Below, piece after piece: positions 1 to 64,000 of a stretch of 64,000 bases of DNA. Numbering within the stretch: the first letter of the stretch is position 1; the number at the start of each line of letters is the position of its first letter. Under the pieces are notes generated by a model. The model ran no database searches and was not told the DNA's origin. It saw nothing but the letters and a program-made list of their open reading frames with translations. The position numbers and the translations under genes were made by a program. Source of the DNA: Caldilineales bacterium (GTDB lineage: Bacteria > Chloroflexota > Anaerolineae > J102); the NCBI GenBank assembly GCA_019695115.1, contig JAIBAP010000022.1:1-64000 (forward strand), read 5' to 3'.

Positions 1-314
1 GAAACGAAATCCGTGTGAATCCGTGCAAATCCGTGTCCTCAATCTTCTGGACACGGATGAACGCGGATGACACGGATAAAAACGATCAAAGAAACGAAAT
101 CCGTGTGAATCCGTGCAAATCCGTGTCCTCAATCTTCTGGACACGGATGAACGCGGATGACACGGATAAAAACGATCAAAGAAACGAAATCCGTGTGAAT
201 CCGTGCAAATCCGTGTCTTCAATTTTCTGGACACGGATGAACGCGGATGACGCAGATAAAAACGATCAAAGAAACGAAATCCGTGTGAATCCGTGCAAAT
301 CCGTGTCCTCAATC
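1..314. repeat. 90-bp tandem repeat, about 3.5 copies
   Basis: A 90-bp unit starts at 1, 91, 181 and (partial) 271, with only a few substitutions between copies. Each unit contains alternating words of the type ACACGGATGA and ATCCGTGTGA, so it can also fold on itself. The array may continue to the left of the window. The last partial copy supplies the stop codon of the neighbouring minus-strand cyclase gene (309-311). It resembles the CACGAATGACACGAAT repeats at 8.3 kb and 19.08 kb. Confidence 0.95.
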
Positions 315-977
315 GAGCAATGCAAAGAATCGTGCCGGCGATCCCTCCGCCCCCACGATCTTGATGAAGGGAGCGAAGAAGGGGAAGCGGCCGCCGGCCG
401 GAAGCTGCGAGAAGTTGGTGAGTTGCTGCATGAGGATGGCGCCGTTTTCGAGGATGATTTTGTGGATGATGAATTCCTCGGAGGTGAAGTCCGGCAGGCG
501 GGCGCAGTATTCGCTGAAGCAGTCGAAGCCGATGGCTTTGGCGCCGCGATCGATCAGCCATTGGGCGGCTTCGGGCGTGCAGTACGGCGATTCCAGGAAG
601 TACGTCGGAAAATTGCCCCAGTGTTTCTCCGTCCAGTCGGTGCGGACGAGGACGATGTCGCCGGGCTGGATGGCGGGGGCGTGGGCTTCGAGATCGGCGA
701 CGGTGATGGCATGGTTGGCCTGTGCAAACGACAGATCGACGACCAGCGCCTGGCCGAAGACCCGCTCCAATGCCACCTCACCGGCGGTCTCGCCATCCGC
801 CTGCACGTGCTTGGTAAAATCGACGTGTGAGCCGGTGTGCAGCAGCATCTCGATCTTGCTGGCCTGCCAAAAGCCGGGGCCGCGATGGAAGCTGGTGATC
901 TTGAGTTGGGTGTTGACGGATGGCGGGCTGAGGGTGCCTTCGCCGATGGGGACGGACAAATCAACAATGCGAGTCAT
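309..977 (-). CDS. cyclase family protein (kynurenine formamidase-like metal hydrolase)
   Basis: This 222-residue protein belongs to the cyclase/formamidase family (Pfam Cyclase), whose members are metal-dependent amide or lactone hydrolases. The metal-binding motif HTGSHVDFTKH is present at residues 47-57 (His47, His51, Asp53, His57). The length is normal for the family. It is the last gene of the minus-strand sugar catabolism cluster but is separated from xylA by repeats and a GIY-YIG gene. A sugar-lactone or similar substrate is possible but not shown. Its stop codon lies inside the 90-bp repeat array, so the extreme C terminus may have been altered by the repeat. Confidence 0.85.
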   Translation of the reverse strand: MTRIVDLSVPIGEGTLSPPSVNTQLKITSFHRGPGFWQASKIEMLLHTGSHVDFTKHVQADGETAGEVALERVFGQALVVDLSFAQANHAITVADLEAHAPAIQPGDIVLVRTDWTEKHWGNFPTYFLESPYCTPEAAQWLIDRGAKAIGFDCFSEYCARLPDFTSEEFIIHKIILENGAILMQQLTNFSQLPAGGRFPFFAPFIKIVGAEGSPARFFALLD

Positions 978-1000
978 CGTGAGAAAAGTGATGTCGTGCG

Positions 1001-1734
1001 TGTCATGCTGAGCGGGTCAATCAGACAAAGTCGTTGCGGCGAGACGCCAGCGAAGCATCTCGCGCTCGACTGTGTCATGCTGAGCGGGTCAATCAGACAA
1101 AGTCGTTGCGGCGAGGCGCCAGCGAAGCATCTCGCGCTCGACTACTGTGTCATGCTGAGCGGGTCAATCAGACAAAGTCGTTGCGGCGAGACGCCAGCGA
1201 AGCATCCATTCGCCAGGCTCAGAGCTTGTCCTGAACACAGTGAAGGAACAGGTTCTCGCTCGGCATGAGGAAGGCGTTCGCAATGAAAGTCGAGATGCTT
1301 CGCTGGAACGATCCGCAGGCAGGAATGGCTTCTCTGATGGCTGTTTTGACTTGCGAAGTTGGCTCTGCTCACCCGCTCAGCATGACACATCAAGGCTCTC
1401 GTTCTGACATGCTGAGCGAAGCGAAGCATTTGCGGGTCAATCAGACAAAGTCGTTGCGGCGAGACGCCAGCGAAGCATCTCGCGCTCGACTACTGTGTCA
1501 TGCTGAGCGGGTCAATCAGACAAAGTCGTTGCGGCGAGACGCCAGCGAAGCATCCATTCGCCAGGCTCAGAGCTTGTCCTGAACACAGTGAAGGAACAGG
1601 TTCTCGCTCGGCATGAGGAAGGCGTTCGCAATGAAAGTCGAGATGCTTCGCTGGAACGATCCGCAGGCAGGAATGGCTTCTCTGATGGCTGTTTTGACTT
1701 GCGAAGTTGGCTCTGCTCACCCGCTCAGCATGAC
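1001..1734. repeat. REP-like element array with a 303-bp direct repeat
   Basis: This non-coding stretch is built from a unit running from TGTCATGCTGAGCG to GCGAAGCATCTCG, present at about 1001, 1073 and 1146. A larger block of about 303 bp (1084-1386) is repeated at 1432-1734, offset 348 bp, with almost no differences visible by eye. Each block also holds a CTCAG-type 24-bp element. Reading frames across it are coincidental translations of the repeat. Confidence 0.9.
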
Positions 1735-1741
1735 ATTGGGG

Positions 1742-2029
1742 TCAGTCGTGCCAGTCGGTGGACAGGTCCTTCCAGGTAGGATTCGCAGATTCGATCAAAG
1801 CGATCTTTCTCGAGCGTAGCCAGCCTTTGAGTTGCTTCTCGCGGGCGATGGCTTCATGGACATCGTTCGTCGCTTCATAGTAGACAAGTTGCGTAATGTT
1901 GTATTTGCTGGTGAAGCCGGGGATGAGTTTGCTCTTGTGCTGGGATACGCGTCGTTCCAGGTCGTTGGTCATGCCAATGTAAAGCGTGCGGGAGCGATTG
2001 GTCATGATGTAGACGTAGTATTGCTTCAT
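1742..2029 (-). CDS. GIY-YIG nuclease superfamily protein
   Basis: This 95-residue single-domain protein has the YVYI and LYIG strands of the GIY-YIG fold at residues 5-19, followed by conserved basic and glutamate positions typical of the UvrC/YhbQ-like group. It is predicted to bind or cut DNA. Such small stand-alone proteins are common in bacteria and their roles are mostly unknown. It lies directly beside the repeat array at 1001-1734. No partner gene is evident. Confidence 0.88.
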   Translation of the reverse strand: MKQYYVYIMTNRSRTLYIGMTNDLERRVSQHKSKLIPGFTSKYNITQLVYYEATNDVHEAIAREKQLKGWLRSRKIALIESANPTWKDLSTDWHD

Positions 2030-2176
2030 GAGGCAATCGTGCGTACGGGCGAATCGATCTGTTGTCTAGAGACTTCAAGGTAGGGAGATGCTTCGCTGGC
2101 TGATCGTTGCAGCAACCTTGGGTGATCGCCCCGCAGATGCTTCGCTGCGCTCAGCATGACAGGATGCGTGGACACT
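2030..2176. repeat. short intergenic REP fragments
   Basis: The 147 bp between the GIY-YIG gene and xylA contain another copy of the AGATGCTTCGCTG...GCTCAGCATGACA element (about 2090-2161), the reverse orientation of the units at 1001-1734. No gene is visible. Confidence 0.6.
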
Positions 2177-3208
2177 TCAACCCATCAACGCGCTCAAGAT
2201 CAGCCAGTCCAACTCCTCATAATCGCGAGCGGCGCGCAGGGCGTCGATGCGGGCGCGGTCGAGCGAGCGCACGACTTCGAGCAGGCGCAGGAACGCGGCC
2301 AGGCTGTTGCGCAGATGCTTGGTCGCCAGCTCGGGCGGCTGGGTGCGAATGGCCTTCACATCCAACCCCACCATCCCCCTTTCCCAGAAGCGGTTCTCGT
2401 CCAGCACCCGCACCTGGTTGAAGGCCCGGCGCAAATCCACCGACCCAAACGAACGGTCTTGATCGAACTTGAGACCGTTCTGGTCGTTGAGATGCACGCT
2501 CCACAGTTTGTCGAAAGCCAGGGCGAAGGCCATTTCGTCCGAGGGGTCGAGGCCGGCCAGGATGGCGTGGGCCGATTCGACCAGGGCGCCGACGCGGGCG
2601 GGGTCGCTGGCCTGCATACCCAGGGCCAGGGCGTGGCCGATGGTGGGGAGGTAGGCGATGTCCATCGGCTCGTTCGGCTTCGGCTCGATGGCGATGCGGA
2701 TGTCCGGGTCATAGGCCAGGAGCATGTCCACGGTCTCGAGCAGTTGGTGTGTGGCCTGGACCGCGTCCTTGGCCTCGCGGAGGTACGTGCCCTCGCGCGC
2801 CAGCCACAACACCATCAGATTCGTCCCCAGCTCGCGGCCGATGTCGGCGCATTTCTTCGCCCTCTCGTTGGCATAGGCCCGCGCGGCGGCGTCGTTGGCC
2901 GTGAAGCCGCCATCGACCGTCAATGGATGCTCCCACAGCCGGGGGGCGACGAACTCGGCGACGAGGCCGTGGTCGGCGAGCAGTTGGCGCATGGCCCGCG
3001 CTTCGCTGGCCATCTGCGCCGGGGATTTGCCATCCAGGTCGGGCACGGCGTCGTCATCGTGGAACTGCATGGCGTCGAAGCCGAGCGCCTTCAGCGTCTC
3101 CAGCTTGCGGGCGAAGGGCACGCTCGGTCGCACCGGCGGCCCAAAGGGATCGGCGCCCTCGTGGATGTTCCAGGGGCCGAAGGAAAAGCGGTAGCCGTGT
3201 TTGTTCAT
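2177..3208 (-). CDS. xylA: xylose isomerase, actinobacterial type
   Basis: This 343-residue protein is a TIM-barrel aldose-ketose isomerase that interconverts D-xylose and D-xylulose. Active-site residues known from Streptomyces-type enzymes can be placed: His50 and Asp53 in FHDDD, Trp135, Glu175 and Lys177 in IEPKPNEP, Glu211 and His214, Asp249 and Asp251 in KFDQD, and Asp283 in GLDVK. It is about 40 residues shorter than the usual 385-residue enzyme, mainly at the C-terminal tail that contributes to tetramer packing. The gene follows xylB on the same strand, so the pair forms the classical xylose-to-xylulose-5-phosphate route. Confidence 0.92.
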   Translation of the reverse strand: MNKHGYRFSFGPWNIHEGADPFGPPVRPSVPFARKLETLKALGFDAMQFHDDDAVPDLDGKSPAQMASEARAMRQLLADHGLVAEFVAPRLWEHPLTVDGGFTANDAAARAYANERAKKCADIGRELGTNLMVLWLAREGTYLREAKDAVQATHQLLETVDMLLAYDPDIRIAIEPKPNEPMDIAYLPTIGHALALGMQASDPARVGALVESAHAILAGLDPSDEMAFALAFDKLWSVHLNDQNGLKFDQDRSFGSVDLRRAFNQVRVLDENRFWERGMVGLDVKAIRTQPPELATKHLRNSLAAFLRLLEVVRSLDRARIDALRAARDYEELDWLILSALMG

Positions 3209-3224
3209 CGCATCACCTCAATAA

Positions 3225-3295
3225 GACGACGAAGGACGAAAGACCAAAGACGAATGCAGATCGCTGGCTTGGTCCTTCGTCGTCCGTCTTTCGTC
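3225..3295. repeat. inverted heptanucleotide array between xylB and xylA
   Basis: Heptads of the form GACGAAR (3228-3255) are mirrored by CGTCNTT-type heptads (3271-3295), giving an imperfect hairpin of about 70 bp in the xylB-xylA gap. It could act as a transcript-stabilising or attenuating structure. The right edge touches the xylB stop codon. Confidence 0.8.
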
Positions 3296-4787
3296 AAATC
3301 TGCGCAATAGCCTCGAATTCATGCGAAAGCGCCGGATACAACGCCCGATAGCGGGGATACCAGCGCTGGTAGGTTTCGGTTTGGGCAGAAGGGAGGGTCT
3401 GGCCGGTGATGTGGATGGCGGCGGCGCAGGCGGCATCGACGGTGGGGTGGAGGCCGGCGCCGACGGCGGCCAGCAAGGCCGCGCCGTAGGCTGCGCCCTC
3501 GGTCGTGTTCACCGTCACCAACTCGGCGCCCAGTACGTCGGCCATGATCTGCCGCCAGAGCGCGCTCTTGGCCCCGCCGCCCGAGGCCCGCACCTGCCGA
3601 ATGTCGCCCAGCCCGGCGTTCTGGATCAGCGTGAAGCTGTCCTTGATGCCGAAAGCTACGCCCTCCAGCACGGCCCGCGTCAAATGCCCGCGGCTGTGGC
3701 GGATGGTCAGGCCCACCCAAGCCCCGCGCGCCAGCGGGTCGGGATGGGGCGTGCGCTCGCCGGTGAGGTAGGGCAGGAAGAGCAGGCCCTCGCAGCCGGG
3801 CGGCACGGATTCAGCTTCGGCGGTGAGGGCGTCGAAGCTGAGGCCGGGGGCCAGGGTGTCGCGATACCATTGCAGGCTGCCGGCGGCGCTGAGCATCACA
3901 CCCATGAAGTGCCAGCGGCCGGGCACGGCGTGGCAAAAGGCGTGCAGGCGGCCTTCCGGCTCGATCAAAGCGGAGGGGGTGGTGGCGAAGACGACGCCCG
4001 ATGTGCCCAAGGTGAGGGCGATGATGCCCGGCTCGACCGCGCCCACGCCCACAGCCTGCGCCGCCTGGTCGCCGCCGCCGCCCACCACCGGCGTCCCCGC
4101 CAGCAGACCGGTTTCCCGCGCGGCGTGCTCGCTCACCCGGCTCGTCATTTCAGGGCCTTCGAAGGTGGGGGGCAGCCAGGCGGCGGGGATGCCGAGGGCG
4201 TCCAGCACTTCCGGCGACCAATCGCGCGCCTGCAAATCGAACAGGATCGTGCCGGCGCCGTCAGCTTTGTCGCAGCCATATTCGCCGGTCAGCTTGAAGC
4301 GAATATAGTCTTTGGGCAGCAGCGCCTGCCGGGCCTGGGCGTAGACCTCCGGCTCGTTTTCCTGCACCCACAGCAGTTTGGGGGCGGTGAAGCCGGTGAG
4401 GGCATCGTTGCCAGTGATCTCGATCAGCCGCTCTTTGCCCAACCGGCGGCGGATTTCGTCGCATTGGGGGCCGGTGCGCTGGTCGTTCCAGAGGATGGCC
4501 GGGCGCAGCACCTCGCCGTGCTCGTCGAGCAGGGTGAGGCCGTGCATCTGTCCGGTGAGGCCCACGGCGGCGATGTCCCCGGCCGCTACGCCAGTCTCGG
4601 CCAACACCTGGCGGATACTGGCGGCGATACCGGCCCACCACTCATGCGGGTTCTGCTCGGACCACAGCGGGCGGGGGGTGGAGAGCGTCAGGGGGGTGGT
4701 GGCGCTGCCGATCACGCGACCGGTCGCGTCGATGAGCAGCGCCTTCGCGCCGGTGGTGGAAATGTCGATGCCGAGGAGGTAGTTCAT
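3294..4787 (-). CDS. xylB: xylulokinase
   Basis: This 497-residue FGGY-family carbohydrate kinase is predicted to phosphorylate D-xylulose to xylulose 5-phosphate. The N-terminal phosphate-1 motif GIDISTTGAKALLID (6-20), the GQMHG substrate loop near residue 78, the GGGGDQAAQ catalytic-aspartate region near 240 and the C-terminal ASGGGAKS adenosine motif are all present. The GQMHG loop is characteristic of XylB rather than glycerol or ribulose kinases. Length is typical. It is upstream of xylA in the same direction. An AGGAAA-like ribosome site precedes the ATG. Confidence 0.94.
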   Translation of the reverse strand: MNYLLGIDISTTGAKALLIDATGRVIGSATTPLTLSTPRPLWSEQNPHEWWAGIAASIRQVLAETGVAAGDIAAVGLTGQMHGLTLLDEHGEVLRPAILWNDQRTGPQCDEIRRRLGKERLIEITGNDALTGFTAPKLLWVQENEPEVYAQARQALLPKDYIRFKLTGEYGCDKADGAGTILFDLQARDWSPEVLDALGIPAAWLPPTFEGPEMTSRVSEHAARETGLLAGTPVVGGGGDQAAQAVGVGAVEPGIIALTLGTSGVVFATTPSALIEPEGRLHAFCHAVPGRWHFMGVMLSAAGSLQWYRDTLAPGLSFDALTAEAESVPPGCEGLLFLPYLTGERTPHPDPLARGAWVGLTIRHSRGHLTRAVLEGVAFGIKDSFTLIQNAGLGDIRQVRASGGGAKSALWRQIMADVLGAELVTVNTTEGAAYGAALLAAVGAGLHPTVDAACAAAIHITGQTLPSAQTETYQRWYPRYRALYPALSHEFEAIAQI

Positions 4788-4840
4788 GGAGTGTTTCCTG
4801 CGCAGGTTTGGAGATTCTTCACTGGTATCTGTTCACGTTC

Positions 4841-4961
4841 TGTCATTGCGAGGGGCGACAGCCGTCCTGAACGCAGTGAAGGAAGCAATCCCCAAATCGC
4901 ATCAGAAAGTTGGGGATTGCTTACTTCGCTTCACTCAGTACCCTACGGCCTCGCAATGACA
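4841..4961. repeat. 121-bp REP-like inverted repeat
   Basis: The element begins with TGTCATTGCGAGG and ends with CCTCGCAATGACA. Inside, GAAGCAATCCCCAA is mirrored by TTGGGGATTGCTTA, and a 24-bp CTGAACGCAGTGAAGGA-type element sits in each arm. It is a long imperfect palindrome upstream of xylB. A related half-element encodes the C terminus of the ABC ATPase at 10.5 kb. Confidence 0.9.
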
Positions 4962-5377
4962 GACAAGGTGAACTCTTACCTTCACTGCTGTTGGCTGCGC
5001 TTAAGGCCAATAACTAATAACTGCCAGATAATGCCGTTTTCAGTTACAAAGTTGGCCGTTGGACCCGTTGTGCAGAGACTTCCCATTTGGAGACCCTTCA
5101 CTGGCTGATAGAAGAGACAAAGTGCAAGATCGACCCGTTCAGGGTGACAATATGACGGAGATTTCTCACACGGCCACATGCCGTCTCGTGGCATCTGGCA
5201 CTACTTAGAAACTCCCGGCTTGAAGACCCTTCACTGGCTGATCGCTGCAACAACGTTGAGTGATTGACCCGTTCAGGGTGACACGATGAGGAGTTTCTTG
5301 CTCGGGCGCATGCCGCCGCGGGGCGTGGGTGACTCAGGATGACATGTCGTTTCTTTCATTCCCGCCCACAAGCCTAA
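4962..5377. other. non-coding spacer with short repeats
   Basis: No convincing gene is visible. The stretch contains two near-copies of a unit that includes GACCCTTCACTGGCTGAT and GACCCGTTCAGGGTGACA (about 5090-5150 and 5223-5285). These are further members of the repeat families seen elsewhere in the window. A short minus-strand reading frame here is made of the repeats. Confidence 0.6.
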
Positions 5378-5797
5378 TCAAGCCGCGACTTCCTCGGTCG
5401 CAGGCAGCCGCGCCGGACGGATGTGGCTCCAGAGGATGTAGAGGAGGGTGGAGATCAGGAGGACGACGAAGCCCCAGGTGTAGAGCGCCCGCGTCCAGGG
5501 CTGGAACATGGCCAGGATGCCAACCAGGATGCCAGCGATGATCAGCCGCAGCACGGCCTGGTGCAAGCGCGGGCCGATCACATCGCTGAGGGTGTTGGCC
5601 GTGAGGGCGATGAGGGTGATGTAGAACAGGAGGATGCCGACGAAGATCAGGATGAAGGGGATGGCGGCGAGGAGGACATTGTCGGCGCGCTGTTCGGGTG
5701 TGGTCAGCGAGGGCAGAAGGGCGTTGGCGATGAGGCCCAGGATCAGAAGGATGAGGGCGATCAGCGGCAGGGTCAGGGATACGCGTGGGCGGCGCAT
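5378..5797 (-). CDS. small membrane protein of unknown function
   Basis: This 139-residue protein is almost entirely hydrophobic, with about four predicted membrane spans (roughly residues 8-28, 42-65, 84-102 and 105-125), a basic N terminus and a charged C-terminal tail. No conserved catalytic motif is seen and the family is not recognised. It lies in the same orientation between the oxidoreductase and xylB, bounded by repeats on both sides, so it is probably not strictly co-transcribed. The hydrophobic pattern and good codon use argue that it is real. Confidence 0.7.
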   Translation of the reverse strand: MRRPRVSLTLPLIALILLILGLIANALLPSLTTPEQRADNVLLAAIPFILIFVGILLFYITLIALTANTLSDVIGPRLHQAVLRLIIAGILVGILAMFQPWTRALYTWGFVVLLISTLLYILWSHIRPARLPATEEVAA

Positions 5798-5814
5798 GGG
5801 GCGACTCCAGAGGT

Positions 5815-5880
5815 TGGAGATTGGAGATTAGAGATTGGGGTATTGCCGGTGCAATCTCCAATCTCTAATCTCCGAGTTTC
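5815..5880. repeat. inverted RGAGATT heptad array
   Basis: Three heptads (GGAGATT, GGAGATT, AGAGATT) are followed by a short loop and then AATCTCC, AATCTCT, AATCTCC. The whole can fold as a hairpin in the gap downstream of the oxidoreductase gene. A sister array lies at 9356-9414. Confidence 0.9.
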
Positions 5881-5889
5881 TCGGCGAAG

Positions 5890-7083
5890 CTAATACTTCA
5901 CATCGACGTGTCGCCGGGAGGCGGCCGATTCGAGGATGGCGCCGCAGACCACGTCGGCGCGGTAGCCGTCTTCGAAGGTGGCGCCATGCGGGCCGACCGG
6001 CTTGTCGTTGGCGATGCAATCGAGCAGGTGGGCGATCTCGTGGATGAAGGTGTGCTCCCAGCCGATGATGTGGCCGTGCGGCCACCAGTAGTTCCACCAG
6101 GGATGGTAGCCCTCGGAGACGAGGACGCTGTGGAAGCCCTGGGTTTCCTTCGGTTGTTCGCCCACCCAGAACACCTCCATCTCGTTCATGCGCTCCAGGT
6201 TGAAGCGGATGCTGCCTTTCTCGGCGTTGATCTCGATGCAGTTGGAATTCTTGCGGCCGGCGGCGAAGCGAGTGGTTTCGAGCGTGCCGATAGCGCCGTT
6301 CTCGAACTCGACCGCGGACACGAAGGCATCATCGACATCGACTGTGCCCATGCTGCCGTCGCTCCACGGCCGCTCGGGGATGAAGGTCTTGGTCAGCGCC
6401 GCCACCGTCTTCATCCCGCCCACCAGGTAGTGGGCCAGGTCGATGATGTGGGCGCCCAAGTCGCCCAAGGCGCCGCTGCCGGCCACGCTCTTCTGCAGGC
6501 GCCAGATCATGCCCTGGTTGTAGTGCGGCATGATCCATTCTTGCAGGTACACAGCGCGGAAGTGGTAGATCTGGCCGAGGGCGCCGGAGTCTATCAGGTA
6601 GCGGATCTGGCGGATGGCGGGCACGAAGCGGTAGTTGAAGGCGACCATGTGCTTGATCCCGGCCTTGTTGACGGCATCGAGCATGGTCCTGGCTTCCTCG
6701 GGCGTGCGCGCCAACGGCTTTTCGCACAGCACGTGCTTGCCCAGCTGGGCGGCATAGATCGACGGTTCGGCGTGGAGGGCATTGGGACCGCCATTGTCGA
6801 GCAGTTGGACATCGGGGTCCTCGATCATGGCCCGCCAATCGCTGTAGGATTTCTCGTAGCCGAAGCGGCGGGCGGCGGCGGTGGTGGCGGCCTGGTCGCG
6901 ACCGGCAATGGCCGTCAGCCGGGGGATGGCGGGCGGCGGGTAGATCATGTAGGGCAGGGTCTTGAAGGCGTTGGAATGGGCCTTGCCCATGAAGGCGTAG
7001 CCCAACATGCCGACGCCGATGGTGGGGACGCTGCCCTCGGCCGCTTCCGCGGCCATGGCGGTGAATCCGGTTCCTTCGCTCAT
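5890..7083 (-). CDS. Gfo/Idh/MocA family sugar oxidoreductase
   Basis: This 397-residue NAD(P)-dependent dehydrogenase has an N-terminal Rossmann segment beginning at about residue 21 (GVGMLGYAFMG) and the family signature EKP at 121-123, whose lysine is catalytic in relatives. A C-terminal alpha/beta substrate domain follows. It probably oxidises or reduces a cyclic sugar or inositol derivative. An AAGGAGAT ribosome site lies just upstream of the ATG. It sits with two TIM-barrel isomerases and an ABC sugar importer, a combination typical of operons degrading less common sugars. The substrate cannot be read from sequence. Confidence 0.9.
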   Translation of the reverse strand: MSEGTGFTAMAAEAAEGSVPTIGVGMLGYAFMGKAHSNAFKTLPYMIYPPPAIPRLTAIAGRDQAATTAAARRFGYEKSYSDWRAMIEDPDVQLLDNGGPNALHAEPSIYAAQLGKHVLCEKPLARTPEEARTMLDAVNKAGIKHMVAFNYRFVPAIRQIRYLIDSGALGQIYHFRAVYLQEWIMPHYNQGMIWRLQKSVAGSGALGDLGAHIIDLAHYLVGGMKTVAALTKTFIPERPWSDGSMGTVDVDDAFVSAVEFENGAIGTLETTRFAAGRKNSNCIEINAEKGSIRFNLERMNEMEVFWVGEQPKETQGFHSVLVSEGYHPWWNYWWPHGHIIGWEHTFIHEIAHLLDCIANDKPVGPHGATFEDGYRADVVCGAILESAASRRHVDVKY

Positions 7084-7238
7084 AATGGAAGATCTCCTTG
7101 TTCAGGGGCAATAACGAAGCTAGACAAGTAGATAGGTAGACAAGTGATGAAAGTGGGCGTGTCTTCTTGCACACTTTTCCACTCATTTCCTTTTTTCCAT
7201 GTCTACACGCTTCCTTGTTTCCTTGTTTCCTTGTCTAC
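7084..7238. repeat. octanucleotide repeats in the oxidoreductase-isomerase gap
   Basis: Units such as AGACAAGT (about 7119-7147) and CCTTGTTT (about 7210-7240) repeat with 8-bp spacing, giving complementary left and right arms. No gene is seen. Confidence 0.65.
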
Positions 7239-8240
<1,002 letters not shown>

Positions 8241-8280
8241 GTGAGTCTCCTTGTGATGGGGATTGTGTGATTGAATCAGG

Positions 8281-8466
8281 TATAGTTTATCACGAATGAC
8301 ACGAATGGGAGGAATGCGACGAATTCTTTATATTTGCCTATTCGTGCGATATGATGATTGTGTGATTGAGTGCGTTTCTTTTATCACGAATGACACGAAT
8401 TGGATGAATGAGACGAATTCTTTCTGATGCCATTCGTGTCATTCGTCCATTCGTGCAATTCGTGAG
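8281..8466. repeat. CACGAATGACACGAAT repeat cluster
   Basis: Two direct copies of a unit starting ATCACGAATGACACGAAT (about 8290 and 8390) are followed by inverted versions (ATTCGTGTCATTCGT, about 8435-8460). They fill the spacer between two isomerase genes and can form hairpins. The same words recur at 19076-19137. Confidence 0.85.
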
Positions 8467-8469
8467 AGA

Positions 8470-9318
8470 TCAACCGAGCAGCATTTTCAGGAAGTTGAGT
8501 CCATCGCGCGCCAGGTCGTCCTGGGTGGGCGCCAGCGAACGCCAGATGGCGGCGGCGCGGGCGATGCTCTTGACTTTGGCGGTGAACGACTCGATCACAA
8601 CCGGGCCGTCGTAATCGATCTCGCGCAGGGCGCGGGCCACTTCGTCCCAGGTCACGTTGCCCGAGCCAGGCGCACCACGGTCGTTCTCGCAGGCGTGGAA
8701 GTGCTTCAGCCGGGGGCCGGCAGCGCGGATGGCCTCGCCCAGCGACTTCTCCTCGATGTTCATGTGGAAGGTGTCGAGCATGATCTGGCAGTGGGGGTGA
8801 TTGACCCGATCCACCACCTCGATGGCCTGCGCCGCCAGGTTGATGAAGCTGGTCTCGAAGCGGTTGAGCGGCTCGAGGCAGAGGGTGACGCCGTGCTTGC
8901 CGGCGTGCTCGGCCAGCTGGCCCAAGTTCGTCACCAGGACATCGAGGTCTTTGGCCCGGTCGGCGGGCGATTGCTGCCAGGTGCGGCCTACGGTGGCGTA
9001 GATCGGTCCAACCAGGTTCGTGGCCCCTAGCGTAGCCGTGGCTGCGATCGCCCCGCGGATATAGGCCATGCCGCTGTCGCGGATGGCCGGGTCGGGGTGG
9101 ATGAGGTCGCGGTCGGGGCCCATGGCGGCGCAGCAGCTCACACCCAGGCCGTGCGCCTTGATGATTTCGGCTCCGCGCCTATGGTCGAGGTCATCCAGGC
9201 TTTCCAGCGGGACCTCGACCCAATCGAAGCCCATCTGGGCCACATGGGGGGCCAGCGTTTCCAATTCTGCCGTGGTCAGCGGCGATGTCCAGACCCAGGT
9301 ATTGACGCCAAAGCGCAT
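8470..9318 (-). CDS. ketose 3-epimerase-like TIM-barrel protein (psicose/tagatose epimerase family)
   Basis: The start at 9318 is chosen because an AAAGGAGAT site lies 9 bp upstream and the protein then begins with the conserved MRFGVNTWVW strand; a longer reading frame runs into heptad repeats. The 282-residue product resembles D-tagatose/D-psicose 3-epimerases: LEPLNRFE carries the first metal glutamate, LDTFHMNIEE the metal aspartate, HACENDRGAPG the His and substrate loop, and VIESF the second glutamate. It probably epimerises a free ketose taken up by the neighbouring ABC transporter. Confidence 0.88.
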   Translation of the reverse strand: MRFGVNTWVWTSPLTTAELETLAPHVAQMGFDWVEVPLESLDDLDHRRGAEIIKAHGLGVSCCAAMGPDRDLIHPDPAIRDSGMAYIRGAIAATATLGATNLVGPIYATVGRTWQQSPADRAKDLDVLVTNLGQLAEHAGKHGVTLCLEPLNRFETSFINLAAQAIEVVDRVNHPHCQIMLDTFHMNIEEKSLGEAIRAAGPRLKHFHACENDRGAPGSGNVTWDEVARALREIDYDGPVVIESFTAKVKSIARAAAIWRSLAPTQDDLARDGLNFLKMLLG

Positions 9319-9355
9319 AATGAATTGATCTCCTTTGAAAATGTTCCAGATGAGA

Positions 9356-9414
9356 GATTGGAGATTAGAGATTTGAGATTGCGCAATCCCCAATCTCCAA
9401 TCTCTCATCTCTAA
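9356..9414. repeat. inverted RGAGATT heptad array
   Basis: GGAGATT, AGAGATT, TGAGATT on the left are mirrored by AATCTCC, AATCTCT, CATCTCT on the right around a short loop. It lies between the epimerase and ABC ATPase genes. The right end reaches the stop region of the ATPase gene at 9411. Confidence 0.9.
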
Positions 9415-10466
9415 ACCCTCTTTCCATCCACATCGAAGAAATGCAGTCGTTCGTGGAGGATGTCGAAACGAACGGGGTCGTCGCGGCGGAGGGGGGTGAT
9501 GCCAGGGAGGATGCTGAGCAGGGTCTGCTGGCCGGAGCGGATGTGGAGGATGGTCTCGACGCCGAGCGGCTCGGTGAGGGCGACGACGCCAGTGAAGCGT
9601 CCGCCGGGCGTGATCTTGACGTCCTCCGGGCGAAGGCCCACCTGCACCTGTTGTGGCATGGCGCGGTCGCCGGGCATGGGCAGGTGCAGGTCGCTGTTGG
9701 CGACGAAGTACGTCCCGTTCTCGCGGGCGGCCGTGAAGAGGTTGATGCGCGGGGTCCCGACCAGGGTGGCGACGAAAGTGGTGGCAGGCCGGTCATAGAT
9801 GTCGGCCGGGGCGCCGATCTGGATGATCCGGCCGTGGTCGAGGACGGCGATGCGGTCGGCCATGGTCAGGGCTTCGATCTGGTCGTGGGTGACGAACAAG
9901 GTCGTGTTGCCCTGGGTTTTCTGCATGTGCTGGAGTTCGACCCGCAACGACTCGCGCAGCTTGGCGTCCAGGTTCGAGAGCGGTTCGTCCATGAGGAAGA
10001 TGCGCGGCTGGCGGACGATGGCCCGGCCGATGGAGACGCGCTGCATCTCGCCGCCCGAAAGCCGGGCGGTTTTGCGGTCGAGCAGGTGGGTGATGCGCAG
10101 GATCTCGGCCGCGTGCTGCACCCGCTCCTTGATCTCCGGCTCCGGCGTTTTGCGCATGGGCGAGCGCAGGGGGAAGGCCAGGTTGTCGTACACCGTCATC
10201 GTGGGGTACAGCGAGTACTGCTGGAAGACGAAGGCCACGTCGCGGTCGGCCGGGGTGAGGCCATCCACGGCTTCGCCATCGAACAGCACCGAGCCTTCGT
10301 CCTGTTTGAGCAGGGCAGCGATGATGCGCAGGGTGGTCGTCTTGCCGGCGCCGGTGGGGCCGAGGAGGACGAAGAACTCATGGTCGCGCACGGTGAATGA
10401 GACATCGCTCAGGGCGGCGACGGTGGGGAAGCGTTTGCTGATGTGTTGGAGTTCGACGCTGCTCAT
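9411..10466 (-). CDS. sugar ABC transporter ATP-binding protein, first of a pair (UgpC/MsmK-like)
   Basis: This 351-residue ATPase powers carbohydrate import. It has Walker A GPTGAGKTT (about 37-45), signature LSGGEMQR, Walker B FLMDEPLSNLDA, the switch histidine in FVTHDQ, and a C-terminal OB-fold (TOBE) regulatory domain of the MalK/UgpC type. Its start overlaps the end of the second ATPase gene by 4 bp, so the two are translationally coupled. Two non-identical ATPases in one CUT1-type operon suggest a heterodimeric nucleotide-binding unit, as in GlpS/GlpT glycerol importers. Confidence 0.93.
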   Translation of the reverse strand: MSSVELQHISKRFPTVAALSDVSFTVRDHEFFVLLGPTGAGKTTTLRIIAALLKQDEGSVLFDGEAVDGLTPADRDVAFVFQQYSLYPTMTVYDNLAFPLRSPMRKTPEPEIKERVQHAAEILRITHLLDRKTARLSGGEMQRVSIGRAIVRQPRIFLMDEPLSNLDAKLRESLRVELQHMQKTQGNTTLFVTHDQIEALTMADRIAVLDHGRIIQIGAPADIYDRPATTFVATLVGTPRINLFTAARENGTYFVANSDLHLPMPGDRAMPQQVQVGLRPEDVKITPGGRFTGVVALTEPLGVETILHIRSGQQTLLSILPGITPLRRDDPVRFDILHERLHFFDVDGKRV

Positions 10467-11602
10467 TGGCCCACCTCCCGCTTGCTGTCATTGCGAGCCG
10501 CAGGCGAAGCAATCCCCCTGCCCAATGCCCGCTCACTCTTCGGGTCGAAGAAGCGCACCATGTCGGGGTCGATGTCGAACCGAACGGGGCTGCCGATGGT
10601 GTACGGGGCCATGCGGTCGCTGCGGATGTGGACGATGCTCGCCCCTTCGCCCTCGCCCACGCTGACGTGCAGCAACTTGTACGAGCCGTGCATATCGACG
10701 GCATAGATCTCACCTCCCATCGAACCGCCGTTGCCGCTGATGGCGGCGGCCTCGGGCCGGAAGCCGGCGACGACATCGCCGCCGGTCGTGGCCAGGGCTG
10801 AGCGATAGGAGGCGGGGATGGGGACGGTGTTGCCGGCGCCGGAGACCTGCACTCGCTCGCCGTCGATGCGCCCCTTCAGCAGGTTCATGCCGGGGCTGCC
10901 GATGAAGCGGGCGACGAAGAGGTTGGCCGGGTCGTAATAGACCTGGGCGGGTGAGCCGATCTGCTGCACCTCCGCCGCCGACATGACCACGATGCGGTCG
11001 CTCATAGCCATGGCCTCCACCTGGTCGTGGGTGACATAGACGGTGGTGGCGTGTTGGGCGAGGTGAAGCTGCTTGATCTCGGCCCGCATCGTCTCGCGCA
11101 ACTCGGCGTCGAGCGCGCCCAATGGCTCGTCCATGAGGAAGGCGGCAGGGCGGCGGACAAGGGCGCGGGCCAGGGCTACGCGCTGCTGATCGCCGCCGCT
11201 GAGCTTGCTGGGCCGGGCCTTGAGCAGATGGCCGATGCGTAGCAGGTCGACCACTTCAGCCACGCGCTTGTCGATATTTTCCTTCTTCTCACCCTCGGCC
11301 TGGAGCGGGAAGGCGATGTTTTCGCGCACCGACATATGGGGGTAGAGGGCGTAGAACTGGAAGACGAAGGCGATATCGCGGTCGGAGGGGTGCCGCCAGG
11401 TGACATCGCGGCGGTCGAGCAGGATAGCGCCCTCGGTCACGGCCTCCAGACCGGAGATCATACGCAGGGTGGTCGTTTTGCCGCAGCCAGAGGGGCCGAG
11501 CAAGCAGACGAATTCGCCATCGGCGATGGTCAAATCCATCGGCTTGACGGCCCAGTTGTTGCCGAACTTCTTGGCGACTTGCTTGAGTTCAATCGTGGCC
11601 AT
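10463..11602 (-). CDS. sugar ABC transporter ATP-binding protein, second of a pair
   Basis: This 379-residue MalK/UgpC-like ATPase has Walker A GPSGCGKTT, signature LSGGDQQR, Walker B FLMDEPLGALDA, switch region YVTHDQVEAM and a C-terminal TOBE domain. The last 15 or so residues (encoded at about 10466-10513) are specified by a REP-like element sharing TGTCATTGCGAG and GAAGCAATCCCC with the palindrome at 4.84 kb, so the tail is not ancestral. The gene overlaps the partner ATPase by 4 bp and lies downstream of two permease genes. Confidence 0.93.
   Translation of the reverse strand: MATIELKQVAKKFGNNWAVKPMDLTIADGEFVCLLGPSGCGKTTTLRMISGLEAVTEGAILLDRRDVTWRHPSDRDIAFVFQFYALYPHMSVRENIAFPLQAEGEKKENIDKRVAEVVDLLRIGHLLKARPSKLSGGDQQRVALARALVRRPAAFLMDEPLGALDAELRETMRAEIKQLHLAQHATTVYVTHDQVEAMAMSDRIVVMSAAEVQQIGSPAQVYYDPANLFVARFIGSPGMNLLKGRIDGERVQVSGAGNTVPIPASYRSALATTGGDVVAGFRPEAAAISGNGGSMGGEIYAVDMHGSYKLLHVSVGEGEGASIVHIRSDRMAPYTIGSPVRFDIDPDMVRFFDPKSERALGRGIASPAARNDSKREVGQ
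10485..10520. repeat. REP half-element encoding the ATPase C terminus
   Basis: CTGTCATTGCGAG followed by GAAGCAATCCCC matches the left arm of the inverted repeat at 4841. Here it lies inside the 3' end of the ATPase gene and is translated in frame. Confidence 0.75.
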
Positions 11603-11615
11603 GGGGTATGTCCGT

Positions 11616-11648
11616 AGGTGCGTCGCACTTGCAAAGTGCGACGCACCT
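11616..11648. terminator. perfect 15-bp hairpin between permease and ATPase genes
   Basis: AGGTGCGTCGCACTT (11616-11630) is exactly complementary to 11634-11648 with a 3-nt loop. It lies in the 49-bp gap between the second permease and the ATPase gene. There is no U tract, so it is more likely an RNA-stability or attenuation hairpin, or a REP copy, than a classical terminator. Confidence 0.7.
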
Positions 11649-11651
11649 GAT

Positions 11652-12656
11652 TCACTGCCGAATGGCGCCGAAGGTGACGCCGCGGAGGAGATAGTTTCGC
11701 AGGGCGAAGGCGACGATCACGACCGGGATGAGGAAGCCCAGGCTGCCGGCAGCAATGGCCGACCACTCGATGCCGCCGCGACCGAGCATGGTGGCGATGC
11801 TGGGCGGGGCGGTGCGGGCGGTGTCGGAGGTGAGCATGAGGGCGAAGGCGTATTCGTTCCAGGCGAAGATGAGGCAGAAGACGGTGGTGGCGGCAATGCC
11901 GGTCACGGCCTGGGGCAGCACAATCTTGAAGAAGGCCTGCATGCGGGTGTAGCCATCGACCAGGGCGGCATCCTCGTATTCACGCGGGATCTCGTCGATG
12001 AAGCCCTTCAGCAGCCAGACCGAGAGTGAGAGGTTGAAAACGGTGTACAGCAGGATCATGCCAAGATGGGTGTCGTGCAGGCCGAGCTGCCGATACATCA
12101 GGAAGATGGGGATGGTGACGACCACGGCCGGCAACATGCGCGTGCTGAGGATGAAAAACATGAGATCGTCTTTGCCCTTGACCTCGAAACGACTGAAGGC
12201 ATAGGCGGCAAATAAGCCCAGCGTCACCGAGAAGAGGGTCGAAAGGCCGGCGATGATGAGCGAGTTCTTCAAGCGCCGAACATAGTCGCTCGTTCCGGTG
12301 ATCTGCTGGCCGCTGTTGAGGGCAATGCGCTGGAACAGGCTGAGCTGCCCGGCTTCGGCCGCCTTCTTGACTTCTTCCATGCGCGAGGACGTCACGACCG
12401 CGCGCTCGGTGAACAAGAAGACGAAGCCCTCGAGGGTGGGGGAAAAGGTGATTTTGGGCGGAACGGCTACCACATCGGTGCGTGTCTTGAAGGCCGTCAC
12501 ACCCATCACGTAGATGGGGATCAAGCCAATGAGCGCCAGCACGATGACGGCCGCCGCGCGCACTTTGCCCTGCCAGCGCGAGCGCGGGCTGACCTTGTCG
12601 ACACGAATCGATTCGACGACCGGAGCAGCCGGCCCAGTTTCATAGAAATCAGCCAT
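11652..12656 (-). CDS. sugar ABC transporter permease, MalG type
   Basis: This 334-residue integral membrane protein has about six spans and the cytoplasmic EAA loop EYEDAALVDGYTRMQAF (around residue 222), which docks on the ATPase. A large segment after the first span (about residues 60-120) is longer than in ordinary MalG proteins and would face outside, possibly touching the binding protein. It starts 4 bp after the stop of the upstream permease gene, so the two are co-translated. Confidence 0.92.
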   Translation of the reverse strand: MADFYETGPAAPVVESIRVDKVSPRSRWQGKVRAAAVIVLALIGLIPIYVMGVTAFKTRTDVVAVPPKITFSPTLEGFVFLFTERAVVTSSRMEEVKKAAEAGQLSLFQRIALNSGQQITGTSDYVRRLKNSLIIAGLSTLFSVTLGLFAAYAFSRFEVKGKDDLMFFILSTRMLPAVVVTIPIFLMYRQLGLHDTHLGMILLYTVFNLSLSVWLLKGFIDEIPREYEDAALVDGYTRMQAFFKIVLPQAVTGIAATTVFCLIFAWNEYAFALMLTSDTARTAPPSIATMLGRGGIEWSAIAAGSLGFLIPVVIVAFALRNYLLRGVTFGAIRQ

Positions 12657-12660
12657 GGGT

Positions 12661-13623
12661 TCAGCTCTCCCCGCGCATTTGATTGAGATAGCGGATATAC
12701 AAGTTGCTGATGGCGATGATGATGATCAGAATCAGGTAGGCCAGGGCGCTGGCGTGTCCGGTCCGCCACTGTCCCTGGAATGCCTGGCGGTAAAGATTGA
12801 CGGCGATCAACTCGGTTTGATCGCCCGGCCCACCGCCGGTCATGCCCATCACCAGATCGAAGGATTTGAATGCCTCGATGGTGCGGAAGAGGATGGCAAT
12901 GAGGAGCAGGGGCGCCACCTGTGGCACGGTAATCCGCCAGAACTGGAACCAGGTGCTGGCGCGGTCGATGACGGCCGCCTCGTAAAGATAATCGGGGATG
13001 GCCTTGAGGCCCGACAAGGCCAGCAGCATGACGAACGGCGTCCACATCCAGATGTCTACCAGGGCCACCGCCCATAGCGCCAGGTTGGGCACTGGCGTCC
13101 CGGCAAAACGACCGGCCAACATATCCGGGCCAGTGGATGCCTGGAAGAAGCCGAGCAAATAGTTGAAATAGCCAAAGGTGGGGTTGTACATCAATTTCCA
13201 GAACAAACCCACCACCACCGGCGACAACATCATCGGGATGAGGATGAGGGTGGTGAGTAGGCCGCTGCCGCGGAATTTCTCTTTGACCAGCAAAGCCAGG
13301 CCAAAACCCAGGATCGTCTGCATCCCCACCGTCACCAGGGCATAGCGACCAGTGGTGGCAAAGTACTTCCACATCTGCGGGTTGGTCAGCAAATCGACAT
13401 AGTTTGCAGAGCCAACCCACTGCGGCGCTTTGTTGCTGATGGCCGAGTAGTCTGTAAATGACACGTACAGGCTGTAGAGCAGGGGAAAGACATTCCACAG
13501 GATCAGCAGAATCAGGGTCGGCCAGATGAACAGGTTGACGATGGCCCGATCGCTGAGTTCGCGGCGTCGTCCCTGCTGTGGTTGCGCCCCGAGTGAGCGC
13601 ATCTGTGTTTGGGCTGCGGTCAT
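12661..13623 (-). CDS. sugar ABC transporter permease, MalF/UgpA type
   Basis: The 320-residue form starting at 13623 is preferred: a GAGG stretch precedes it, whereas longer frames read through an intergenic hairpin. It has a basic cytoplasmic N terminus, about six membrane spans, and the EAA motif YLYEAAVIDRASTWFQF near residue 210. It would form the translocation pore with the MalG-type partner. It follows the binding-protein gene after a 225-bp gap containing strong hairpins, a common arrangement that keeps binding-protein mRNA more abundant. Confidence 0.93.
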   Translation of the reverse strand: MTAAQTQMRSLGAQPQQGRRRELSDRAIVNLFIWPTLILLILWNVFPLLYSLYVSFTDYSAISNKAPQWVGSANYVDLLTNPQMWKYFATTGRYALVTVGMQTILGFGLALLVKEKFRGSGLLTTLILIPMMLSPVVVGLFWKLMYNPTFGYFNYLLGFFQASTGPDMLAGRFAGTPVPNLALWAVALVDIWMWTPFVMLLALSGLKAIPDYLYEAAVIDRASTWFQFWRITVPQVAPLLLIAILFRTIEAFKSFDLVMGMTGGGPGDQTELIAVNLYRQAFQGQWRTGHASALAYLILIIIIAISNLYIRYLNQMRGES

Positions 13624-13646
13624 ATCCGACCTCGAAGAAAAGTGAG

Positions 13647-13719
13647 TTGGGGCGAGGGGCGCTGTAATCAGCGCCCCTCGCCCCAACGGTTGCCGGCGCT
13701 GCTACCACCGGCAACCGTT
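13647..13719. terminator. two tandem strong hairpins between binding protein and permease
   Basis: The first hairpin is an exact 18-bp stem (13647-13664 with 13669-13686) closed by a TAAT loop. The second pairs CGGTTGCCGG (13687-13696) with 13708-13717. They lie downstream of the binding-protein gene on the minus strand. The position suggests partial termination or protection of the upstream mRNA from 3' decay. Confidence 0.8.
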
Positions 13720-13814
13720 GGCTGATGCTGTAGCGGTGACAGGATGACGTGCGACTTGCGATCCTTCGTTTCACTCAGAGCCTGCCCTGAGCGGAGCGAA
13801 GGGACAAGCTCCGA

Positions 13815-13851
13815 GACATGCCACCTGCCACTTGCCACTTGCGACTACCTA
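13815..13851. repeat. GCCACTT heptad repeats
   Basis: About five heptads of the GCCACTT/GCGACTA type lie just past the binding-protein stop. A pair of facing CTCAGAGCCTGCCCTGAGC-type elements precedes them (about 13765-13815). Confidence 0.7.
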
Positions 13852-15258
13852 CTTGATGTACCCCGCGTCCTTCAGGATCTTGTCATGCTCGGCAGCGATG
13901 GTGTCCAACGCTTCCTGGGCGGTGCCGGTGCCCTCGACCACGAACTTGCTGAACTCGCGCTGCGTGGACTCGAGCAACTGCCCGTATTCGGGAATGTTCC
14001 AGAAGTCCATGACGAAGCCCATGGTGGTGGCGAAGGCGGGGTTGAACGGGGTGGCGTTGAGGAAGGCGTCGGACTTGAGCACGTTGCTGTTGCAGGTGTA
14101 GCCGCCCAGCTTGGCCCACTCTGCCTGGATCTTCTCCTGGCCGAACCACTTGATGAAGTCCATCGCCGCCTGCTTGCGCTCATCACTAATGTAGGAGACG
14201 ATGCTCATGCCCTGGCCACCCAAGGCCGCGTGCTGCTTGCCGGTGGGGCCAGCGGGGTTCGGGAAGAAGCCCACCTTGTCGTAATAGTTGGCGTTGGTGC
14301 CGGAGTTGACCAGGGCCGGGAAGAAGGCGAAGTAGTTCATCGCCATGACCGCCTGGCCGCTGATGAAGGCGTCGTTGGTCTCGGTGAAGAAGGCATTGTT
14401 GCCGCCGGGCCACTGGCAGCAGTCATAGAGATCGCGATAGAACTGCAACGACTCGACGGCCGCAGGCGAGTTGACCACGCCCATGGCGTTGTTGTTGGCG
14501 TCTTTCCAGTCGGCGCCCCAACTGAACATGGTGTTCTCTACGCCCATGGTGATGGCGTCGTAGTCCTTCTGGGTGTAGATGGCCACGCCGTACAGCCCCT
14601 GATCCTTGCGGGTGAAGAATTCGGCGATGTCCTTGAGCTGCTTGTAATCCTTGGGCACGTCAAGGTCATAACCGTATTTGGCCTTGAAGGCTTCCTTCTC
14701 CTTGGCATCCTCGAACAAGTCCTTGCGATAGGCCCAGCCATCGGCGTCGCCCTCGGTGGGATAGGCCCAGTACTTGCCTGAGCCAGACGGATACTCGCCG
14801 TAGTAGGTCAGGGTGGCCTGGGTAACGGAATCCTTGAGGCCGGTGCTGGTCAGGAAGTCGGTCATGTCCACATAGTGACCTTGAGTAGTCATCTGGCCGA
14901 TCCACTGGCTGTCGCCCACCACCATGTCCCAGGTGCTGCCTTTGGCGGCCATTTCGGTGGCAAACAGGTTGTAGAACGATCCCCACGGTTCCTGCTGAAC
15001 GGTGACTTTGATGCCCGTTTCCTGTTCGTACATGTTGCCGATCTGTTGCAGGTAGTCGGCAGGATCCCATTGCGCCCAGAGGATCTTCAATTCGCTGACG
15101 GCGGGTGCAGCGGGGGCTTCGGTTGCGGCCGGGGCTTCAGTGGCGGCCGGCGCAGAGGTCGGTGCAGCCGCCGGAGCGGGGGTGGCGGCGCCAGCGCAGG
15201 CTGCCAGCAGAGCGACAAGCAGAGCGAGCGTGGCGACCAGCAAGAGTTTCTTGAACAT
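13849..15258 (-). CDS. sugar ABC transporter substrate-binding lipoprotein
   Basis: This 469-residue family 1 solute-binding protein begins with a lipoprotein signal peptide ending in LLAAC (lipidated Cys21), followed by an Ala/Pro/Thr-rich linker to about residue 55 and then the two-lobed binding domain (start SELKILWAQW). It would capture a sugar outside the membrane and hand it to the two permeases downstream. A strong AAGGAGGAG site lies about 8 bp before the ATG. The ligand cannot be assigned; neighbouring isomerases suggest a monosaccharide or small glycoside. Confidence 0.94.
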   Translation of the reverse strand: MFKKLLLVATLALLVALLAACAGAATPAPAAAPTSAPAATEAPAATEAPAAPAVSELKILWAQWDPADYLQQIGNMYEQETGIKVTVQQEPWGSFYNLFATEMAAKGSTWDMVVGDSQWIGQMTTQGHYVDMTDFLTSTGLKDSVTQATLTYYGEYPSGSGKYWAYPTEGDADGWAYRKDLFEDAKEKEAFKAKYGYDLDVPKDYKQLKDIAEFFTRKDQGLYGVAIYTQKDYDAITMGVENTMFSWGADWKDANNNAMGVVNSPAAVESLQFYRDLYDCCQWPGGNNAFFTETNDAFISGQAVMAMNYFAFFPALVNSGTNANYYDKVGFFPNPAGPTGKQHAALGGQGMSIVSYISDERKQAAMDFIKWFGQEKIQAEWAKLGGYTCNSNVLKSDAFLNATPFNPAFATTMGFVMDFWNIPEYGQLLESTQREFSKFVVEGTGTAQEALDTIAAEHDKILKDAGYIK

Positions 15259-15415
15259 CTTTGGACTCCTCCTTGGAGTGACGTTGAGAAAGGGTGGAAA
15301 AGTGGAGGGTGCGTGTGGGCGGGGTTGTCGGGTGGTTGGTGGAAGGGTGATGCTTCACCTCCTTGCAGCGAAGAACGCCTGTGCGGCCGGAGCCGAGACC
15401 AGGCGCAGGCGGGGG

Positions 15416-16111
15416 CTAACTTGGCACCAGGCGGCGGAAGGTGCTCTCCCACAGCTTCTTGATGTGGTCGCGGGTGGCTTGTTCGGCGCCGGCGGCGTCG
15501 CGGTCGGCCATCGCTGCCACGATCTGGCTGTGTTCGGCCGTGCAGGCCGCCAGCCGGTCGGGCGAGGACTGGGTATCGAGGGGAACGAAAGACACTCGAT
15601 TCCGCATTTGGATCGCCAGCTCGCCCAACAACTGATTGGGGCAGGCGGCGCTGATCAGCTCATGGAAGCGGGTATCGGCCATCGACCAGGCCTGGCGGTC
15701 GCCCCGGCCGACGGCGTCTTCCATCTCGGCCAGCGTCTGCCAGAGCGAACCCAGTTCGGACGTGCTGATGGTTTCGGTGGCCTGGCGCACAACCTCCGGC
15801 TCGACCAGGGAACGGATCTGGATGATGCTGAGGGTCTCTTGCAGCGATGGCGCCGCCACCGTAATCGCCCGCCCTGGGATCACCTGCACCAGCCCCTCTT
15901 GCGCCAACACCTGCAACGCTTCCCGCACCGGCGTCCGGCTGATCCCCAGCAGTTTCGACAGCCGCGGCTCCGACAGCGGCTCGCCCGGCCGCAAATTGCC
16001 ATGCCGGATGGCGTCCTTGATGCGCTCGTAGGCGACATCGCGCAGCAGGGGCGATGGGCCGGGAGCAATGGTGTCCGTCTGTGCAGTCAGATAGGTTTCG
16101 AGACTATCCAC
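15416..16111 (-). CDS. GntR family transcriptional regulator, FCD (FadR) subfamily
   Basis: This 231-residue regulator has an N-terminal winged helix (about residues 22-90, with SKLLGISRTPVREALQVL as the recognition part) and an all-helical FCD ligand-binding domain with the expected Asp/His metal-ligand positions. It starts with GTG. It heads the sugar operon in the same direction, 157 bp upstream of the binding protein. A consensus-like promoter and the palindrome CTGTATACAG lie within 120 bp upstream, fitting autoregulation and repression of the operon until a sugar acid or phosphate binds. Confidence 0.92.
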   Translation of the reverse strand: MDSLETYLTAQTDTIAPGPSPLLRDVAYERIKDAIRHGNLRPGEPLSEPRLSKLLGISRTPVREALQVLAQEGLVQVIPGRAITVAAPSLQETLSIIQIRSLVEPEVVRQATETISTSELGSLWQTLAEMEDAVGRGDRQAWSMADTRFHELISAACPNQLLGELAIQMRNRVSFVPLDTQSSPDRLAACTAEHSQIVAAMADRDAAGAEQATRDHIKKLWESTFRRLVPS

Positions 16112-16176
16112 GAACGCTCACCCACGGAAAGGGGCATTCCAGGCCACGTCGCCGTGGAATGCAATGGGAATGCAGC

Positions 16177-16186
16177 CTGTATACAG
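16177..16186. promoter_or_regulatory. putative GntR/FCD operator CTGTATACAG
   Basis: A perfect 10-bp palindrome with a GTATAC core lies 66 bp upstream of the regulator start. FCD-type GntR proteins commonly recognise TNGTATACNA. It would lie about 12-21 bp inside the transcript from the promoter at 16205-16232, a position suited to blocking RNA polymerase. Confidence 0.6.
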
Positions 16187-16204
16187 CCGGTATTACGGTG
16201 GTGC

Positions 16205-16232
16205 ATTATAGCGAGGACGGCATGGTTGTCAA
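16205..16232 (-). promoter_or_regulatory. sigma-70-like promoter of the regulator/sugar operon
   Basis: Read on the minus strand, TTGACA (16232-16227) and TATAAT (16210-16205) are both perfect hexamers with a 16-bp spacer. The -35 box overlaps the stop codon of the PfkB kinase gene. Transcription would start near 16198 and give an 87-nt leader before the GntR start codon. Confidence 0.8.
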
Positions 16233-17218
16233 ATCGAATGGCGGGGGTTCGCGGCCTGGGCGCGCTCGCTCAGGAAGAGATCGACCTGGGCGGCGGTGGG
16301 GAGAGCGGGGATGACGCCTTTGGTGGCGGCGGTGATGGCTCCGGCGGCAGAGGCATAGCGCATCATCGCCGCCAGACGGTCAGGCGCCAGTTGGCGGCGC
16401 CAGTCGGACGAGCGCGTGAGCTGCACCAGTATGGCGGCCATGAAGGCGTCGCCGCAGCCCACGGCATCGACGGTCACAACCTCGAAGGCCGGGACGAAGC
16501 CGCGATGCTGGCGGGTCAGGAAGTAGCTGCCTTGCGGCCCCAACGTGACGATGACCAACTCCGGCCCTCTGGCCAGGATCGCCCGCGCGGCTTCCTCGAC
16601 CCTGGCCGACCCGCCCACCAATTGCAGCTCCGTCTCGTTGACCTTGACCACCTGCACATGCTGCATCATGGCCTCGATCTGCGCCAGGGCCTGAGCGGGC
16701 GAGGCCCACAAGAAGGGGCGATGGTTGACATCGAACGAGATCAGCGCCCCGGCGGCAGCAGCGATGCGCACGGCTTCGTAGGTGGCGCTGCGGGCCGGCT
16801 CGTCGGTGAGGCTGACCGAGCCGATGTGCAACGCCCGCGTCGAGCGCAGCAGGCCGGCATCCAGCTCGTCGGGCCGCAGCCGCGTATCGGCGCCGGGATG
16901 GCGATAGAACATGAATTCGGGCGTGTTCTCATCGACCATGGCGATGATGGCCAGGGTGGTGCGGGCATAGTCATCGAAGCGGACGCCGGCCGTATTCACC
17001 CCCTCCGCCGCCAACCGTTCGACCAGATGGCGCCCGAACGCATCGTCGCCGACTTTGCCGATGAAAGCCGTCCTGGCGCCGAGCCGGGTGGCGGCGACGG
17101 CGGTGTTGGGCGGAGCGCCGCCGGGGCTGGGCAGGAAGGCCGAGACAGCGACCAGCCTGCGCCCCGTTTCGATGGGGAAGAGGTCGATCAGGGATTCACC
17201 GAGGGTGACGATGTGCAT
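16229..17218 (-). CDS. PfkB family carbohydrate kinase (fructokinase-like)
   Basis: The start at 17218 gives a 329-residue protein beginning MHIVTLGESLID, the canonical first strand of ribokinase-family sugar kinases. The GGAPPNTAVA substrate motif lies near residue 36 and the second PfkB signature appears as DAVGCGDAF near 262, containing the catalytic aspartate and anion hole. It probably phosphorylates fructose or another ketose, which would link the imported and isomerised sugar to glycolysis. The stop codon lies in the -35 box of the next operon's promoter. Confidence 0.9.
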   Translation of the reverse strand: MHIVTLGESLIDLFPIETGRRLVAVSAFLPSPGGAPPNTAVAATRLGARTAFIGKVGDDAFGRHLVERLAAEGVNTAGVRFDDYARTTLAIIAMVDENTPEFMFYRHPGADTRLRPDELDAGLLRSTRALHIGSVSLTDEPARSATYEAVRIAAAAGALISFDVNHRPFLWASPAQALAQIEAMMQHVQVVKVNETELQLVGGSARVEEAARAILARGPELVIVTLGPQGSYFLTRQHRGFVPAFEVVTVDAVGCGDAFMAAILVQLTRSSDWRRQLAPDRLAAMMRYASAAGAITAATKGVIPALPTAAQVDLFLSERAQAANPRHSI

Positions 17219-17222
17219 GTTT

Positions 17223-17996
17223 CTAATGAGCCTGGTCTGCAAACTCCCACCAGGCGAATGTGCCGGCCAATCCGACGATGCTGGTGACAATGACAAGCAG
17301 GTAGCTGATCGCACCGAGGGTTTCGCCTTGCGCGTACAAGGCCGGTATCATCCAGGGAAAGTACTCCCCCCATCCCGCCACACCCACGATCTGCGCCAGG
17401 GCGATGGCGAGGATGGCGACGCCCATCGGCGGCAGGTAACCGCGTCCGGCGCTGGCGAAGAAGATGATCGGGGTGATGACGGCGAGCGTGAGGGCGGCCG
17501 TGGTCGCCAGATGGACTCCGCCGCGCAGCAAACTTGGCACTGGTATGTGTGGCAATGCCACGGCCGCGCCGACGCCGAGAGCGATCAAATAGATCATCGC
17601 TACCAACGCCAGCGACCAGACCACGATCACAACGAATTTGGCAAACACGATGCTGGAACGGGCGGTGGGCAAGGCGAGGAGGTCCTTCACCGTGTGATCG
17701 GAGTACTCGCGTCCAAACACCCAACTGCCAATGAGGCTGAAAAGTACGGTCCCGGCCGCGGCGATGGCCAGGGTGAGGAAGCTGAGGTAGGTCGGCCAGT
17801 CGGCCACACCCATGGCAATCCGCGCCTTGGCGCCGATCAAGCCCGCACGGCGCGCGAGTTCTGGATCCTTGAGGACGATCATGAAGAAACCACCCACGAA
17901 GGGAAGCAGCGAAAATCCCAAAGCGGTGAACAAGGGTATTCGGGATCGGCGCGCTTTGAGCAACTCCACCCCGATCGCCTGTGCAAGGTTATTCAT
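17223..17996 (-). CDS. ABC-2 type transporter permease
   Basis: This 257-residue membrane protein has about six predicted spans and resembles BcrB/NatB-type permeases of drug or antimicrobial peptide exporters. The segment GREYSDHTVKDLLALP after the second span is the typical cytoplasmic coupling motif of this family. Its start overlaps the end of the ATPase gene by 4 bp, so the pair is translationally coupled. It is probably unrelated to the sugar operon and more likely concerns bacitracin-like or lipid substrate export. Confidence 0.88.
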   Translation of the reverse strand: MNNLAQAIGVELLKARRSRIPLFTALGFSLLPFVGGFFMIVLKDPELARRAGLIGAKARIAMGVADWPTYLSFLTLAIAAAGTVLFSLIGSWVFGREYSDHTVKDLLALPTARSSIVFAKFVVIVVWSLALVAMIYLIALGVGAAVALPHIPVPSLLRGGVHLATTAALTLAVITPIIFFASAGRGYLPPMGVAILAIALAQIVGVAGWGEYFPWMIPALYAQGETLGAISYLLVIVTSIVGLAGTFAWWEFADQAH

Positions 17997-18919
17997 CGTG
18001 TAGTTCCGGCCTCCACGCCCACCAGTCTCAGAAAGTATTGCTCAAGGTCCTCTTGTTCGACGGCGAGCAGCGTCGGCGACTGGTTGGCATGGACGAGTCG
18101 CGCGGCGATGTCGTCCGGCGCGGCGATGGCGGCGGCGTCCTTGATTGCCACGGCGCCGTCTGCAGTCATCTCGGCGGCAAACCCTGCGTCGAGCAACAGC
18201 GCAAGCGCCGCCTGGCTATCACGCGTGCGGATAAGGAGTCGTTGCTGGCGATTGCGTTCGAGTTCATCCACATCGAGTTCCTGTAGCAGGCGCCCTTGAT
18301 GGATGATCCCAATCCGTTTGGCCAGACGCGACACTTCGCCCAAGATGTGGCTTGACATAAAAACGGTGACGCCGCGTTCCTGCGCCAACTCGATCAGGAG
18401 CTTGCGGACTTCCACGATCCCTGCCGGGTCCAGGCCATTGGCTGGCTCATCGAGGATGAGCAGTTTGGGATTGTGCAAAAGCGACTTGGCAATCCCCAGG
18501 CGCTGGGCGTTGCCGAGCGACAATGCCCCGGCGCGCCGATCGGCGTAGGGGAGCAAGCCCAGCCGTTCGATGGTGCGATCGACCGCTTTCGCCTCGGTTC
18601 CAGGACGAAGGCGGCGCATGACCTCCAGGTTTTCGCGCACTGTGAGTTCAGGATAGGCGTTTGCCGTTTCGACCAAATAGCCGACAGCGCGCCAGGGTCT
18701 CTCGCCGCGCCCGCGTATGCTTGCTCCCAACACGCGTGCTTCCCCCGCCGTTGGCCTGACCATTCCCAGCAGCATACGAATGGTCGTTGTCTTGCCGGAG
18801 CCATTGAGGCCAAGAAAGGCATAGATTTCACCGCGCATCACGCGCAGAGATAGGCCATCGACGGCGGTTACAGGGCCGTATTTTTTTGTCAGATCATCGG
18901 TCTCGATTGCTGTGCTCAT
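17993..18919 (-). CDS. ABC transporter ATP-binding protein, BcrA/CcmA type
   Basis: The start at 18919 gives 308 residues; the longer frame upstream lacks homology-like features. Walker A is LNGSGKTTT, the signature motif has the shifted form LSLGNAQR, Walker B is LLILDEPANGLDP and the switch region is MSSHILGE. A C-terminal domain of about 90 residues, typical of BcrA-like proteins, follows. It would energise the permease encoded by the overlapping downstream gene. Confidence 0.9.
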   Translation of the reverse strand: MSTAIETDDLTKKYGPVTAVDGLSLRVMRGEIYAFLGLNGSGKTTTIRMLLGMVRPTAGEARVLGASIRGRGERPWRAVGYLVETANAYPELTVRENLEVMRRLRPGTEAKAVDRTIERLGLLPYADRRAGALSLGNAQRLGIAKSLLHNPKLLILDEPANGLDPAGIVEVRKLLIELAQERGVTVFMSSHILGEVSRLAKRIGIIHQGRLLQELDVDELERNRQQRLLIRTRDSQAALALLLDAGFAAEMTADGAVAIKDAAAIAAPDDIAARLVHANQSPTLLAVEQEDLEQYFLRLVGVEAGTTR

Positions 18920-19595
18920 CGGTATCAGGGGAGTGTGCGAAGGCAGGATTGTGAAGCTGATCGCCGTACCTTGAGGTTGGGGGTCAGCGGGCTGGGGTTG
19001 CTGCGTCATATCGGCAGCGTCCATGTTGTCCGCCGCCGCTGTCGGATGTACTCATCATCAACAGTAACCACTCAGCCTCTGCCACGAATGACACGAATGA
19101 TCACAAGCAAAATTCGTCAAATTCGTGCAATTCGTGGCAACAATCCAGACAGGCTGGCAGTTACCATCAACATTGGTTCAAGGAGACACCCATGCCGAGC
19201 GCCAAAGCGAAGATACCACAAACCGGGACCGCTGTACACAAGCCATCATCTGTTTGCGAAATCGGCCCCGGCGCGCCCTACTCGCCGATGTAGGACGAGG
19301 CGGCTGCGCTCGATGCGTTTGTTCACGGTTTGGACCCAAAGCCTGGATGTGCGTCCGCACCCCGCCGAGGCCCGCTTCTATCTCTACTTCAACGCCGGCG
19401 ACGACTGGCCGTGGACAAAGGGGCGCGAACGCCTGGGGTTGCTGATGGATGACGAAGCCGCCCTGGGGCGTGGTACAATGGTATCGAAGCAGCGGCTGTG
19501 GGCGTCAGAACTGGCGGTATGGGATCATCGCCCTTTTTCTGGCCCCTGCACCCTCCAATCTCCTTCGCTTCTCCTCTCTCCACCCTTTGCCTGCC
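18920..19595. other. spacer with repeats and a possible decayed coding fragment
   Basis: No complete gene is visible in 676 bp between divergent units. A CACGAATGACACGAAT-type repeat lies at 19076-19137. From about 19318 to 19510 a plus-strand frame reads like protein (RPHPAEARFYLYFNAGDDW), but it has no credible start and merges out of frame into the next gene's leader, so it may be a gene remnant. Confidence 0.45.
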
Positions 19596-21431
19596 ATGCC
19601 GCGCCTCCGCTACGCCCTCTACTCCCTCCTTGTTCTGCTTGTCATCGTTGCCCTCGCCTGGCTCCCGACCACCCTCGCCGCCGCTGGGGTTCAGCCCACC
19701 GCCGCGGCCTCCGACCCCTTTGGCATCTTTGTCTTCGACCACACCAACCTCAGAGGCGCGCCCGAAATGGCCTCCGTAGGCGCCAACTGGCTGGCGATCA
19801 ACCTGATCTGGTCGCAGGTCGAACGCAACAAAGGCGTCTATCGCTGGGCGAACTATGACGAGACCTTCCGGCGAGCGGCCGAGATGGGCTATCGCGTCAT
19901 CGTCACCGTCACCGGCAACCCCAGTTGGGCGGCGCCGATCGATTGCGGCCCGGTGACCGACCTGCCGGCGCTGGTCGAATTCATGCGCCGCGCGGTTGGC
20001 CGCTACAGCTTCCCGCCCTATAACGTCATGCACTACTCGATGTATAACGAGCCGGACAACGCCGACACCAGCCACGATCTGGGCGGCTGCTGGGGCCATG
20101 CCAACGCCAACGACCCGCGTCCGGCGCCCGAACCGATGGCCTATGCCAACATGCTGCGACAGGTCTACCCGGCTGTCAAAGCCGTCAATCCCAACGCCAA
20201 AATCGTCTTCGGCGGCATGGCCTACGATCTGTTCATCAGCATGGATGTCGATGGGCGTTTCGACCCCTATTTCTTCGATGATGTGATCAAGACCGACCGC
20301 GGCAACGCTGGCCCCTACTTCGACATCCTCAACTTCCACTACTACTACCCCTTCGCCTTTCGCTGGTTTTCGGATGACAGCAACCCCCATAACGACGGCG
20401 TCATCGGCAAGGCCAACTACCTGCGCCAGGAATATTCCAACCTCACCGGCGGCGCGCCCGCCAAACCGATCATCCTGACCGAGGTGGGAAGCCCCTCGGA
20501 CGGCCCACCAGAGGACAAACAGGACTATAGCCTGGAGCGTCAGGCGCGCAACGTGATCAAAGAGATGGTGCGGGCCACAGCGGCAGGGCTGCCGATCATC
20601 ATCTGGTATCAGGCGGTGGATCTGCCGGTAGACCGTTGGAAATACGGCTTGATGCACCCCAATCTGACGCCCAAGCCGGGCTACACCAGCTATCAGATCC
20701 TCAGCCATGAACTATCGGGGTTCAGCGCCGTCCAACCGCGCCTGTTGTTGGGGCCGGCCGTCGAGGGCTACGACTTCAGCGTGCGGGGGGGAACCAAGAC
20801 GGCTTTGTGGCAGGTGCAGGGCGACGGCGCCTGGCTGCAACTCAAGATCTCGCAGCCTGGCGGCAGCGTGCGCATCGTCGACAAGGCCGGCGGCGTCAGC
20901 TTTTCGACCGATGGCGCCGTTGGCGACCCTGATGGCCGCAACGGCTTCGTTCCGGTTTGGGTCGATTCCAGCCCGCGCATCGTCGAAGACCTGAGCATCG
21001 CCACCCAAACGCCCACCATCACCCCCACCGCCACCCGCACCCCCACCAGCACGCTCACCCCCACCGCCACCCTCACCCCCACGCGCACACCCACCCCGAC
21101 GCGCACACCCACCTCTATCCCCACGCGCACCGCCACCCCCACGCGCACCGCCACCCCCACGCGCACCCCCACCCGCACGCCCACCACCACCCCCACCGCC
21201 ACCCTCACCCCCACGCCCACCCTCACCCCCACCGGCAGCCGGACGGCGACGCCCACCGCCACACCCACGCCCACCCTCACCCCCACGCCCACTGCCACGC
21301 CTACGCCGTCGGTGCGCACCCTCTATCTGCCGTCGATCCTGCGGGCCGCCGCGTCTTCGCCTGCCTCAACGGTGCACATGCTCTACCTGCCGGCGATCGC
21401 GCAGGCCACCCCCTCGTCGCCATCCCGTTGA
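19596..21431 (+). CDS. secreted clan GH-A glycosidase-like protein with Thr-Pro stalk
   Basis: The 611-residue form starting at [10 protein letters not shown] has a hydrophobic signal sequence (about 5-30) and a TIM-barrel glycosidase-like domain (about 40-380). Acid/base Glu152 in YNEPD and candidate nucleophile Glu296 in ILTEVG match clan GH-A (GH39/GH5-like). After a small beta domain, residues about 470-570 are a TPT-type repeat stalk, followed by two short tails TLYLPSIL and MLYLPAIA. It is predicted to be exported and held at or near the cell surface. It may trim or degrade polysaccharide, but the substrate is unknown. It directly precedes the polysaccharide locus. Confidence 0.88.
21003..21305. 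repeat. coding Thr-Pro repeat tract
   Basis: About 300 bp of ACCCCCAC/GCCACC-type repeats encode the TPT stalk of the preceding secreted protein. Alternative frames over this tract give long His/Pro or Val/Gly-rich translations that are artefacts. Confidence 0.9.
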
Positions 21432-22265
21432 CGGCCCCGCCCTGCTTGACGAGGGACGATGAGCCTGCCCCTTCACCCTGTTCTGGGCAAGCTCTGAGAG
21501 AAGCGGAGGGCGATAGCGACGCCCTCATCCAGACAAGCTCATCGTCCCTCACTGCATTTCCGCGCCCTCAGGACTTGCCGAACCCGGTCAAAGGGTGCTA
21601 GGATACGCGCAATCTTACAGCGCCGATGTCCATGATGGATATCGGACAGCCGTTTCTCGAAGCTCAACCCCTGGCGACTCGCCCTCCGCCGGCGTTGAGA
21701 ATCTTTGCTATTGTCGCCTATCTTTCTATTTATTTCATGCCGAAACAGCGTCCGGTCAGCTGTGCCCCTGGCCGAAAATCGAACCAACCTGTCGCAAGCC
21801 TGCTCGATGTCGAGTTTCTGGCGGCGGTGTGCGACAACTTACTCGTCACTTCTCGATCCCACGCCCCAGCAAGCGCCGGGGTATCGGGCGTTTCGTGTTG
21901 CCCAGCGATGCCGCCTCGGATGCGGTTTGCGGTATAATCGCGCCGACGACGCACCAGGAGACCCTGGCAACCAGACGTAGTGACTCACCTTCCCATTGCC
22001 TTCATCCGCGCCACAACCGGCGTCGGAACTTTCCGAAAAGCAGCGGGCTTGTTGTAGCATTTGCTCCAGCCTGCGACCATCACCACAGCACCCAGGTCGG
22101 GCGGCGTCCTTGCTCCTGACCGGCGGAGCATTGGATAGGTTCCGACTTGGACGGCAAAGCCTGAAAACCACCTAAACGCCGAGAATCGTCACTTATCACC
22201 ATTTCAGAATCGAATCGAACGTCCTTGTCTACTTATCTACTTGTCTACTTCTCCTCGCTAACCCC
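21432..22265. other. long leader/spacer before the polysaccharide operon
   Basis: No convincing protein gene is seen in 834 bp. A CTCTGAGAGAAGC-type REP piece lies at about 21474-21505. A TATAAT box occurs at 21933-21938 without a good -35. Between 22102 and 22181 three nested stems can be drawn: CGGCGT with ACGCCG, TGCTCC with GGAGCA, and GGTT with AACC around GGCAAAGCC. The region is a candidate untranslated leader for the antiterminator-controlled operon. Octad repeats (GTCTACTT) lie at 22226-22250. Confidence 0.5.
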
Positions 22266-22856
22266 ATGCCCGCCGCCGCCAACCCGCCTTCCTCCCCCTG
22301 GTATGTCGTCCACACCAGACCCCAGAAAGAACTGGTGGCTGCCAGCATGTTAGAGGAGCGACTGTCGCTGATCGTCTATCTGCCCGAGGTGCTGCAACAC
22401 TATCGCGGTCACCCCCATCTTCGCCCCTTCTTCCCCCGCTATCTGTTCGTCCAGGTCAACCTGGACGAGGTGGAGGCCAGCAAGATCAATGCCATGCCCG
22501 GCGTCATCAGCATGGTCAGCTTTGGCGAACGCCCCCAGGCCCTGAGCGACGAAACGGTGCGGGCGATCCGTGCTCGCATCGATGACTACAACACCGCCGG
22601 CGGTCTGCCGCAGCGCGTTTTCCACCCCGGCGACCGCGTGCGTCTGACCGAAGGCCCCTTGCAGGGGTTGGAGGCCATCTTCAAAGGCCCGACCAAACCT
22701 TCGCAGCGTGTGTGGGTGCTGCTCGAATTCCTGGGCAGCCTCCATGCCGCCGAAGTTTCCATCGACGCCATCGAGCAGGCCGGGCCGCAGCACCGGCACG
22801 GCCCCAACAAGCGCGGCACGCGCGGCAAAGGCCGGCGGATCTACGCCCCGGCCTGA
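22266..22856 (+). CDS. NusG/RfaH-type transcription antiterminator paralog
   Basis: This 196-residue protein has an N-terminal NGN domain starting WYVVHTRPQKE (about 12-100) and a KOW motif FHPGDRVRLTEGPLQGLEA (about 120-138), followed by a basic tail. Housekeeping NusG is normally encoded beside secE and rplK. Its place at the head of a roughly 40-kb polysaccharide locus is typical of specialised NusG paralogs (RfaH, UpxY, LoaP) that keep RNA polymerase elongating through long surface-polymer operons. It has no obvious Shine-Dalgarno, as do several genes here. Confidence 0.88.
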   Translation: MPAAANPPSSPWYVVHTRPQKELVAASMLEERLSLIVYLPEVLQHYRGHPHLRPFFPRYLFVQVNLDEVEASKINAMPGVISMVSFGERPQALSDETVRAIRARIDDYNTAGGLPQRVFHPGDRVRLTEGPLQGLEAIFKGPTKPSQRVWVLLEFLGSLHAAEVSIDAIEQAGPQHRHGPNKRGTRGKGRRIYAPA

Positions 22857-22872
22857 TCGTTTCATCACCACC

Positions 22873-25599
22873 ATGTCTGTCACCCCCAAAGAACAACTTC
22901 TCCAACGCATCCACGACCATAGCGCCGTCATCGCCATCATTGGCCTGGGCTATGTTGGCCTGCCTCTGGGCGTCGCCTTTGCCGAAAACGGCTTCAGCGT
23001 CGTCGGCATCGACGTCGACGCCGCCAAAGTCGAAGCCATCAACCGCGGCGAATCGTACATCAGCGACATCCCCTCCGCCCGCCTCCTGGCCGTGACCGGC
23101 GACGCCCGGCTACGGGCGACCACCGACTATGCCGAGCTGGGCGACTGCGATGTCGCCATCGTCTGCGTGCCCACGCCGCTGAACAAGACCCGCGACCCCG
23201 ATGTGCGCTATCTCATCGCCGCTGGCGATTCGGTGGCGCGCACCATCCACCCCGGCATGTTGGTGGTGTTGGAATCCACCACCTACCCCGGCACGACCGA
23301 AGACCTGCTCTTGCCCAAGTTGCAGCAAGCCCGGCCGGTCGAGCCATGGCAGGTGGGCGAGGATTTCTTCGTCGCCTTCTCGCCCGAACGCATCGACCCC
23401 GGCCGTCTGGATTGGACGGTGGAGCGGACGCCCAAAGTGGTGGGCGGGATGACGCCAGCCTGCCTGGAGGCGGCATCCTTGCTCTACGGCCAGGCCATCG
23501 ACCGCATTGTGCCGGTGTCGTCGCCGGCGGCAGCCGAGATGACCAAGCTGCTGGAGAACACCTTCCGGGCGGTGAACATCGCTCTCGTCAACGAAGTGGC
23601 GATCATGTGCGACAAGCTGGGGCTGGATGTGTGGGAGGTGATCGAGGCCGCGGCCACCAAGCCCTATGGCTTTATGAAGTTTACGCCGGGGCCGGGGGTG
23701 GGCGGACATTGTCTTGATGGCAGCGAGACCATCCGTTATCGATGGGGCGACGAGAACGGTGTTTTGCCGGTGTCGGAACTGCATCGCCGGGCCCTGCAAC
23801 GCAGCCGGCGCATCGTCCCTTATCATGGCGCCACTTTCGTGGCCCCCACCGGCCTGGAAGTGCTCTCGATCGATCTCGAAGATGGCAGGCAGTCATGGCA
23901 GCCGGTGTCCTATTTGTTCGAGCGGCCCTACAAAGGCGAGGTGACGCGCATCGAGACCGTAGATCACCGGCGCTTGTTGGTCACAGACCGCCATCCTATG
24001 TTGGTGCATGAAGACGGTCGGCTGGCGGTACGCGAGGCAAAGGACCTGGCGGCTGGCGCTCTCCTGCCAGTGGCCAATGCAACCGCCGATGCCGGCGTCG
24101 GTCAGCGCTCAGTGCTGAATATCATCGACGCCATCCCGCCTCACCTGGCTGCAGCCGTGCGGGTGAGGGCGACGGGTGGTTGGCGGCTGGCCTTGACGAC
24201 GCTGCGTAAGCTGCTGGGGGATCGGGCAGACGAGGTCGTGCGCCACAACAGCTTGCCTCTGACAGCCTGGCGCACTCTTCCCGCCGCGATGCAGGGCGAT
24301 GCCAGCGACTTAACCCTGGCCACCGGTCGCGGTCCCGCATTCTCCACCTTCCCGGCCGTCATTGCCATCGATGAAAGCTTCGCCCGTCTGGCCGGCTATT
24401 ATCTGGCCGAGGGCTGCATCTCGGACGGCAATCCTCATCCACGCTTACGCTTCACTTTTGCTCGTGATGAGCTTGAATATCTGGGCGATGTACGGCAGAT
24501 GTTGGCCGCTTGGGGACTGCGGGCCAGCACTTACAATGATCCCACCTGGAATAGCACCACGCTGAAAGTGGCCGGTTGGTTGTTGCCCTGGTTGTTCCGC
24601 GACCACCTGGGCATGGGTAGCGGGTCGCGCGACATGCGGGCGCCTGATGTACTGATGGCTGCCGACAATGCGGTTCGGCTCGAACTGCTGAAAGGACTGT
24701 TTCGGGGCGATGGCGATGTCCATGTGCGCATCGGAAAGCGCCGGTATCAGCGCCAGGGGCGCGACTACGAACACGAAGACAACATTGCTCAGGTCGGCTA
24801 CTTTTCAAGCAGCCCGGAACTTTTCAATCAGGTGACGTTTTTGTTGCAGGAATTGGGCTTGACGCCATCGTTCAAGCGCGACAAGCCCCAGTTGCGTTTC
24901 TATGCCAGCGCCGATGTCGAAAGTATGCGCGATTGGTTCCTCGGCGCCAAGCGGCAACGTCTGGTTGATCTAGAGGCTGCAAGGCAACGTCGCACCCGAA
25001 CGCGCCGCCCGCAGGCGCAAGCCCCTTATGCGCTGGCCCAAGTCAGGAACGTGACGCTCGAAACCGGGGACACAAAGGTGTATGGGTTGGAAGTCGCCGG
25101 CGCCCACACCTTTGCCGCCAGCACCGGCATCTACGTCCACAACTGCATTCCTCTGGACCCCCACTACCTCTCCTGGAAGCTGAAGACCCTGAATTACAAC
25201 GCCCGTTTCATCCAGCTGGCGGGCGAGATCAACACCGAGATGCCGCGCTATTGGGTGGACAAGGTGCAGGATGCGCTCAACGACGCCGGCAAACCGCTGA
25301 AGAATAGCCGGGTGCTGGTGTTGGGCGTGGCCTACAAAAAGGATATCGATGACGTGCGCGAGTCTCCGGCCCTGGACATTGTCGAATTGCTGCGCGCAAA
25401 GGGCGCCGATGTGCGCTACCACGACCCCCATGTGACCAGCTTTAGCCTGGATGGGCTGACCTGGGCCAGCGAACCAGACCTGGGGCAGGCGTTGGCCGAG
25501 GCCGACTGCGCGCTGATCGTCACCGACCATTCGAGCTACGATTGGCCCGCCATTGCCCAGCAGTCGAAATTGGTGGTGGACACGCGCAATGTAGTTTGA
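22873..25599 (+). CDS. UDP-sugar 6-dehydrogenase (UDP-HexNAc/glucose type) containing an intein
   Basis: The 908-codon frame encodes a 430-residue nucleotide-sugar dehydrogenase interrupted by a 478-residue intein. Extein residues 1-279 carry the Rossmann motif GLGYVGLPLG (about 23-32), CVPTPL and the central helix. Extein residues 758-908 carry the UDP-binding C-terminal domain. The intein sits exactly before the catalytic cysteine in the GGH/CIPLDP motif, so the enzyme is inactive until splicing. The product would oxidise a UDP-hexose or UDP-HexNAc to the uronic acid for the polysaccharide. The VPTPLNKTRDPD region favours the WecC/WbpA group over Ugd. Confidence 0.92.
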   Translation: MSVTPKEQLLQRIHDHSAVIAIIGLGYVGLPLGVAFAENGFSVVGIDVDAAKVEAINRGESYISDIPSARLLAVTGDARLRATTDYAELGDCDVAIVCVPTPLNKTRDPDVRYLIAAGDSVARTIHPGMLVVLESTTYPGTTEDLLLPKLQQARPVEPWQVGEDFFVAFSPERIDPGRLDWTVERTPKVVGGMTPACLEAASLLYGQAIDRIVPVSSPAAAEMTKLLENTFRAVNIALVNEVAIMCDKLGLDVWEVIEAAATKPYGFMKFTPGPGVGGHCLDGSETIRYRWGDENGVLPVSELHRRALQRSRRIVPYHGATFVAPTGLEVLSIDLEDGRQSWQPVSYLFERPYKGEVTRIETVDHRRLLVTDRHPMLVHEDGRLAVREAKDLAAGALLPVANATADAGVGQRSVLNIIDAIPPHLAAAVRVRATGGWRLALTTLRKLLGDRADEVVRHNSLPLTAWRTLPAAMQGDASDLTLATGRGPAFSTFPAVIAIDESFARLAGYYLAEGCISDGNPHPRLRFTFARDELEYLGDVRQMLAAWGLRASTYNDPTWNSTTLKVAGWLLPWLFRDHLGMGSGSRDMRAPDVLMAADNAVRLELLKGLFRGDGDVHVRIGKRRYQRQGRDYEHEDNIAQVGYFSSSPELFNQVTFLLQELGLTPSFKRDKPQLRFYASADVESMRDWFLGAKRQRLVDLEAARQRRTRTRRPQAQAPYALAQVRNVTLETGDTKVYGLEVAGAHTFAASTGIYVHNCIPLDPHYLSWKLKTLNYNARFIQLAGEINTEMPRYWVDKVQDALNDAGKPLKNSRVLVLGVAYKKDIDDVRESPALDIVELLRAKGADVRYHDPHVTSFSLDGLTWASEPDLGQALAEADCALIVTDHSSYDWPAIAQQSKLVVDTRNVV
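23710..25143 (+). other. intein with LAGLIDADG homing endonuclease, in the dehydrogenase
   Basis: The intein spans codons 280-757. It begins with Cys (CLDGSE), has the block B TxxH motif in VTDRHPMLV, and ends with GIYVHN followed by extein Cys+1, so every splicing nucleophile is present. Two dodecapeptide-like motifs, LAGYYLAEG (506-514) and LLKGLFRGDGD (605-615), mark a LAGLIDADG endonuclease with its acidic residues intact (Glu513, Asp613). Mobility is therefore plausible. UDP-glucose dehydrogenase inteins are known in archaea such as Methanocaldococcus jannaschii. Confidence 0.95.
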
Positions 25600-25627
25600 T
25601 CATCTCAGGCGACTCTAGGAGGCAATC

Positions 25628-25912
25628 ATGAAGACCAAGACGACGATCGACTATAACGTTCAGATCTGGCAAGAAGGCAGCCAATTCATAGCTCACGCGA
25701 TGCCACTTGATGTCATGAGCTCGGGGAGAAGCCCTGACGAAGCGCGCGATGCCCTCGATCAGGCAGTGGAGCTTTTCATCGAAACTGCGATAGAGGCTGG
25801 CACCTTCGAGGAGGTCCTTCAAGATGCCGGCTACCTGGTAGGGCGTGACCGGCTAACCAGCCCACCGTGGGTGGCATTCGAGCGCCATTCTATGGCCCTG
25901 GACTATGCCTAA
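25628..25912 (+). CDS. hicB: HicB family antitoxin
   Basis: This 94-residue protein has the partial RNase H-like fold of HicB antitoxins: N-terminal strands with the pattern YNVQIWQEGSQFIAHAMPL and the helix SPDEARDALDQAVELFI. A strong AGGAGG site lies 5 bp before the ATG. It overlaps the downstream hicA-like gene by 8 bp. The order hicB-hicA is the reverse of the E. coli arrangement but is common elsewhere. It would neutralise HicA and repress its own promoter. Confidence 0.85.
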   Translation: MKTKTTIDYNVQIWQEGSQFIAHAMPLDVMSSGRSPDEARDALDQAVELFIETAIEAGTFEEVLQDAGYLVGRDRLTSPPWVAFERHSMALDYA

Positions 25913-26138
25913 GCTGACACCGCTACCATGGAAAGAGGTCGAAAAGGTGTTCATCGCAGCAGGCTTTCGGTTTGCACGTCAGAAGGGCAGTCATCGGTCG
26001 TACATCAAACCAGGGATTGCCAGGCCGATTGTCATTCCGACCTACGATGAAGTTCCTGTGTCGGTTATTCGCAACAATATGAAGACGGCTGGGATTTCGC
26101 GGGATGAGTTCTTTCGGCTTCTTCAAGAAACTGACTGA
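25905..26138 (+). CDS. hicA: HicA family mRNA interferase toxin
   Basis: This 77-residue protein has the double-stranded-RNA-binding-like fold of HicA. The catalytic histidine lies in the KGSHRSY motif (about residues 27-33), and KEVEKVFIAAGF forms the first helix. It would cleave mRNA on ribosomes when not bound by HicB. It overlaps hicB by 8 bp and lies between two polysaccharide genes, 11 bp before the sulfotransferase-like gene, so read-through from the main operon is expected. Confidence 0.88.
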   Translation: MPKLTPLPWKEVEKVFIAAGFRFARQKGSHRSYIKPGIARPIVIPTYDEVPVSVIRNNMKTAGISRDEFFRLLQETD

Positions 26139-26149
26139 TCCGATGTGCT

Positions 26150-26791
26150 ATGCTGCGTAATCTTCGCCAGCGGTTCAGCCGCCCCGCCGCTGTGCTGCCG
26201 CCCCAGACTGTCGTCATCGTCTCCGGGCTGCCGCGCTCCGGCACCTCGATGATGATGAAGATGCTGGAAGCGGGCGGGCTGCCGGTTCTGAGCGATGGCC
26301 AGCGGACGGCCGACACCGACAACCCCGAAGGCTATTACGAATTCGAGCGGGTGAAGCAGTTGGACAAAGGCGACAACGGCTGGCTGGGCGAGGCCGAGGG
26401 CAAGGTGGTCAAGGTCATCTCGGCCCTGCTCGAACACCTGCCGCCGGGCTACACCTACCGCGTCATCTTCATGAACCGCCGCCTGGAAGAAGTGTTGGCC
26501 TCGCAGCGCAAAATGCTCGTCCACCGCGGCCAGGCCTCGGACATCAGCGACGAGAAGCTGGCCGAACTGCTGGAAAAACACCTGCGCAAGGTGAAGGGCT
26601 GGCTGGCGGCGCAGCCCCATTTCCACCTGATCGAGGTGGACTACAACCGCCTGTTGGCCGAGCCTCAGCCTTTTGCCGCGCAGATCAACCGTTTTCTGGC
26701 CGGCGCCCTGGACGAAGAGGCGATGGCGGCGGTCGTGAACCCCTCGCTTTACCGCAACCGGGCCGATGGGGTACAGTCCTCCTCGGCCTGA
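26150..26791 (+). CDS. sulfotransferase-family P-loop protein
   Basis: This 213-residue protein begins with VVIVSGLPRSGTSMMMKML, the PAPS-binding P-loop of the sulfotransferase fold (about residues 21-40). The later YRVIFMNRRLEEVLASQRK segment corresponds to the 3'-phosphate-binding region. It is shorter than most carbohydrate sulfotransferases. In this locus it could sulfate the polysaccharide or a lipid carrier, but similar short proteins act on other substrates. It lies immediately upstream of the chain-length/tyrosine kinase gene. Confidence 0.78.
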   Translation: MLRNLRQRFSRPAAVLPPQTVVIVSGLPRSGTSMMMKMLEAGGLPVLSDGQRTADTDNPEGYYEFERVKQLDKGDNGWLGEAEGKVVKVISALLEHLPPGYTYRVIFMNRRLEEVLASQRKMLVHRGQASDISDEKLAELLEKHLRKVKGWLAAQPHFHLIEVDYNRLLAEPQPFAAQINRFLAGALDEEAMAAVVNPSLYRNRADGVQSSSA

Positions 26792-26845
26792 TTGTCTTGG
26801 CGCCCCCTCCATCTGACTGATCGGCGTTCCCCCCCATTCTTGACT

Positions 26846-28534
26846 ATGGACCTCCGCACCTATTGGGACCTTTTTCGCCGTTGGGCCTGGTTGATTGCCC
26901 TCTGCGCCGTGCTGGCGGCCGTTGCCGCGTATGGTTTCAGCGTCCGTCAGACGCCGATCTATCGCGCCTCGGCCCGCTTGCTGGTGGGGCAGAACTCGAC
27001 CAGCACCAACCCCAGCGTCGCCTATACCGACATCTTGCTGAGCGAGCGGCTGACGCGCACCTATGCCCAGATTTTGACCGCCCGCCCCCTACTGGAGCAG
27101 GCGGCAAAGCAGATCGGCATCGCCAAGATCGAGCCGAGCAGCGTCTCGGTGCAGCCGGTGCGCGATACGCAACTCCTCAGCCTTAGTGTCGAGTACGCCA
27201 GCCCGGCCCTGGCGGCTGAGATCGCCGACGTCCTGCCCCAGGTCTTCATCGCCTATAACAACGACCAGCAACGGGCGCGTTTCCAGGAATCCAAGCAGGC
27301 GCTGACCGCCGAACTGGCTAAGCTGAGCGAGGAGATCGAGGCTGCCGAGTCCCGCAGTGAGGGGCTGGCCGAAGATGACCCGCAGGCAGCCCTGGTGCAG
27401 GGACAATTGGCCCAGTATCGCAGCAGCTACGGCAATGTCCTCTCGCAACTGGAGAGCCTGCGCATGGCCGAGGCCAACGCCGTCGATACGATCACCGTGG
27501 TCGAGCCGGCTGTGGTCCCGCGTATCCCCGTGCGACCGCGGGTGCTGACCAGCACCCTGCTGGCGTTGATCGTGGGGGCGATGCTGGGGGCGGGCCTTGT
27601 CTTCCTGATCGAGTATCTGGACGATACCGTGAAATTGCCGGAGCATGTAGAGGGGATAACCGGGCTGAGCACGCTGGGTGTGATCGGGCGTGAAAAGAAC
27701 GGCGGCCGGCGTTGGGGCCGGCTGCGAGGCAGCGGGGCTGATCGATCTCCTGAGCTGCTCACCCTGGCGACGTTGGAGAAACCGCGCTCGCCCAACGCCG
27801 AAGCCTATCGCACCGTGCGCACCGGCATCCAGTTTTCCAGTATCGACGACCCCATCCGCAGCCTGGTGGTTACCAGCCCCGGCCCCAGCGAAGGCAAGAC
27901 CACCACGGCCGCCAACCTGGCGGTGGTGATGGCGCAGGCCGGCAAGAAGGTGGTGCTGATCGACGCCGACCTGCGCAAACCGGCCCAGCACCGGTTGTGG
28001 GCGGCGCCGAACACGGTCGGGCTGACGGGCCTGCTCTTGCAAGAGGAACAGCCCGAACGCCTGGATTTCGTCCTGACGCCGACGAAAGTCGAGAATCTGT
28101 GGCTGATCACCAGCGGCCAGTTGCCGCACAACCCCTCAGAACTCCTCGGCTCGCAGAAGTTGCAGCGGCTGGTGGAGCGGCTGTTACAGGACTACGACTA
28201 TCTGATCTTCGATGCTCCTCCGGCCCTGGCCGTCACCGACCCCATCGTGCTGGGCCAGAGCCTGGACGGGGTGCTGCTGGTGGTGGATAGCGGCGGCACG
28301 CGCGAACCGGCGTTGGCCCAGACCGTGCAAGCGCTGGCCAAGGTGCAGGCGCACATTATCGGTGTGGTGCTGAACAAGTTCCCGGTCAAGAGCGGCGGCT
28401 ACTATTACTACTATTATCATCACTACTACGAGGACGAGGGCGACAAGGGGGCGGGCGGCGGCAGCCAGGGTCAGGGCGAACGCCGGCGCCGGTCGGTCGG
28501 CAGCCAGAAAGCAGCGCCCAGGATAGAGGCATGA
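26846..28534 (+). CDS. polysaccharide co-polymerase fused to BY-type tyrosine kinase (Wzz-CpsD/Wzc)
   Basis: The 562-residue form starting MDLRTYWDLFRRW has an N-terminal Wzz domain with two membrane spans (about 15-35 and 237-260) flanking an extracytoplasmic helical region. A cytoplasmic kinase domain follows with Walker A GPSEGKTTT, Walker A' VVLIDADLRKP and Walker B YDYLIFDAPP. A tail containing six consecutive tyrosines and further YY pairs (about residues 520-530) is the autophosphorylation cluster. It would control export and chain length of the polymer made by the Wzx/Wzy pathway encoded downstream. Confidence 0.93.
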   Translation: MDLRTYWDLFRRWAWLIALCAVLAAVAAYGFSVRQTPIYRASARLLVGQNSTSTNPSVAYTDILLSERLTRTYAQILTARPLLEQAAKQIGIAKIEPSSVSVQPVRDTQLLSLSVEYASPALAAEIADVLPQVFIAYNNDQQRARFQESKQALTAELAKLSEEIEAAESRSEGLAEDDPQAALVQGQLAQYRSSYGNVLSQLESLRMAEANAVDTITVVEPAVVPRIPVRPRVLTSTLLALIVGAMLGAGLVFLIEYLDDTVKLPEHVEGITGLSTLGVIGREKNGGRRWGRLRGSGADRSPELLTLATLEKPRSPNAEAYRTVRTGIQFSSIDDPIRSLVVTSPGPSEGKTTTAANLAVVMAQAGKKVVLIDADLRKPAQHRLWAAPNTVGLTGLLLQEEQPERLDFVLTPTKVENLWLITSGQLPHNPSELLGSQKLQRLVERLLQDYDYLIFDAPPALAVTDPIVLGQSLDGVLLVVDSGGTREPALAQTVQALAKVQAHIIGVVLNKFPVKSGGYYYYYYHHYYEDEGDKGAGGGSQGQGERRRRSVGSQKAAPRIEA

Positions 28535-29061
28535 GGCTCGAGGCAGAGGGTGGGGCGCGGAGCATCCCGCCCTTTCTAAGCCCCTACCAGGACCTGGCCG
28601 AGCAGTTGTGCCATGCCTGCAAACGGCACTACGGAACCCGCCTTGTGTCGGTGGCGCTTTTTGGCTCGGTTGCGCGTGGCACGCCGCAGTTCGATTCCGA
28701 CCTGGATGTGCTGATCGTGGCCGATGACCTGGCGCAAGGACGTATGAAGCGGGCGCGTGAGTTCGAGAGGATCGAAGCGGCGCTGGCGCCCACGCTCGAT
28801 AGCATGAGGCTGAGCGGCATCGCCGTCGAATTGTCGCCGGTATTCAAGACGCCGGCCGAGATCGAGCAGGGCAGCCCGCTGTTGCTAGATATGACCGAAG
28901 ATGCCCACATCCTCTATGACCGGGCGGGGTTTTTGGCGCAGGCGCTGGCGAGCTTGTCGGCCCGTTTGGGACGCCTGGGCGCCCGGCGGATCTGGCTGGG
29001 AAGCGCCTGGTACTGGGATCTCAAGCCCGATTTTCGTGCGGGCGAGGTGATCGAGCTTTGA
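28531..29061 (+). CDS. MNT-type nucleotidyltransferase domain protein
   Basis: This 176-residue protein has the minimal nucleotidyltransferase motif GSVARGTPQFDSDLDVLI (about 47-64) with both metal-binding aspartates. It overlaps the kinase gene by 4 bp. Proteins of this type often pair with a HEPN toxin and inactivate it by AMP transfer (MntA/HepT systems). The following gene begins like a HEPN protein but breaks off after about 13 codons, so this is probably an orphan antitoxin-like partner. A role in polymer synthesis is less likely. Confidence 0.82.
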   Translation: MRLEAEGGARSIPPFLSPYQDLAEQLCHACKRHYGTRLVSVALFGSVARGTPQFDSDLDVLIVADDLAQGRMKRAREFERIEAALAPTLDSMRLSGIAVELSPVFKTPAEIEQGSPLLLDMTEDAHILYDRAGFLAQALASLSARLGRLGARRIWLGSAWYWDLKPDFRAGEVIEL

Positions 29062-29099
29062 CGACCGTTACGTTGGCCCAAAGCTATCTCAAGGTTCCT
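29058..29099 (+). pseudogene. 5' remnant of a HEPN-domain gene
   Basis: A TTG start overlaps the MNT gene by 4 bp and encodes LTTVTLAQSYLKV, which resembles the start of HEPN-domain partners of MNT proteins. The similarity ends after about 13 codons where asparagine synthase sequence begins. It looks like the stub left by a deletion. Confidence 0.5.
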
Positions 29100-29110
29100 G
29101 AGTTTATTCA

Positions 29111-29506
29111 ATGTGTGGCATCGCAGGCATCGTCCTGCACCCTTTGGCGGATGCATCTGATCTGCCCCACCGCCTGCGGGCGATGTCGGCGGCGGTGGCC
29201 CATCGCGGGCCGGACGATGAGGGCTGCTATCTGGCCCCAGACGGTCGTCTGGGCCTGATCAACCGCCGCCTGGCCATTCGCGACCTCTCACCAGCCGGGC
29301 ACATGCCCATGGCCGCAGAGGATGGGCGGGTTTGGGTCACTTATAACGGCGAGATCTACAACGCCGGCGAGTTGCGCCAGGAATTGGAGGCGGCCGGTTG
29401 GCTGCGGGCAGGCGCGACCGAGGGCGTTTGGCGGGATTTCATGGCCGGGCGGGTGCATTGGTCGCGCGTCTGGGCGTTAGCGGCGTTGGGGGCTGTTATC
29501 GTATGA
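29111..29506 (+). pseudogene. asparagine synthase (glutamine-hydrolysing) with large internal deletion
   Basis: The 131-codon frame starts MCGIAGI with the class II glutaminase Cys2 and continues through HRGPDDEG and YNGEIYN to about residue 97, as in AsnB-type enzymes of polysaccharide loci. Then it jumps to VWRDFMAGRVHWSRVWALAAL, which resembles the extreme C terminus of the same family. About 450-500 codons, including the whole synthetase domain, are missing. It cannot function as asparagine synthase. Confidence 0.8.
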
Positions 29507-29711
29507 TCTCGTGGCTGGTTGTGCGAAGGAGCCGGGGGTCGTTAGGTCGCAAGTAGTTTGCCAATCAGTTTCATGAGGTGATGGAAGCATGAAAGAGTCT
29601 CGAGCCGTATACCTTTCGTTTGTCCTTGAGGCCAATGTGGAGTACACTCCAACGTGAGCTGGGAAAACAGACGCGTCTGGCACAGAAGGGCACGACCTGC
29701 AAGCGACTCAG

Positions 29712-29966
29712 ATGACCCGAAAAGACAAGTTGTTTCAAAAGGTAAGGAATAATCCACGTGATGCCAGTTTTGCCGATGTCCGTCAGTTGCTTTTGGATGC
29801 TGGTTTTGGCGAACGGCAGCCGAAGAGCGGTAGCAGCCACGTCATTTTATTTCACACAGCATTGGATCAGATCGTGGTATTGACGAAGGGGCGTGGCGCC
29901 TTACCAGAGTATCAGGTGAAGGACGCGTTGAAAGCGTTGATTGCGCTAAGAGGCGGCTATGAATAA
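29712..29966 (+). CDS. hicA: HicA family toxin
   Basis: This 84-residue protein is a HicA variant with an N-terminal extension (KLFQKVRNNPRDASFADV) before the helix RQLLLDAGF and the catalytic-histidine segment SGSSHVILFH. The order here is hicA-hicB with an 8-bp overlap. It belongs to a different subtype from the pairs at 25.6 and 30.5 kb, so it is an independent acquisition rather than a tandem duplication. Confidence 0.85.
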   Translation: MTRKDKLFQKVRNNPRDASFADVRQLLLDAGFGERQPKSGSSHVILFHTALDQIVVLTKGRGALPEYQVKDALKALIALRGGYE

Positions 29967-30246
29967 GACTAAGGACTACTACCTAGCGTTGGAGTACCCT
30001 GTTCAAATTCAGCGTGTACCCGAAGGTTACTGCGCCTCGATCCCTCTTCTGAAGGGATGCAAGGCCTTTGGCGAGACAGCCGAGATTGCTTTTCGTGAGC
30101 TAGAAGCGGTCAAAGAGGGGTTCATCGAGGTGTTTCTGGAGATGGGCAAGCCAATTCCAGAACCTGTGGTTCACCTGGACATTCCTTACCAGATCTTCCA
30201 ACAGCTAGACAATCGCAAGGCGCTTGAGCTATTTGTGGTGGGATGA
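29959..30246 (+). CDS. hicB: HicB family antitoxin
   Basis: This 95-residue protein has the HicB pattern: strand YPVQIQRVPEGYCASIPLL, a glycine turn and the helix GETAEIAFRELEAVKEGFI, with a short C-terminal tail instead of a DNA-binding domain. It overlaps the toxin gene by 8 bp, ensuring coupled synthesis. Confidence 0.85.
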   Translation: MNKTKDYYLALEYPVQIQRVPEGYCASIPLLKGCKAFGETAEIAFRELEAVKEGFIEVFLEMGKPIPEPVVHLDIPYQIFQQLDNRKALELFVVG

Positions 30247-30340
30247 GGCTTGCCATCCGCTGGCCGTGGCCCTGTGCAGCGGCGGAGCAGCGGCTTCCTC
30301 GTCACATTCGGCTGCGCGCAGTGCAGGCGTCGGCATCGAC

Positions 30341-30406
30341 GTGGACGACCGGAAGGTGGACGACCGCAAGGTGGATGACCGGAAGGTGGACGACCGGAAG
30401 GTGGAC
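30341..30406. repeat. 15-bp tandem repeat, about four copies
   Basis: GTGGACGACCGGAAG repeats four times (30341-30400) with single-base variants, then a partial unit. In one frame it would encode VDDRK repeats, but no convincing gene contains it. Confidence 0.9.
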
Positions 30407-30474
30407 GCCATCAACTGACGACTGCAATCCGGTGCAGCGGGAGGCGGTGCTACAACTGCCGGCGACCACCAATC

Positions 30475-30659
30475 ATGAAGAGAACACAACTCGTCAAGCA
30501 TCTGAGAACGCACGGAGCGATCTTGGTCAGAGAAGGCAGAAGGCATAGCATCTTTGAAAAAAAAGCGACCGTAAGACCCAAGTGCTGCGCCATAGCGAGA
30601 TCGTCGATGAGTTAGCACGCAAGATCTGCAAGGACCTTGACGTACCATTTGTGAGGTGA
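30475..30659 (+). pseudogene. hicA: hicA with reading frame shift at an A8 run (copy 1)
   Basis: Frame 0 encodes MKRTQLVKHLRTHGAILVRE and GRRHSIFEKK, then runs out at a stop at 30613. From the eight adenines at 30557-30564, the -1 frame continues as SDRKTQVLRHSEIVDELARK and ICKDLDVPF up to a stop at 30657-30659, which completes a normal HicA of about 61 residues. Codon phasing makes A_AAA_AAA, a classic -1 slippery heptamer. The copy at 33.66 kb has the identical run. It may be a pseudogene or a toxin made by programmed frameshifting or transcriptional slippage. Confidence 0.8.
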
Positions 30660-30662
30660 GCG

Positions 30663-30878
30663 ATGAAATATCGGGCTGTTATCAAACAAAGCAATGGCTG
30701 GTGGATTGGCTGGCTGGTAGATTTGCCAGGCGTCAACGCCCAGGAGAAAACGCAGGATGAGTTGATCGAATCGCTGCGCATCGGGGCCGAAGACATGCTG
30801 GCAGCGGCGGTGTCGTTCGAGGCTCAGGCCACCATGACGCTGATCGATGTTCCTGCACCCGTGTGGGCGGGTCCTTGA
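30663..30878 (+). CDS. hicB: HicB family antitoxin (copy 1)
   Basis: This 71-residue protein begins MKYRAVIKQSNGWWIGWLVD, the typical HicB N-terminal strand pair, and continues with the helix TQDELIESLRIGAEDMLAAA. It starts 3 bp after the end of the -1-frame hicA. It is intact, so the antitoxin would be made even if the toxin is not. Confidence 0.85.
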   Translation: MKYRAVIKQSNGWWIGWLVDLPGVNAQEKTQDELIESLRIGAEDMLAAAVSFEAQATMTLIDVPAPVWAGP

Positions 30879-30971
30879 GCCGGCCCACCAACAGGCGCCT
30901 TGTGGCAGGTCCGGCTAACACACCCATGGTTGATGCAGCCATTCTGACGGCTGTACCAAATGATCTCGTCG

Positions 30972-31188
30972 GCCTGACCCCAACCAATTCTGGCGCCACG
31001 AGCGCGTCGTCGTCACTGGCGGCAGCGGCCGCTTTGCGTCGGCTCTTGCGTGGTGGACAAGCTGCGGCAGCGGGGCGCCGCCGACATCACATTCGCTTCG
31101 CTCAGTGCAGGCTTCATAAGCTGGCTCTTGGAAAACAGCTTTCGTCAGGCGCTCCAGGGACGAACCCGAATCACAAAGGAAATTGACA
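30972..31188 (+). pseudogene. N-terminal fragment of an fcl-like epimerase gene
   Basis: From about 30985 the sequence resembles the start of the intact fcl at 35045: it can be read as FWRHERVVVTGGSGRF, matching the [15 protein letters not shown] region, but with frame breaks. A CTTCGCTCAGTGCAGGC-type 24-bp element lies at about 31089-31112. There is no complete gene in this gap. A ribosome site AAAGGA at 31176 belongs to the next gene. Confidence 0.6.
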
Positions 31189-31620
31189 ATGGCTGAAACA
31201 CTTACTATCGCAGAAGCTGCTGTCGCCTATGGAACCGCTGTTGCGGATTTGCAGCAGCCTCTGATTCTACAACAAGAAGGTCAGCCCCTGGCAGTCATGG
31301 TGTCCTTCGAAGAATACCAGCATTGGCGTGCTTTGGCTGCCGACGCAGCGCAGCGCCGTCTGGCAGGCTGGAGATCGCTAGAAGTGTTGCTGAAAGAGAT
31401 GCATCGTCGGCCTAGCGACTATACCGCCGAGCAAATTGAGAAAGAGATCGGCGCCGCACGAGCTGAGGTCAGAGAGGCGCGGCATGACCGTCGCAGTGGT
31501 CATCGATACCAGTGTCTGGATTTCAGCGTTCTTGAACCCGGAAGGCTTTCCTGCGCGTTTGATCCAGGCGGGCAAGACCGGCAGCATCTCGATTGTCAGC
31601 TCGCTACCGCTGTTGGATGA
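31189..31620 (+). CDS. Phd/YefM-type antitoxin
   Basis: The first about 85 residues (TIAEAAVAYGTAVADL and QPLAVMVSFEEYQHWRAL) fit the prevent-host-death antitoxin fold. The frame then extends to residue 143 and overlaps the PIN toxin gene by about 137 bp, far more than usual, so the original stop near 31490 has probably been lost or shifted. An AAAGGA site lies 8 bp before the ATG. It would form a DNA-binding antitoxin for the adjacent PIN protein. Confidence 0.75.
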   Translation: MAETLTIAEAAVAYGTAVADLQQPLILQQEGQPLAVMVSFEEYQHWRALAADAAQRRLAGWRSLEVLLKEMHRRPSDYTAEQIEKEIGAARAEVREARHDRRSGHRYQCLDFSVLEPGRLSCAFDPGGQDRQHLDCQLATAVG

Positions 31621-31726
31621 GGTGCAGGAGGTCTTGCTAAGACCCAGGATCATGAAGCTGCGCCACTCCACGGAGACTGATGTCGAGGCTTACATGGCGG
31701 GCATTGTTGCTGTGGTTCACCATTGA
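31484..31726 (+). pseudogene. truncated PIN-domain toxin
   Basis: The frame starts MTVAVVIDTSVWISAFLNPE, the canonical PIN-domain start with the first catalytic aspartate, and includes the second acidic region LPLLDEVQEVLLRP. It ends at about 80 residues, whereas such toxins have about 130-145, so the last metal-binding aspartates are missing. Twelve bases after the stop a gmd fragment begins, so the truncation was probably caused by that junction. Confidence 0.7.
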
Positions 31727-31737
31727 CCATTCTCCGC

Positions 31738-32060
31738 ATGACTGAAAAAGCCCTCATCACCGGCATCACCGGTCAGGACGGCTCCTATTCTTCGGCTGCG
31801 CTCAGTACAAGCCTGACGGAGTTCTTGCTGTCCAAAGGCTACGAGGTGCACGGCATCATCCGCCGCGCCAGCACGTTTATTGACACCCTTCGGCTCTGCT
31901 CAGGGCAGGCTCTGCGGTGCAGTACTGGCGCAACACCTGCCGCCTGGACCACATCTACCGCGACCCGCACAACGGCGACCAGATGCGGATGCGGCTGCAC
32001 TACGGCGACATTGGCGGCGCGTTCGAAACACGTCCTCCCTGGATGCAGCCGTCGGCGCCG
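31738..32060 (+). pseudogene. gmd: gmd (GDP-mannose 4,6-dehydratase) N-terminal fragment with small insertions
   Basis: The segment reads [17 protein letters not shown], then a 24-bp CTTCGGCTGCGCTCAG-type insertion (31789-31812), then [21 protein letters not shown] second insertion with CCCTTCGGCTCTGCTCAGG follows near 31887. In a shifted frame [13 protein letters not shown] and RLHYGDI then complete the expected N-terminal third of Gmd. The rest is absent. It indicates that a GDP-fucose or GDP-6-deoxymannose pathway once lay here complete. Confidence 0.8.
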
Positions 32061-32079
32061 CAGGTGCGTAAGCGAATGT

Positions 32080-32160
32080 GAGGATCAGCAGCAAGGATAT
32101 GTTGGAGGCCATCGCCCGCCTGACCGGGTGCAAGGCCGGCCTCTGGGCGTTGAAGAATGT
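32080..32160 (+). pseudogene. fcl C-terminal fragment
   Basis: A short frame reads [20 protein letters not shown], closely matching [19 protein letters not shown] in the intact fcl at 35.77 kb. It ends abruptly. Together with the gmd fragment it is a remnant of a gmd-fcl unit. Confidence 0.6.
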
Positions 32161-32193
32161 CTCTTTCGAGATGCCGCAAAGAACCAGCTGAGG

Positions 32194-32229
32194 TTGCTAT
32201 AGACATAGCAAGCGTAGGCACGGTATAAT
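32194..32229 (+). promoter_or_regulatory. inverted repeat and TATAAT box upstream of an unknown two-gene operon
   Basis: TTGCTAT (32194-32200) and ATAGCAA (32205-32211) form a perfect 7-bp inverted repeat with a 4-nt spacer. A TATAAT hexamer follows at 32224-32229. The repeat covers the expected -35 position, as operators of autoregulated modules often do. The ATG at 32231 is very close to the -10 box, so the true translation start may lie further downstream. Confidence 0.5.
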
Positions 32230-32230
32230 C

Positions 32231-32722
32231 ATGGCAAGAGAGACAGCGCGTAGCTTCACCCTGCTAGGCCACATCATTACGCCTGAATTGGTGCGTGAGA
32301 TCAGCCAGAAAGCATCAAACGCAAGGTGGGGCACACATCTGCTGCGCTGGCGTTACTTTGATGTGCGACATGAAGGCACGATCTACCACCGCAACGCTCT
32401 CATACCTTCCGGTCTGTGGCACCTGCTCAAACGTGTCTACGTAGACCAGGACTGGCCCGAAGGTGTCAGCGAAGAAGATTTGTACCGTGACATCCAGGCA
32501 ACTGTTCAACATTCCGATACAGACATTTACGTATACGGCTATTATCGAACGGACCCTCCCCGACTGCAGTGGGGATTTCTGAACCCAACAACTGGTAAAG
32601 CAGTTGTTTACGACGTGGAAGCCGATCTGATTGCCACCGTGTTTAAGCCGGAAGAAGGAACACTATTCTTTGAAAGGCAAATCGGCGCGGTAAAGATCGA
32701 CCGCAAAGAGTGGGACCTATGA
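32231..32722 (+). CDS. uncharacterised protein, first gene of a two-gene module
   Basis: This 163-residue soluble protein is not recognised. It is rich in aromatic and charged residues, with segments such as TDIYVYGYYRTDPPRLQWGF, and predicted mixed alpha/beta structure without membrane spans or a signal. It overlaps the following gene by 4 bp. It lies among toxin-antitoxin genes and gene fragments and has its own inverted repeat and TATAAT upstream, which suggests an independently regulated pair, perhaps toxin-antitoxin-like. Function is unknown. Confidence 0.65.
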   Translation: MARETARSFTLLGHIITPELVREISQKASNARWGTHLLRWRYFDVRHEGTIYHRNALIPSGLWHLLKRVYVDQDWPEGVSEEDLYRDIQATVQHSDTDIYVYGYYRTDPPRLQWGFLNPTTGKAVVYDVEADLIATVFKPEEGTLFFERQIGAVKIDRKEWDL

Positions 32723-33090
32723 ACCTGCAAGAGTTGGAACGACTAGTGAGAAAATACTACGGCTATGTGGCCGATCTGGAAGGCTCTGGCATAGAGGCAC
32801 TGGACTTGCTCTTTGTGCGGGACAAAATCCAGCGCATTTTGGACAAGAGTGGACCAGAAGAGCAGATTCCCAGCTCGGTCTTCGAGCAGGTTCACGAGCT
32901 CGACCAGGTGCTGTGGGCGGAAAGTGTGACTTTCTGCACGGTCGTTGGGGAGAAGGAACTACAGCACGCCCGGCGCCAACAGCGTAGCCCGCGCTCTCAC
33001 TGGTGGTGGTACCTGGATGAGTTGAACACACTGTCGCAGCCGGCTCAGAAACAGCGTGAGCGGCTGATGCCGGTGTTTGTTCCAGCATAG
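32719..33090 (+). CDS. uncharacterised protein, second gene of a two-gene module
   Basis: This 123-residue protein starts MNLQELERLVRKYYGYVADL, overlapping the preceding stop by 4 bp (ATGA). It appears mainly helical and acidic in the first half and basic near HARRQQRSPRSHWWW. No family is recognised. Small size, helical character and tight coupling to the 163-residue partner would fit an antitoxin or accessory subunit, but this is inference only. Confidence 0.65.
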   Translation: MNLQELERLVRKYYGYVADLEGSGIEALDLLFVRDKIQRILDKSGPEEQIPSSVFEQVHELDQVLWAESVTFCTVVGEKELQHARRQQRSPRSHWWWYLDELNTLSQPAQKQRERLMPVFVPA

Positions 33091-33109
33091 GCAAGCACAC
33101 ACTCTCCGC

Positions 33110-33524
33110 ATGACTAAAGGCCGAGGGCATTCTTCCTTCGACTGCACTCAGGACAAGGCTGGCGACGGAGCGCTACAACCAGAGCGACCCGGTCAACCCT
33201 TCGACCGGGCTCAGGGCAAGCCTCGGCAGCGCGTTCGAGACATGTCCTGAGCGCAGCCGAAGGATCAGCATCAAAGATTTGACGGAGACCATCGCCTGAC
33301 TGACCGACCCTTCGGCGTCGCTCAGGATAAACTTCGAGGGGCGCATCGTGTGGGATACATCCAAGCCCAACCCTTCGTCAGGCTCAGGACAGGCGGCCAG
33401 CCGCGGCGCAAGCCCTGTCCTGAGTGCAACGAAGGATGGACGTCAACCGGGCGCGGGAGTGGTTTGGGTTCGAGAGCCAGACGCGGTTCAAGGAAGGGCT
33501 GCGGCGGACGATTGCGTGGTATTT
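33110..33524 (+). pseudogene. fcl: fcl 3' fragment carrying six 23-24-bp insertions
   Basis: Compared with the intact fcl at 35.70-35.96 kb, this fragment is collinear over about 260 bp but is interrupted six times, at about 33132, 33197, 33241, 33307, 33371 and 33412. Each insert is 23-24 bp of the CCCTTCGNC-CTCAGG-CA type in either orientation. The rest still reads like fcl ([20 protein letters not shown] in another frame, FESQTRFKEGLRRTI). It is a decayed paralog. About 130 bp after it hold no gene. Confidence 0.88.
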
Positions 33525-33658
33525 AACAGTTGGCACGACTCATGGCTAACTACCATGAGTTGGCCAGCAAGGCATCAGATTCGCCAACTCATACAGGCAA
33601 CGATGGCACAGTCTGCTCTCAATCTATGCCCTTTTCGTTCACTGGCTGACCACCAATC

Positions 33659-33843
33659 ATGAAGAGAACACAACTCATCAAGCATCTGAGATCGCATGGG
33701 GCCGTTTTGATCAGAGAAGGCAGAAGGCATAGCATCTTTGAAAAAAAAGCGACCGTAAGACCCAAGTGCTGCGCCATAGCAAGATCGTCGATGAGTTAGC
33801 ACGCAAGATCTGCAAGGACCTTGACGTACCATTTGTGAGGTGA
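33659..33843 (+). pseudogene. hicA: hicA with the same A8 frame shift (copy 2)
   Basis: Identical architecture to copy 1: frame 0 from 33659 to the A8 run at 33741-33748, then the conserved HicA C terminus in the -1 frame, ending at 33841-33843. The two copies differ at several bases, including Glu to Lys after RHS, but the A8 run and the -1 frame are preserved. Confidence 0.8.
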
Positions 33844-33846
33844 GCG

Positions 33847-34062
33847 ATGAAATATCGGGCTGTTATCAAACAAAGCAATGGCTGGTGGATTGGCTGGCTG
33901 GTAGATTTGCCAGGCGTCAACGCCCAGGAGAAAACGCAGGATGAGTTGATCGAATCGCTGCGCATCGGGGCCGAAGACATGCTGGCAACGGCGGTGTCGT
34001 TCGAGGCTCAGGCCACCATGACGCTGATCGATGTTCCTGCACCCGTGTGGGCGGGTCCTTGA
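33847..34062 (+). CDS. hicB: HicB family antitoxin (copy 2)
   Basis: This 71-residue protein differs from copy 1 only at one visible residue (Ala to Thr near position 50). It starts 3 bp after the end of the -1-frame hicA. The 238 bp after it contain the shared downstream segment to 34155 and a GCAGGGAGCCAAACA word repeated at 34700, without a gene. Confidence 0.85.
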   Translation: MKYRAVIKQSNGWWIGWLVDLPGVNAQEKTQDELIESLRIGAEDMLATAVSFEAQATMTLIDVPAPVWAGP

Positions 34063-34300
34063 GCCGGCCCACCAACAGGCGCCTTGTGACAATTCCGGCG
34101 AACACGCCCATGGTTGATGCAGCCATTCTGAAAGCTGTGCCGAATGATTTCGTCGTGGCGCGAGGGGCAGGCTGGCAGGGAGCCAAACAGTGAGTGACAG
34201 GCGCAGTTTTTCCCAATTATGTGTGGTCAGGGCACACTGACGTGCGTCTCAACGGCGCGACAGCCAAGTTTTTGTGTGCGAAGCATTCAAGAGGCATATC

Positions 34301-34715
34301 ATGACAGCTTACACAATCCTGGAACCGCTCATTCGTCGCAAAGTGTTTGCCGATGAGCAGATTGCAGTTCGTGAGCTAACACGCGACTACGTTCGCCTTC
34401 AGGTCGAGATGCTCATGCGGGAGATTCGCGGGTTCGAGCGGCGATATGGTATGTCGTTTGATCGGTTTGACGAGTACCTGCACTTGCGTTCCTCACTTCT
34501 CACCGGCGGACAGCTTGGCCCAGAGCAAAAGAGGACGTTGGGGCAGGCCCTGATGCGCGAGGAGGATGACTGGCTCGACTGGAAAGCTGCGCAGGAGATG
34601 TTGGATAATTGGCTTGACCTCAGGCAAGAGGTGGCGTCAGCACGATTCTCGAAGTCGCCTGACGCGAGGGGCAGGGGATCACGTTGCCCGCGGCAAGTTT
34701 GCAGGGAGCCAAACA

Positions 34716-34726
<11 letters not shown>
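34301..34726 (+). CDS. small helical protein, orphan antitoxin-like
   Basis: The 141-residue frame starts with ATG after an AGAGGC site. About 110 residues (MTAYTILEPLIRRKVFADEQ to the NWLDLRQEV region) form a predicted helical protein like small antitoxin-type proteins that accompany RNase toxins in Chloroflexi and cyanobacteria. The last about 25 residues look like read-through into non-coding sequence. No toxin partner follows; instead there are gene fragments. Function is unknown. Confidence 0.55.
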
Positions 34727-35972
<1,246 letters not shown>

Positions 35973-36047
35973 TTGGCGTTGTGTTCAGATTGTTCCAACG
36001 GCTGGGCAGAAGCCGAAATTCCGCAGGAAGTGAAGGATGATTTTGGC

Positions 36048-36815
36048 ATGAAAGTGGCAATTCTGGCAGGTGGATTGGGGACGCGGCTCTCTGAGGAGAC
36101 GAGCCTGAAGCCCAAGCCCATGGTCGAGATCGGCGGCCAGCCGATCCTGTGGCACATAATGAAATCTTACGCAGCCCACGGCTTGAAGGAGTTCGTGGTA
36201 GCGCTAGGCTACAAGGGCGAGGTGATCAAGGATTTCTTCGTCAACTATCGTCATCGTAGCAACAGCGTGACGGTACGCCTGGCTACAGGTGAGGTGACGG
36301 TTCACGACGGCGATTGTGAGGAGTGGACCATTCACTTGCTGGACACCGGTCTGCACACCCAGACCGGCGGGCGGGTGAAGCGCCTGGCCCAGTTCATCGG
36401 GAATGAACCGTTCATGCTCACCTACGGCGATGGCGTGGCCAGCATTGACTTTCCCCGCCTCCTCGCCTTTCATCGCAGCCACGGCAAGCTGGCCACGGTG
36501 ACGGCTGTGCGGCCGCCGGCCCGCTTTGGCGGCATCGCCTTCAACGGCGACTTGGTGGCGCATTTCCATGAGAAGCCCCAGATCGGCGAGGGCTGGATTA
36601 ACGGCGGCTTCTTTGTCCTGGAACCGGAAGCCGTAAAGTATGTGATGCACGATGGCGTGATCTGGGAACGGGAACCGATGGAACAACTGGCGGCCGATGG
36701 GCAGTTGGTCGCCTACCGCCATGAGACTTTCTGGCAGTGCATGGATACGCTGCGCGATGTTCGGCTGTTGGAAGAGCTGTGGCAGGGAGGTAAAGCGCCG
36801 TGGAAGACCTGGTAA
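36048..36815 (+). CDS. rfbF: glucose-1-phosphate cytidylyltransferase
   Basis: The ATG at 36048 gives 255 residues starting [14 protein letters not shown], the nucleotidyltransferase signature. [19 protein letters not shown] and [11 protein letters not shown] are diagnostic of RfbF/DdhA, which makes CDP-glucose from glucose 1-phosphate and CTP. It overlaps the dehydratase gene by 16 bp. This is the entry step to CDP-6-deoxyhexoses such as abequose, tyvelose, ascarylose or yersiniose. Confidence 0.93.
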
Positions 36816-37813
36816 AGCCGGACTCGCAGCCCGATCCAACTGCGTTTTGGAGGGGCCGACGCGTTTTTGTGACCGGCGCAACCGGTATCGTCGGCGCGTG
36901 GTTGGTCAAGGACTTGCTGGCGCTGGGCGCCTACGTGGTCGCATTGGTGCGGGATGCCGATCCCCAGTCGGAATTCTTGCGCAGCGGCGATTTCCGGCGC
37001 GCTTTTGTGGTCAACGGCCGGCTGGAGGACTTCGGCACGCTGGAGCGGGCCATCAACGAGCACGAGATCGAGGCGGTCTTCCACCTGGCGGCCCAGCCCA
37101 TCGTCGGCGCGGCCCAGCGCTCGCCGCTGCCCACCTTCGAGGCTAACATCCGTGGCAGTTACAACCTGCTAGAGGCATGCCGGGTGCATATCAACTTCGT
37201 CAAGCGGGTGGTGATCGCTTCCAGCGATAAGGCCTACGGAACGCAGCCCAATCTGCCCTACACCGAGGAGATGCCTTTGCAGGGGCAATATCCCTATGAG
37301 GTCTCCAAGAGCTGCACCGATCTGATTGCCCAAAGCTATCACGTCAGCTACGTCTTGCCGGTGGCCATCGCCCGCTGCGGCAACATCTATGGCGGCGGCG
37401 ACCTGAACTGGAGCCGCATCGTGCCGGCCACCATTCGCTCCTTTTTGCAAGACGAGCGGCCGATAATCCGCAGCGACGGACGCTACGTGCGCGATTACAT
37501 CTACGTCAAGGACGTGACCCAGGCGTACTTGCGCGTGGCCGAGCATCTCGATGACCCCGCGGTGCGCGGCCAGGCGTTCAACTTCAGCCCGGAGCGCGCC
37601 CTAACGGTGATCGAGATCGTCGAGGCAATCCAGCATCTGATGGGTTGCCAGCATCTGGCGCCTGATGTGCGCAACACGGCCCAGGGCGAGATATTCTCCC
37701 AGTACCTGTCGGCAGATAAGGCCCAGCGAATTTTGGGCTGGCGGCCGCGCTACTCCCTTGATGCCGGACTGACTGAAACCATCGAGTGGTACCGTGAATT
37801 CCTGGCAAGCTGA
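36800..37813 (+). CDS. rfbG: CDP-glucose 4,6-dehydratase
   Basis: This 337-residue SDR enzyme starts with GTG after a GGGAGG site. [11 protein letters not shown] is the NAD-binding loop, SSDKAYG and YEVSKSC supply the catalytic Ser/Asp and Tyr/Lys. It converts CDP-glucose to CDP-4-keto-6-deoxyglucose. Adjacent genes encode CDP-glucose synthesis upstream and an amber-interrupted SDR downstream. A decayed copy of its 3' end is found at about 39.25-39.33 kb. Confidence 0.92.
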
Positions 37814-38708
37814 GTTCGGCGACGCGTTCACCGGTCAGCGTGTGCTGGTGACCGGTGCCAGTGGTTTCATCGGCGGACACTTGAGCGACGCCTTGCTGGC
37901 TCTGGGCGCGGACGTGTGCGCCTTGGACAGCCAAGGCGCCGGCTGTCCAGCCGGCTGCGAAAGCTATGCCATCGATCTGTAGGATCTGGACACGGTGCGC
38001 GGCGCATTGGCGCAGGCTCGCCCACAGGTGGTGTATCACCTGGCCAGCCTGGTGACCGCCCGCCAGGAGATCGACCTGGTTCTGCCAAAGTTGTTCAACA
38101 ACCTGGTGGGCACGGTCCATCTGTTCCTGGCTCTGGCCGAAATCGGCTGCCAACAGGTGGTGACAACCAGTTCCTCAGAAGAACCGACCGATGAGGTTCC
38201 AACTTCACCCTATGCAGCAGCGAAAGCCGGAGCACGTTTCTATGCCGGGTTGTTTCAGCAGACCTACGGCCTCCCGATCACGGTGGCTAAGCTGTTCATG
38301 GCCTACGGCCCGCGCCAGCGGCCGGATAAACTAATCTCTTACCTGGTGCTGTCATGCCTGCGTGGCCAGTCGCCTCAGCTCAGCAGCGGCGCGCGGGTCT
38401 GCGATCTTGTTTACGTCCGGGATGTCGTGCGCGGCCTGCTCAAGATCGGTTTGCGGCCGAACCTGGCAGGCCAGACGATTGAATTGGGCACAGGACGCGG
38501 CGTTAGCATTCGAGAGGCTGCCCTGCTCGCGGCTGAATTGAGCGGCAGCAAGGTTCAACCGATCTTTGGCGCCGTGGCAGACCGCATGGGCGAACGCCCC
38601 CGGGTGGCGGACTTGGCTTCTTTACATGCTCTGTTGGACTGGACGCCGCAAGTTTGCCTGGAAGACGGGTTGAGGGATACAATCGAGTGGTATCGGGCCA
38701 CTTTGTGA
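37794..38708 (+). pseudogene. NAD-dependent epimerase/dehydratase interrupted by a single TAG
   Basis: The frame begins with GTG, overlapping rfbG by 20 bp, and encodes TGASGFIGGHL, the Rossmann loop. At codon 63 (37980-37982) a single in-frame TAG follows CESYAIDL, after which the same frame continues without defects through YAAAKAGARF and a complete C-terminal half to 38708. A CAG-to-TAG change would explain it. The intact product (about 304 residues) would be the third SDR of the CDP-sugar branch. It is either a very recent pseudogene, a sequencing error or read through. Confidence 0.82.
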
Positions 38709-38728
38709 TCACAGCGGAGAAAAAAGGC

Positions 38729-38950
38729 ATGTTGCAAGCAGTGCGTGTGAAACAAACAGTGAACCTGGATGGGCTATTGACGCTGCGGCTGCCGGAGCTA
38801 CGTGGCGTTGAGGTAGAGGCTATCGTCGTGCCGGTCGCGACAAAGGTCCCACCGGAGGCTTTGGCGAGCGCCCGCCTGCAAGCGCAGACCGGGTTTGCCC
38901 AAGAGGTATTGGCAGATCCGGCTGAGGATGTTTGGATGTTTGGAGGGTGA
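38729..38950 (+). CDS. small antitoxin-like protein
   Basis: This 73-residue protein starts after a GGAGAAAA site and begins MLQAVRVKQTVNLDGLLTLR, a beta-strand pattern common in small AbrB/DUF2281-type antitoxins, with an acidic C terminus (ADPAEDVWMFGG). No toxin gene follows; the next 490 bp contain an inverted-repeat element and a decayed gene end. It is probably an orphan antitoxin. Confidence 0.6.
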   Translation: MLQAVRVKQTVNLDGLLTLRLPELRGVEVEAIVVPVATKVPPEALASARLQAQTGFAQEVLADPAEDVWMFGG

Positions 38951-38951
38951 G

Positions 38952-39165
38952 CGTCAAAGTTTCCCGAGGGGGACGAGATAGGATAGAGTCCTTCCCGCTC
39001 CGCCGCCTTCGACAAGCGCAACTGAACCGTTTGTCACCCAATCCACCTCTGCGCCTACTCGCCATCCTACTCACTCCCCTGCCCCGACCACCCTTGGCGC
39101 CGTTCTCCAATTGGCCGCGTATGCTTTCGACCCTCCTACTCAGCAAAACCCGGGAAACTTTGACG
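38952..39165. mobile_element. MITE-like element with 15-bp perfect terminal inverted repeats
   Basis: CGTCAAAGTTTCCCG (38952-38966) is exactly mirrored at 39151-39165, enclosing about 184 bp with no gene. It lies immediately after the orphan antitoxin stop. No clear target-site duplication was found. It could be a non-autonomous element or a long hairpin. Confidence 0.55.
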
Positions 39166-39169
39166 GCCA

Positions 39170-39385
39170 CCCATGTTTGGAATGCCCTTTGACATCAGCG
39201 CTGGCGGCATCTACAATCTGCCCTTCCCTTTCAGCGACCTGTCGGCCGAGATGGAGCAGCGAGTATTGGGTTGGCGGACTTGCTACTCCCTCATCGAGGG
39301 GCTAGCTGAAACCATTTAGTGGTACCGTAAGTTTCTGGTGCATGAAAGTACTGATACGTCTGTCGGGGAACCTTTGTTGGTAACC
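39170..39385 (+). pseudogene. decayed 3' end of an SDR (rfbG-like) gene
   Basis: The segment reads EQRVLGWRTCYSLIEGLAET, a stop, then WYRKFL, matching [20 protein letters not shown] and WYREFL of rfbG. It starts after an unrelated short frame and has an internal stop, so it is a remnant of a second dehydratase gene. The rest up to 39443 holds nothing recognisable. Confidence 0.7.
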
Positions 39386-39443
39386 TCTGAGTCTTGCACA
39401 ACTCTGTGAAAGTCGCACGGTAATTGCTAACTGGAGACGAGTC

Positions 39444-40682
39444 ATGTCAAATAACCTTGTGGAAATCCACGCTTGTGAGGTGTGTGGCAACACTGACTTA
39501 ATGAAAGTCCTCGACTTGGGATACCATCCGATGTGTGATGACCTGATCAAAATCGGTGATTCCAGGATTAGTCAAGAATACCCAATTGAGATTCTGCTTT
39601 GTCAAGACTGTCTGACGGCACATCAGCGTTTCCAGATACCGAAACGGGAATTGTTCCCTCCCACCTATCATTATCGCGCGCGCTTCACATCCGATGTACT
39701 TGATGGAATGGCAGCTCTCGTGGAGTTGTGCAAAGACCGATTTGGGGATCTTGAAGGCAAAAAAGTACTTGATATTGGATGCAATGATGGCAGCCTTTTG
39801 GATTACTTCAAGAAGAAGGGGGCGGTAACTCTAGGGATTGAGCCTACTGACGCGCAAGAGGAAGCCGAACATAAAGGGCACAAAACCTACAAGGCCTTCT
39901 TTGATGCGAACATCGCAGACAGGATCATAGATACGCACGGAAAGCTTGATTTTGTTGTCTTTACAAATGTGTTTGCTCATATCGAAAATCTGCCGGAAGT
40001 CATATACTCGCTTAGAGCATTGACTGACACGAACACTATAATTGTAATTGAGAATCATTATCTCGGTGCTGTACTTGACCGAAACCAATTTGACACTTTC
40101 TATCACGAGCATCCACGAACTTATAGCTATACTTCCTTTGTTCGTATTGCTAGATTGCTGGGTCTCTGCATCTTGTCAGTTGAGTTTCCGAAGAGATACG
40201 GCGGCAACATAAGGGTCTTTATGGGCAACAAAACGAATGGATTGTATAATTCTCAAGCACACGATCTGCTCGACATGGAGAGGAATATTTCCAAAAAATT
40301 CGATATACTCGCACAACGCGTGGATCAGTGGAAACTAAACAAGTCGAAAGTCATAGATCAGCTTGTGGTGAAACATGGTAGATTACGGGCCAAAGCGTTT
40401 CCTGGGCGTGCTGCCATTCTAATCAAACTCCTAGGGTTGACGGGAAACACAATCTCAGCCGTATATGAAAAGCCAGGATCACTAAAGATCGGCTTCTACG
40501 TCCCTGGTACACGCATTCCAATTCTATCGGATGATTTCCTTTTTCAAGCGCCCAGTGATAGCCAACCGCTGTTGAATCTGGCATGGCATATACCTGGGGA
40601 GATTCGGCGCTACTTATCAGAAAAAGGATATAGAGGTCCTGTTATCGACATTGTCGATGCCAACGACTTTGGGGCAAAATAG
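39444..40682 (+). CDS. NDP-hexose C-methyltransferase (class I SAM-dependent)
   Basis: This 412-residue protein has the three-part architecture of sugar C-3-methyltransferases (TylC3-like): an N-terminal zinc-binding part with CEVCG and CQDCL, a SAM-binding domain with VLDIGCNDGSLLDYF (about 107-121), and a C-terminal domain with GFYVPGTRIPI. The YHEHPRTYSYTS region contains catalytic His residues of the family. Next to CDP-glucose genes it suggests a branched CDP-sugar such as a yersiniose precursor. Base composition drops here and stays lower to about 51.8 kb, suggesting transfer of the block. Confidence 0.88.
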   Translation: MSNNLVEIHACEVCGNTDLMKVLDLGYHPMCDDLIKIGDSRISQEYPIEILLCQDCLTAHQRFQIPKRELFPPTYHYRARFTSDVLDGMAALVELCKDRFGDLEGKKVLDIGCNDGSLLDYFKKKGAVTLGIEPTDAQEEAEHKGHKTYKAFFDANIADRIIDTHGKLDFVVFTNVFAHIENLPEVIYSLRALTDTNTIIVIENHYLGAVLDRNQFDTFYHEHPRTYSYTSFVRIARLLGLCILSVEFPKRYGGNIRVFMGNKTNGLYNSQAHDLLDMERNISKKFDILAQRVDQWKLNKSKVIDQLVVKHGRLRAKAFPGRAAILIKLLGLTGNTISAVYEKPGSLKIGFYVPGTRIPILSDDFLFQAPSDSQPLLNLAWHIPGEIRRYLSEKGYRGPVIDIVDANDFGAK

Positions 40683-41630
40683 ATGTCAAGTTTTGGGGTT
40701 ATTGGCTCAGGTTTTGGTCTTTACGGCTACCTGCCTGCTCTTTGCCAATGTGGTTACAAGGTTACCTTGCCAGCACGATATATGTCTGCTTTTCAGAATA
40801 GGAAAGAACTTACTAGGTATTCAAGCAAAATAGAGTGGGGACAAGATGAAGAGACTGTCCTCACCAAATCATGGGGGGTCGTGCTCGCTTTGCCTCCGAA
40901 ACTTCAATCGAGCTATATCCCGCAAATCGTTTTACGCAACAATATATCGTGTTTGTTGCTGGAAAAGCCGCTTGCAGATACTCCGGAGACCTCAGCTCTT
41001 CATCTGGATAGTTTGACGAAGGCAAGCAAGATGTTTAGGATCAACTATTTATTTCGATACACGGATTGGGTAGGTTGCGTAAAGAGATCTCTTGAGATGG
41101 TAGATGATGCCACAATTCTAGCATTCGACTGGAGATTCATGGCACATCATTATCTACGCAATCTGAGCACGTGGAAACGCCATAGTTCTGAAGGTGGTGG
41201 AGTTGTCAGATTCTATGGCATACATCTCATATCACTATTGGCAGAACTTGGCTATAATCATGTTGTTTTCTCTACAGTTTTTGGCACGTCCCCGGATGAA
41301 ATCAGCCGGTGGGTTGCTATACTGCAGGGTTCTAATCTTCCCGAGTGTAACCTCTATGTTGATAGCCGGTCAGAAACTCAAAGATTTCACGTGACTGTTT
41401 CCTCAAGGAACAATCAAGATTCTGGTCACCTAAACATACGGCTCAACGATCCCTTTGAGCAAGCCACTTCTCAAGTTAGTGACGAAGATCGACGTGTTCC
41501 ATTCATTAAGAACTTGTGCGAGTCACTGAGATCAAAGCTTGCAGATGAGTCACATCTGCAGGAAGTCTATTTCTCGACCAATCGACTTTGGCGAGTGGTG
41601 GAAGACGCTACGAAATTTGTGCCGACTTGA
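40683..41630 (+). CDS. Gfo/Idh/MocA-like oxidoreductase
   Basis: This 315-residue protein has the nucleotide-binding start FGVIGSGFGLYGYLPAL and the EKPLAD motif near residue 100. It differs from sugar-catabolic members by its short substrate domain. The gene starts immediately after the methyltransferase stop. A keto-reductase or keto-sugar processing step in making the branched sugar is likely. The exact reaction is not determined. Confidence 0.82.
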   Translation: MSSFGVIGSGFGLYGYLPALCQCGYKVTLPARYMSAFQNRKELTRYSSKIEWGQDEETVLTKSWGVVLALPPKLQSSYIPQIVLRNNISCLLLEKPLADTPETSALHLDSLTKASKMFRINYLFRYTDWVGCVKRSLEMVDDATILAFDWRFMAHHYLRNLSTWKRHSSEGGGVVRFYGIHLISLLAELGYNHVVFSTVFGTSPDEISRWVAILQGSNLPECNLYVDSRSETQRFHVTVSSRNNQDSGHLNIRLNDPFEQATSQVSDEDRRVPFIKNLCESLRSKLADESHLQEVYFSTNRLWRVVEDATKFVPT

Positions 41631-41662
41631 GACACCTCGTTAACAGAGTATGGGAGACATTC

Positions 41663-42775
41663 ATGCTTGTTGTCGTTCCAACCTACCGAAGACTGGACTG
41701 TCTACAATGGACCCTAGTATCTCTTATGTTGGCAGAGTTGCCTTCTTCCAGAAAAGAACGATTGTTGGTTTGCATCGCTAACAATCATCCTGGCAGTCGA
41801 GACAAGACACATATGGTTGTTGACGAAGTGAAGGCACGATTCGCATATCTACCATGGGAATGGCACTTCCTGGACCGCAAAGAAACGCTTCCACCGATCG
41901 ATAGTTGGTATTCAGCAATTCGAGACGTGGCAGAGAAGGACGAGGTGATCCTTCTTCAGGGTGACGATGACCTGTTTACACCCTGGAGTGTCACTGTTCG
42001 TTATAGTGAGTGTAGTCAGTCTGGGGCTGATCTGCTTCTCTCACGCTCACTGCATGGACTCATTTATCTTTCCTCGCATGAAGTCTATTTTCCTCAACAA
42101 TTCCCGCCACATACAGAAGGCAGTCATTCACGCGTCTTGGACTGGGGAGAAATTAACGGTTGGGGACCAGCATTTATTGGAAACCATTGTTATCGAAATA
42201 CTAGTGCGTTCCAAGCAGGCATAGAGAGGGCCTTCACGTGGTGTGAGGGACAGGACTGGCTCGATCACAACACGCGCACATTGATGCTTCCCTACTACCT
42301 GCCTTATGCAGTCAAATTGATGGGTGGCAATCTTCGGTGCCTCGACTCGCATTGCGTCATTAGGGGGAGAAGCCTGGAGGAGATCGTTGTTTCTCCATAT
42401 GGCGTGCCAGGTTGGAATTCTGGCTTTCTGGCTATTTGTGCCTACGGCGTGCTAAGTGGCAGAGATTTGAAAGAAATTCGGGCATTGGACTCAGCCCGAT
42501 CGGAACAGGCGAAAATGGGCGCGGAGTGGTTCTTTACTTTTTTTGTTGACAAGCGAATCCCAAACGAAGTCGTCAAAAATACCTTGCAGCGAATACGACT
42601 GCCAATCTCTGCCCAGTTTCGCTTTCTTCAACTCATGAGTATACGACGCGTCGTAGTAGACAAACTAGGATTTACAGCGTGGCGTCTGCGACGCCGTGCC
42701 GTAAGAGCCTCAATTCTTACATCGGACCTTCTGTACAGCTTGATGAGGCGTGATCCGGTAGAGACGAGATCATGA
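41663..42775 (+). CDS. glycosyltransferase, GT-A fold (family 2-like)
   Basis: The ATG at 41663 gives 370 residues starting MLVVVPTYRRLDCLQWTL. The acidic motif LLQGDDDLF (about 96-104) is the DXD metal and nucleotide-sugar site. Later conserved Asp/Trp positions (CEGQDWLDHNTR) could contribute the catalytic base. It probably adds one sugar to the lipid-linked repeat unit in the cytoplasm. It overlaps the flippase gene by 4 bp. Confidence 0.82.
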   Translation: MLVVVPTYRRLDCLQWTLVSLMLAELPSSRKERLLVCIANNHPGSRDKTHMVVDEVKARFAYLPWEWHFLDRKETLPPIDSWYSAIRDVAEKDEVILLQGDDDLFTPWSVTVRYSECSQSGADLLLSRSLHGLIYLSSHEVYFPQQFPPHTEGSHSRVLDWGEINGWGPAFIGNHCYRNTSAFQAGIERAFTWCEGQDWLDHNTRTLMLPYYLPYAVKLMGGNLRCLDSHCVIRGRSLEEIVVSPYGVPGWNSGFLAICAYGVLSGRDLKEIRALDSARSEQAKMGAEWFFTFFVDKRIPNEVVKNTLQRIRLPISAQFRFLQLMSIRRVVVDKLGFTAWRLRRRAVRASILTSDLLYSLMRRDPVETRS

Positions 42776-44307
42776 GAAGAAGCCGATCTCGTACCACAAA
42801 GTGGAACTTGTTTTTCCATTACGCTAGTATTGGCTTGGTGCTAATATCCGGCATCCTCTTGGTGCCACTCTATCTGCACTACATACCGCTCGACCTCTAT
42901 GGCGCCTGGTTGGCTACGGGTAACATCTTAGCTTGGTTGACAGTAGTGGATCCGGGGCTGTCCACTGTTATCCAGCAGCGGACCGGGGTGGCCTATGGTA
43001 AGGGTGACACTACCCAACTGAGCGATCTGTTGACAAGTGGTCTCTTGCTGTCGGGATTGGTTGCCCTGCTGGTGCTCATAGTCGGTCTGGTTTCATCCCG
43101 GTTCTTGGCTGAATGGCTGAATCTTGGCGCGACTATTGATGTTCATTTGGTAGAGCAAGCATTTGTTCTGGCCGCAGTGGGTAGTGCCTTGATGATTTTC
43201 TCTTATGGCCTGACGGCATTCAATCAAGGTTTGCAGAGCAGTTTAGGAATTGGGCTGGTCTTTGTCGTCGTCATGGTCATTAGTTTGGCGTTGACTGTGG
43301 TCTTGCTCTATCAGGGTGTTGGGTTGCTGGCTTTACCCATCGGGCTAATCGTACGAGGAATCGGTCTGAGTGTAGGCAATGCGGGTTATCTTTTCTGGCG
43401 ATCGTGGAGCGAGAAACTCACCTATCGCTTTTCGGCTACTGGCATAAGAACCTTGACTAGATTGTCCTCCTACACATTCCTGAGTCGTGTTTCAGGCGCA
43501 GTTGCCGGAAACATGGATGCCTTTGTGTTGACGCGGTATCTGGGACCAGAGGTGGCGCCGGTGTTTGTCCTGACCCGCAAAGCACCTGACATGAGCCGCA
43601 TGTTTCTGGAACGCCCAGCGGTAGCCTTCATGCCCGCTGTTTCAAGTTTGGTCGGCACTGGCGAAATGGAGCGGGCGAAAGTAGTGCTGCTGCGCCTGTT
43701 GCGGCTTTCATTGTGGCTGCTCGGTCTGATCGCAGCGGGTTTCATCGTATTCAATCGCGATTTTGTTTCGCTTTGGGTGGGAGCCGATCTGTTTGCTGGC
43801 TCCGCAGTGAATGTCATCCTTGTTCTTGCACTAGTTGTCACCGTTCTGGTGAACGGGCTTTCAAACCTGTGCTTTTCCCTGGGAAACATCAAGGGCAACA
43901 GCCTCGCCTCGATAGCCCAGGGATTGCTGTCAGTGCCGCTCATCATCATCGGCGCCAAGTACTGGGGCATGATAGGCGTCGCCTTGGCTCCGCTGGTGGC
44001 TATGTTGGCGACGACCGCTTGGTATTATCCCAAAGCCTTCTCCCGACTGCTTAGCTTGGAGCGATCCGATATCAATGCTATCGCTCGCGAAGCGGTGAAG
44101 GTTCTGGCGTCGGCGATCATCGTCGTAGCTGCCTTTATATGGGCGACGCTCACGACTTGGATAGCTTTCCTCCTGACTGTTGCCGTTTTTGCCATCCTCT
44201 ACGCGCTGATCTTGGGTGCATTGTCTCAGCCATTCCGTGCCGAGATGTTTGGTTTCCTAAAGCAAGCCAGGAGAGTAGGTCATGGAGTTTTGTTGCGTCT
44301 TGGTTGA
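42772..44307 (+). CDS. Wzx-type polysaccharide flippase
   Basis: This 511-residue membrane protein has about 12-14 predicted spans and the MOP-superfamily pattern of O-antigen translocases, with a basic loop after the first half (SWSEKLTYRFSATGIRTL). It would flip the undecaprenyl-linked repeat unit to the outer face for polymerisation by the Wzy-like protein downstream. Its start overlaps the preceding glycosyltransferase stop. Confidence 0.9.
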   Translation: MRRSRSRTTKWNLFFHYASIGLVLISGILLVPLYLHYIPLDLYGAWLATGNILAWLTVVDPGLSTVIQQRTGVAYGKGDTTQLSDLLTSGLLLSGLVALLVLIVGLVSSRFLAEWLNLGATIDVHLVEQAFVLAAVGSALMIFSYGLTAFNQGLQSSLGIGLVFVVVMVISLALTVVLLYQGVGLLALPIGLIVRGIGLSVGNAGYLFWRSWSEKLTYRFSATGIRTLTRLSSYTFLSRVSGAVAGNMDAFVLTRYLGPEVAPVFVLTRKAPDMSRMFLERPAVAFMPAVSSLVGTGEMERAKVVLLRLLRLSLWLLGLIAAGFIVFNRDFVSLWVGADLFAGSAVNVILVLALVVTVLVNGLSNLCFSLGNIKGNSLASIAQGLLSVPLIIIGAKYWGMIGVALAPLVAMLATTAWYYPKAFSRLLSLERSDINAIAREAVKVLASAIIVVAAFIWATLTTWIAFLLTVAVFAILYALILGALSQPFRAEMFGFLKQARRVGHGVLLRLG

Positions 44308-44380
44308 TCGGCTAAGCACCTATTCTATGGGGATTATGCCCGGGCACGGCTGTTGAGAGCTGCGGAAGGAAGAATAACTC

Positions 44381-45559
44381 ATGATCCAACGTTCCAAACT
44401 GCGACGCAGTCCTGCTTACTCGGTGTGGCGTTCATACCGGGAGGTGGAACAACTGAAGCGCTTCAATCGCATTCTCGATGCTTATCTTAGAAACCAGCAG
44501 GCGTCTGAGCCATACTCTGAAGCGTATACTCGGAGGCGATTGGCTCAAATACAACAGCAACGCCATCCGTTACTTGCTTACCAAGGCACCCCGAGCATCA
44601 TTGCATTTGGGACCAATGACTGGGAGCAATACGGATTGTGGCCTTCGCTTGAGCGTGTCAGTCACTTTGTGTTGTTCGATTATCACAAATGGTTGCTTTC
44701 CCGTGGAATGCGGCGTTCTGACCCCCAAATGTGCCGTCGGTTGGCTGCAGCTTTCTTGGAAACCATTGATACAGTCCCGCCAGATAACAAGCCAACACTG
44801 GCGTTTTTCTATGCAGCCGGCACGTATATCGCTGACGAACTCTTGGTTGAGCTGGCTCACCGCGGTATCTGGACGATTGTGATGAGTCTGGATGACAAGC
44901 AGCAGTTCGCAAAGGGCGCCGACCAGCTTCGCGTTGCTGCGCATTGTGACCTCTATTGGACGGTTTGGAAGACAGGAACGCAGATTGTGCTGGATCTGGG
45001 CGGCACCCCGTGGTATGCGCCCGAGGCCGCCGATCCAGCCTTCTACCATCCCATGGGTGTGGTTCGTGACTTTGACATTGTGTTTATTGGCCAATCCTAT
45101 GGGCTGCGGGCTGATCTGGTGCGCTATTTGCGACGGCGTGGCTTCAACGTGGTGACTTTCGGCTCTGGTTGGCCTAACGGCTTCGTCAGCTTCGAAGATG
45201 TTGTCGAGATCTATAGCCGGGCACATATTGTGCTCGGCGTAGGAGGAGTGGGGCAGATGGCGGGCGTAAGACATCTGAAAGGACGAGATTTTGAGGCACC
45301 GATGTGCGGTGCTCTTTACTTGACAAGCTATAATCCAGAACTCGCCGACCACTTTCGGATAGGCGAGGAGATTTTGTGCTACTCTTCGTCTGAAGAGTGT
45401 GCAGACATAATCCATTGGGTTCAACGCCATCCTGAAGAGGCCGAGAGAATTCGACAAGCGGCCCTGCAGCGAAGTACTGCCGATCACACGTGGGAGATAC
45501 GTCTTCAACACATGTTCTCGTTGTTTCCCGAATCAACAAATGCGGAGACTGCTGGATAG
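44381..45559 (+). CDS. glycosyltransferase, GT-B fold (CgeB-like family)
   Basis: This 392-residue protein has a GGAAGGA site 8 bp before the ATG. The C-terminal half contains DFDIVFIGQSYGLR and HLKGRDFEAPMCGALYLT, characteristic of the Glyco_trans_1_2/CgeB family, where the RDFE glutamate contacts the nucleotide sugar. The N-terminal half is variable. It is predicted to act on the lipid-linked repeat unit. Confidence 0.85.
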   Translation: MIQRSKLRRSPAYSVWRSYREVEQLKRFNRILDAYLRNQQASEPYSEAYTRRRLAQIQQQRHPLLAYQGTPSIIAFGTNDWEQYGLWPSLERVSHFVLFDYHKWLLSRGMRRSDPQMCRRLAAAFLETIDTVPPDNKPTLAFFYAAGTYIADELLVELAHRGIWTIVMSLDDKQQFAKGADQLRVAAHCDLYWTVWKTGTQIVLDLGGTPWYAPEAADPAFYHPMGVVRDFDIVFIGQSYGLRADLVRYLRRRGFNVVTFGSGWPNGFVSFEDVVEIYSRAHIVLGVGGVGQMAGVRHLKGRDFEAPMCGALYLTSYNPELADHFRIGEEILCYSSSEECADIIHWVQRHPEEAERIRQAALQRSTADHTWEIRLQHMFSLFPESTNAETAG

Positions 45560-45571
45560 AGCGTTGTACTG

Positions 45572-46972
45572 ATGAAGCACGCTGCAAAACGGAGCCGTTT
45601 TGTCTGGCTGTTCTTGATGTGCTCATTCTTAGGCATTGCCACCATAACTATTCTGGGCAATACGCTTCTTCAGACAGCAGACGCCAACAATCAGATGATC
45701 AGGATCGTCAGTGCCGCTGCCAAGGCGGTGCAGGCCGACGGTTTCGTCGAGTATACACCTGAACTTGCAGTGCTCAACCAACAGATGGCGCTACGTGAGT
45801 CACGGAACAGTGGACACACTGCCCCGGTGATGGTGACCCTTTCTCTGTGGGCAAATGACGTGCTGCAAGCGCAACGGTGGCTACAAACTAGCCCGGTTGC
45901 TCAGAAACGGGTAATGGACTCGAGGTTTGGCTGGCGTACAGTGTCGCTGATCCCATTGGGCATGCGTCCCTGGACCTACTCACAACAGATGATTGTGGAC
46001 ATGGCGTGGCTTGCTGGTCTGCGTCTCGCCGCAGAGGGGGCACATACACAGGCGCTACAGTGGTTTCAGCGTGGTCTATCCTTGTCTCCTGGCCGTGTCC
46101 CTGAAGACGTACGCAGAGCTTATTATCGGACTTTGTCGGAATGGTATCAGGCACAACCGGTCACACCGCGCAATAGCCGGTTAGCTGCCAAATTCGCGTG
46201 TCTGGCAAACGGGCCCTCGGATTGTTCGAAGTTGATCATGGCGGAAAGCCCAGTGCAAGACTTGTCTGGCTGGGTAGCACCTATTTCTGACACGGACGCT
46301 GTACTCTCAAACGATGGATGGCAGTTGATGGGTTTTTACTTGGATGAAGACATACTGGCGGCGGGCGTAGACGTGGCTGGTCTTGCATATTGGATGCAAG
46401 GAGACCATGGCGTGGTGCAGACACAGAGGAGAGTATTTGTCGTTCCCAATCTTGCACCCAACCCAGGCTTTGAATTCCAGGGATTGTTCAATGACGCATG
46501 CGTCGATGGGTATATTGGCAGCCATGCCTTTGTGTTACCCTGCGTGAGCCAGATCGAGCCTGACCCTCTTGGCCAACGAGCCGGCCATGTGGCTGTGACA
46601 CAGACAGGCAAAACCGGCTACCTACTCATTGGGGCTCCCGCGAATGTCAAAGGTGAAGAGGTATATATCGTTGGGGCCGAGTTGTGCTCGGTTGCTGGAA
46701 GCGAAGCCAAAGTGGGAATACAGTTCGCATCGAATAAAACAGCCCAGCAGAATGCTTACCTTGGTTTGTGGTGGCCGCTTGTGGGTGCGGGCACCGAAAG
46801 CCCGGCTTGTTGGTCGAAGTCGGCACGTGCTGTATTGGCGCCACCGGAGATAGCGACTGTTCGTATGTGGCTTGGTGGATTTGGCGTGTTGGATGTTTCA
46901 CGGGAGGAAGCCATGTTTGACAATGTTTTCCTATTCAGGCTACCTGACTTTCTTCAGAGTGCAGGTCAGTAA
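45572..46972 (+). CDS. uncharacterised exported or membrane-anchored protein
   Basis: This 466-residue protein has one N-terminal membrane span (about 10-30, preceded by lysines), then a helical region whose GAHTQALQWFQRGLSLSPG resembles a TPR repeat, and a C-terminal beta-rich half that resembles a carbohydrate-binding jelly-roll (PNLAPNPGFEFQG start). Four to six cysteines in the C-terminal half could form disulfides outside the cell. No family is assigned. Its place between glycosyltransferase and polymerase genes suggests a role in polymer assembly or attachment at the surface. Confidence 0.72.
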   Translation: MKHAAKRSRFVWLFLMCSFLGIATITILGNTLLQTADANNQMIRIVSAAAKAVQADGFVEYTPELAVLNQQMALRESRNSGHTAPVMVTLSLWANDVLQAQRWLQTSPVAQKRVMDSRFGWRTVSLIPLGMRPWTYSQQMIVDMAWLAGLRLAAEGAHTQALQWFQRGLSLSPGRVPEDVRRAYYRTLSEWYQAQPVTPRNSRLAAKFACLANGPSDCSKLIMAESPVQDLSGWVAPISDTDAVLSNDGWQLMGFYLDEDILAAGVDVAGLAYWMQGDHGVVQTQRRVFVVPNLAPNPGFEFQGLFNDACVDGYIGSHAFVLPCVSQIEPDPLGQRAGHVAVTQTGKTGYLLIGAPANVKGEEVYIVGAELCSVAGSEAKVGIQFASNKTAQQNAYLGLWWPLVGAGTESPACWSKSARAVLAPPEIATVRMWLGGFGVLDVSREEAMFDNVFLFRLPDFLQSAGQ

Positions 46973-46979
46973 GGGTTTC

Positions 46980-47963
46980 ATGGCACAGCCAACTATGGGA
47001 CTTGCAGCGAGGCTAGCTTATGTACAAAAGCTGAAACTTCGAGGATTTGACTATCCAGTGCCGCCTTACGGAGGTTTGGCGTTTCGTTCCTTTTCCTCTG
47101 TTTCAGCGCAAACCCAGTTTGATAACTTCGTTGAGCGCGTCTATCAGTCTTTAGGCCATGCTTATCTACCGATATATCGTATGGCCGATGGTGAATTCAG
47201 TTTTCTCGTTGGCTGGAGGGCATCTACGGCACCGCAAAGAGGGATGCATGCAATACCTTACTATTTACGGCAGATAGCCAGCCAACTGCGACGGCAGGTA
47301 TTGGGTCACACATCATCAACCATTTGGGGTGAAGTCTACACACAAGCCGAAAAAGCCCGTGCTCAGCGTATCATGCAGCAAGGTATACGGCACATTGCGG
47401 AGCATGGAATCTTGGCACTTTACTTCGCTCAACGAGCGGATCATTGGGGAGAACAATATGTTCGACCAGTTTGTGACTGGTTTGATTCATATGGAGTCCG
47501 CGTTGTTGACTCAAACTACATTCCATTCTACTCAGTCTATGCCCTGCTCAATGGCCCTTCGCGAGTGCGTCTTTACGATGGTAAACACATACTGGTGATT
47601 ACACACCTCACAGAAACCCGCAAAAGCGCGATCTATCGGAGTCTCATGCAAGAAGGGGTGGCCTCCGCAAGGTTCTATGAGATTTCGTCAAACCATTCGA
47701 TGTTCGACCATATAGATGTTGCTACTATTCAACAACCTGTTGATCTTGTTCTTGTTGCAGCAGGAATCGGTTCGGTCAATATCCTCCAACAACTCGAACT
47801 ACTTTCTGTTCCGTGTATTGACTGTGGAATCAGCCTCGATTGCTTGGTGGATTTCAATCGACGACTTGAACGACCTTTTCTGTTGGACAATGAGCGGATC
47901 AGAACTTATCAGGTGGACATACGCTCACTCCGTTTCCTGAAGCAGACTGGTGTCCAAGAATGA
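46980..47963 (+). CDS. putative GT-D-like glycosyltransferase
   Basis: The ATG at 46980 gives 327 residues. YRMADGEFSFLVG (about 62-74) resembles the R-x-G-D-G-E motif of GT-D-type glycosyltransferases (DUF1792), and VDLVLVAAGIGSVNILQQL resembles the nucleotide-binding C-terminal loop. The later DCGISLDCLVDF fits the terminal Asp/Gly region. It would add a sugar to the repeat unit. The assignment rests on short motifs. It overlaps the polymerase gene by 4 bp. Confidence 0.65.
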   Translation: MAQPTMGLAARLAYVQKLKLRGFDYPVPPYGGLAFRSFSSVSAQTQFDNFVERVYQSLGHAYLPIYRMADGEFSFLVGWRASTAPQRGMHAIPYYLRQIASQLRRQVLGHTSSTIWGEVYTQAEKARAQRIMQQGIRHIAEHGILALYFAQRADHWGEQYVRPVCDWFDSYGVRVVDSNYIPFYSVYALLNGPSRVRLYDGKHILVITHLTETRKSAIYRSLMQEGVASARFYEISSNHSMFDHIDVATIQQPVDLVLVAAGIGSVNILQQLELLSVPCIDCGISLDCLVDFNRRLERPFLLDNERIRTYQVDIRSLRFLKQTGVQE

Positions 47964-49309
47964 TCAGAGATGCTCTACCAAGGCAGAGCACAAGCGCTGC
48001 GAGGTCAATGCATTCGCCTGAGTCCAGTACGATGACCCTATCTGTTCGTACAAGAAATCTCCCTATAGCGGTTGCCCTGTTATGGTTGTGGGGCAGTGTT
48101 GCCCTCTTTGCATTTGGGCCATATGATTATCTAGTACGAACCCCCCTGGTGCTCTATGGATACCTTACTGCTGCCAACCTTGCGTTGTTTCTCGGGTATC
48201 GTAGTCGGGTGAATGGCCAGGGAGCGGCTTATCAGGGTAAATGGCAACCGCGTCAGATGCTCCGTTTGAGTCTCGTACTGGCGCTATTTATCATGATGTT
48301 TTCAGTGGTGTCAGGACAGGGGAGAAACCTGGGCTTCCGTGCAGCGCTGGAAGATCCTGCCCTGGCTTATGCCCTTTACGGCGAATCGCAGGGGACCTCA
48401 TTCCTGCCCTACATTCTCATCTTCCTGGAGCCGTTTGTCTTTCCCTTTCTCATCCTCACGGCCTTTTATTGGCAGGAGACCAAACTTCTCATTCGCTTGA
48501 CATTCTTTCTAATCCTAACGGTCAATATCATGGGTGCCGTTTCGATTGCATTACGTGGAGCGATCGTCTTTCAGGTGATTACGGTTGGCGCGGCCTTTCT
48601 GTCCGCTTTCCTTGGCGGGCGGTGGAAGCTCGGGGTATTGAGCAAACTCCAGATAACAGTTCTGATAATCGCGGGGGTTTTGTTACTTCTGGCATTCTTT
48701 TCGCTAATCTATTCCCAGAGAAGCCCCGGTACCGCCACCTCATTCAATCCTTCTATCGGTCAGTTTCCTGATCCCGACCATCTCATCACTCAGATTACGC
48801 CAGAATCACAAAAACCGCTGGTCTTTGGCGCGATTACCTACCTCACACATGGTTACTATGGCTTGTCATTGGCGCTCGACAAGCCGTTTGTGGGCGTTGG
48901 TTTTGGTGTCACGAATTCGACGTTCTTGCTCCGTAACTTCGTGCGATTCACCGGGCTGGACGTCTTGTACGACTTCTCTTATGCAAATCGTCTATGGGTG
49001 GAAAACGGCTATCCGGTCGGCAATTACTGGATATCAATTTATCCGTGGATTGCATCTGACGTTACATGGTTTGGGAGTCTCATCATCGTGTTCTTGATCG
49101 GTCGCCTGTTTGCGCAATCTTGGCTAGATGCAGTCCAAGGCACCAATCCGGCCGCAGTGATTGTGTTTGTAGTGCTCGCACATATGATCTACGCATTTCC
49201 GATGAATAATCCATTGCAGGATGGCTCTGCGCTCACGCGATTCTACTTCTGGCTGCTGTTCTGGTGGTTTACTCGAATGCCTCAAGCTCAAACAGCCTCG
49301 ACCATTTAG
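47960..49309 (+). CDS. Wzy-type polysaccharide polymerase
   Basis: This 449-residue membrane protein has about 11-12 predicted spans and a large outside loop between residues 255 and 350 with conserved Arg, Gly and Tyr residues (FGAITYLTHGYYGLSLAL), as in oligosaccharide repeat-unit polymerases. Low sequence identity is usual for Wzy. Its position beside a Wzx flippase and a Wzz-BY-kinase gene completes a Wzx/Wzy-dependent pathway. Confidence 0.82.
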   Translation: MIRDALPRQSTSAARSMHSPESSTMTLSVRTRNLPIAVALLWLWGSVALFAFGPYDYLVRTPLVLYGYLTAANLALFLGYRSRVNGQGAAYQGKWQPRQMLRLSLVLALFIMMFSVVSGQGRNLGFRAALEDPALAYALYGESQGTSFLPYILIFLEPFVFPFLILTAFYWQETKLLIRLTFFLILTVNIMGAVSIALRGAIVFQVITVGAAFLSAFLGGRWKLGVLSKLQITVLIIAGVLLLLAFFSLIYSQRSPGTATSFNPSIGQFPDPDHLITQITPESQKPLVFGAITYLTHGYYGLSLALDKPFVGVGFGVTNSTFLLRNFVRFTGLDVLYDFSYANRLWVENGYPVGNYWISIYPWIASDVTWFGSLIIVFLIGRLFAQSWLDAVQGTNPAAVIVFVVLAHMIYAFPMNNPLQDGSALTRFYFWLLFWWFTRMPQAQTASTI

Positions 49310-49365
49310 GCAGCGCGGCCTCCCAAGCCGTATTGTTTGGCAAATCAAGACTCGACAAACAACCC

Positions 49366-50628
49366 ATGAGCGACTTCATTAAGAGCGACCATCAAGGCCT
49401 GAGCACTCTGGCGTCTCGGCACCTAATGTATGCGTTTGCTGGAGCGGTCGTTCCCCCAGATGATGCTGACCGCTATCCAGGTTATGGCGTGGCCGGGAAT
49501 CTGTGGCAGATTCGTTTGATTCGAGCCTTGCAGGTGCAAGGTTTTCGCTGTACAGAGATCGCATCAGTGCGACCAGTGCCTTCATTTCCACGCTTGCGCA
49601 AGATTTGGTTCGCATCTGATGCTGCCGTACTCCCTGATGGTATCGCGATTGGCTATTTGCCATTTCTGAATGTTGGACCTGCAAAAACGCTATCGTTGGC
49701 AATGGCCAACTTTGTAGGGATGCTGAGGTGGGGGTGGCGGTATCGTCACGAAAGAGATAAAGTCATTATCACATACAATCTCAATGCTCCGCATGGCTTG
49801 TCTACAGTGTTCGCTGCCCGCATGGTGCGCACGAAGGTTTTTGCCGTCATCGCAGATCTACCCGTGCCGGGGCAGGGCATTGTGCCCTCTTCAGTGATGC
49901 GGCGCATGGAATTCTCGTCACAGGTTAGAAGTATGCGTTGGTTTGACGGCCTAATCGTCTTGACGCGATGCATGTCGCAAGATTTCGCGTCTCAAGTGCC
50001 CTATCTTATCATGGAGGGCGCTGTAGATGAGGCGTTGATGGAATCCATAGAAACTGACCCTCAACCCAAGGCAACGCATCAGTTCACGTTGATGTATGCA
50101 GGCGCGTTAAGCGAGTTTGATGGAGTGCCATTATTGCTAGAGGCTTTCTCACAACTCGATGGTGACTCTTATCGACTGATTATTGTCGGCAGAGGCCCTG
50201 AGCAAGAGCGGGTTGAACGCCAAGCCCAAAGTGATCCTAGGATTTTCTATTTGGGTTATGTTACCCATGAGAAGGTTTTGCAGCTGTATCAACAAGCAGA
50301 TGTTCTAATCAATCCTCGCCCCAGCGAGCCTCTATCGACGCGCTACGTATTTCCATCTAAGCTGATCGAGTATCTTGCGACCGGAAAAATCGTGATCACC
50401 ACAGCTACTGCAGGCGTTCTTGAGGAATATGGTAGTTTTGTGTTCGTACTCGAGGACGAAACGTCTGATGGATTAGCCAAGCTGGTTTATCAGATTGCTG
50501 CCATACCTGAGACAGAACGGCGTGCTATGGGTCAGGCCGTCAGACGATACATGCTTGAGCATAAGACGTGGACAGCGCAAGGACGTCGAATATCCGGTTT
50601 TTTGCGAGAGCAGTTTGACAAGCAATGA
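49366..50628 (+). CDS. glycosyltransferase family 4-like
   Basis: The ATG at 49366 gives 420 residues. The protein has a GT-B fold with donor-site features RLIIVGRGPEQERVE, LYQQADVLINPRPSEP and FPSKLIEYLATGKIVITT, where the SK-x-x-EY segment contacts the nucleotide. A weakly conserved acceptor domain forms the N-terminal half. It should transfer a sugar to the growing unit in the cytoplasm. Confidence 0.87.
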   Translation: MSDFIKSDHQGLSTLASRHLMYAFAGAVVPPDDADRYPGYGVAGNLWQIRLIRALQVQGFRCTEIASVRPVPSFPRLRKIWFASDAAVLPDGIAIGYLPFLNVGPAKTLSLAMANFVGMLRWGWRYRHERDKVIITYNLNAPHGLSTVFAARMVRTKVFAVIADLPVPGQGIVPSSVMRRMEFSSQVRSMRWFDGLIVLTRCMSQDFASQVPYLIMEGAVDEALMESIETDPQPKATHQFTLMYAGALSEFDGVPLLLEAFSQLDGDSYRLIIVGRGPEQERVERQAQSDPRIFYLGYVTHEKVLQLYQQADVLINPRPSEPLSTRYVFPSKLIEYLATGKIVITTATAGVLEEYGSFVFVLEDETSDGLAKLVYQIAAIPETERRAMGQAVRRYMLEHKTWTAQGRRISGFLREQFDKQ

Positions 50629-50646
50629 TACAGCGAGGTCAATGCA

Positions 50647-51804
50647 ATGCGTATCTTGATTGATGGTTTGAGCGCACGTTCCGGTGGTGGGGTCACCCGT
50701 TTGGTTTCTCTCTTGCGAGTATTGCCAGAAATAGCTCCTCAGCATGACTTCTTTGTATTGCTATCGCCGAAATATCAGAACCAAATAATCAACTCGCTGC
50801 CCAACCGAATTCGTCCAATCCCTGTTACTATTCGCGATTCCGACTTGGGCTCAAGAACTTGGTTTCAAAATGTTTCCTTGCCCCGAGTTGTACAGGATCT
50901 GAGAATAGACGGCTTGTACGTATCCGGCGAGTCCGCCTATATCCGTTTCCCGACGACTACTGTAATGCTTTCAGGGAATCTCAGCTTGTTCTCGGCGCCG
51001 GTTGGATTCAGCCGATCTTTGACAAGTCTACGACTGCTCCTCTATCGCAAATCGCGTTTTCCACTTGTCCGACACGCAATGCAGGCAGCGGGCACTGTCG
51101 CATTCGTTTCAGAATGGATGCGGGACAACGTGCTGAAGCAAATTAAGCTTCCTTTGAGCAAGACTATGGTCTTGTATCACGGGCTGGTGGATGAATTCCG
51201 ACAGACTGAAGCCAGGTTACCCCGACTATTGAAGGTAGAACAAGAAAACTCCTACATTCTAGCTGTCTCGTCCATAGCTCCTCATAAGGGGTACGAGACC
51301 TTAATTGAAGCTTATGCTCGAGCGAACGACCTGTGTAACATGCCGCCCGTGCTCATTGTGGGGTCAGCTCTACACAAGCCTACGCTTCTTTCCGTTCAGG
51401 CGCTTATTCAGCGCGCGGGAATTGGTGACAAAGTCCATTTTATGGGAGCGGTCCGTTATGATGACCTTCCACAGATTTATGCGAATGCTTGTCTCTTTGT
51501 TCTGCCAACACAACTGGAGAGCTTTGGACTTCCACTTCTGGAAGCAATGGGAACAGGCTTGCCGATAATCACAAGCGATCTACCGATTTGCCGAGAACTC
51601 TGCCAAGATGCCGCCTTATATTGCCCTCCAGGTCTTGCTGATTTGCTTGCAGAACAGATGGAGTCTGCAATGAAAAACCTGGATTTGAGGAGAAGCCTCG
51701 CTGAGTGCGGGATAGCGCGAGCCGCTGATTTCTCTTGGGAACTTACAGCAACCAGACTGATTAGCAAGCTAGAAGAGCTTGTGCGGATCCATGTCCAGCA
51801 TTGA
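50647..51804 (+). CDS. glycosyltransferase family 1/4, retaining
   Basis: This 385-residue GT-B enzyme starts MRILIDGLSARSGGGVTRLV, the glycine-rich acceptor loop. VSSIAPHKGYETLIEAYA and the E-x7-E motif ESFGLPLLEAMGTGLPIITS are diagnostic of family 4 retaining transferases. It begins 18 bp after the preceding gene. The sugar is unknown. Confidence 0.92.
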   Translation: MRILIDGLSARSGGGVTRLVSLLRVLPEIAPQHDFFVLLSPKYQNQIINSLPNRIRPIPVTIRDSDLGSRTWFQNVSLPRVVQDLRIDGLYVSGESAYIRFPTTTVMLSGNLSLFSAPVGFSRSLTSLRLLLYRKSRFPLVRHAMQAAGTVAFVSEWMRDNVLKQIKLPLSKTMVLYHGLVDEFRQTEARLPRLLKVEQENSYILAVSSIAPHKGYETLIEAYARANDLCNMPPVLIVGSALHKPTLLSVQALIQRAGIGDKVHFMGAVRYDDLPQIYANACLFVLPTQLESFGLPLLEAMGTGLPIITSDLPICRELCQDAALYCPPGLADLLAEQMESAMKNLDLRRSLAECGIARAADFSWELTATRLISKLEELVRIHVQH

Positions 51805-51870
51805 AGCAGTGGTAACCTAGCAGCTTCACCCATTCCTGGGATTGGTTGAAGCGACAAGGGGCGAACAAAT

Positions 51871-52896
51871 ATGTTCAGAAACGAATGCTTATTGATCACC
51901 GGCGGTACCGGCACCTTCGGTAACGCCGTGCTGCGTCGGTTCCTGCAAACTGATATTGGCGAGATCCGCATCTTCTCCCGCGATGAGAAGAAGCAGCATG
52001 ACATGCGGCTGGCGTATGCCAATCTCAAGCTCAAGTTCTACATCGGCGATGTGCGCCGGCCGGAAAGCCTGCTGGATGCCATGGCCGGGGTGGATTTCGT
52101 CTTCCACGCCGCGGCGCTCAAGCAGGTGCCCTCCTGCGAGTTCTATCCCATGGAGGCGCTGCTGACCAACGCCGTCGGCGCGGAGAACGTGATGAACGCA
52201 GCCATGACGGCCGGCGTCAGCAACGTCGTGGTGCTCAGCACCGACAAGGCCGCCTACCCTATCAACGCCATGGGCATCTCCAAGGCCATGATGGAGAAGT
52301 TGGCCGTGGCCAAGGCTCGGGTGGCGGCGGATCGGGGCTGCACGATCAGCGTCACCCGTTACGGCAACGTCATGGCCTCGCGCGGTTCGGTCATCCCGCT
52401 CTTTGTGGATCAGATCAAGGCCGGCAAGCCGCTCACCGTCACCGATCCGCAGATGACGCGTTTTATGATGAGCATCGACGACGCCGTGGATCTGGTGCTG
52501 TACGCCTTTCAGCACGGCCAGCCGGGCGATCTGTTTGTGCAGAAGGCACCGGCCGCGACCGTAAAAACCCTGGCGCTGGCGCTGAAACAGGTCCTTGCCG
52601 CAGATAACCCGATCAAGGTGATCGGCACGCGGCACGGCGAGAAGCAGTATGAGACGCTGCTCACCCGCGAGGAAATGATCCGGGCAGAAGACATGGGCGA
52701 CTACTACCGCATCCCGGCTGACAACCGCGGCCTGAACTACGACGCATATTTCACTCAGGGCCTGGAGCCGCTGTCGCAGCAGGAGGACTACAATTCCCAT
52801 AACACGCGCCAACTGAGTCTGGACGAGATGGCGAGACTGCTGCTCACGCTGGACGACGTTCAACGGGAACTGGCTAACAGGCAATCCGAAATTTGA
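51871..52896 (+). CDS. capE: UDP-N-acetylglucosamine 4,6-dehydratase/5-epimerase
   Basis: This 341-residue SDR protein starts with LLITGGTGTFGNAVL and carries the variant catalytic region STDKAAYPINAMGISKAMMEKL, in which Met replaces the usual Tyr, as in CapE and WbjB. It makes UDP-2-acetamido-2,6-dideoxy-beta-L-arabino-hexos-4-ulose, the first step to UDP-N-acetyl-L-fucosamine. The next two genes encode the other two enzymes. GC content rises again from this gene. Confidence 0.93.
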   Translation: MFRNECLLITGGTGTFGNAVLRRFLQTDIGEIRIFSRDEKKQHDMRLAYANLKLKFYIGDVRRPESLLDAMAGVDFVFHAAALKQVPSCEFYPMEALLTNAVGAENVMNAAMTAGVSNVVVLSTDKAAYPINAMGISKAMMEKLAVAKARVAADRGCTISVTRYGNVMASRGSVIPLFVDQIKAGKPLTVTDPQMTRFMMSIDDAVDLVLYAFQHGQPGDLFVQKAPAATVKTLALALKQVLAADNPIKVIGTRHGEKQYETLLTREEMIRAEDMGDYYRIPADNRGLNYDAYFTQGLEPLSQQEDYNSHNTRQLSLDEMARLLLTLDDVQRELANRQSEI

Positions 52897-52903
52897 GAGG
52901 CGT

Positions 52904-54085
52904 ATGAACATCCTCGTAACTGGTTCGAAAGGTTTTATTGGCAGCAATCTCCTGGTCTGGTTGAGAAAAATGCCGGACTATCGGGTGTTCGAGTTCAACC
53001 AGAAGAACACCCAAGAGGAGTTAACTCGATCACTCAATGAGACGGACTACATCATTCACCTGGCCGGTATCAATCGGCCGCAGTCCGTCGATGAATTCAC
53101 GACCGGCAACGTGGATCTCACCGCCCGCATTTGCCAACACCTCATCGCCCTGGGCCGTCCGACGCCGATTCTGCTCTCATCGTCCATCCAGGTCGATTTG
53201 GACAATCCTTATGGGGTGAGCAAACGCCAGGCCGAGCAGGTGCTGGCGGATTACGCGGCGCGCAGCGGCGCGGCCGTGACGATCTTCCGCCTGTCCAACG
53301 TCTTCGGCAAATGGTGCCGGCCCAATTACAACTCGGTGGTCGCCACGTTCTGCCATAACATCGCCCATGACCTCCCGATCACCATCTCCGATCCGGCGCG
53401 GGAAGTGCCGTTGGTGTACGTGGACGATGTGGTGGAAGCGTTTTTGGCAGAGGTCAGGAGTCAGGAGTCAGGAGTCAGAGATCAGAGGTCAGAGGTCAGA
53501 TATCAAGAGGCGCGGCCCATCTATACGGTGACGTTGGGGCGGTTGGCGGAGTTGATTCGATCGTTCCGGGAGAGTCATCACAGCCTGGTTGTGCCGGATT
53601 TCAGCGATCCGTTCGTCCGCAAGCTCTATGGCACGTTTCTTTCGTACCTGGAGCCGGGCGATTTTGCCTACAATTTGACTCAGCGCACGGATAACCGCGG
53701 GGCGTTGGCTGAATTCGTCAAGTCGCCTCCCTTCGGGCAGATTTTCGTCTCGCGCACCAAACCCGGCATCACCCGCGGCAACCACTTCCATCATACCAAG
53801 ACCGAGAAGTTCCTGGTGTTGGAGGGCGAGGCGATCATTCGGTTCCGGGATATCAGAGGTCGGCGATCAGAGGTCAGCGGTCAGGAGTCAGAGGTCAGAG
53901 ATCAGGAGTCATCAGAGGTCATCGAGTATCGGGTGTCGGGGCAGGATTTTCGGGTGGTGGACATCCCGACCGGGTACACGCATTCGATCGAAAACGTCGG
54001 CCCGGGTGAGCTGGTCACGCTGTTCTGGGCCAGTGAGGTCTTTGATCCTGGCCGGCCGGACACCGTCTGGGAGGAAGTCCTGTAA
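52904..54085 (+). CDS. capF: bifunctional reductase/3-epimerase of UDP-L-FucNAc synthesis, with heptad-encoded insertions
   Basis: This 393-residue protein has an N-terminal SDR domain ([20 protein letters not shown]) and a C-terminal cupin domain with metal histidines in [13 protein letters not shown], as in CapF/WbjC. Two segments rich in RSQES/RDQRSEV (about residues 184-200 and 316-338) are absent from the family pattern and are encoded by AGGTCAG-type heptad repeats (53451-53499 and 53850-53912). They account for its being about 25 residues longer than usual. The frame is intact, and both lie at probable loops. Confidence 0.92.
53451..53499. repeat. AGGTCAG heptad array inside capF (first)
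   Basis: Seven contiguous heptads of AGGTCAG, GAGTCAG and AGATCAG type lie in the coding sequence between the SDR and cupin parts. The array is translated without a stop. Confidence 0.9.
53850..53926. repeat. AGGTCAG heptad array inside capF (second)
   Basis: About nine to ten heptads of the same family (ATATCAG, AGGTCGG, CGATCAG, CGGTCAG and others) lie within the cupin domain coding region, again in frame. Confidence 0.9.
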
Positions 54086-55206
54086 TGAAAGTTGCCACCA
54101 TCGTCGGCACCCGGCCGGAGATCATCCGTTTGTCCCGGGTGATGGCGGCACTGGATCGCTACGTCGAGCACCTGATCGTCCACACCGGCCAGAACTACGA
54201 CTACGAGCTGAACCAGATCTTCTTCGACGACCTGGAAATTCACAAGCCGGATTTCTTCTTGGAGGCTGCAGGCGCCACTGCCGCCGAGACCATTGGCCTG
54301 GTGATCGCCCGTTCCGATGCTGTACTGCGGCAGATTCAACCAGACGCCATCCTGATCTTGGGCGACACCAACAGTTGCCTGGCCGCCATCGCCGCCAAGC
54401 GGTTGAAGATCCCCATTTTCCACATGGAAGCGGGCAACCGCTGCTTCGATCAGCGCGTGCCGGAGGAGATCAACCGCAAGATCGTTGACCATATCAGCGA
54501 CATCAACCTGCCCTACTCGCAGATCTCGCGCGAATACCTGCTGCGCGAGGGCTTGCTGCCCGATCGGGTCATCGTCACCGGCAGCCCGATGTACGAAGTG
54601 CTGCACCACTACCTGCCCAAGATCGAGGCCTCGGACGTGTTGGCGCGGCTGGGGCTGGCGCCGCACGAATACTACGTGGTGAGCGCCCATCGCGAGGAAA
54701 ACGTGGATGCGCCGGAACAGTTCGCCGGTTTGGTGGATGTGCTGACGCACTTGTCTGCGACTGGCCGCCGCGTGATCATGACCACCCACCCGCGCACCCG
54801 CAAACGCATGGAGGCTGAGGGGGTGGCTCTTCCGCCGCAGGTCGAGCTGATGAAGCCGTTTGGCCTGCTGGACTACGTCAAGCTGCAGAGGAATGCCCGC
54901 GCCGTGCTTTCCGACAGCGGCACCATCACCGAGGAATCGTCCATCCTGAATTTCCCGGCGCTGAACATCCGTCAGGCGCACGAGCGACCAGAGGGGATGG
55001 AGGAGGGCGCGGTGATGCTGGTGGGGCTGCAATGGCAGCGGGTGGCAGAGGGATTGGCCATCCTGGAGCATCAGCCGCGCGATGATCAGCGCCTGCTGCG
55101 AATCGTCGGTGACTACAGCGCGCCCAACCTCTCAGAGAAGGTAGTGCGGATCATTCTCAGCTATACCGACTACGTCAATCGTGTGGTGTGGCAGAGGACG
55201 ACGTGA
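54085..55206 (+). CDS. capG: UDP-N-acetylglucosamine 2-epimerase family enzyme of UDP-L-FucNAc synthesis
   Basis: This 373-residue non-hydrolysing epimerase has the [13 protein letters not shown] start, HTGQNYDYE, the catalytic region GDTNSCLAA with HMEAGNR, and [11 protein letters not shown] near the C terminus. In the capE-capF context it is the CapG/WbjD type that inverts C-2 to give UDP-N-acetyl-L-fucosamine. Its ATG shares a base with the capF stop (TAATG). Confidence 0.93.
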
Positions 55207-55208
55207 AG

Positions 55209-56459
55209 ATGACATCGAAGAATTCATTTCAACAAGTCAGACTTTGGATGATTTCGGAGGTTTATTATCCGGAAGATACAGGAACCGGCTATTATGTGAC
55301 GGGGGTGTCACAAGGATTGGCGTGGCTTTTTGATGTGCGCGTCCTGTGCAGCCAACCCACTTATGCCGCACGCGGCACTGTTGCACCCTGGACTGAAATC
55401 TATCGCGGTGTACATATCGAGCGATGCCGGGCCACGACATTCAACAAGGATGTATTGATCTTGCGATTGGTGAACGTGTTGACAATCAGTCTGTCGCTGT
55501 TCTGGAAAGCCCTATTGAGAATTCGCCGACATGACGTAGTTCTTGTGGTCACGAACCCCCCTCTGCTGCCGTTTGGTATTGCAGCCATCTGTCGTTTGCG
55601 GGGCGCCAGATGTATTTTGCGCGCGGATGACGTCTATCCGGAGATAATGACTGCGACCGGCCTGGCGTCTCCTGGCAGCTTAACGGTGCGCAGTCTATCT
55701 GTTTTGACCAAACGTCTTTATCGGAATGTGGATCGGATTGTGGTGCTGGGGCGTGATATGGCACAGTTAGCTAAGAAGAAGATGGGTGACGTCGCGAAGC
55801 AGATCGCAATCATTCCGATTTGGGCCGATCTGGAGCTGGTCAGGCCTTCCCCTAGAGAGAGCAATTCATTGCTGCACGAACTTGACTTGGTGGACAAATT
55901 CGTCGTGCAATGCGCAGGAAATATGGGGCGAGCACAAGGGGTCGAAAACATGCTGAAAGCCGCGCAGCTTCTGAAGGCCGAGCGCGATATTCACTTTCTC
56001 TTTATCGGAGCGGGTGCCAAGAGACAATGGATGGAGGAAGAGATCCGGCGCCAAGGGCTCAATAACGTGACCCTCCTAAGTCAACGACCTCGATCTGATC
56101 AGCCCGTCTTTCTGAATGGTTGTGACATAGCGATGGTTTCGCTCGTGTCAGGTATGACTGGAGCTGCCGTGCCGAGTCGTCTGTACAACATCATGGCTGC
56201 TGGTAAACCAGTATTGGCTATCGCCAACCTTGAATCAGAACTATCCCAGGTCGTTCAAGAAGAGCAAATAGGTTGGAGTGTGTTGCCAGATCAACCTGAG
56301 AAGTTGGCTGAGATAGTTCTGGAGGCGAAGTCGAATCGTGAGTTGCTTCTCCGCATGGGCACACGTGCTCGACACGTCGCTGAAGCAAAGTATACGCCAG
56401 ATCGCGTCATCAACGCCTATGCTGAGTTGGTAAGCGATGTTTGCGGTCGTGCACAATGA
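55209..56459 (+). CDS. glycosyltransferase, WbuB/WbjE-like (probable L-FucNAc transferase)
   Basis: This 416-residue GT-B protein resembles WbuB-type transferases: WMISEVYYPEDTGTGYYVTG is the acceptor-side start, CAGNMGRAQGVENMLKAAQ and IGAGAKRQWMEEEI are donor-domain landmarks, and TGAAVPSRLYNIMAAGKPV includes the conserved nucleotide-sugar contact. Such enzymes lie next to capEFG homologs and use UDP-L-FucNAc, so that donor is likely. The start could also be a GTG at 55188. It ends the compact operon segment. Confidence 0.87.
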   Translation: MTSKNSFQQVRLWMISEVYYPEDTGTGYYVTGVSQGLAWLFDVRVLCSQPTYAARGTVAPWTEIYRGVHIERCRATTFNKDVLILRLVNVLTISLSLFWKALLRIRRHDVVLVVTNPPLLPFGIAAICRLRGARCILRADDVYPEIMTATGLASPGSLTVRSLSVLTKRLYRNVDRIVVLGRDMAQLAKKKMGDVAKQIAIIPIWADLELVRPSPRESNSLLHELDLVDKFVVQCAGNMGRAQGVENMLKAAQLLKAERDIHFLFIGAGAKRQWMEEEIRRQGLNNVTLLSQRPRSDQPVFLNGCDIAMVSLVSGMTGAAVPSRLYNIMAAGKPVLAIANLESELSQVVQEEQIGWSVLPDQPEKLAEIVLEAKSNRELLLRMGTRARHVAEAKYTPDRVINAYAELVSDVCGRAQ

Positions 56460-57043
56460 CTAGGTTCGGCCTTTTGCAGCAATGCTATGATCTGGTTCCG
56501 TGGCGATGTTAATGGATGACAGATAGTTAGTCGCGAATGGCTGACGATCCATGGCAACCTGACTGCAACGGCTATGCTGTTGGATTTCGCGGCATCGATG
56601 TTTGCATATGTGGGTGTCGGTGATCTGCGCCGTTGCACCACGGATTAAGGGCAACTTTAGCCGGCTACTTAAATTGCTGGCGAAGTGAGGTTGCCCCCAT
56701 CCTCCGCGAAGCCCGCGCCCATTCGTCCTTGCCACTGGGCCGGGCTTCTTTATGCCCTTCCCCACCGCCGTCGCCCGGCATCGCCACGACGCCGCACGCC
56801 TTGGCGAATAGGGCCTCTCCGCTCCCCCTGGTGTATACTGTCCACCGTTCCACCAGGACGAGGTCGTCCGCCCGGAAGTGATCGGGAAACCGATAGCGAT
56901 CCCCCCGGCTGCAACTGCTGCGATGCCAGGCGCGCCGCCTGTCCCATCATCGCGGCGCGCCGCTTCGACCGCACCGCGCTGGCGGCAAGCGCCTTCATCC
57001 TGGCCTGTCGCCCAGGGCGGCCGTCAGCCGGGCCTCCCCCACC
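56460..57043. other. 584-bp spacer, no gene recognised
   Basis: No convincing coding frame, repeat or terminator was recognised. The left third is moderately GC-rich, the right two thirds strongly GC-rich. A TATACT hexamer at 56834-56839 lacks a good -35 box. It may contain the promoter for the following initiating-transferase genes. Confidence 0.5.
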
Positions 57044-58171
57044 ATGCCTTCGCCTGCACTTGTGAACGACTTGATGGCTAACGACGCCCAGGAATGGTTT
57101 GCCTGGATCGCGCTCGGCTTTGGCTCGTTGATCGCCTCGGCCACCTTCATCCTTCTCATCCGCCGCTGGCGCAGCGTGCTCAACCTGCTCGACATCCCCG
57201 GCCAACGCAGCTCGCACGTGCAGCCCACCCCGCGCGGGGCCGGCGTTGCCATCGTCGCCTGTGTGGTGCTGGGGCTGACCACGGCCGCCATCTATGCTCC
57301 GACCCAGTTCTACCGCCCGTGGCTGTTCTATCTGTTCGGGGCCTTGCTGGTGGCCAACGTCAGTTGGCTCGACGACATCCGCGGCGAGCCGGTCTGGCTG
57401 CGCTTCCTCATCCATTTCCTGGCCGCACTCATGTTCATCACCGGCGGCGGCTATCTCATCGCCTTCCAGGCGCCGCTGGTGGGGCGTCTGCACCTGGGCT
57501 GGCTGGGCCTGCCGCTCACCGCGCTCTGGCTGGTCGGTATGACCAATGCCTACAACTTCATGGACGGCATCGACGGGCTGGCCGGCAACCAGGCCCTGAT
57601 CGCCGGCGTGGCCTGGTTTGGCATCGGCGTCTTCACCAATCAGACCGCCCTCGTCGTCGTGGCCTTGCTGCTCGTCACCAGCACCCTGGGTTTTCTGGCC
57701 CACAACTGGCCGCCTGCCAGCATTTTCATGGGCGACGTCGGCAGCGCCTTCCTCGGCTTCACGCTGGCCACCATCGCCGTCATCGCCGGTGGCATCGATG
57801 CCCGCCTGCCGCTGATCGGCGCCCTCTTCATCTGGCCGTTCATCTTCGACCCCATCTTCACCATCCTCAGCCGCCTGCGCCGCCGCGAGAACATCTTCCA
57901 GGCCCATCGCGGTCATCTCTATCAGCGCCTGGTCATCGGCGGCTATAGCCATCGTTTCGTCACCTTGCTCTACTCCTATCTGGCCTTGAGCGGCGTTTTT
58001 CTGGCTTGGGCATGGTTCCTACGGATTCCCGGCAGCGAGGCTGCTATCGTTGTCCTGATGCCGCTCATGGCCGCCTCGCTCTGGGGATTCGTTGTCCGAC
58101 ACGAGCGGCGGCTGGCGGCGCAAGCGCGCCCGGCGGCAGCCGAGCCGGTCGAGAATCAGCCCGAGACATGA
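57044..58171 (+). CDS. undecaprenyl-phosphate sugar-1-phosphate transferase (WecA/WbpL family)
   Basis: This 375-residue membrane protein has about 10-11 spans and the family motifs SWLDDIRG, MTNAYNFMDGIDGLAG (metal and uridine binding), FMGDVGSAFLGF and the basic HRGHLYQR loop. It transfers a HexNAc-1-phosphate from UDP to undecaprenyl phosphate, starting synthesis of the lipid-linked unit. Pairing with a WbpM-like gene downstream resembles the WbpL/WbpM arrangement in Pseudomonas O-antigen loci, where the first sugar is D-FucNAc or QuiNAc. Confidence 0.92.
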   Translation: MPSPALVNDLMANDAQEWFAWIALGFGSLIASATFILLIRRWRSVLNLLDIPGQRSSHVQPTPRGAGVAIVACVVLGLTTAAIYAPTQFYRPWLFYLFGALLVANVSWLDDIRGEPVWLRFLIHFLAALMFITGGGYLIAFQAPLVGRLHLGWLGLPLTALWLVGMTNAYNFMDGIDGLAGNQALIAGVAWFGIGVFTNQTALVVVALLLVTSTLGFLAHNWPPASIFMGDVGSAFLGFTLATIAVIAGGIDARLPLIGALFIWPFIFDPIFTILSRLRRRENIFQAHRGHLYQRLVIGGYSHRFVTLLYSYLALSGVFLAWAWFLRIPGSEAAIVVLMPLMAASLWGFVVRHERRLAAQARPAAAEPVENQPET

Positions 58172-58213
58172 CCTCGTCTCGCCCTGTCTTCTTTCTCACA
58201 GGCGTCCTTGTTT

Positions 58214-60247
58214 ATGACTGCTCTCCGTAACCGCCACCTCTTCATCTCCGACCTTCTCCTGCTGGCGGCCGTCGCCTACGTCAGTTTCGTCTTGCGGCTG
58301 GATCGGTGGGAGATCGACCTCTACTGGCTGGGCCTGGCGGTCTTCACGCTCGCCAGCGTGATCGTCATCCCGCTCATCTTCCAGCGCCTGGGCATCTACT
58401 CGCGCTTCTGGGCCTATGCCTCGATCGACGAAGTCCTGCTGTTGGCGGGCGGGGTCACGGTCGGCGTGTTGTTGGCCAGTCTGATCAGCTTTGGCGTCGT
58501 CTTTGCCGGCGTCTTCCCCATCTACATCCCCCGCTCGGTGCCCTACATCTTCCTGTTGCTGGCCATTGCCGCCACGGCCGGGCCGCGGTTGTTGGTGCGG
58601 GTGACCGCCGGCTATCGCGGTCGCCGCAGCGGGGCGCGCGCCGCTGCCACACCGGTGGCCATCATGGGGGCCGGGCATGCCGGGGTGATGATCGTGCGCG
58701 AGTTGCAACGCAACCCCCAGCTGGGCCAGCGCGTGGTCGCCTTTTTCGACGATGACCACAGCAAACGGGGCATGAAGATCAGCAACGTGCCGGTGATCGG
58801 CAACCGCCAGGCCATCGCCGCCGCCGCCGCCCGCTATCGCTTCAAGCGCGTGATCATCGCCATGCCCACCGCCCCCGGCCGAGCCATCCGCGAGATCGTC
58901 GACATCTGCGAGAAGGTCGGGGTCGAGCCAAAGATCATCCCCGGCATCTACGAGCTGCTGGATGGCAAGGTCAGCATCAACCAGTTGCGCGATATCGACA
59001 TCGAAGACCTCCTGCGCCGCGACCCGGTGCGCACCGATATCGAGGCCGTGCGCCAGCTGGTGCGCGGCAAGCGCGTCCTGGTGACGGGCGGCGGCGGCTC
59101 CATTGGCGGCGAACTGTGCCGTCAGATCTGGCGTTGTGAACCGGCGCAACTCGTCCTTTTGGGGCATGGCGAGAACAGCATCTTCGATATCCACAACGAA
59201 CTGCTCGGGCTGGAACTGAAGATGCACCCCCCTCGTCCCGACGGCAGCGCGACCACCGCCGCCCCACCGACCAGCGACCACCGACCACCCCCTACTCGTA
59301 CCAGCGCGCCTCCCTCCCGCCTCGCGCCCGTCATCGCCGACATCCGTTTTGGCAGCCGCGTCCTGCGCGTGTTCGAAACCTATCGTCCCGAGATCGTCTT
59401 CCACGCTGCCGCCCACAAACACGTTCCCCTCATGGAACTCAACCCGGCCGAGGCCATCACCAACAACGTCCTGGGGACGCAGAACCTGCTGGCCGCGGCG
59501 CGGGCCGCCGGCGTCGAGCGTTTCGTCATGATCTCGACCGATAAGGCCGTCAACCCCACCAGCATCATGGGCGCCAGCAAGCGCGTGGCCGAGCTGCTGC
59601 TGCACCAAACCGCTGCCCAAAGCGGCCTGGCCTATGTGGCGGTGCGTTTCGGCAACGTCTTGGGCAGCCGTGGCAGCGTCGTCAACACCTTCAAACGCCA
59701 GATCGCCGCCGGCGGGCCGGTGACGGTCACGCATCCCGACATGGAACGCTACTTCATGACCATCCCCGAAGCTGTGCAACTGGTGCTCCAGGCGTCGGTG
59801 ATGGGCAAAGGCGGCGAGGTCTTCGTCCTGGACATGGGCGAACCGGTCAAGATCGTCGATCTCGCCCGCGACCTGATCGAACTGTCGGGACTGGAGGTGG
59901 GCAAGGACATCGACATCGTCTTCACCGGCGCCCGGCCAGGCGAGAAACTGTTCGAGGAACTGTTCCTCGGCGGCGAGGACTACACCCGCACCCAGCACGA
60001 CAAGATCCGCATCGCCGTCAACGCCAGCACCCTGATCCCGGATGGCCTGGACGAGGCCGTGGCCGCCCTTTCGGCGGCCGCCGGGCGCAACGATGGCGAC
60101 GCCATCCGCAAGCTGCTGCACAACCTGCTCTCCGAGTATCGACCTGCTGCCGGCGACCCCGCCAACAGCCCTGGCCGCGGCCCCGATTCGCCCCCCGAAC
60201 CGGGCAGCGTCCTCCTCCCCACCTCCGCCCACCTCTCCCCCACCTGA
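58214..60247 (+). CDS. membrane-bound UDP-HexNAc 4,6-dehydratase (WbpM/CapD family)
   Basis: This 677-residue protein has four N-terminal membrane spans, a CoA-binding-like domain (VAIMGAGHAGVMIV) and a C-terminal SDR dehydratase domain with TGGGGSIGGELC and STDKAVNPTSIMGASKR. It should make UDP-4-keto-6-deoxy-GlcNAc for UDP-QuiNAc or FucNAc. An insertion of about 30 Pro/Thr-rich residues after LLGLELKMH (about residues 340-370) interrupts the Rossmann domain and includes CGACCAC heptads. The tail after LLSEYRPAA is low complexity and unusually long. Confidence 0.92.
   Translation: MTALRNRHLFISDLLLLAAVAYVSFVLRLDRWEIDLYWLGLAVFTLASVIVIPLIFQRLGIYSRFWAYASIDEVLLLAGGVTVGVLLASLISFGVVFAGVFPIYIPRSVPYIFLLLAIAATAGPRLLVRVTAGYRGRRSGARAAATPVAIMGAGHAGVMIVRELQRNPQLGQRVVAFFDDDHSKRGMKISNVPVIGNRQAIAAAAARYRFKRVIIAMPTAPGRAIREIVDICEKVGVEPKIIPGIYELLDGKVSINQLRDIDIEDLLRRDPVRTDIEAVRQLVRGKRVLVTGGGGSIGGELCRQIWRCEPAQLVLLGHGENSIFDIHNELLGLELKMHPPRPDGSATTAAPPTSDHRPPPTRTSAPPSRLAPVIADIRFGSRVLRVFETYRPEIVFHAAAHKHVPLMELNPAEAITNNVLGTQNLLAAARAAGVERFVMISTDKAVNPTSIMGASKRVAELLLHQTAAQSGLAYVAVRFGNVLGSRGSVVNTFKRQIAAGGPVTVTHPDMERYFMTIPEAVQLVLQASVMGKGGEVFVLDMGEPVKIVDLARDLIELSGLEVGKDIDIVFTGARPGEKLFEELFLGGEDYTRTQHDKIRIAVNASTLIPDGLDEAVAALSAAAGRNDGDAIRKLLHNLLSEYRPAAGDPANSPGRGPDSPPEPGSVLLPTSAHLSPT
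59225..59330. repeat. in-frame low-complexity insertion in the WbpM-like gene
   Basis: The segment contains CGACCAG, CGACCAC, CGACCAC heptads (about 59268-59288) and surrounding GACCACC words. It encodes Pro/Thr/Ser-rich sequence not expected at this point in the SDR fold. Confidence 0.7.
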
Positions 60248-60262
60248 CCCCGCCCCCTGATT

Positions 60263-60325
60263 ACTGCCCACTGCCCACTGCCCACTGCCCACTCACCACT
60301 GACCACTGACCACTGACTACTGCTC
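60263..60325. repeat. ACTGCCC/ACTGACC heptad array
   Basis: Nine contiguous heptads (ACTGCCC four times, ACTCACC, ACTGACC twice, ACTGACT, ACTGCTC) lie between the WbpM-like gene and the next gene, followed by a run of ten C at 60338-60347. Confidence 0.95.
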
Positions 60326-60455
60326 CCCACCCTGGTTCCCCCCCCCCACCGATCGCAACCAGACGGCAACCTGGTTACAGCAAATCGAGACCCAGGGCCT
60401 GGGGCCGCTTGCCTACCGCTGGGCGTCGCGTCCGGGTGCAGCCCCGCCCCCGCCT

Positions 60456-61430
60456 GAGGTGTTGGCGCGGCTGTCCGGCCTCTACACCGAGAGCATGGCC
60501 GCCTGGCTTCACCGCCGGTCGGGACTGCTGGCCCTGCTCGATATCCTGGCCGAGCCGCCGGCCATCCCGGTCATCGTCCTCAAGGGCATGGCCCTGGCCA
60601 TCTCGCTCTATCCCGACCCGGCCCTGCGGCCGATGAACGACATCGACCTTCTCGCCCCGGCCGACCGTTTCGAGGAAGCCGTGGCGCGTCTGCTCGGGCG
60701 CGGCTACCGCTTCGGCGCCCACGAGTTGGCGCCCGGATTTGTGGCCCGTTTCAGCCACCACGCTGTCTTGATCGAGCCTGAAACCCGCCCACCGCTTCAG
60801 ATCGAGCTCCACAAGACCTTGCCTTTCCTGCCCGCCCCGGCCGCTGCTGCGGTGATGACCTGGTTCTGGCAACGGCAGCAACAGCATATTCTGGCTGGCT
60901 TTCCCATCGCCGTCCTCGACCCCACGGCGCAACTCCTTCATCTGGCAGTCCACCTTTCCTATCAACACGCAGGGGTCCAGGCGCTCTTGATCTGGCAACA
61001 CGACATCGACCTGCTGTGGCGGCGATTTGGCGGTGACATCGACTGGGAGTCAGTGGTAGCGATCGCACAAGTCGCCAGGTGGGAAGCCGGCCTCTCCCTG
61101 GCCTTGAACACCACGGCCAACCATTTCGGCTCTCCGCTGCCCGCGCCCGTCCTCGCCTGGCTTTCGACGCCTCAGCAGCAGCTTTCCGGCTACCAAACTG
61201 TTCGCCGATTGGGCGCTCATGCCACGCGCAGCCTGGGGGTGGGCGAGACTCTGCGCTTTTTGCCTCGCTGGCAGTGGCCCGCCTATCTCCTTGCCTACCT
61301 GATCCCCTCCGCCGCCTTCATGCAAGATCGCTACCGGCTCTCGCATCCCTGGCTTTTGCCTGTTGCCTACATTTATCGCTGGCTCGACCTGACCGTGGAT
61401 CTCCTCCGCACGCTCCTTCACCGACCCTAG
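60456..61430 (+). CDS. nucleotidyltransferase family protein (NTP_transf_5-like), probably 5'-damaged
   Basis: This protein of about 324 residues carries VIVLKGMALAISLYPDP and LRPMNDIDLLAP, the signature of the NTP_transf_5 family, often found in polysaccharide loci. Homology-like sequence (WLQQIETQGLGPLAYRWA) begins upstream at about 60351 in the same open frame, but there is no ATG there; the frame opens only after a stop at 60300 inside the heptad array. Either a non-ATG start (GTG 60456) is used or the true 5' end was lost to the repeat and C10 tract. Role unknown. Confidence 0.75.
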   Translation, partial: EVLARLSGLYTESMAAWLHRRSGLLALLDILAEPPAIPVIVLKGMALAISLYPDPALRPMNDIDLLAPADRFEEAVARLLGRGYRFGAHELAPGFVARFSHHAVLIEPETRPPLQIELHKTLPFLPAPAAAAVMTWFWQRQQQHILAGFPIAVLDPTAQLLHLAVHLSYQHAGVQALLIWQHDIDLLWRRFGGDIDWESVVAIAQVARWEAGLSLALNTTANHFGSPLPAPVLAWLSTPQQQLSGYQTVRRLGAHATRSLGVGETLRFLPRWQWPAYLLAYLIPSAAFMQDRYRLSHPWLLPVAYIYRWLDLTVDLLRTLLHRP

Positions 61431-61468
61431 CAGCCTGCCGGAAAAGCCGCCTGGACACCGAAGCACCA

Positions 61469-61746
61469 CGGAACACGGAACACGGAACACGCAACCCGGA
61501 ACCCGTTTCACGCCGCCCGTTCGCACGTAGGCGTGCTCACTCCGCTGGCTGATTTACGGAACACGCAACCCGGAACCCGGAACCCGTTTCACGCCGCCCG
61601 TTCGCACGTAGGCGTGCTCACTCCGCTGGCTGATTCACGGAACACGCAACCCGGAACCCGTTTCACGCCGCCCGTTCGCACGTAGGCGTGCTCACTCCGC
61701 TGGCTGTTTCACGGAACCCGGAACCCGGAACCCGGAACCCGGAACC
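61469..61746. repeat. three copies of a 75-80-bp repeat flanked by CGGAACM heptads
   Basis: The unit contains GTTTCACGCCGCCCGTTCGC and a GCACGTAGGCGTGC mini-hairpin, then CACTCCGCTGGCTG. It occurs at about 61504, 61586 and 61660. CGGAACA/CGGAACC heptads lie before (61469-61503), between and after (61712-61746, five units). The array fills the gap before the ligase-like gene. No gene is seen in it. Confidence 0.93.
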
Positions 61747-61756
61747 CCGCCCCCCC

Positions 61757-63037
61757 ATGCCCCTCCTGCGCAAAATCGCCTGGTTCGAGCCATTCTGGGT
61801 CCTCCTCGTCGGCGTCCTCTTGCTCGTCCCGGCCCGCTTCCTGCCGCCCGCCATGTGGCCGCAGGTGCAGACCGCCCGCCCCTGGCTCATCGCCGCCCTG
61901 CTCCTGTTCTGGCCCGTGCGCCGGCTGGCCTACGGCCGCCTGAGCGCGCCCTCGCCCCTCAACCTGCCCCTGGCCGTCCTCATCGCCTGGCTGCCGGTCA
62001 ACCTCTGGGCCTCGGCCGACAAAACCCTTTCTTGGGAGGCGCTCGGCTACCTGGCCTTTGCCCTGGCCCTGTTCTTTGCCGTCATCAACTGGCCGCCCTT
62101 CCTGGCCGCGCCGCAGCGTCTGGCCTGGTTGCTGGCCCTGGGCGGGGCGGGGATGCTGGTCGCCGCCCCCCTCCTCAGCCGGCTGCTCATCCCCGTCCTG
62201 CCCGGCAGCGGCCCCTTCGACGCCCTCATGCAGCGGCTGGCCGATCTGACGCCGGGCGAGGTCAACCTCAACCGCACCGCCGGCGCCCTCGCCCTCTTCC
62301 TGCCGTTCTATCTGGCCCTGGCCCTGCGCCGTGACTGGACGCGGCGCTTCTGGCCGCCCCTGCTCTTTTTGCTCCTGGCCGGGGCCACGGCCACCGTCTT
62401 GGCCCTGACCCAAAGCCGGGGCGCGGCGTTGGCTGGATCTGTCGGCGCCTTCGCCGTCATCTTCCTGCGTTGGCCGCGGCTGCGACCGGCCACCCCCCTG
62501 CTCATCCTCCTGGCGCCCCTGGCCCTGGCCGGCGTCGATGCCATCGGCCCGGCCGCGCCGGCCGCCGCGGCCGGCGCCATCAGCATGGGCTGGGACGGCC
62601 GGCTGGAACTGTGGAGCCGGGCGCTCTACATCCTCGCCGACTTCCCCTTCACCGGCGCCGGGATCGGAACCTTCGACCGCGTCGTGCCCATCCTCTACCC
62701 GCTCTTTCTCAGCACACCGGGCAGCCCGGTCAGCCACGCCCACAACCTCATCCTCCAGGTCGGCGTCGATCTGGGACTCCCCGGCCTGATCGCCTGGCTG
62801 GCCGTGTTGGTCAACACCTTCTTGTTGCTGGCTGGCGTCTTGCGCCAGCGCCAGGATGCGCTGCCGTGGGCTTTGGCTGCGGGCGTGGCCGGCAGCCTGG
62901 GGGTCATGTTGGTGCACGGGCTGGTGGATGCGGCCTTGTGGGGCTCCAAACCCGCCTTCCTGCCCTGGCTGTTCGTGGCCCTGGCCGTGGTCGTCAGCCT
63001 GCCGCCCTCCCTTCGCCCTGCGCGCCCATCTGCATGA
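61757..63037 (+). CDS. O-antigen ligase-like membrane protein (Wzy_C family)
   Basis: The ATG at 61757 gives 426 residues; longer frames are translated repeat. It has about 10-12 predicted spans and the Wzy_C region with TQSRGAALAG, GWDGRLELW and SHAHNLILQVGVDLGLPGL, whose Arg and His residues are functional in WaaL/PglL-type ligases. It may join or polymerise glycan outside the membrane. It overlaps the next gene by 4 bp. Confidence 0.88.
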   Translation: MPLLRKIAWFEPFWVLLVGVLLLVPARFLPPAMWPQVQTARPWLIAALLLFWPVRRLAYGRLSAPSPLNLPLAVLIAWLPVNLWASADKTLSWEALGYLAFALALFFAVINWPPFLAAPQRLAWLLALGGAGMLVAAPLLSRLLIPVLPGSGPFDALMQRLADLTPGEVNLNRTAGALALFLPFYLALALRRDWTRRFWPPLLFLLLAGATATVLALTQSRGAALAGSVGAFAVIFLRWPRLRPATPLLILLAPLALAGVDAIGPAAPAAAAGAISMGWDGRLELWSRALYILADFPFTGAGIGTFDRVVPILYPLFLSTPGSPVSHAHNLILQVGVDLGLPGLIAWLAVLVNTFLLLAGVLRQRQDALPWALAAGVAGSLGVMLVHGLVDAALWGSKPAFLPWLFVALAVVVSLPPSLRPARPSA

Positions 63038-64000
63038 TCGACTGGTACGGGCTGTTCTTCAATGCCCTGTGGGTGGCGGGGCTGGCGCTGTTGCTGGCGG
63101 CACTGGGCTGGCCGCGCTTCTGGGCGGCTGAGCGCCCGATCTGGGCAGGGCAGGGCTGGCGGCGGGAAATGGATCGCCCCAGCTTCGGGCTGCTGGCTAA
63201 CCTGGGCCTGGTCCTGTTCTGCCTGGGCCTGGCCCTGAACAGCAAGGGCTGGATCGCCCTGCTCTGGCTGGGTCTGGCGGGCGCGTTTGCGGCCCAGGTC
63301 TGGTCGGCAGCGCGCCATCGGGCCGGGTCGAGCCAGGCGGTGAGCACGGCGCCGGCAGGGTGGGCGGCGCTGGGGCTGGTGGTGGTGGGCGCCCTGTTCG
63401 TGGCCGCCTACTCGTTCGCCATCCGCCCCTGGATGCAGCCCGATGAGCCGCGGCATTACGAAGTCATCCAGCACAACGCCCGTCTCGCCCGCCCCACTTA
63501 TTATCCCGACCTCAATCTGGAATGGGAGCGCGAGATCATCGCCGACATGGAAGCGCAGGACTTCTGGTGGTATGGCTTCTCGCTCATCGGCTGGGACCCG
63601 CAGGCGCCGCCAGAGGACTTCGCCGCCATCTGGGGGCAGATGTACTCGCGGGCCTTCTTCCAGCAGCCGCTTTATTACCTGCTGGCGGGCGGGCTGCTCA
63701 AGCAATGGTGGCTCGATCAACCCCTGTCCATGCAGGTGATCTGGCTGCGGCTGCTGGGCGCCGTCTTTTTCGCCGCCACCCTCTGGGGGGTGTACGCAGC
63801 CGGCCGCGAGCTCTTCCCCGACCGCCCCAACCTCACCCTGGCGGCCCTGGCCTTCGCCGCCCTCTGGCCCTCCCACATCGCCGTCTTTGCCGCCGTCAAC
63901 AACGACGCCCTGGTGGAACTGTGGGTGGTGTGGGCCGCCGTCTTCGGCCTGCGCACCATCCGCCGCGGTGCCAAGCTGGCCGATTTGACGGCGCTGGTGC
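63034..64000 (+). CDS. GT39/PMT-like membrane glycosyltransferase, 5' part
   Basis: The frame starts at ATG 63034, overlapping the ligase-like stop, and runs open to the end of the window (322 codons). The first about 100 residues have three or four spans; then AIRPWMQPDEPRHYEVIQHN provides the acidic pair after the first span of the catalytic part (compare the DE motif of GT39/ArnT-type enzymes), followed by further spans (FAALWPSHIAVFAAVNNDAL). It probably transfers a sugar from a polyprenyl-phosphate donor outside the membrane. The C terminus is beyond the window. Confidence 0.8.
   Translation, partial: MIDWYGLFFNALWVAGLALLLAALGWPRFWAAERPIWAGQGWRREMDRPSFGLLANLGLVLFCLGLALNSKGWIALLWLGLAGAFAAQVWSAARHRAGSSQAVSTAPAGWAALGLVVVGALFVAAYSFAIRPWMQPDEPRHYEVIQHNARLARPTYYPDLNLEWEREIIADMEAQDFWWYGFSLIGWDPQAPPEDFAAIWGQMYSRAFFQQPLYYLLAGGLLKQWWLDQPLSMQVIWLRLLGAVFFAATLWGVYAAGRELFPDRPNLTLAALAFAALWPSHIAVFAAVNNDALVELWVVWAAVFGLRTIRRGAKLADLTALV

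Follow-up and report, generated by a model that had tools for sequence, protein, structure and literature searches.

We propose that six short inserts in a decayed fragment of fcl, the gene for GDP-fucose synthase, each represent one unit of a mobile hairpin repeat of very small size that would be moved in trans, as folded single-stranded DNA, by an enzyme encoded away from its copies, and we assign this interpretation a probability of roughly 55%. The stretch of DNA analysed (the window) consists of positions 1-64000 of contig 22 of the draft genome of an uncultured Chloroflexota bacterium (5.99 Mb in 135 contigs). The features of the fcl locus are as follows.

34983..35972, + strand: intact fcl free of inserts, the pre-insertion reference (329-aa ORF and alignment)
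33110..33524, + strand: decayed 3' part of fcl, host of the six inserts (collinear with intact fcl at 35690-35970)
33134..33157, + strand: insert 1, 24 bp, loop ACTGCA, tag ACAAG, boundaries unambiguous
33197..33220, + strand: insert 2, 24 bp, loop ACCGGG, tag GCAAG, 1-nt boundary ambiguity
33241..33264, − strand: insert 3, 24 bp, loop GCTGCG, tag ACATG, same sequence also present in other genera of the family
33308..33331, + strand: insert 4, 24 bp, loop GCGTCG, tag ATAAA (a different tag subclass)
33371..33393, + strand: insert 5, 23 bp, loop TCAGG, tag ACAGG
33414..33436, − strand: insert 6, 23 bp, loop TTGCA, tag ACAGG, boundaries unambiguous

MAFFT alignment of 33110-33524 with 35690-35970 revealed six gaps (24, 24, 24, 24, 23 and 23 nt) as the sole breaks in otherwise collinear sequence, with 86% identity over the best-conserved collinear stretch, in agreement with the six discrete inserts of 23-24 bp reported in a preliminary description of this DNA. 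Each gap contains CCTTCG-N5/6-CTCAGG and a short tag, with CCTTCG..CTCAGG on the + strand in four inserts and on the − strand in two, so the common pattern in both orientations claimed there also holds. The claim that most inserts keep the reading frame is correct as to length, but two measure 23 bp, and what is left of the gene is non-coding. Each insert has its nearest relative outside the fcl fragment, and insert 3 matches copies in other genera over 26 nt, which upholds the view that these are independent insertions. Tandem expansion as their source is ruled out by the diversity of the inserts and the presence of both orientations.

The preliminary description assigned the inserts to decayed fcl. 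Six are indeed there, but a neighbouring remnant, which we take to be gmd from its sequence, contains at least two more copies; the region struck is therefore gmd-fcl and not fcl alone.

31723..32202, + strand: decayed gmd remnant (ORF start recognisable, then degenerate)
31788..31811, + strand: decayed element copy TTCTTCGGCTGCGCTCAGTACAAG inside the gmd remnant, read directly
31886..31909, + strand: element copy inside the gmd remnant, loop GCTCTG, tag GCAGG

The first of these copies presumably interrupts the conserved Gmd stretch GQDGSY|L(A/T)EFL. Copy density reaches ~20 per kb in the fcl part, compared with a genome average of about one per 39 kb, and the clustering in gmd-fcl far exceeds what relaxed selection alone would yield. 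As a comparable cluster of seven copies in 1 kb is found in apparently intergenic DNA elsewhere (G090 contig 1, 85.7-86.7 kb), clustering may be a property of the element. The seven copies of that cluster (L470/L482, in a genome of 1.8 Mb) all differ, and most of them bear GCGAACG, which forms a second class of tag on the same hairpin core. The decayed gmd-fcl stretch is bracketed by a 508-bp direct duplication (30464-30971 and 33648-34155, 96% identical) that contains a HicB-like short ORF. Additional short fcl-like remnants at 30971-31063 and 32083-32127 (74% and 82% identity to intact fcl) suggest that the region was rearranged repeatedly.

The window contains 8 strict CCTTCGN3-6CTCAGG matches, against 0.09 expected from shuffles, and in the host genome the core matches 152 times and its reversed control twice. 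The RCARG tag is present in 128 host-genome copies (control, 0); some of the strict core matches without it are due to chance. Confinement of the 24-mer to the fcl fragment, raised earlier as a possible refutation, was checked across the genome and is not observed: the fcl inserts are confirmed members of a repeat family that is dispersed. Of 201 Chloroflexota genomes, 47 contain tag-bearing copies and none yields a control match, and congeners differ more than 10-fold in core matches (152, 13 and 2). Exact tag-bearing copies outside the Chloroflexota were found, among the matches listed, in more than 10 other phyla, including Bacteroidota, Acidobacteriota, Cyanobacteria, Pseudomonadota, Desulfobacterota, Myxococcota, Nitrospirota, Planctomycetota, Kiritimatiellota, Patescibacteria and others, as well as in viral contigs, where 108 stretches have a match. 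Relaxed core matches at public-genome and viral loci number 147 and 165, anchoring matches included, against 0 and 0 for the control. Copies in the viral contigs (L149-L256) share those contigs with phage-like structural genes, as judged by eye, and the element may therefore travel on phages. In G061 (L396, L399, L402, L411 and L414) we identified a burst of longer near-identical repeats around the core CCTTCGCTTCGCTCAGG, whose tag, GTGACA, represents a third tag class.

Comparing sites with and without a copy between paralogs, among congeneric genomes and among Planktothrix plasmids defines the unit as Y-CCTTCG-N5/6-CTCAGG-RCARG, 23 bp long with a 5-nt centre and 24 bp with a 6-nt centre. Tested in this way at orthologous and paralogous loci, the proposal that the inserts are true insertions was borne out, and no target duplication was found at the unambiguous sites fcl 1, fcl 6 and Planktothrix p5. 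Loci L002 and L091 each contain 24 bp in the host genome that are missing from relatives, and the paralogs L020 and L112 differ by two inserts, one of 24 bp and one of 27 bp; for the copy common to both paralogs, we did not find a clean empty ortholog. L011 is a strict match but was ruled out as an insert. In a Planktothrix agardhii plasmid, CCTGTCCTGAGCGGAGTCGAAGGG lies between CGGTAGC and TAGTTTC, at a site that is empty in other plasmids of the species, and an AAA-ATPase gene contains a second 24-bp unit plus 9 further bases. The ends are the same in both phyla at the three unambiguous junctions. Centre lengths of 5, 6 and 9 nt occur, with occasional 1-nt variation at junctions. Across 125 copies from more than 10 phyla, flanking positions hold at most ~0.15 bit of information, except for a preference on the right for C (84%) and then T (53%); to the left of the Y base, information is near zero. 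CT lies within 1 nt of the right (3') junction in 10 of 13 events (fcl, relatives, paralogs, Planktothrix and the decayed gmd copy), against ~12% expected, although some of these junctions are ambiguous by 1-2 nt. The tally is thus not exact, and the target preference for CT is suggestive.

The opposite strand, 5'-CYTGY-CCT-GA-GY-NNN-RC-GA-AGG-R-3', forms a short hairpin that contains tandem G.A mismatches and closes with a triloop. After an outer stem of 4 bp (Y-C-C-T) come the tandem G.A mismatch, a further 2 bp and the loop of 3 nt, and the short tag is unpaired on the 5' side of this strand. Folding energies calculated with standard DNA parameters, which poorly reflect sheared G.A pairs and triloops, were about -1 kcal/mol or none, no better than shuffles. 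As folding energy failed as proof, we relied on covariation. Pairs 1-19, 7-13 and 8-12 covary (T-A/C-G, G-C/A-T and C-G/T-A) among 34 distinct host-genome copies with a 5-nt centre; the search pattern dictates the remaining three pairs, which are hence uninformative. Paired cells amount to 95.6%, compared with 88.0% in shuffled data (0/500), two-sided changes number 28 versus 11, and controls with slid partners, at most 57% paired, destroy the signal. Among fully complementary hairpins in the fetched parts of the host genome, the internal mismatch TC/TC, which is a tandem G.A mismatch on the opposite strand, ranks first of 144 combinations (96 against a median of 18.5), jointly with its reverse complement GA/GA. 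A GNA triloop is present in 37 of 65 and 55 of 115 copies with a six-nt centre. The covariation shows the predicted structure, a hairpin with a tandem G.A core and a triloop. In other phyla C.A is frequent at the −1/+1 pair, a point against our interpretation. Diverged copies CCTTCACTGTGTTCAGG / CCTTCACTGCGTTCAGG at 1230-1246, 1578-1594 and 4866-4882 (−) have the inner G-C replaced by A-T, with changes on both sides.

Judged from its sequence, the element works like a REP, but it departs from described families in the features tested, namely tag, stem and linkage to RAYT. The literature searched contained no relevant match to its literal strings. Miniature inverted-repeat elements (MITEs) are 70-300 bp long, carry terminal inverted repeats and usually duplicate their target. 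They resemble the element as non-autonomous dispersed insertions, but differ in all three properties (23-24 bp here; junctions fcl 1, fcl 6 and Planktothrix p5). The GC clusters of yeast mitochondrial DNA are likewise very small hairpin inserts that favour a short target and whose mechanism of mobility is not known; they are unrelated in sequence and compartment. GTAG REPs are also short, tagged, dispersed hairpins with inverted pairs. However, GT[AG]G is absent from the 5' foot of the present element (23-24 bp, 128-152 copies), whose hairpin strand starts with CYTGY, and GTAG REPs flank a RAYT gene within about 1 kb, whereas our element has no flanking RAYT at the loci examined and is present in genomes with no Y1 hit. 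The Rickettsia palindromic elements reviewed are ~150 bp long and were described in Rickettsia (PMC10969869); they share in-frame insertion into genes, in contrast to the small size and many phyla found here. The CGTC-tagged REP superfamily (Di Nocera et al. 2013) includes Neisseria dRS3 and Rickettsia RPE-4 and RPE-6, and has stems of 8-9 bp that almost always start with A-T pairs; its repeats are listed from five phyla, Chloroflexota not among them (PMC3733652). Like our element, these REPs are small hairpins that bear an unpaired tag; they too occur in several phyla, at times within genes, and lack a dedicated transposase. The CGTC stem of 8-9 bp with a loop of 4-5 nt differs from the arrangement here, where the tandem G.A separates 4 bp from 2 bp and the loop has 3 nt. 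The unpaired CGTC tag, often TGTC, can also be CCTC; our hairpin strand often reads C[CT]TGTC, but the last bases of this stretch lie within the stem. Because the CGTC stem rule does not hold, we did not file the element as a CGTC REP. The earlier suggestion that nothing so small was known is not supported, as REPs of 20-40 bp are a described class, RPE-4 and RPE-6 are short CGTC-type REPs, and intragenic REPs have been described too (PMC3733652). Thus short REPs, in-frame insertions and transposase-less (CGTC) REPs have already been described; unusual here are the precise insertion units, the sharing across phyla and the six-fold hit on a pseudogene.

Alternatively, the element may be an ordinary REP family whose RAYT (a Y1 HUH transposase) is encoded elsewhere or was lost from many genomes, an explanation that we consider unlikely. 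The size, hairpin, unpaired tag, inverted REPIN-like composites and intragenic copies are all as in REPs, the host genome encodes three Y1 (PF01797) genes, and Y1 is somewhat commoner in genomes with at least five tag-bearing copies (17 of 33, tallied by hand) than in the others (about 62 of 168). Against this, none of the three host genes is bracketed by copies, and the Y1 loci examined have none bracketing them, only a lone copy 307 nt from one ORF end. A home-made profile detected no Y1 gene near copies in 228 loci, and no family stands out as a common neighbour in 120 genome loci. We detected no PF01797 in 16 of the 33 carriers, including one 100% and one 99% complete genome and several that are 97-100% complete, although draft genomes and profile thresholds allow missed genes. 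Genomes rich in Y1 (18, 11, 9 and 8 genes) have no tag-bearing copy, and the GTAG tag is absent. Given the carriers without a Y1 hit and the several copy-free Y1-rich genomes, the data do not require RAYT; together with the lack of flanking, they leave Y1/RAYT unsupported as an obligate partner.

Spread without any transposase, in which the hairpin is copied during replication or repair by template switching or hairpin priming at micro-homology, ranks after the RAYT explanation and is improbable. It would accommodate the lack of a dedicated gene near copies, the extremely small unit, the wide phyletic spread, the occasional 1-nt junction variation and the different centre lengths. However, the preference for CT and the fact that the ends stay constant between unrelated phyla point to a sequence-specific enzyme, and targets share at most 1-2 nt with the copy. 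It is very unlikely that the copies are selected functional sites, such as a terminator, mRNA stabiliser, or binding or uptake signal, spread by recombination. Intergenic positions are common among the copies, some of which form tandem arrays of 37-38 bp, and conservation across phyla is strong, but six copies lie in a dead gene and others within reading frames, orientation and centre vary freely, and copy numbers differ widely among congeners. An assembly or alignment artefact, or ancestral sequence lost from intact fcl, is hardly credible: the genome is a draft known here from sequence only, but the six inserts differ in sequence, copies occur in plasmids of isolates and are absent from orthologs and congeners, and controls gave 0.

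The interpretation as a mobile hairpin combines insertion, unit length, ends and structure, all read from the DNA, with a single-stranded intermediate and an enzyme that we infer. The unit would move in trans as folded single-stranded DNA, with cutting and joining next to an AG/CT dinucleotide, and the acting enzyme would be a host or mobile ssDNA-processing enzyme encoded away from the element. The gmd-fcl region would have accumulated at least eight copies and kept them because a pseudogene is free to retain them, and in working genes only frame-keeping copies (24 or 27 bp) would survive. More speculatively, and with considerable doubt, there may be a pan-bacterial superfamily of ~24-bp hairpins with a constant TC/TC (G.A) core and exchangeable stem and tag, which inserts precisely at AG/CT in chromosomes, plasmids and phages through an unrecognised non-Y1 activity across phyla. 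How transposase-less REP-like repeats spread is an open question (PMC3733652). It becomes directly testable with this element, because the unit is near base-exact, empty sites are known, unrelated phyla share the unit, and genomes with and without the suspected enzyme are available. The element also carries a warning, as short peptides encoded by inserts occur within predicted proteins of many bacteria.

Within long ORFs from three data sets, the CCTTCG strand is coding in 89 copies and template in 30, and none of the 30 template-strand copies is in the phase that reads TGA (opposite-orientation phase 1). Five of the six frames through a typical insert are open, and 24-bp copies can therefore persist in genes. 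Copy orientation relative to local GC skew gave no informative signal. One copy in the window lies within another.

13781..13803, − strand: copy inverted inside a second copy (composite, REPIN-like pair), recurring at about a dozen host-genome loci

Given this recurrence, composites may move as a unit, as REPINs do. The composite inverted pair (52 bp) is also found at L009, L027, L028, L083, L100, L103, L105 and L106. The host genome further contains intergenic tandem arrays (L093, 5617-5750; L096, 10095-10223), in which each repeat of 37-38 bp consists of one element and 7-bp ACCTGCC-type repeats.
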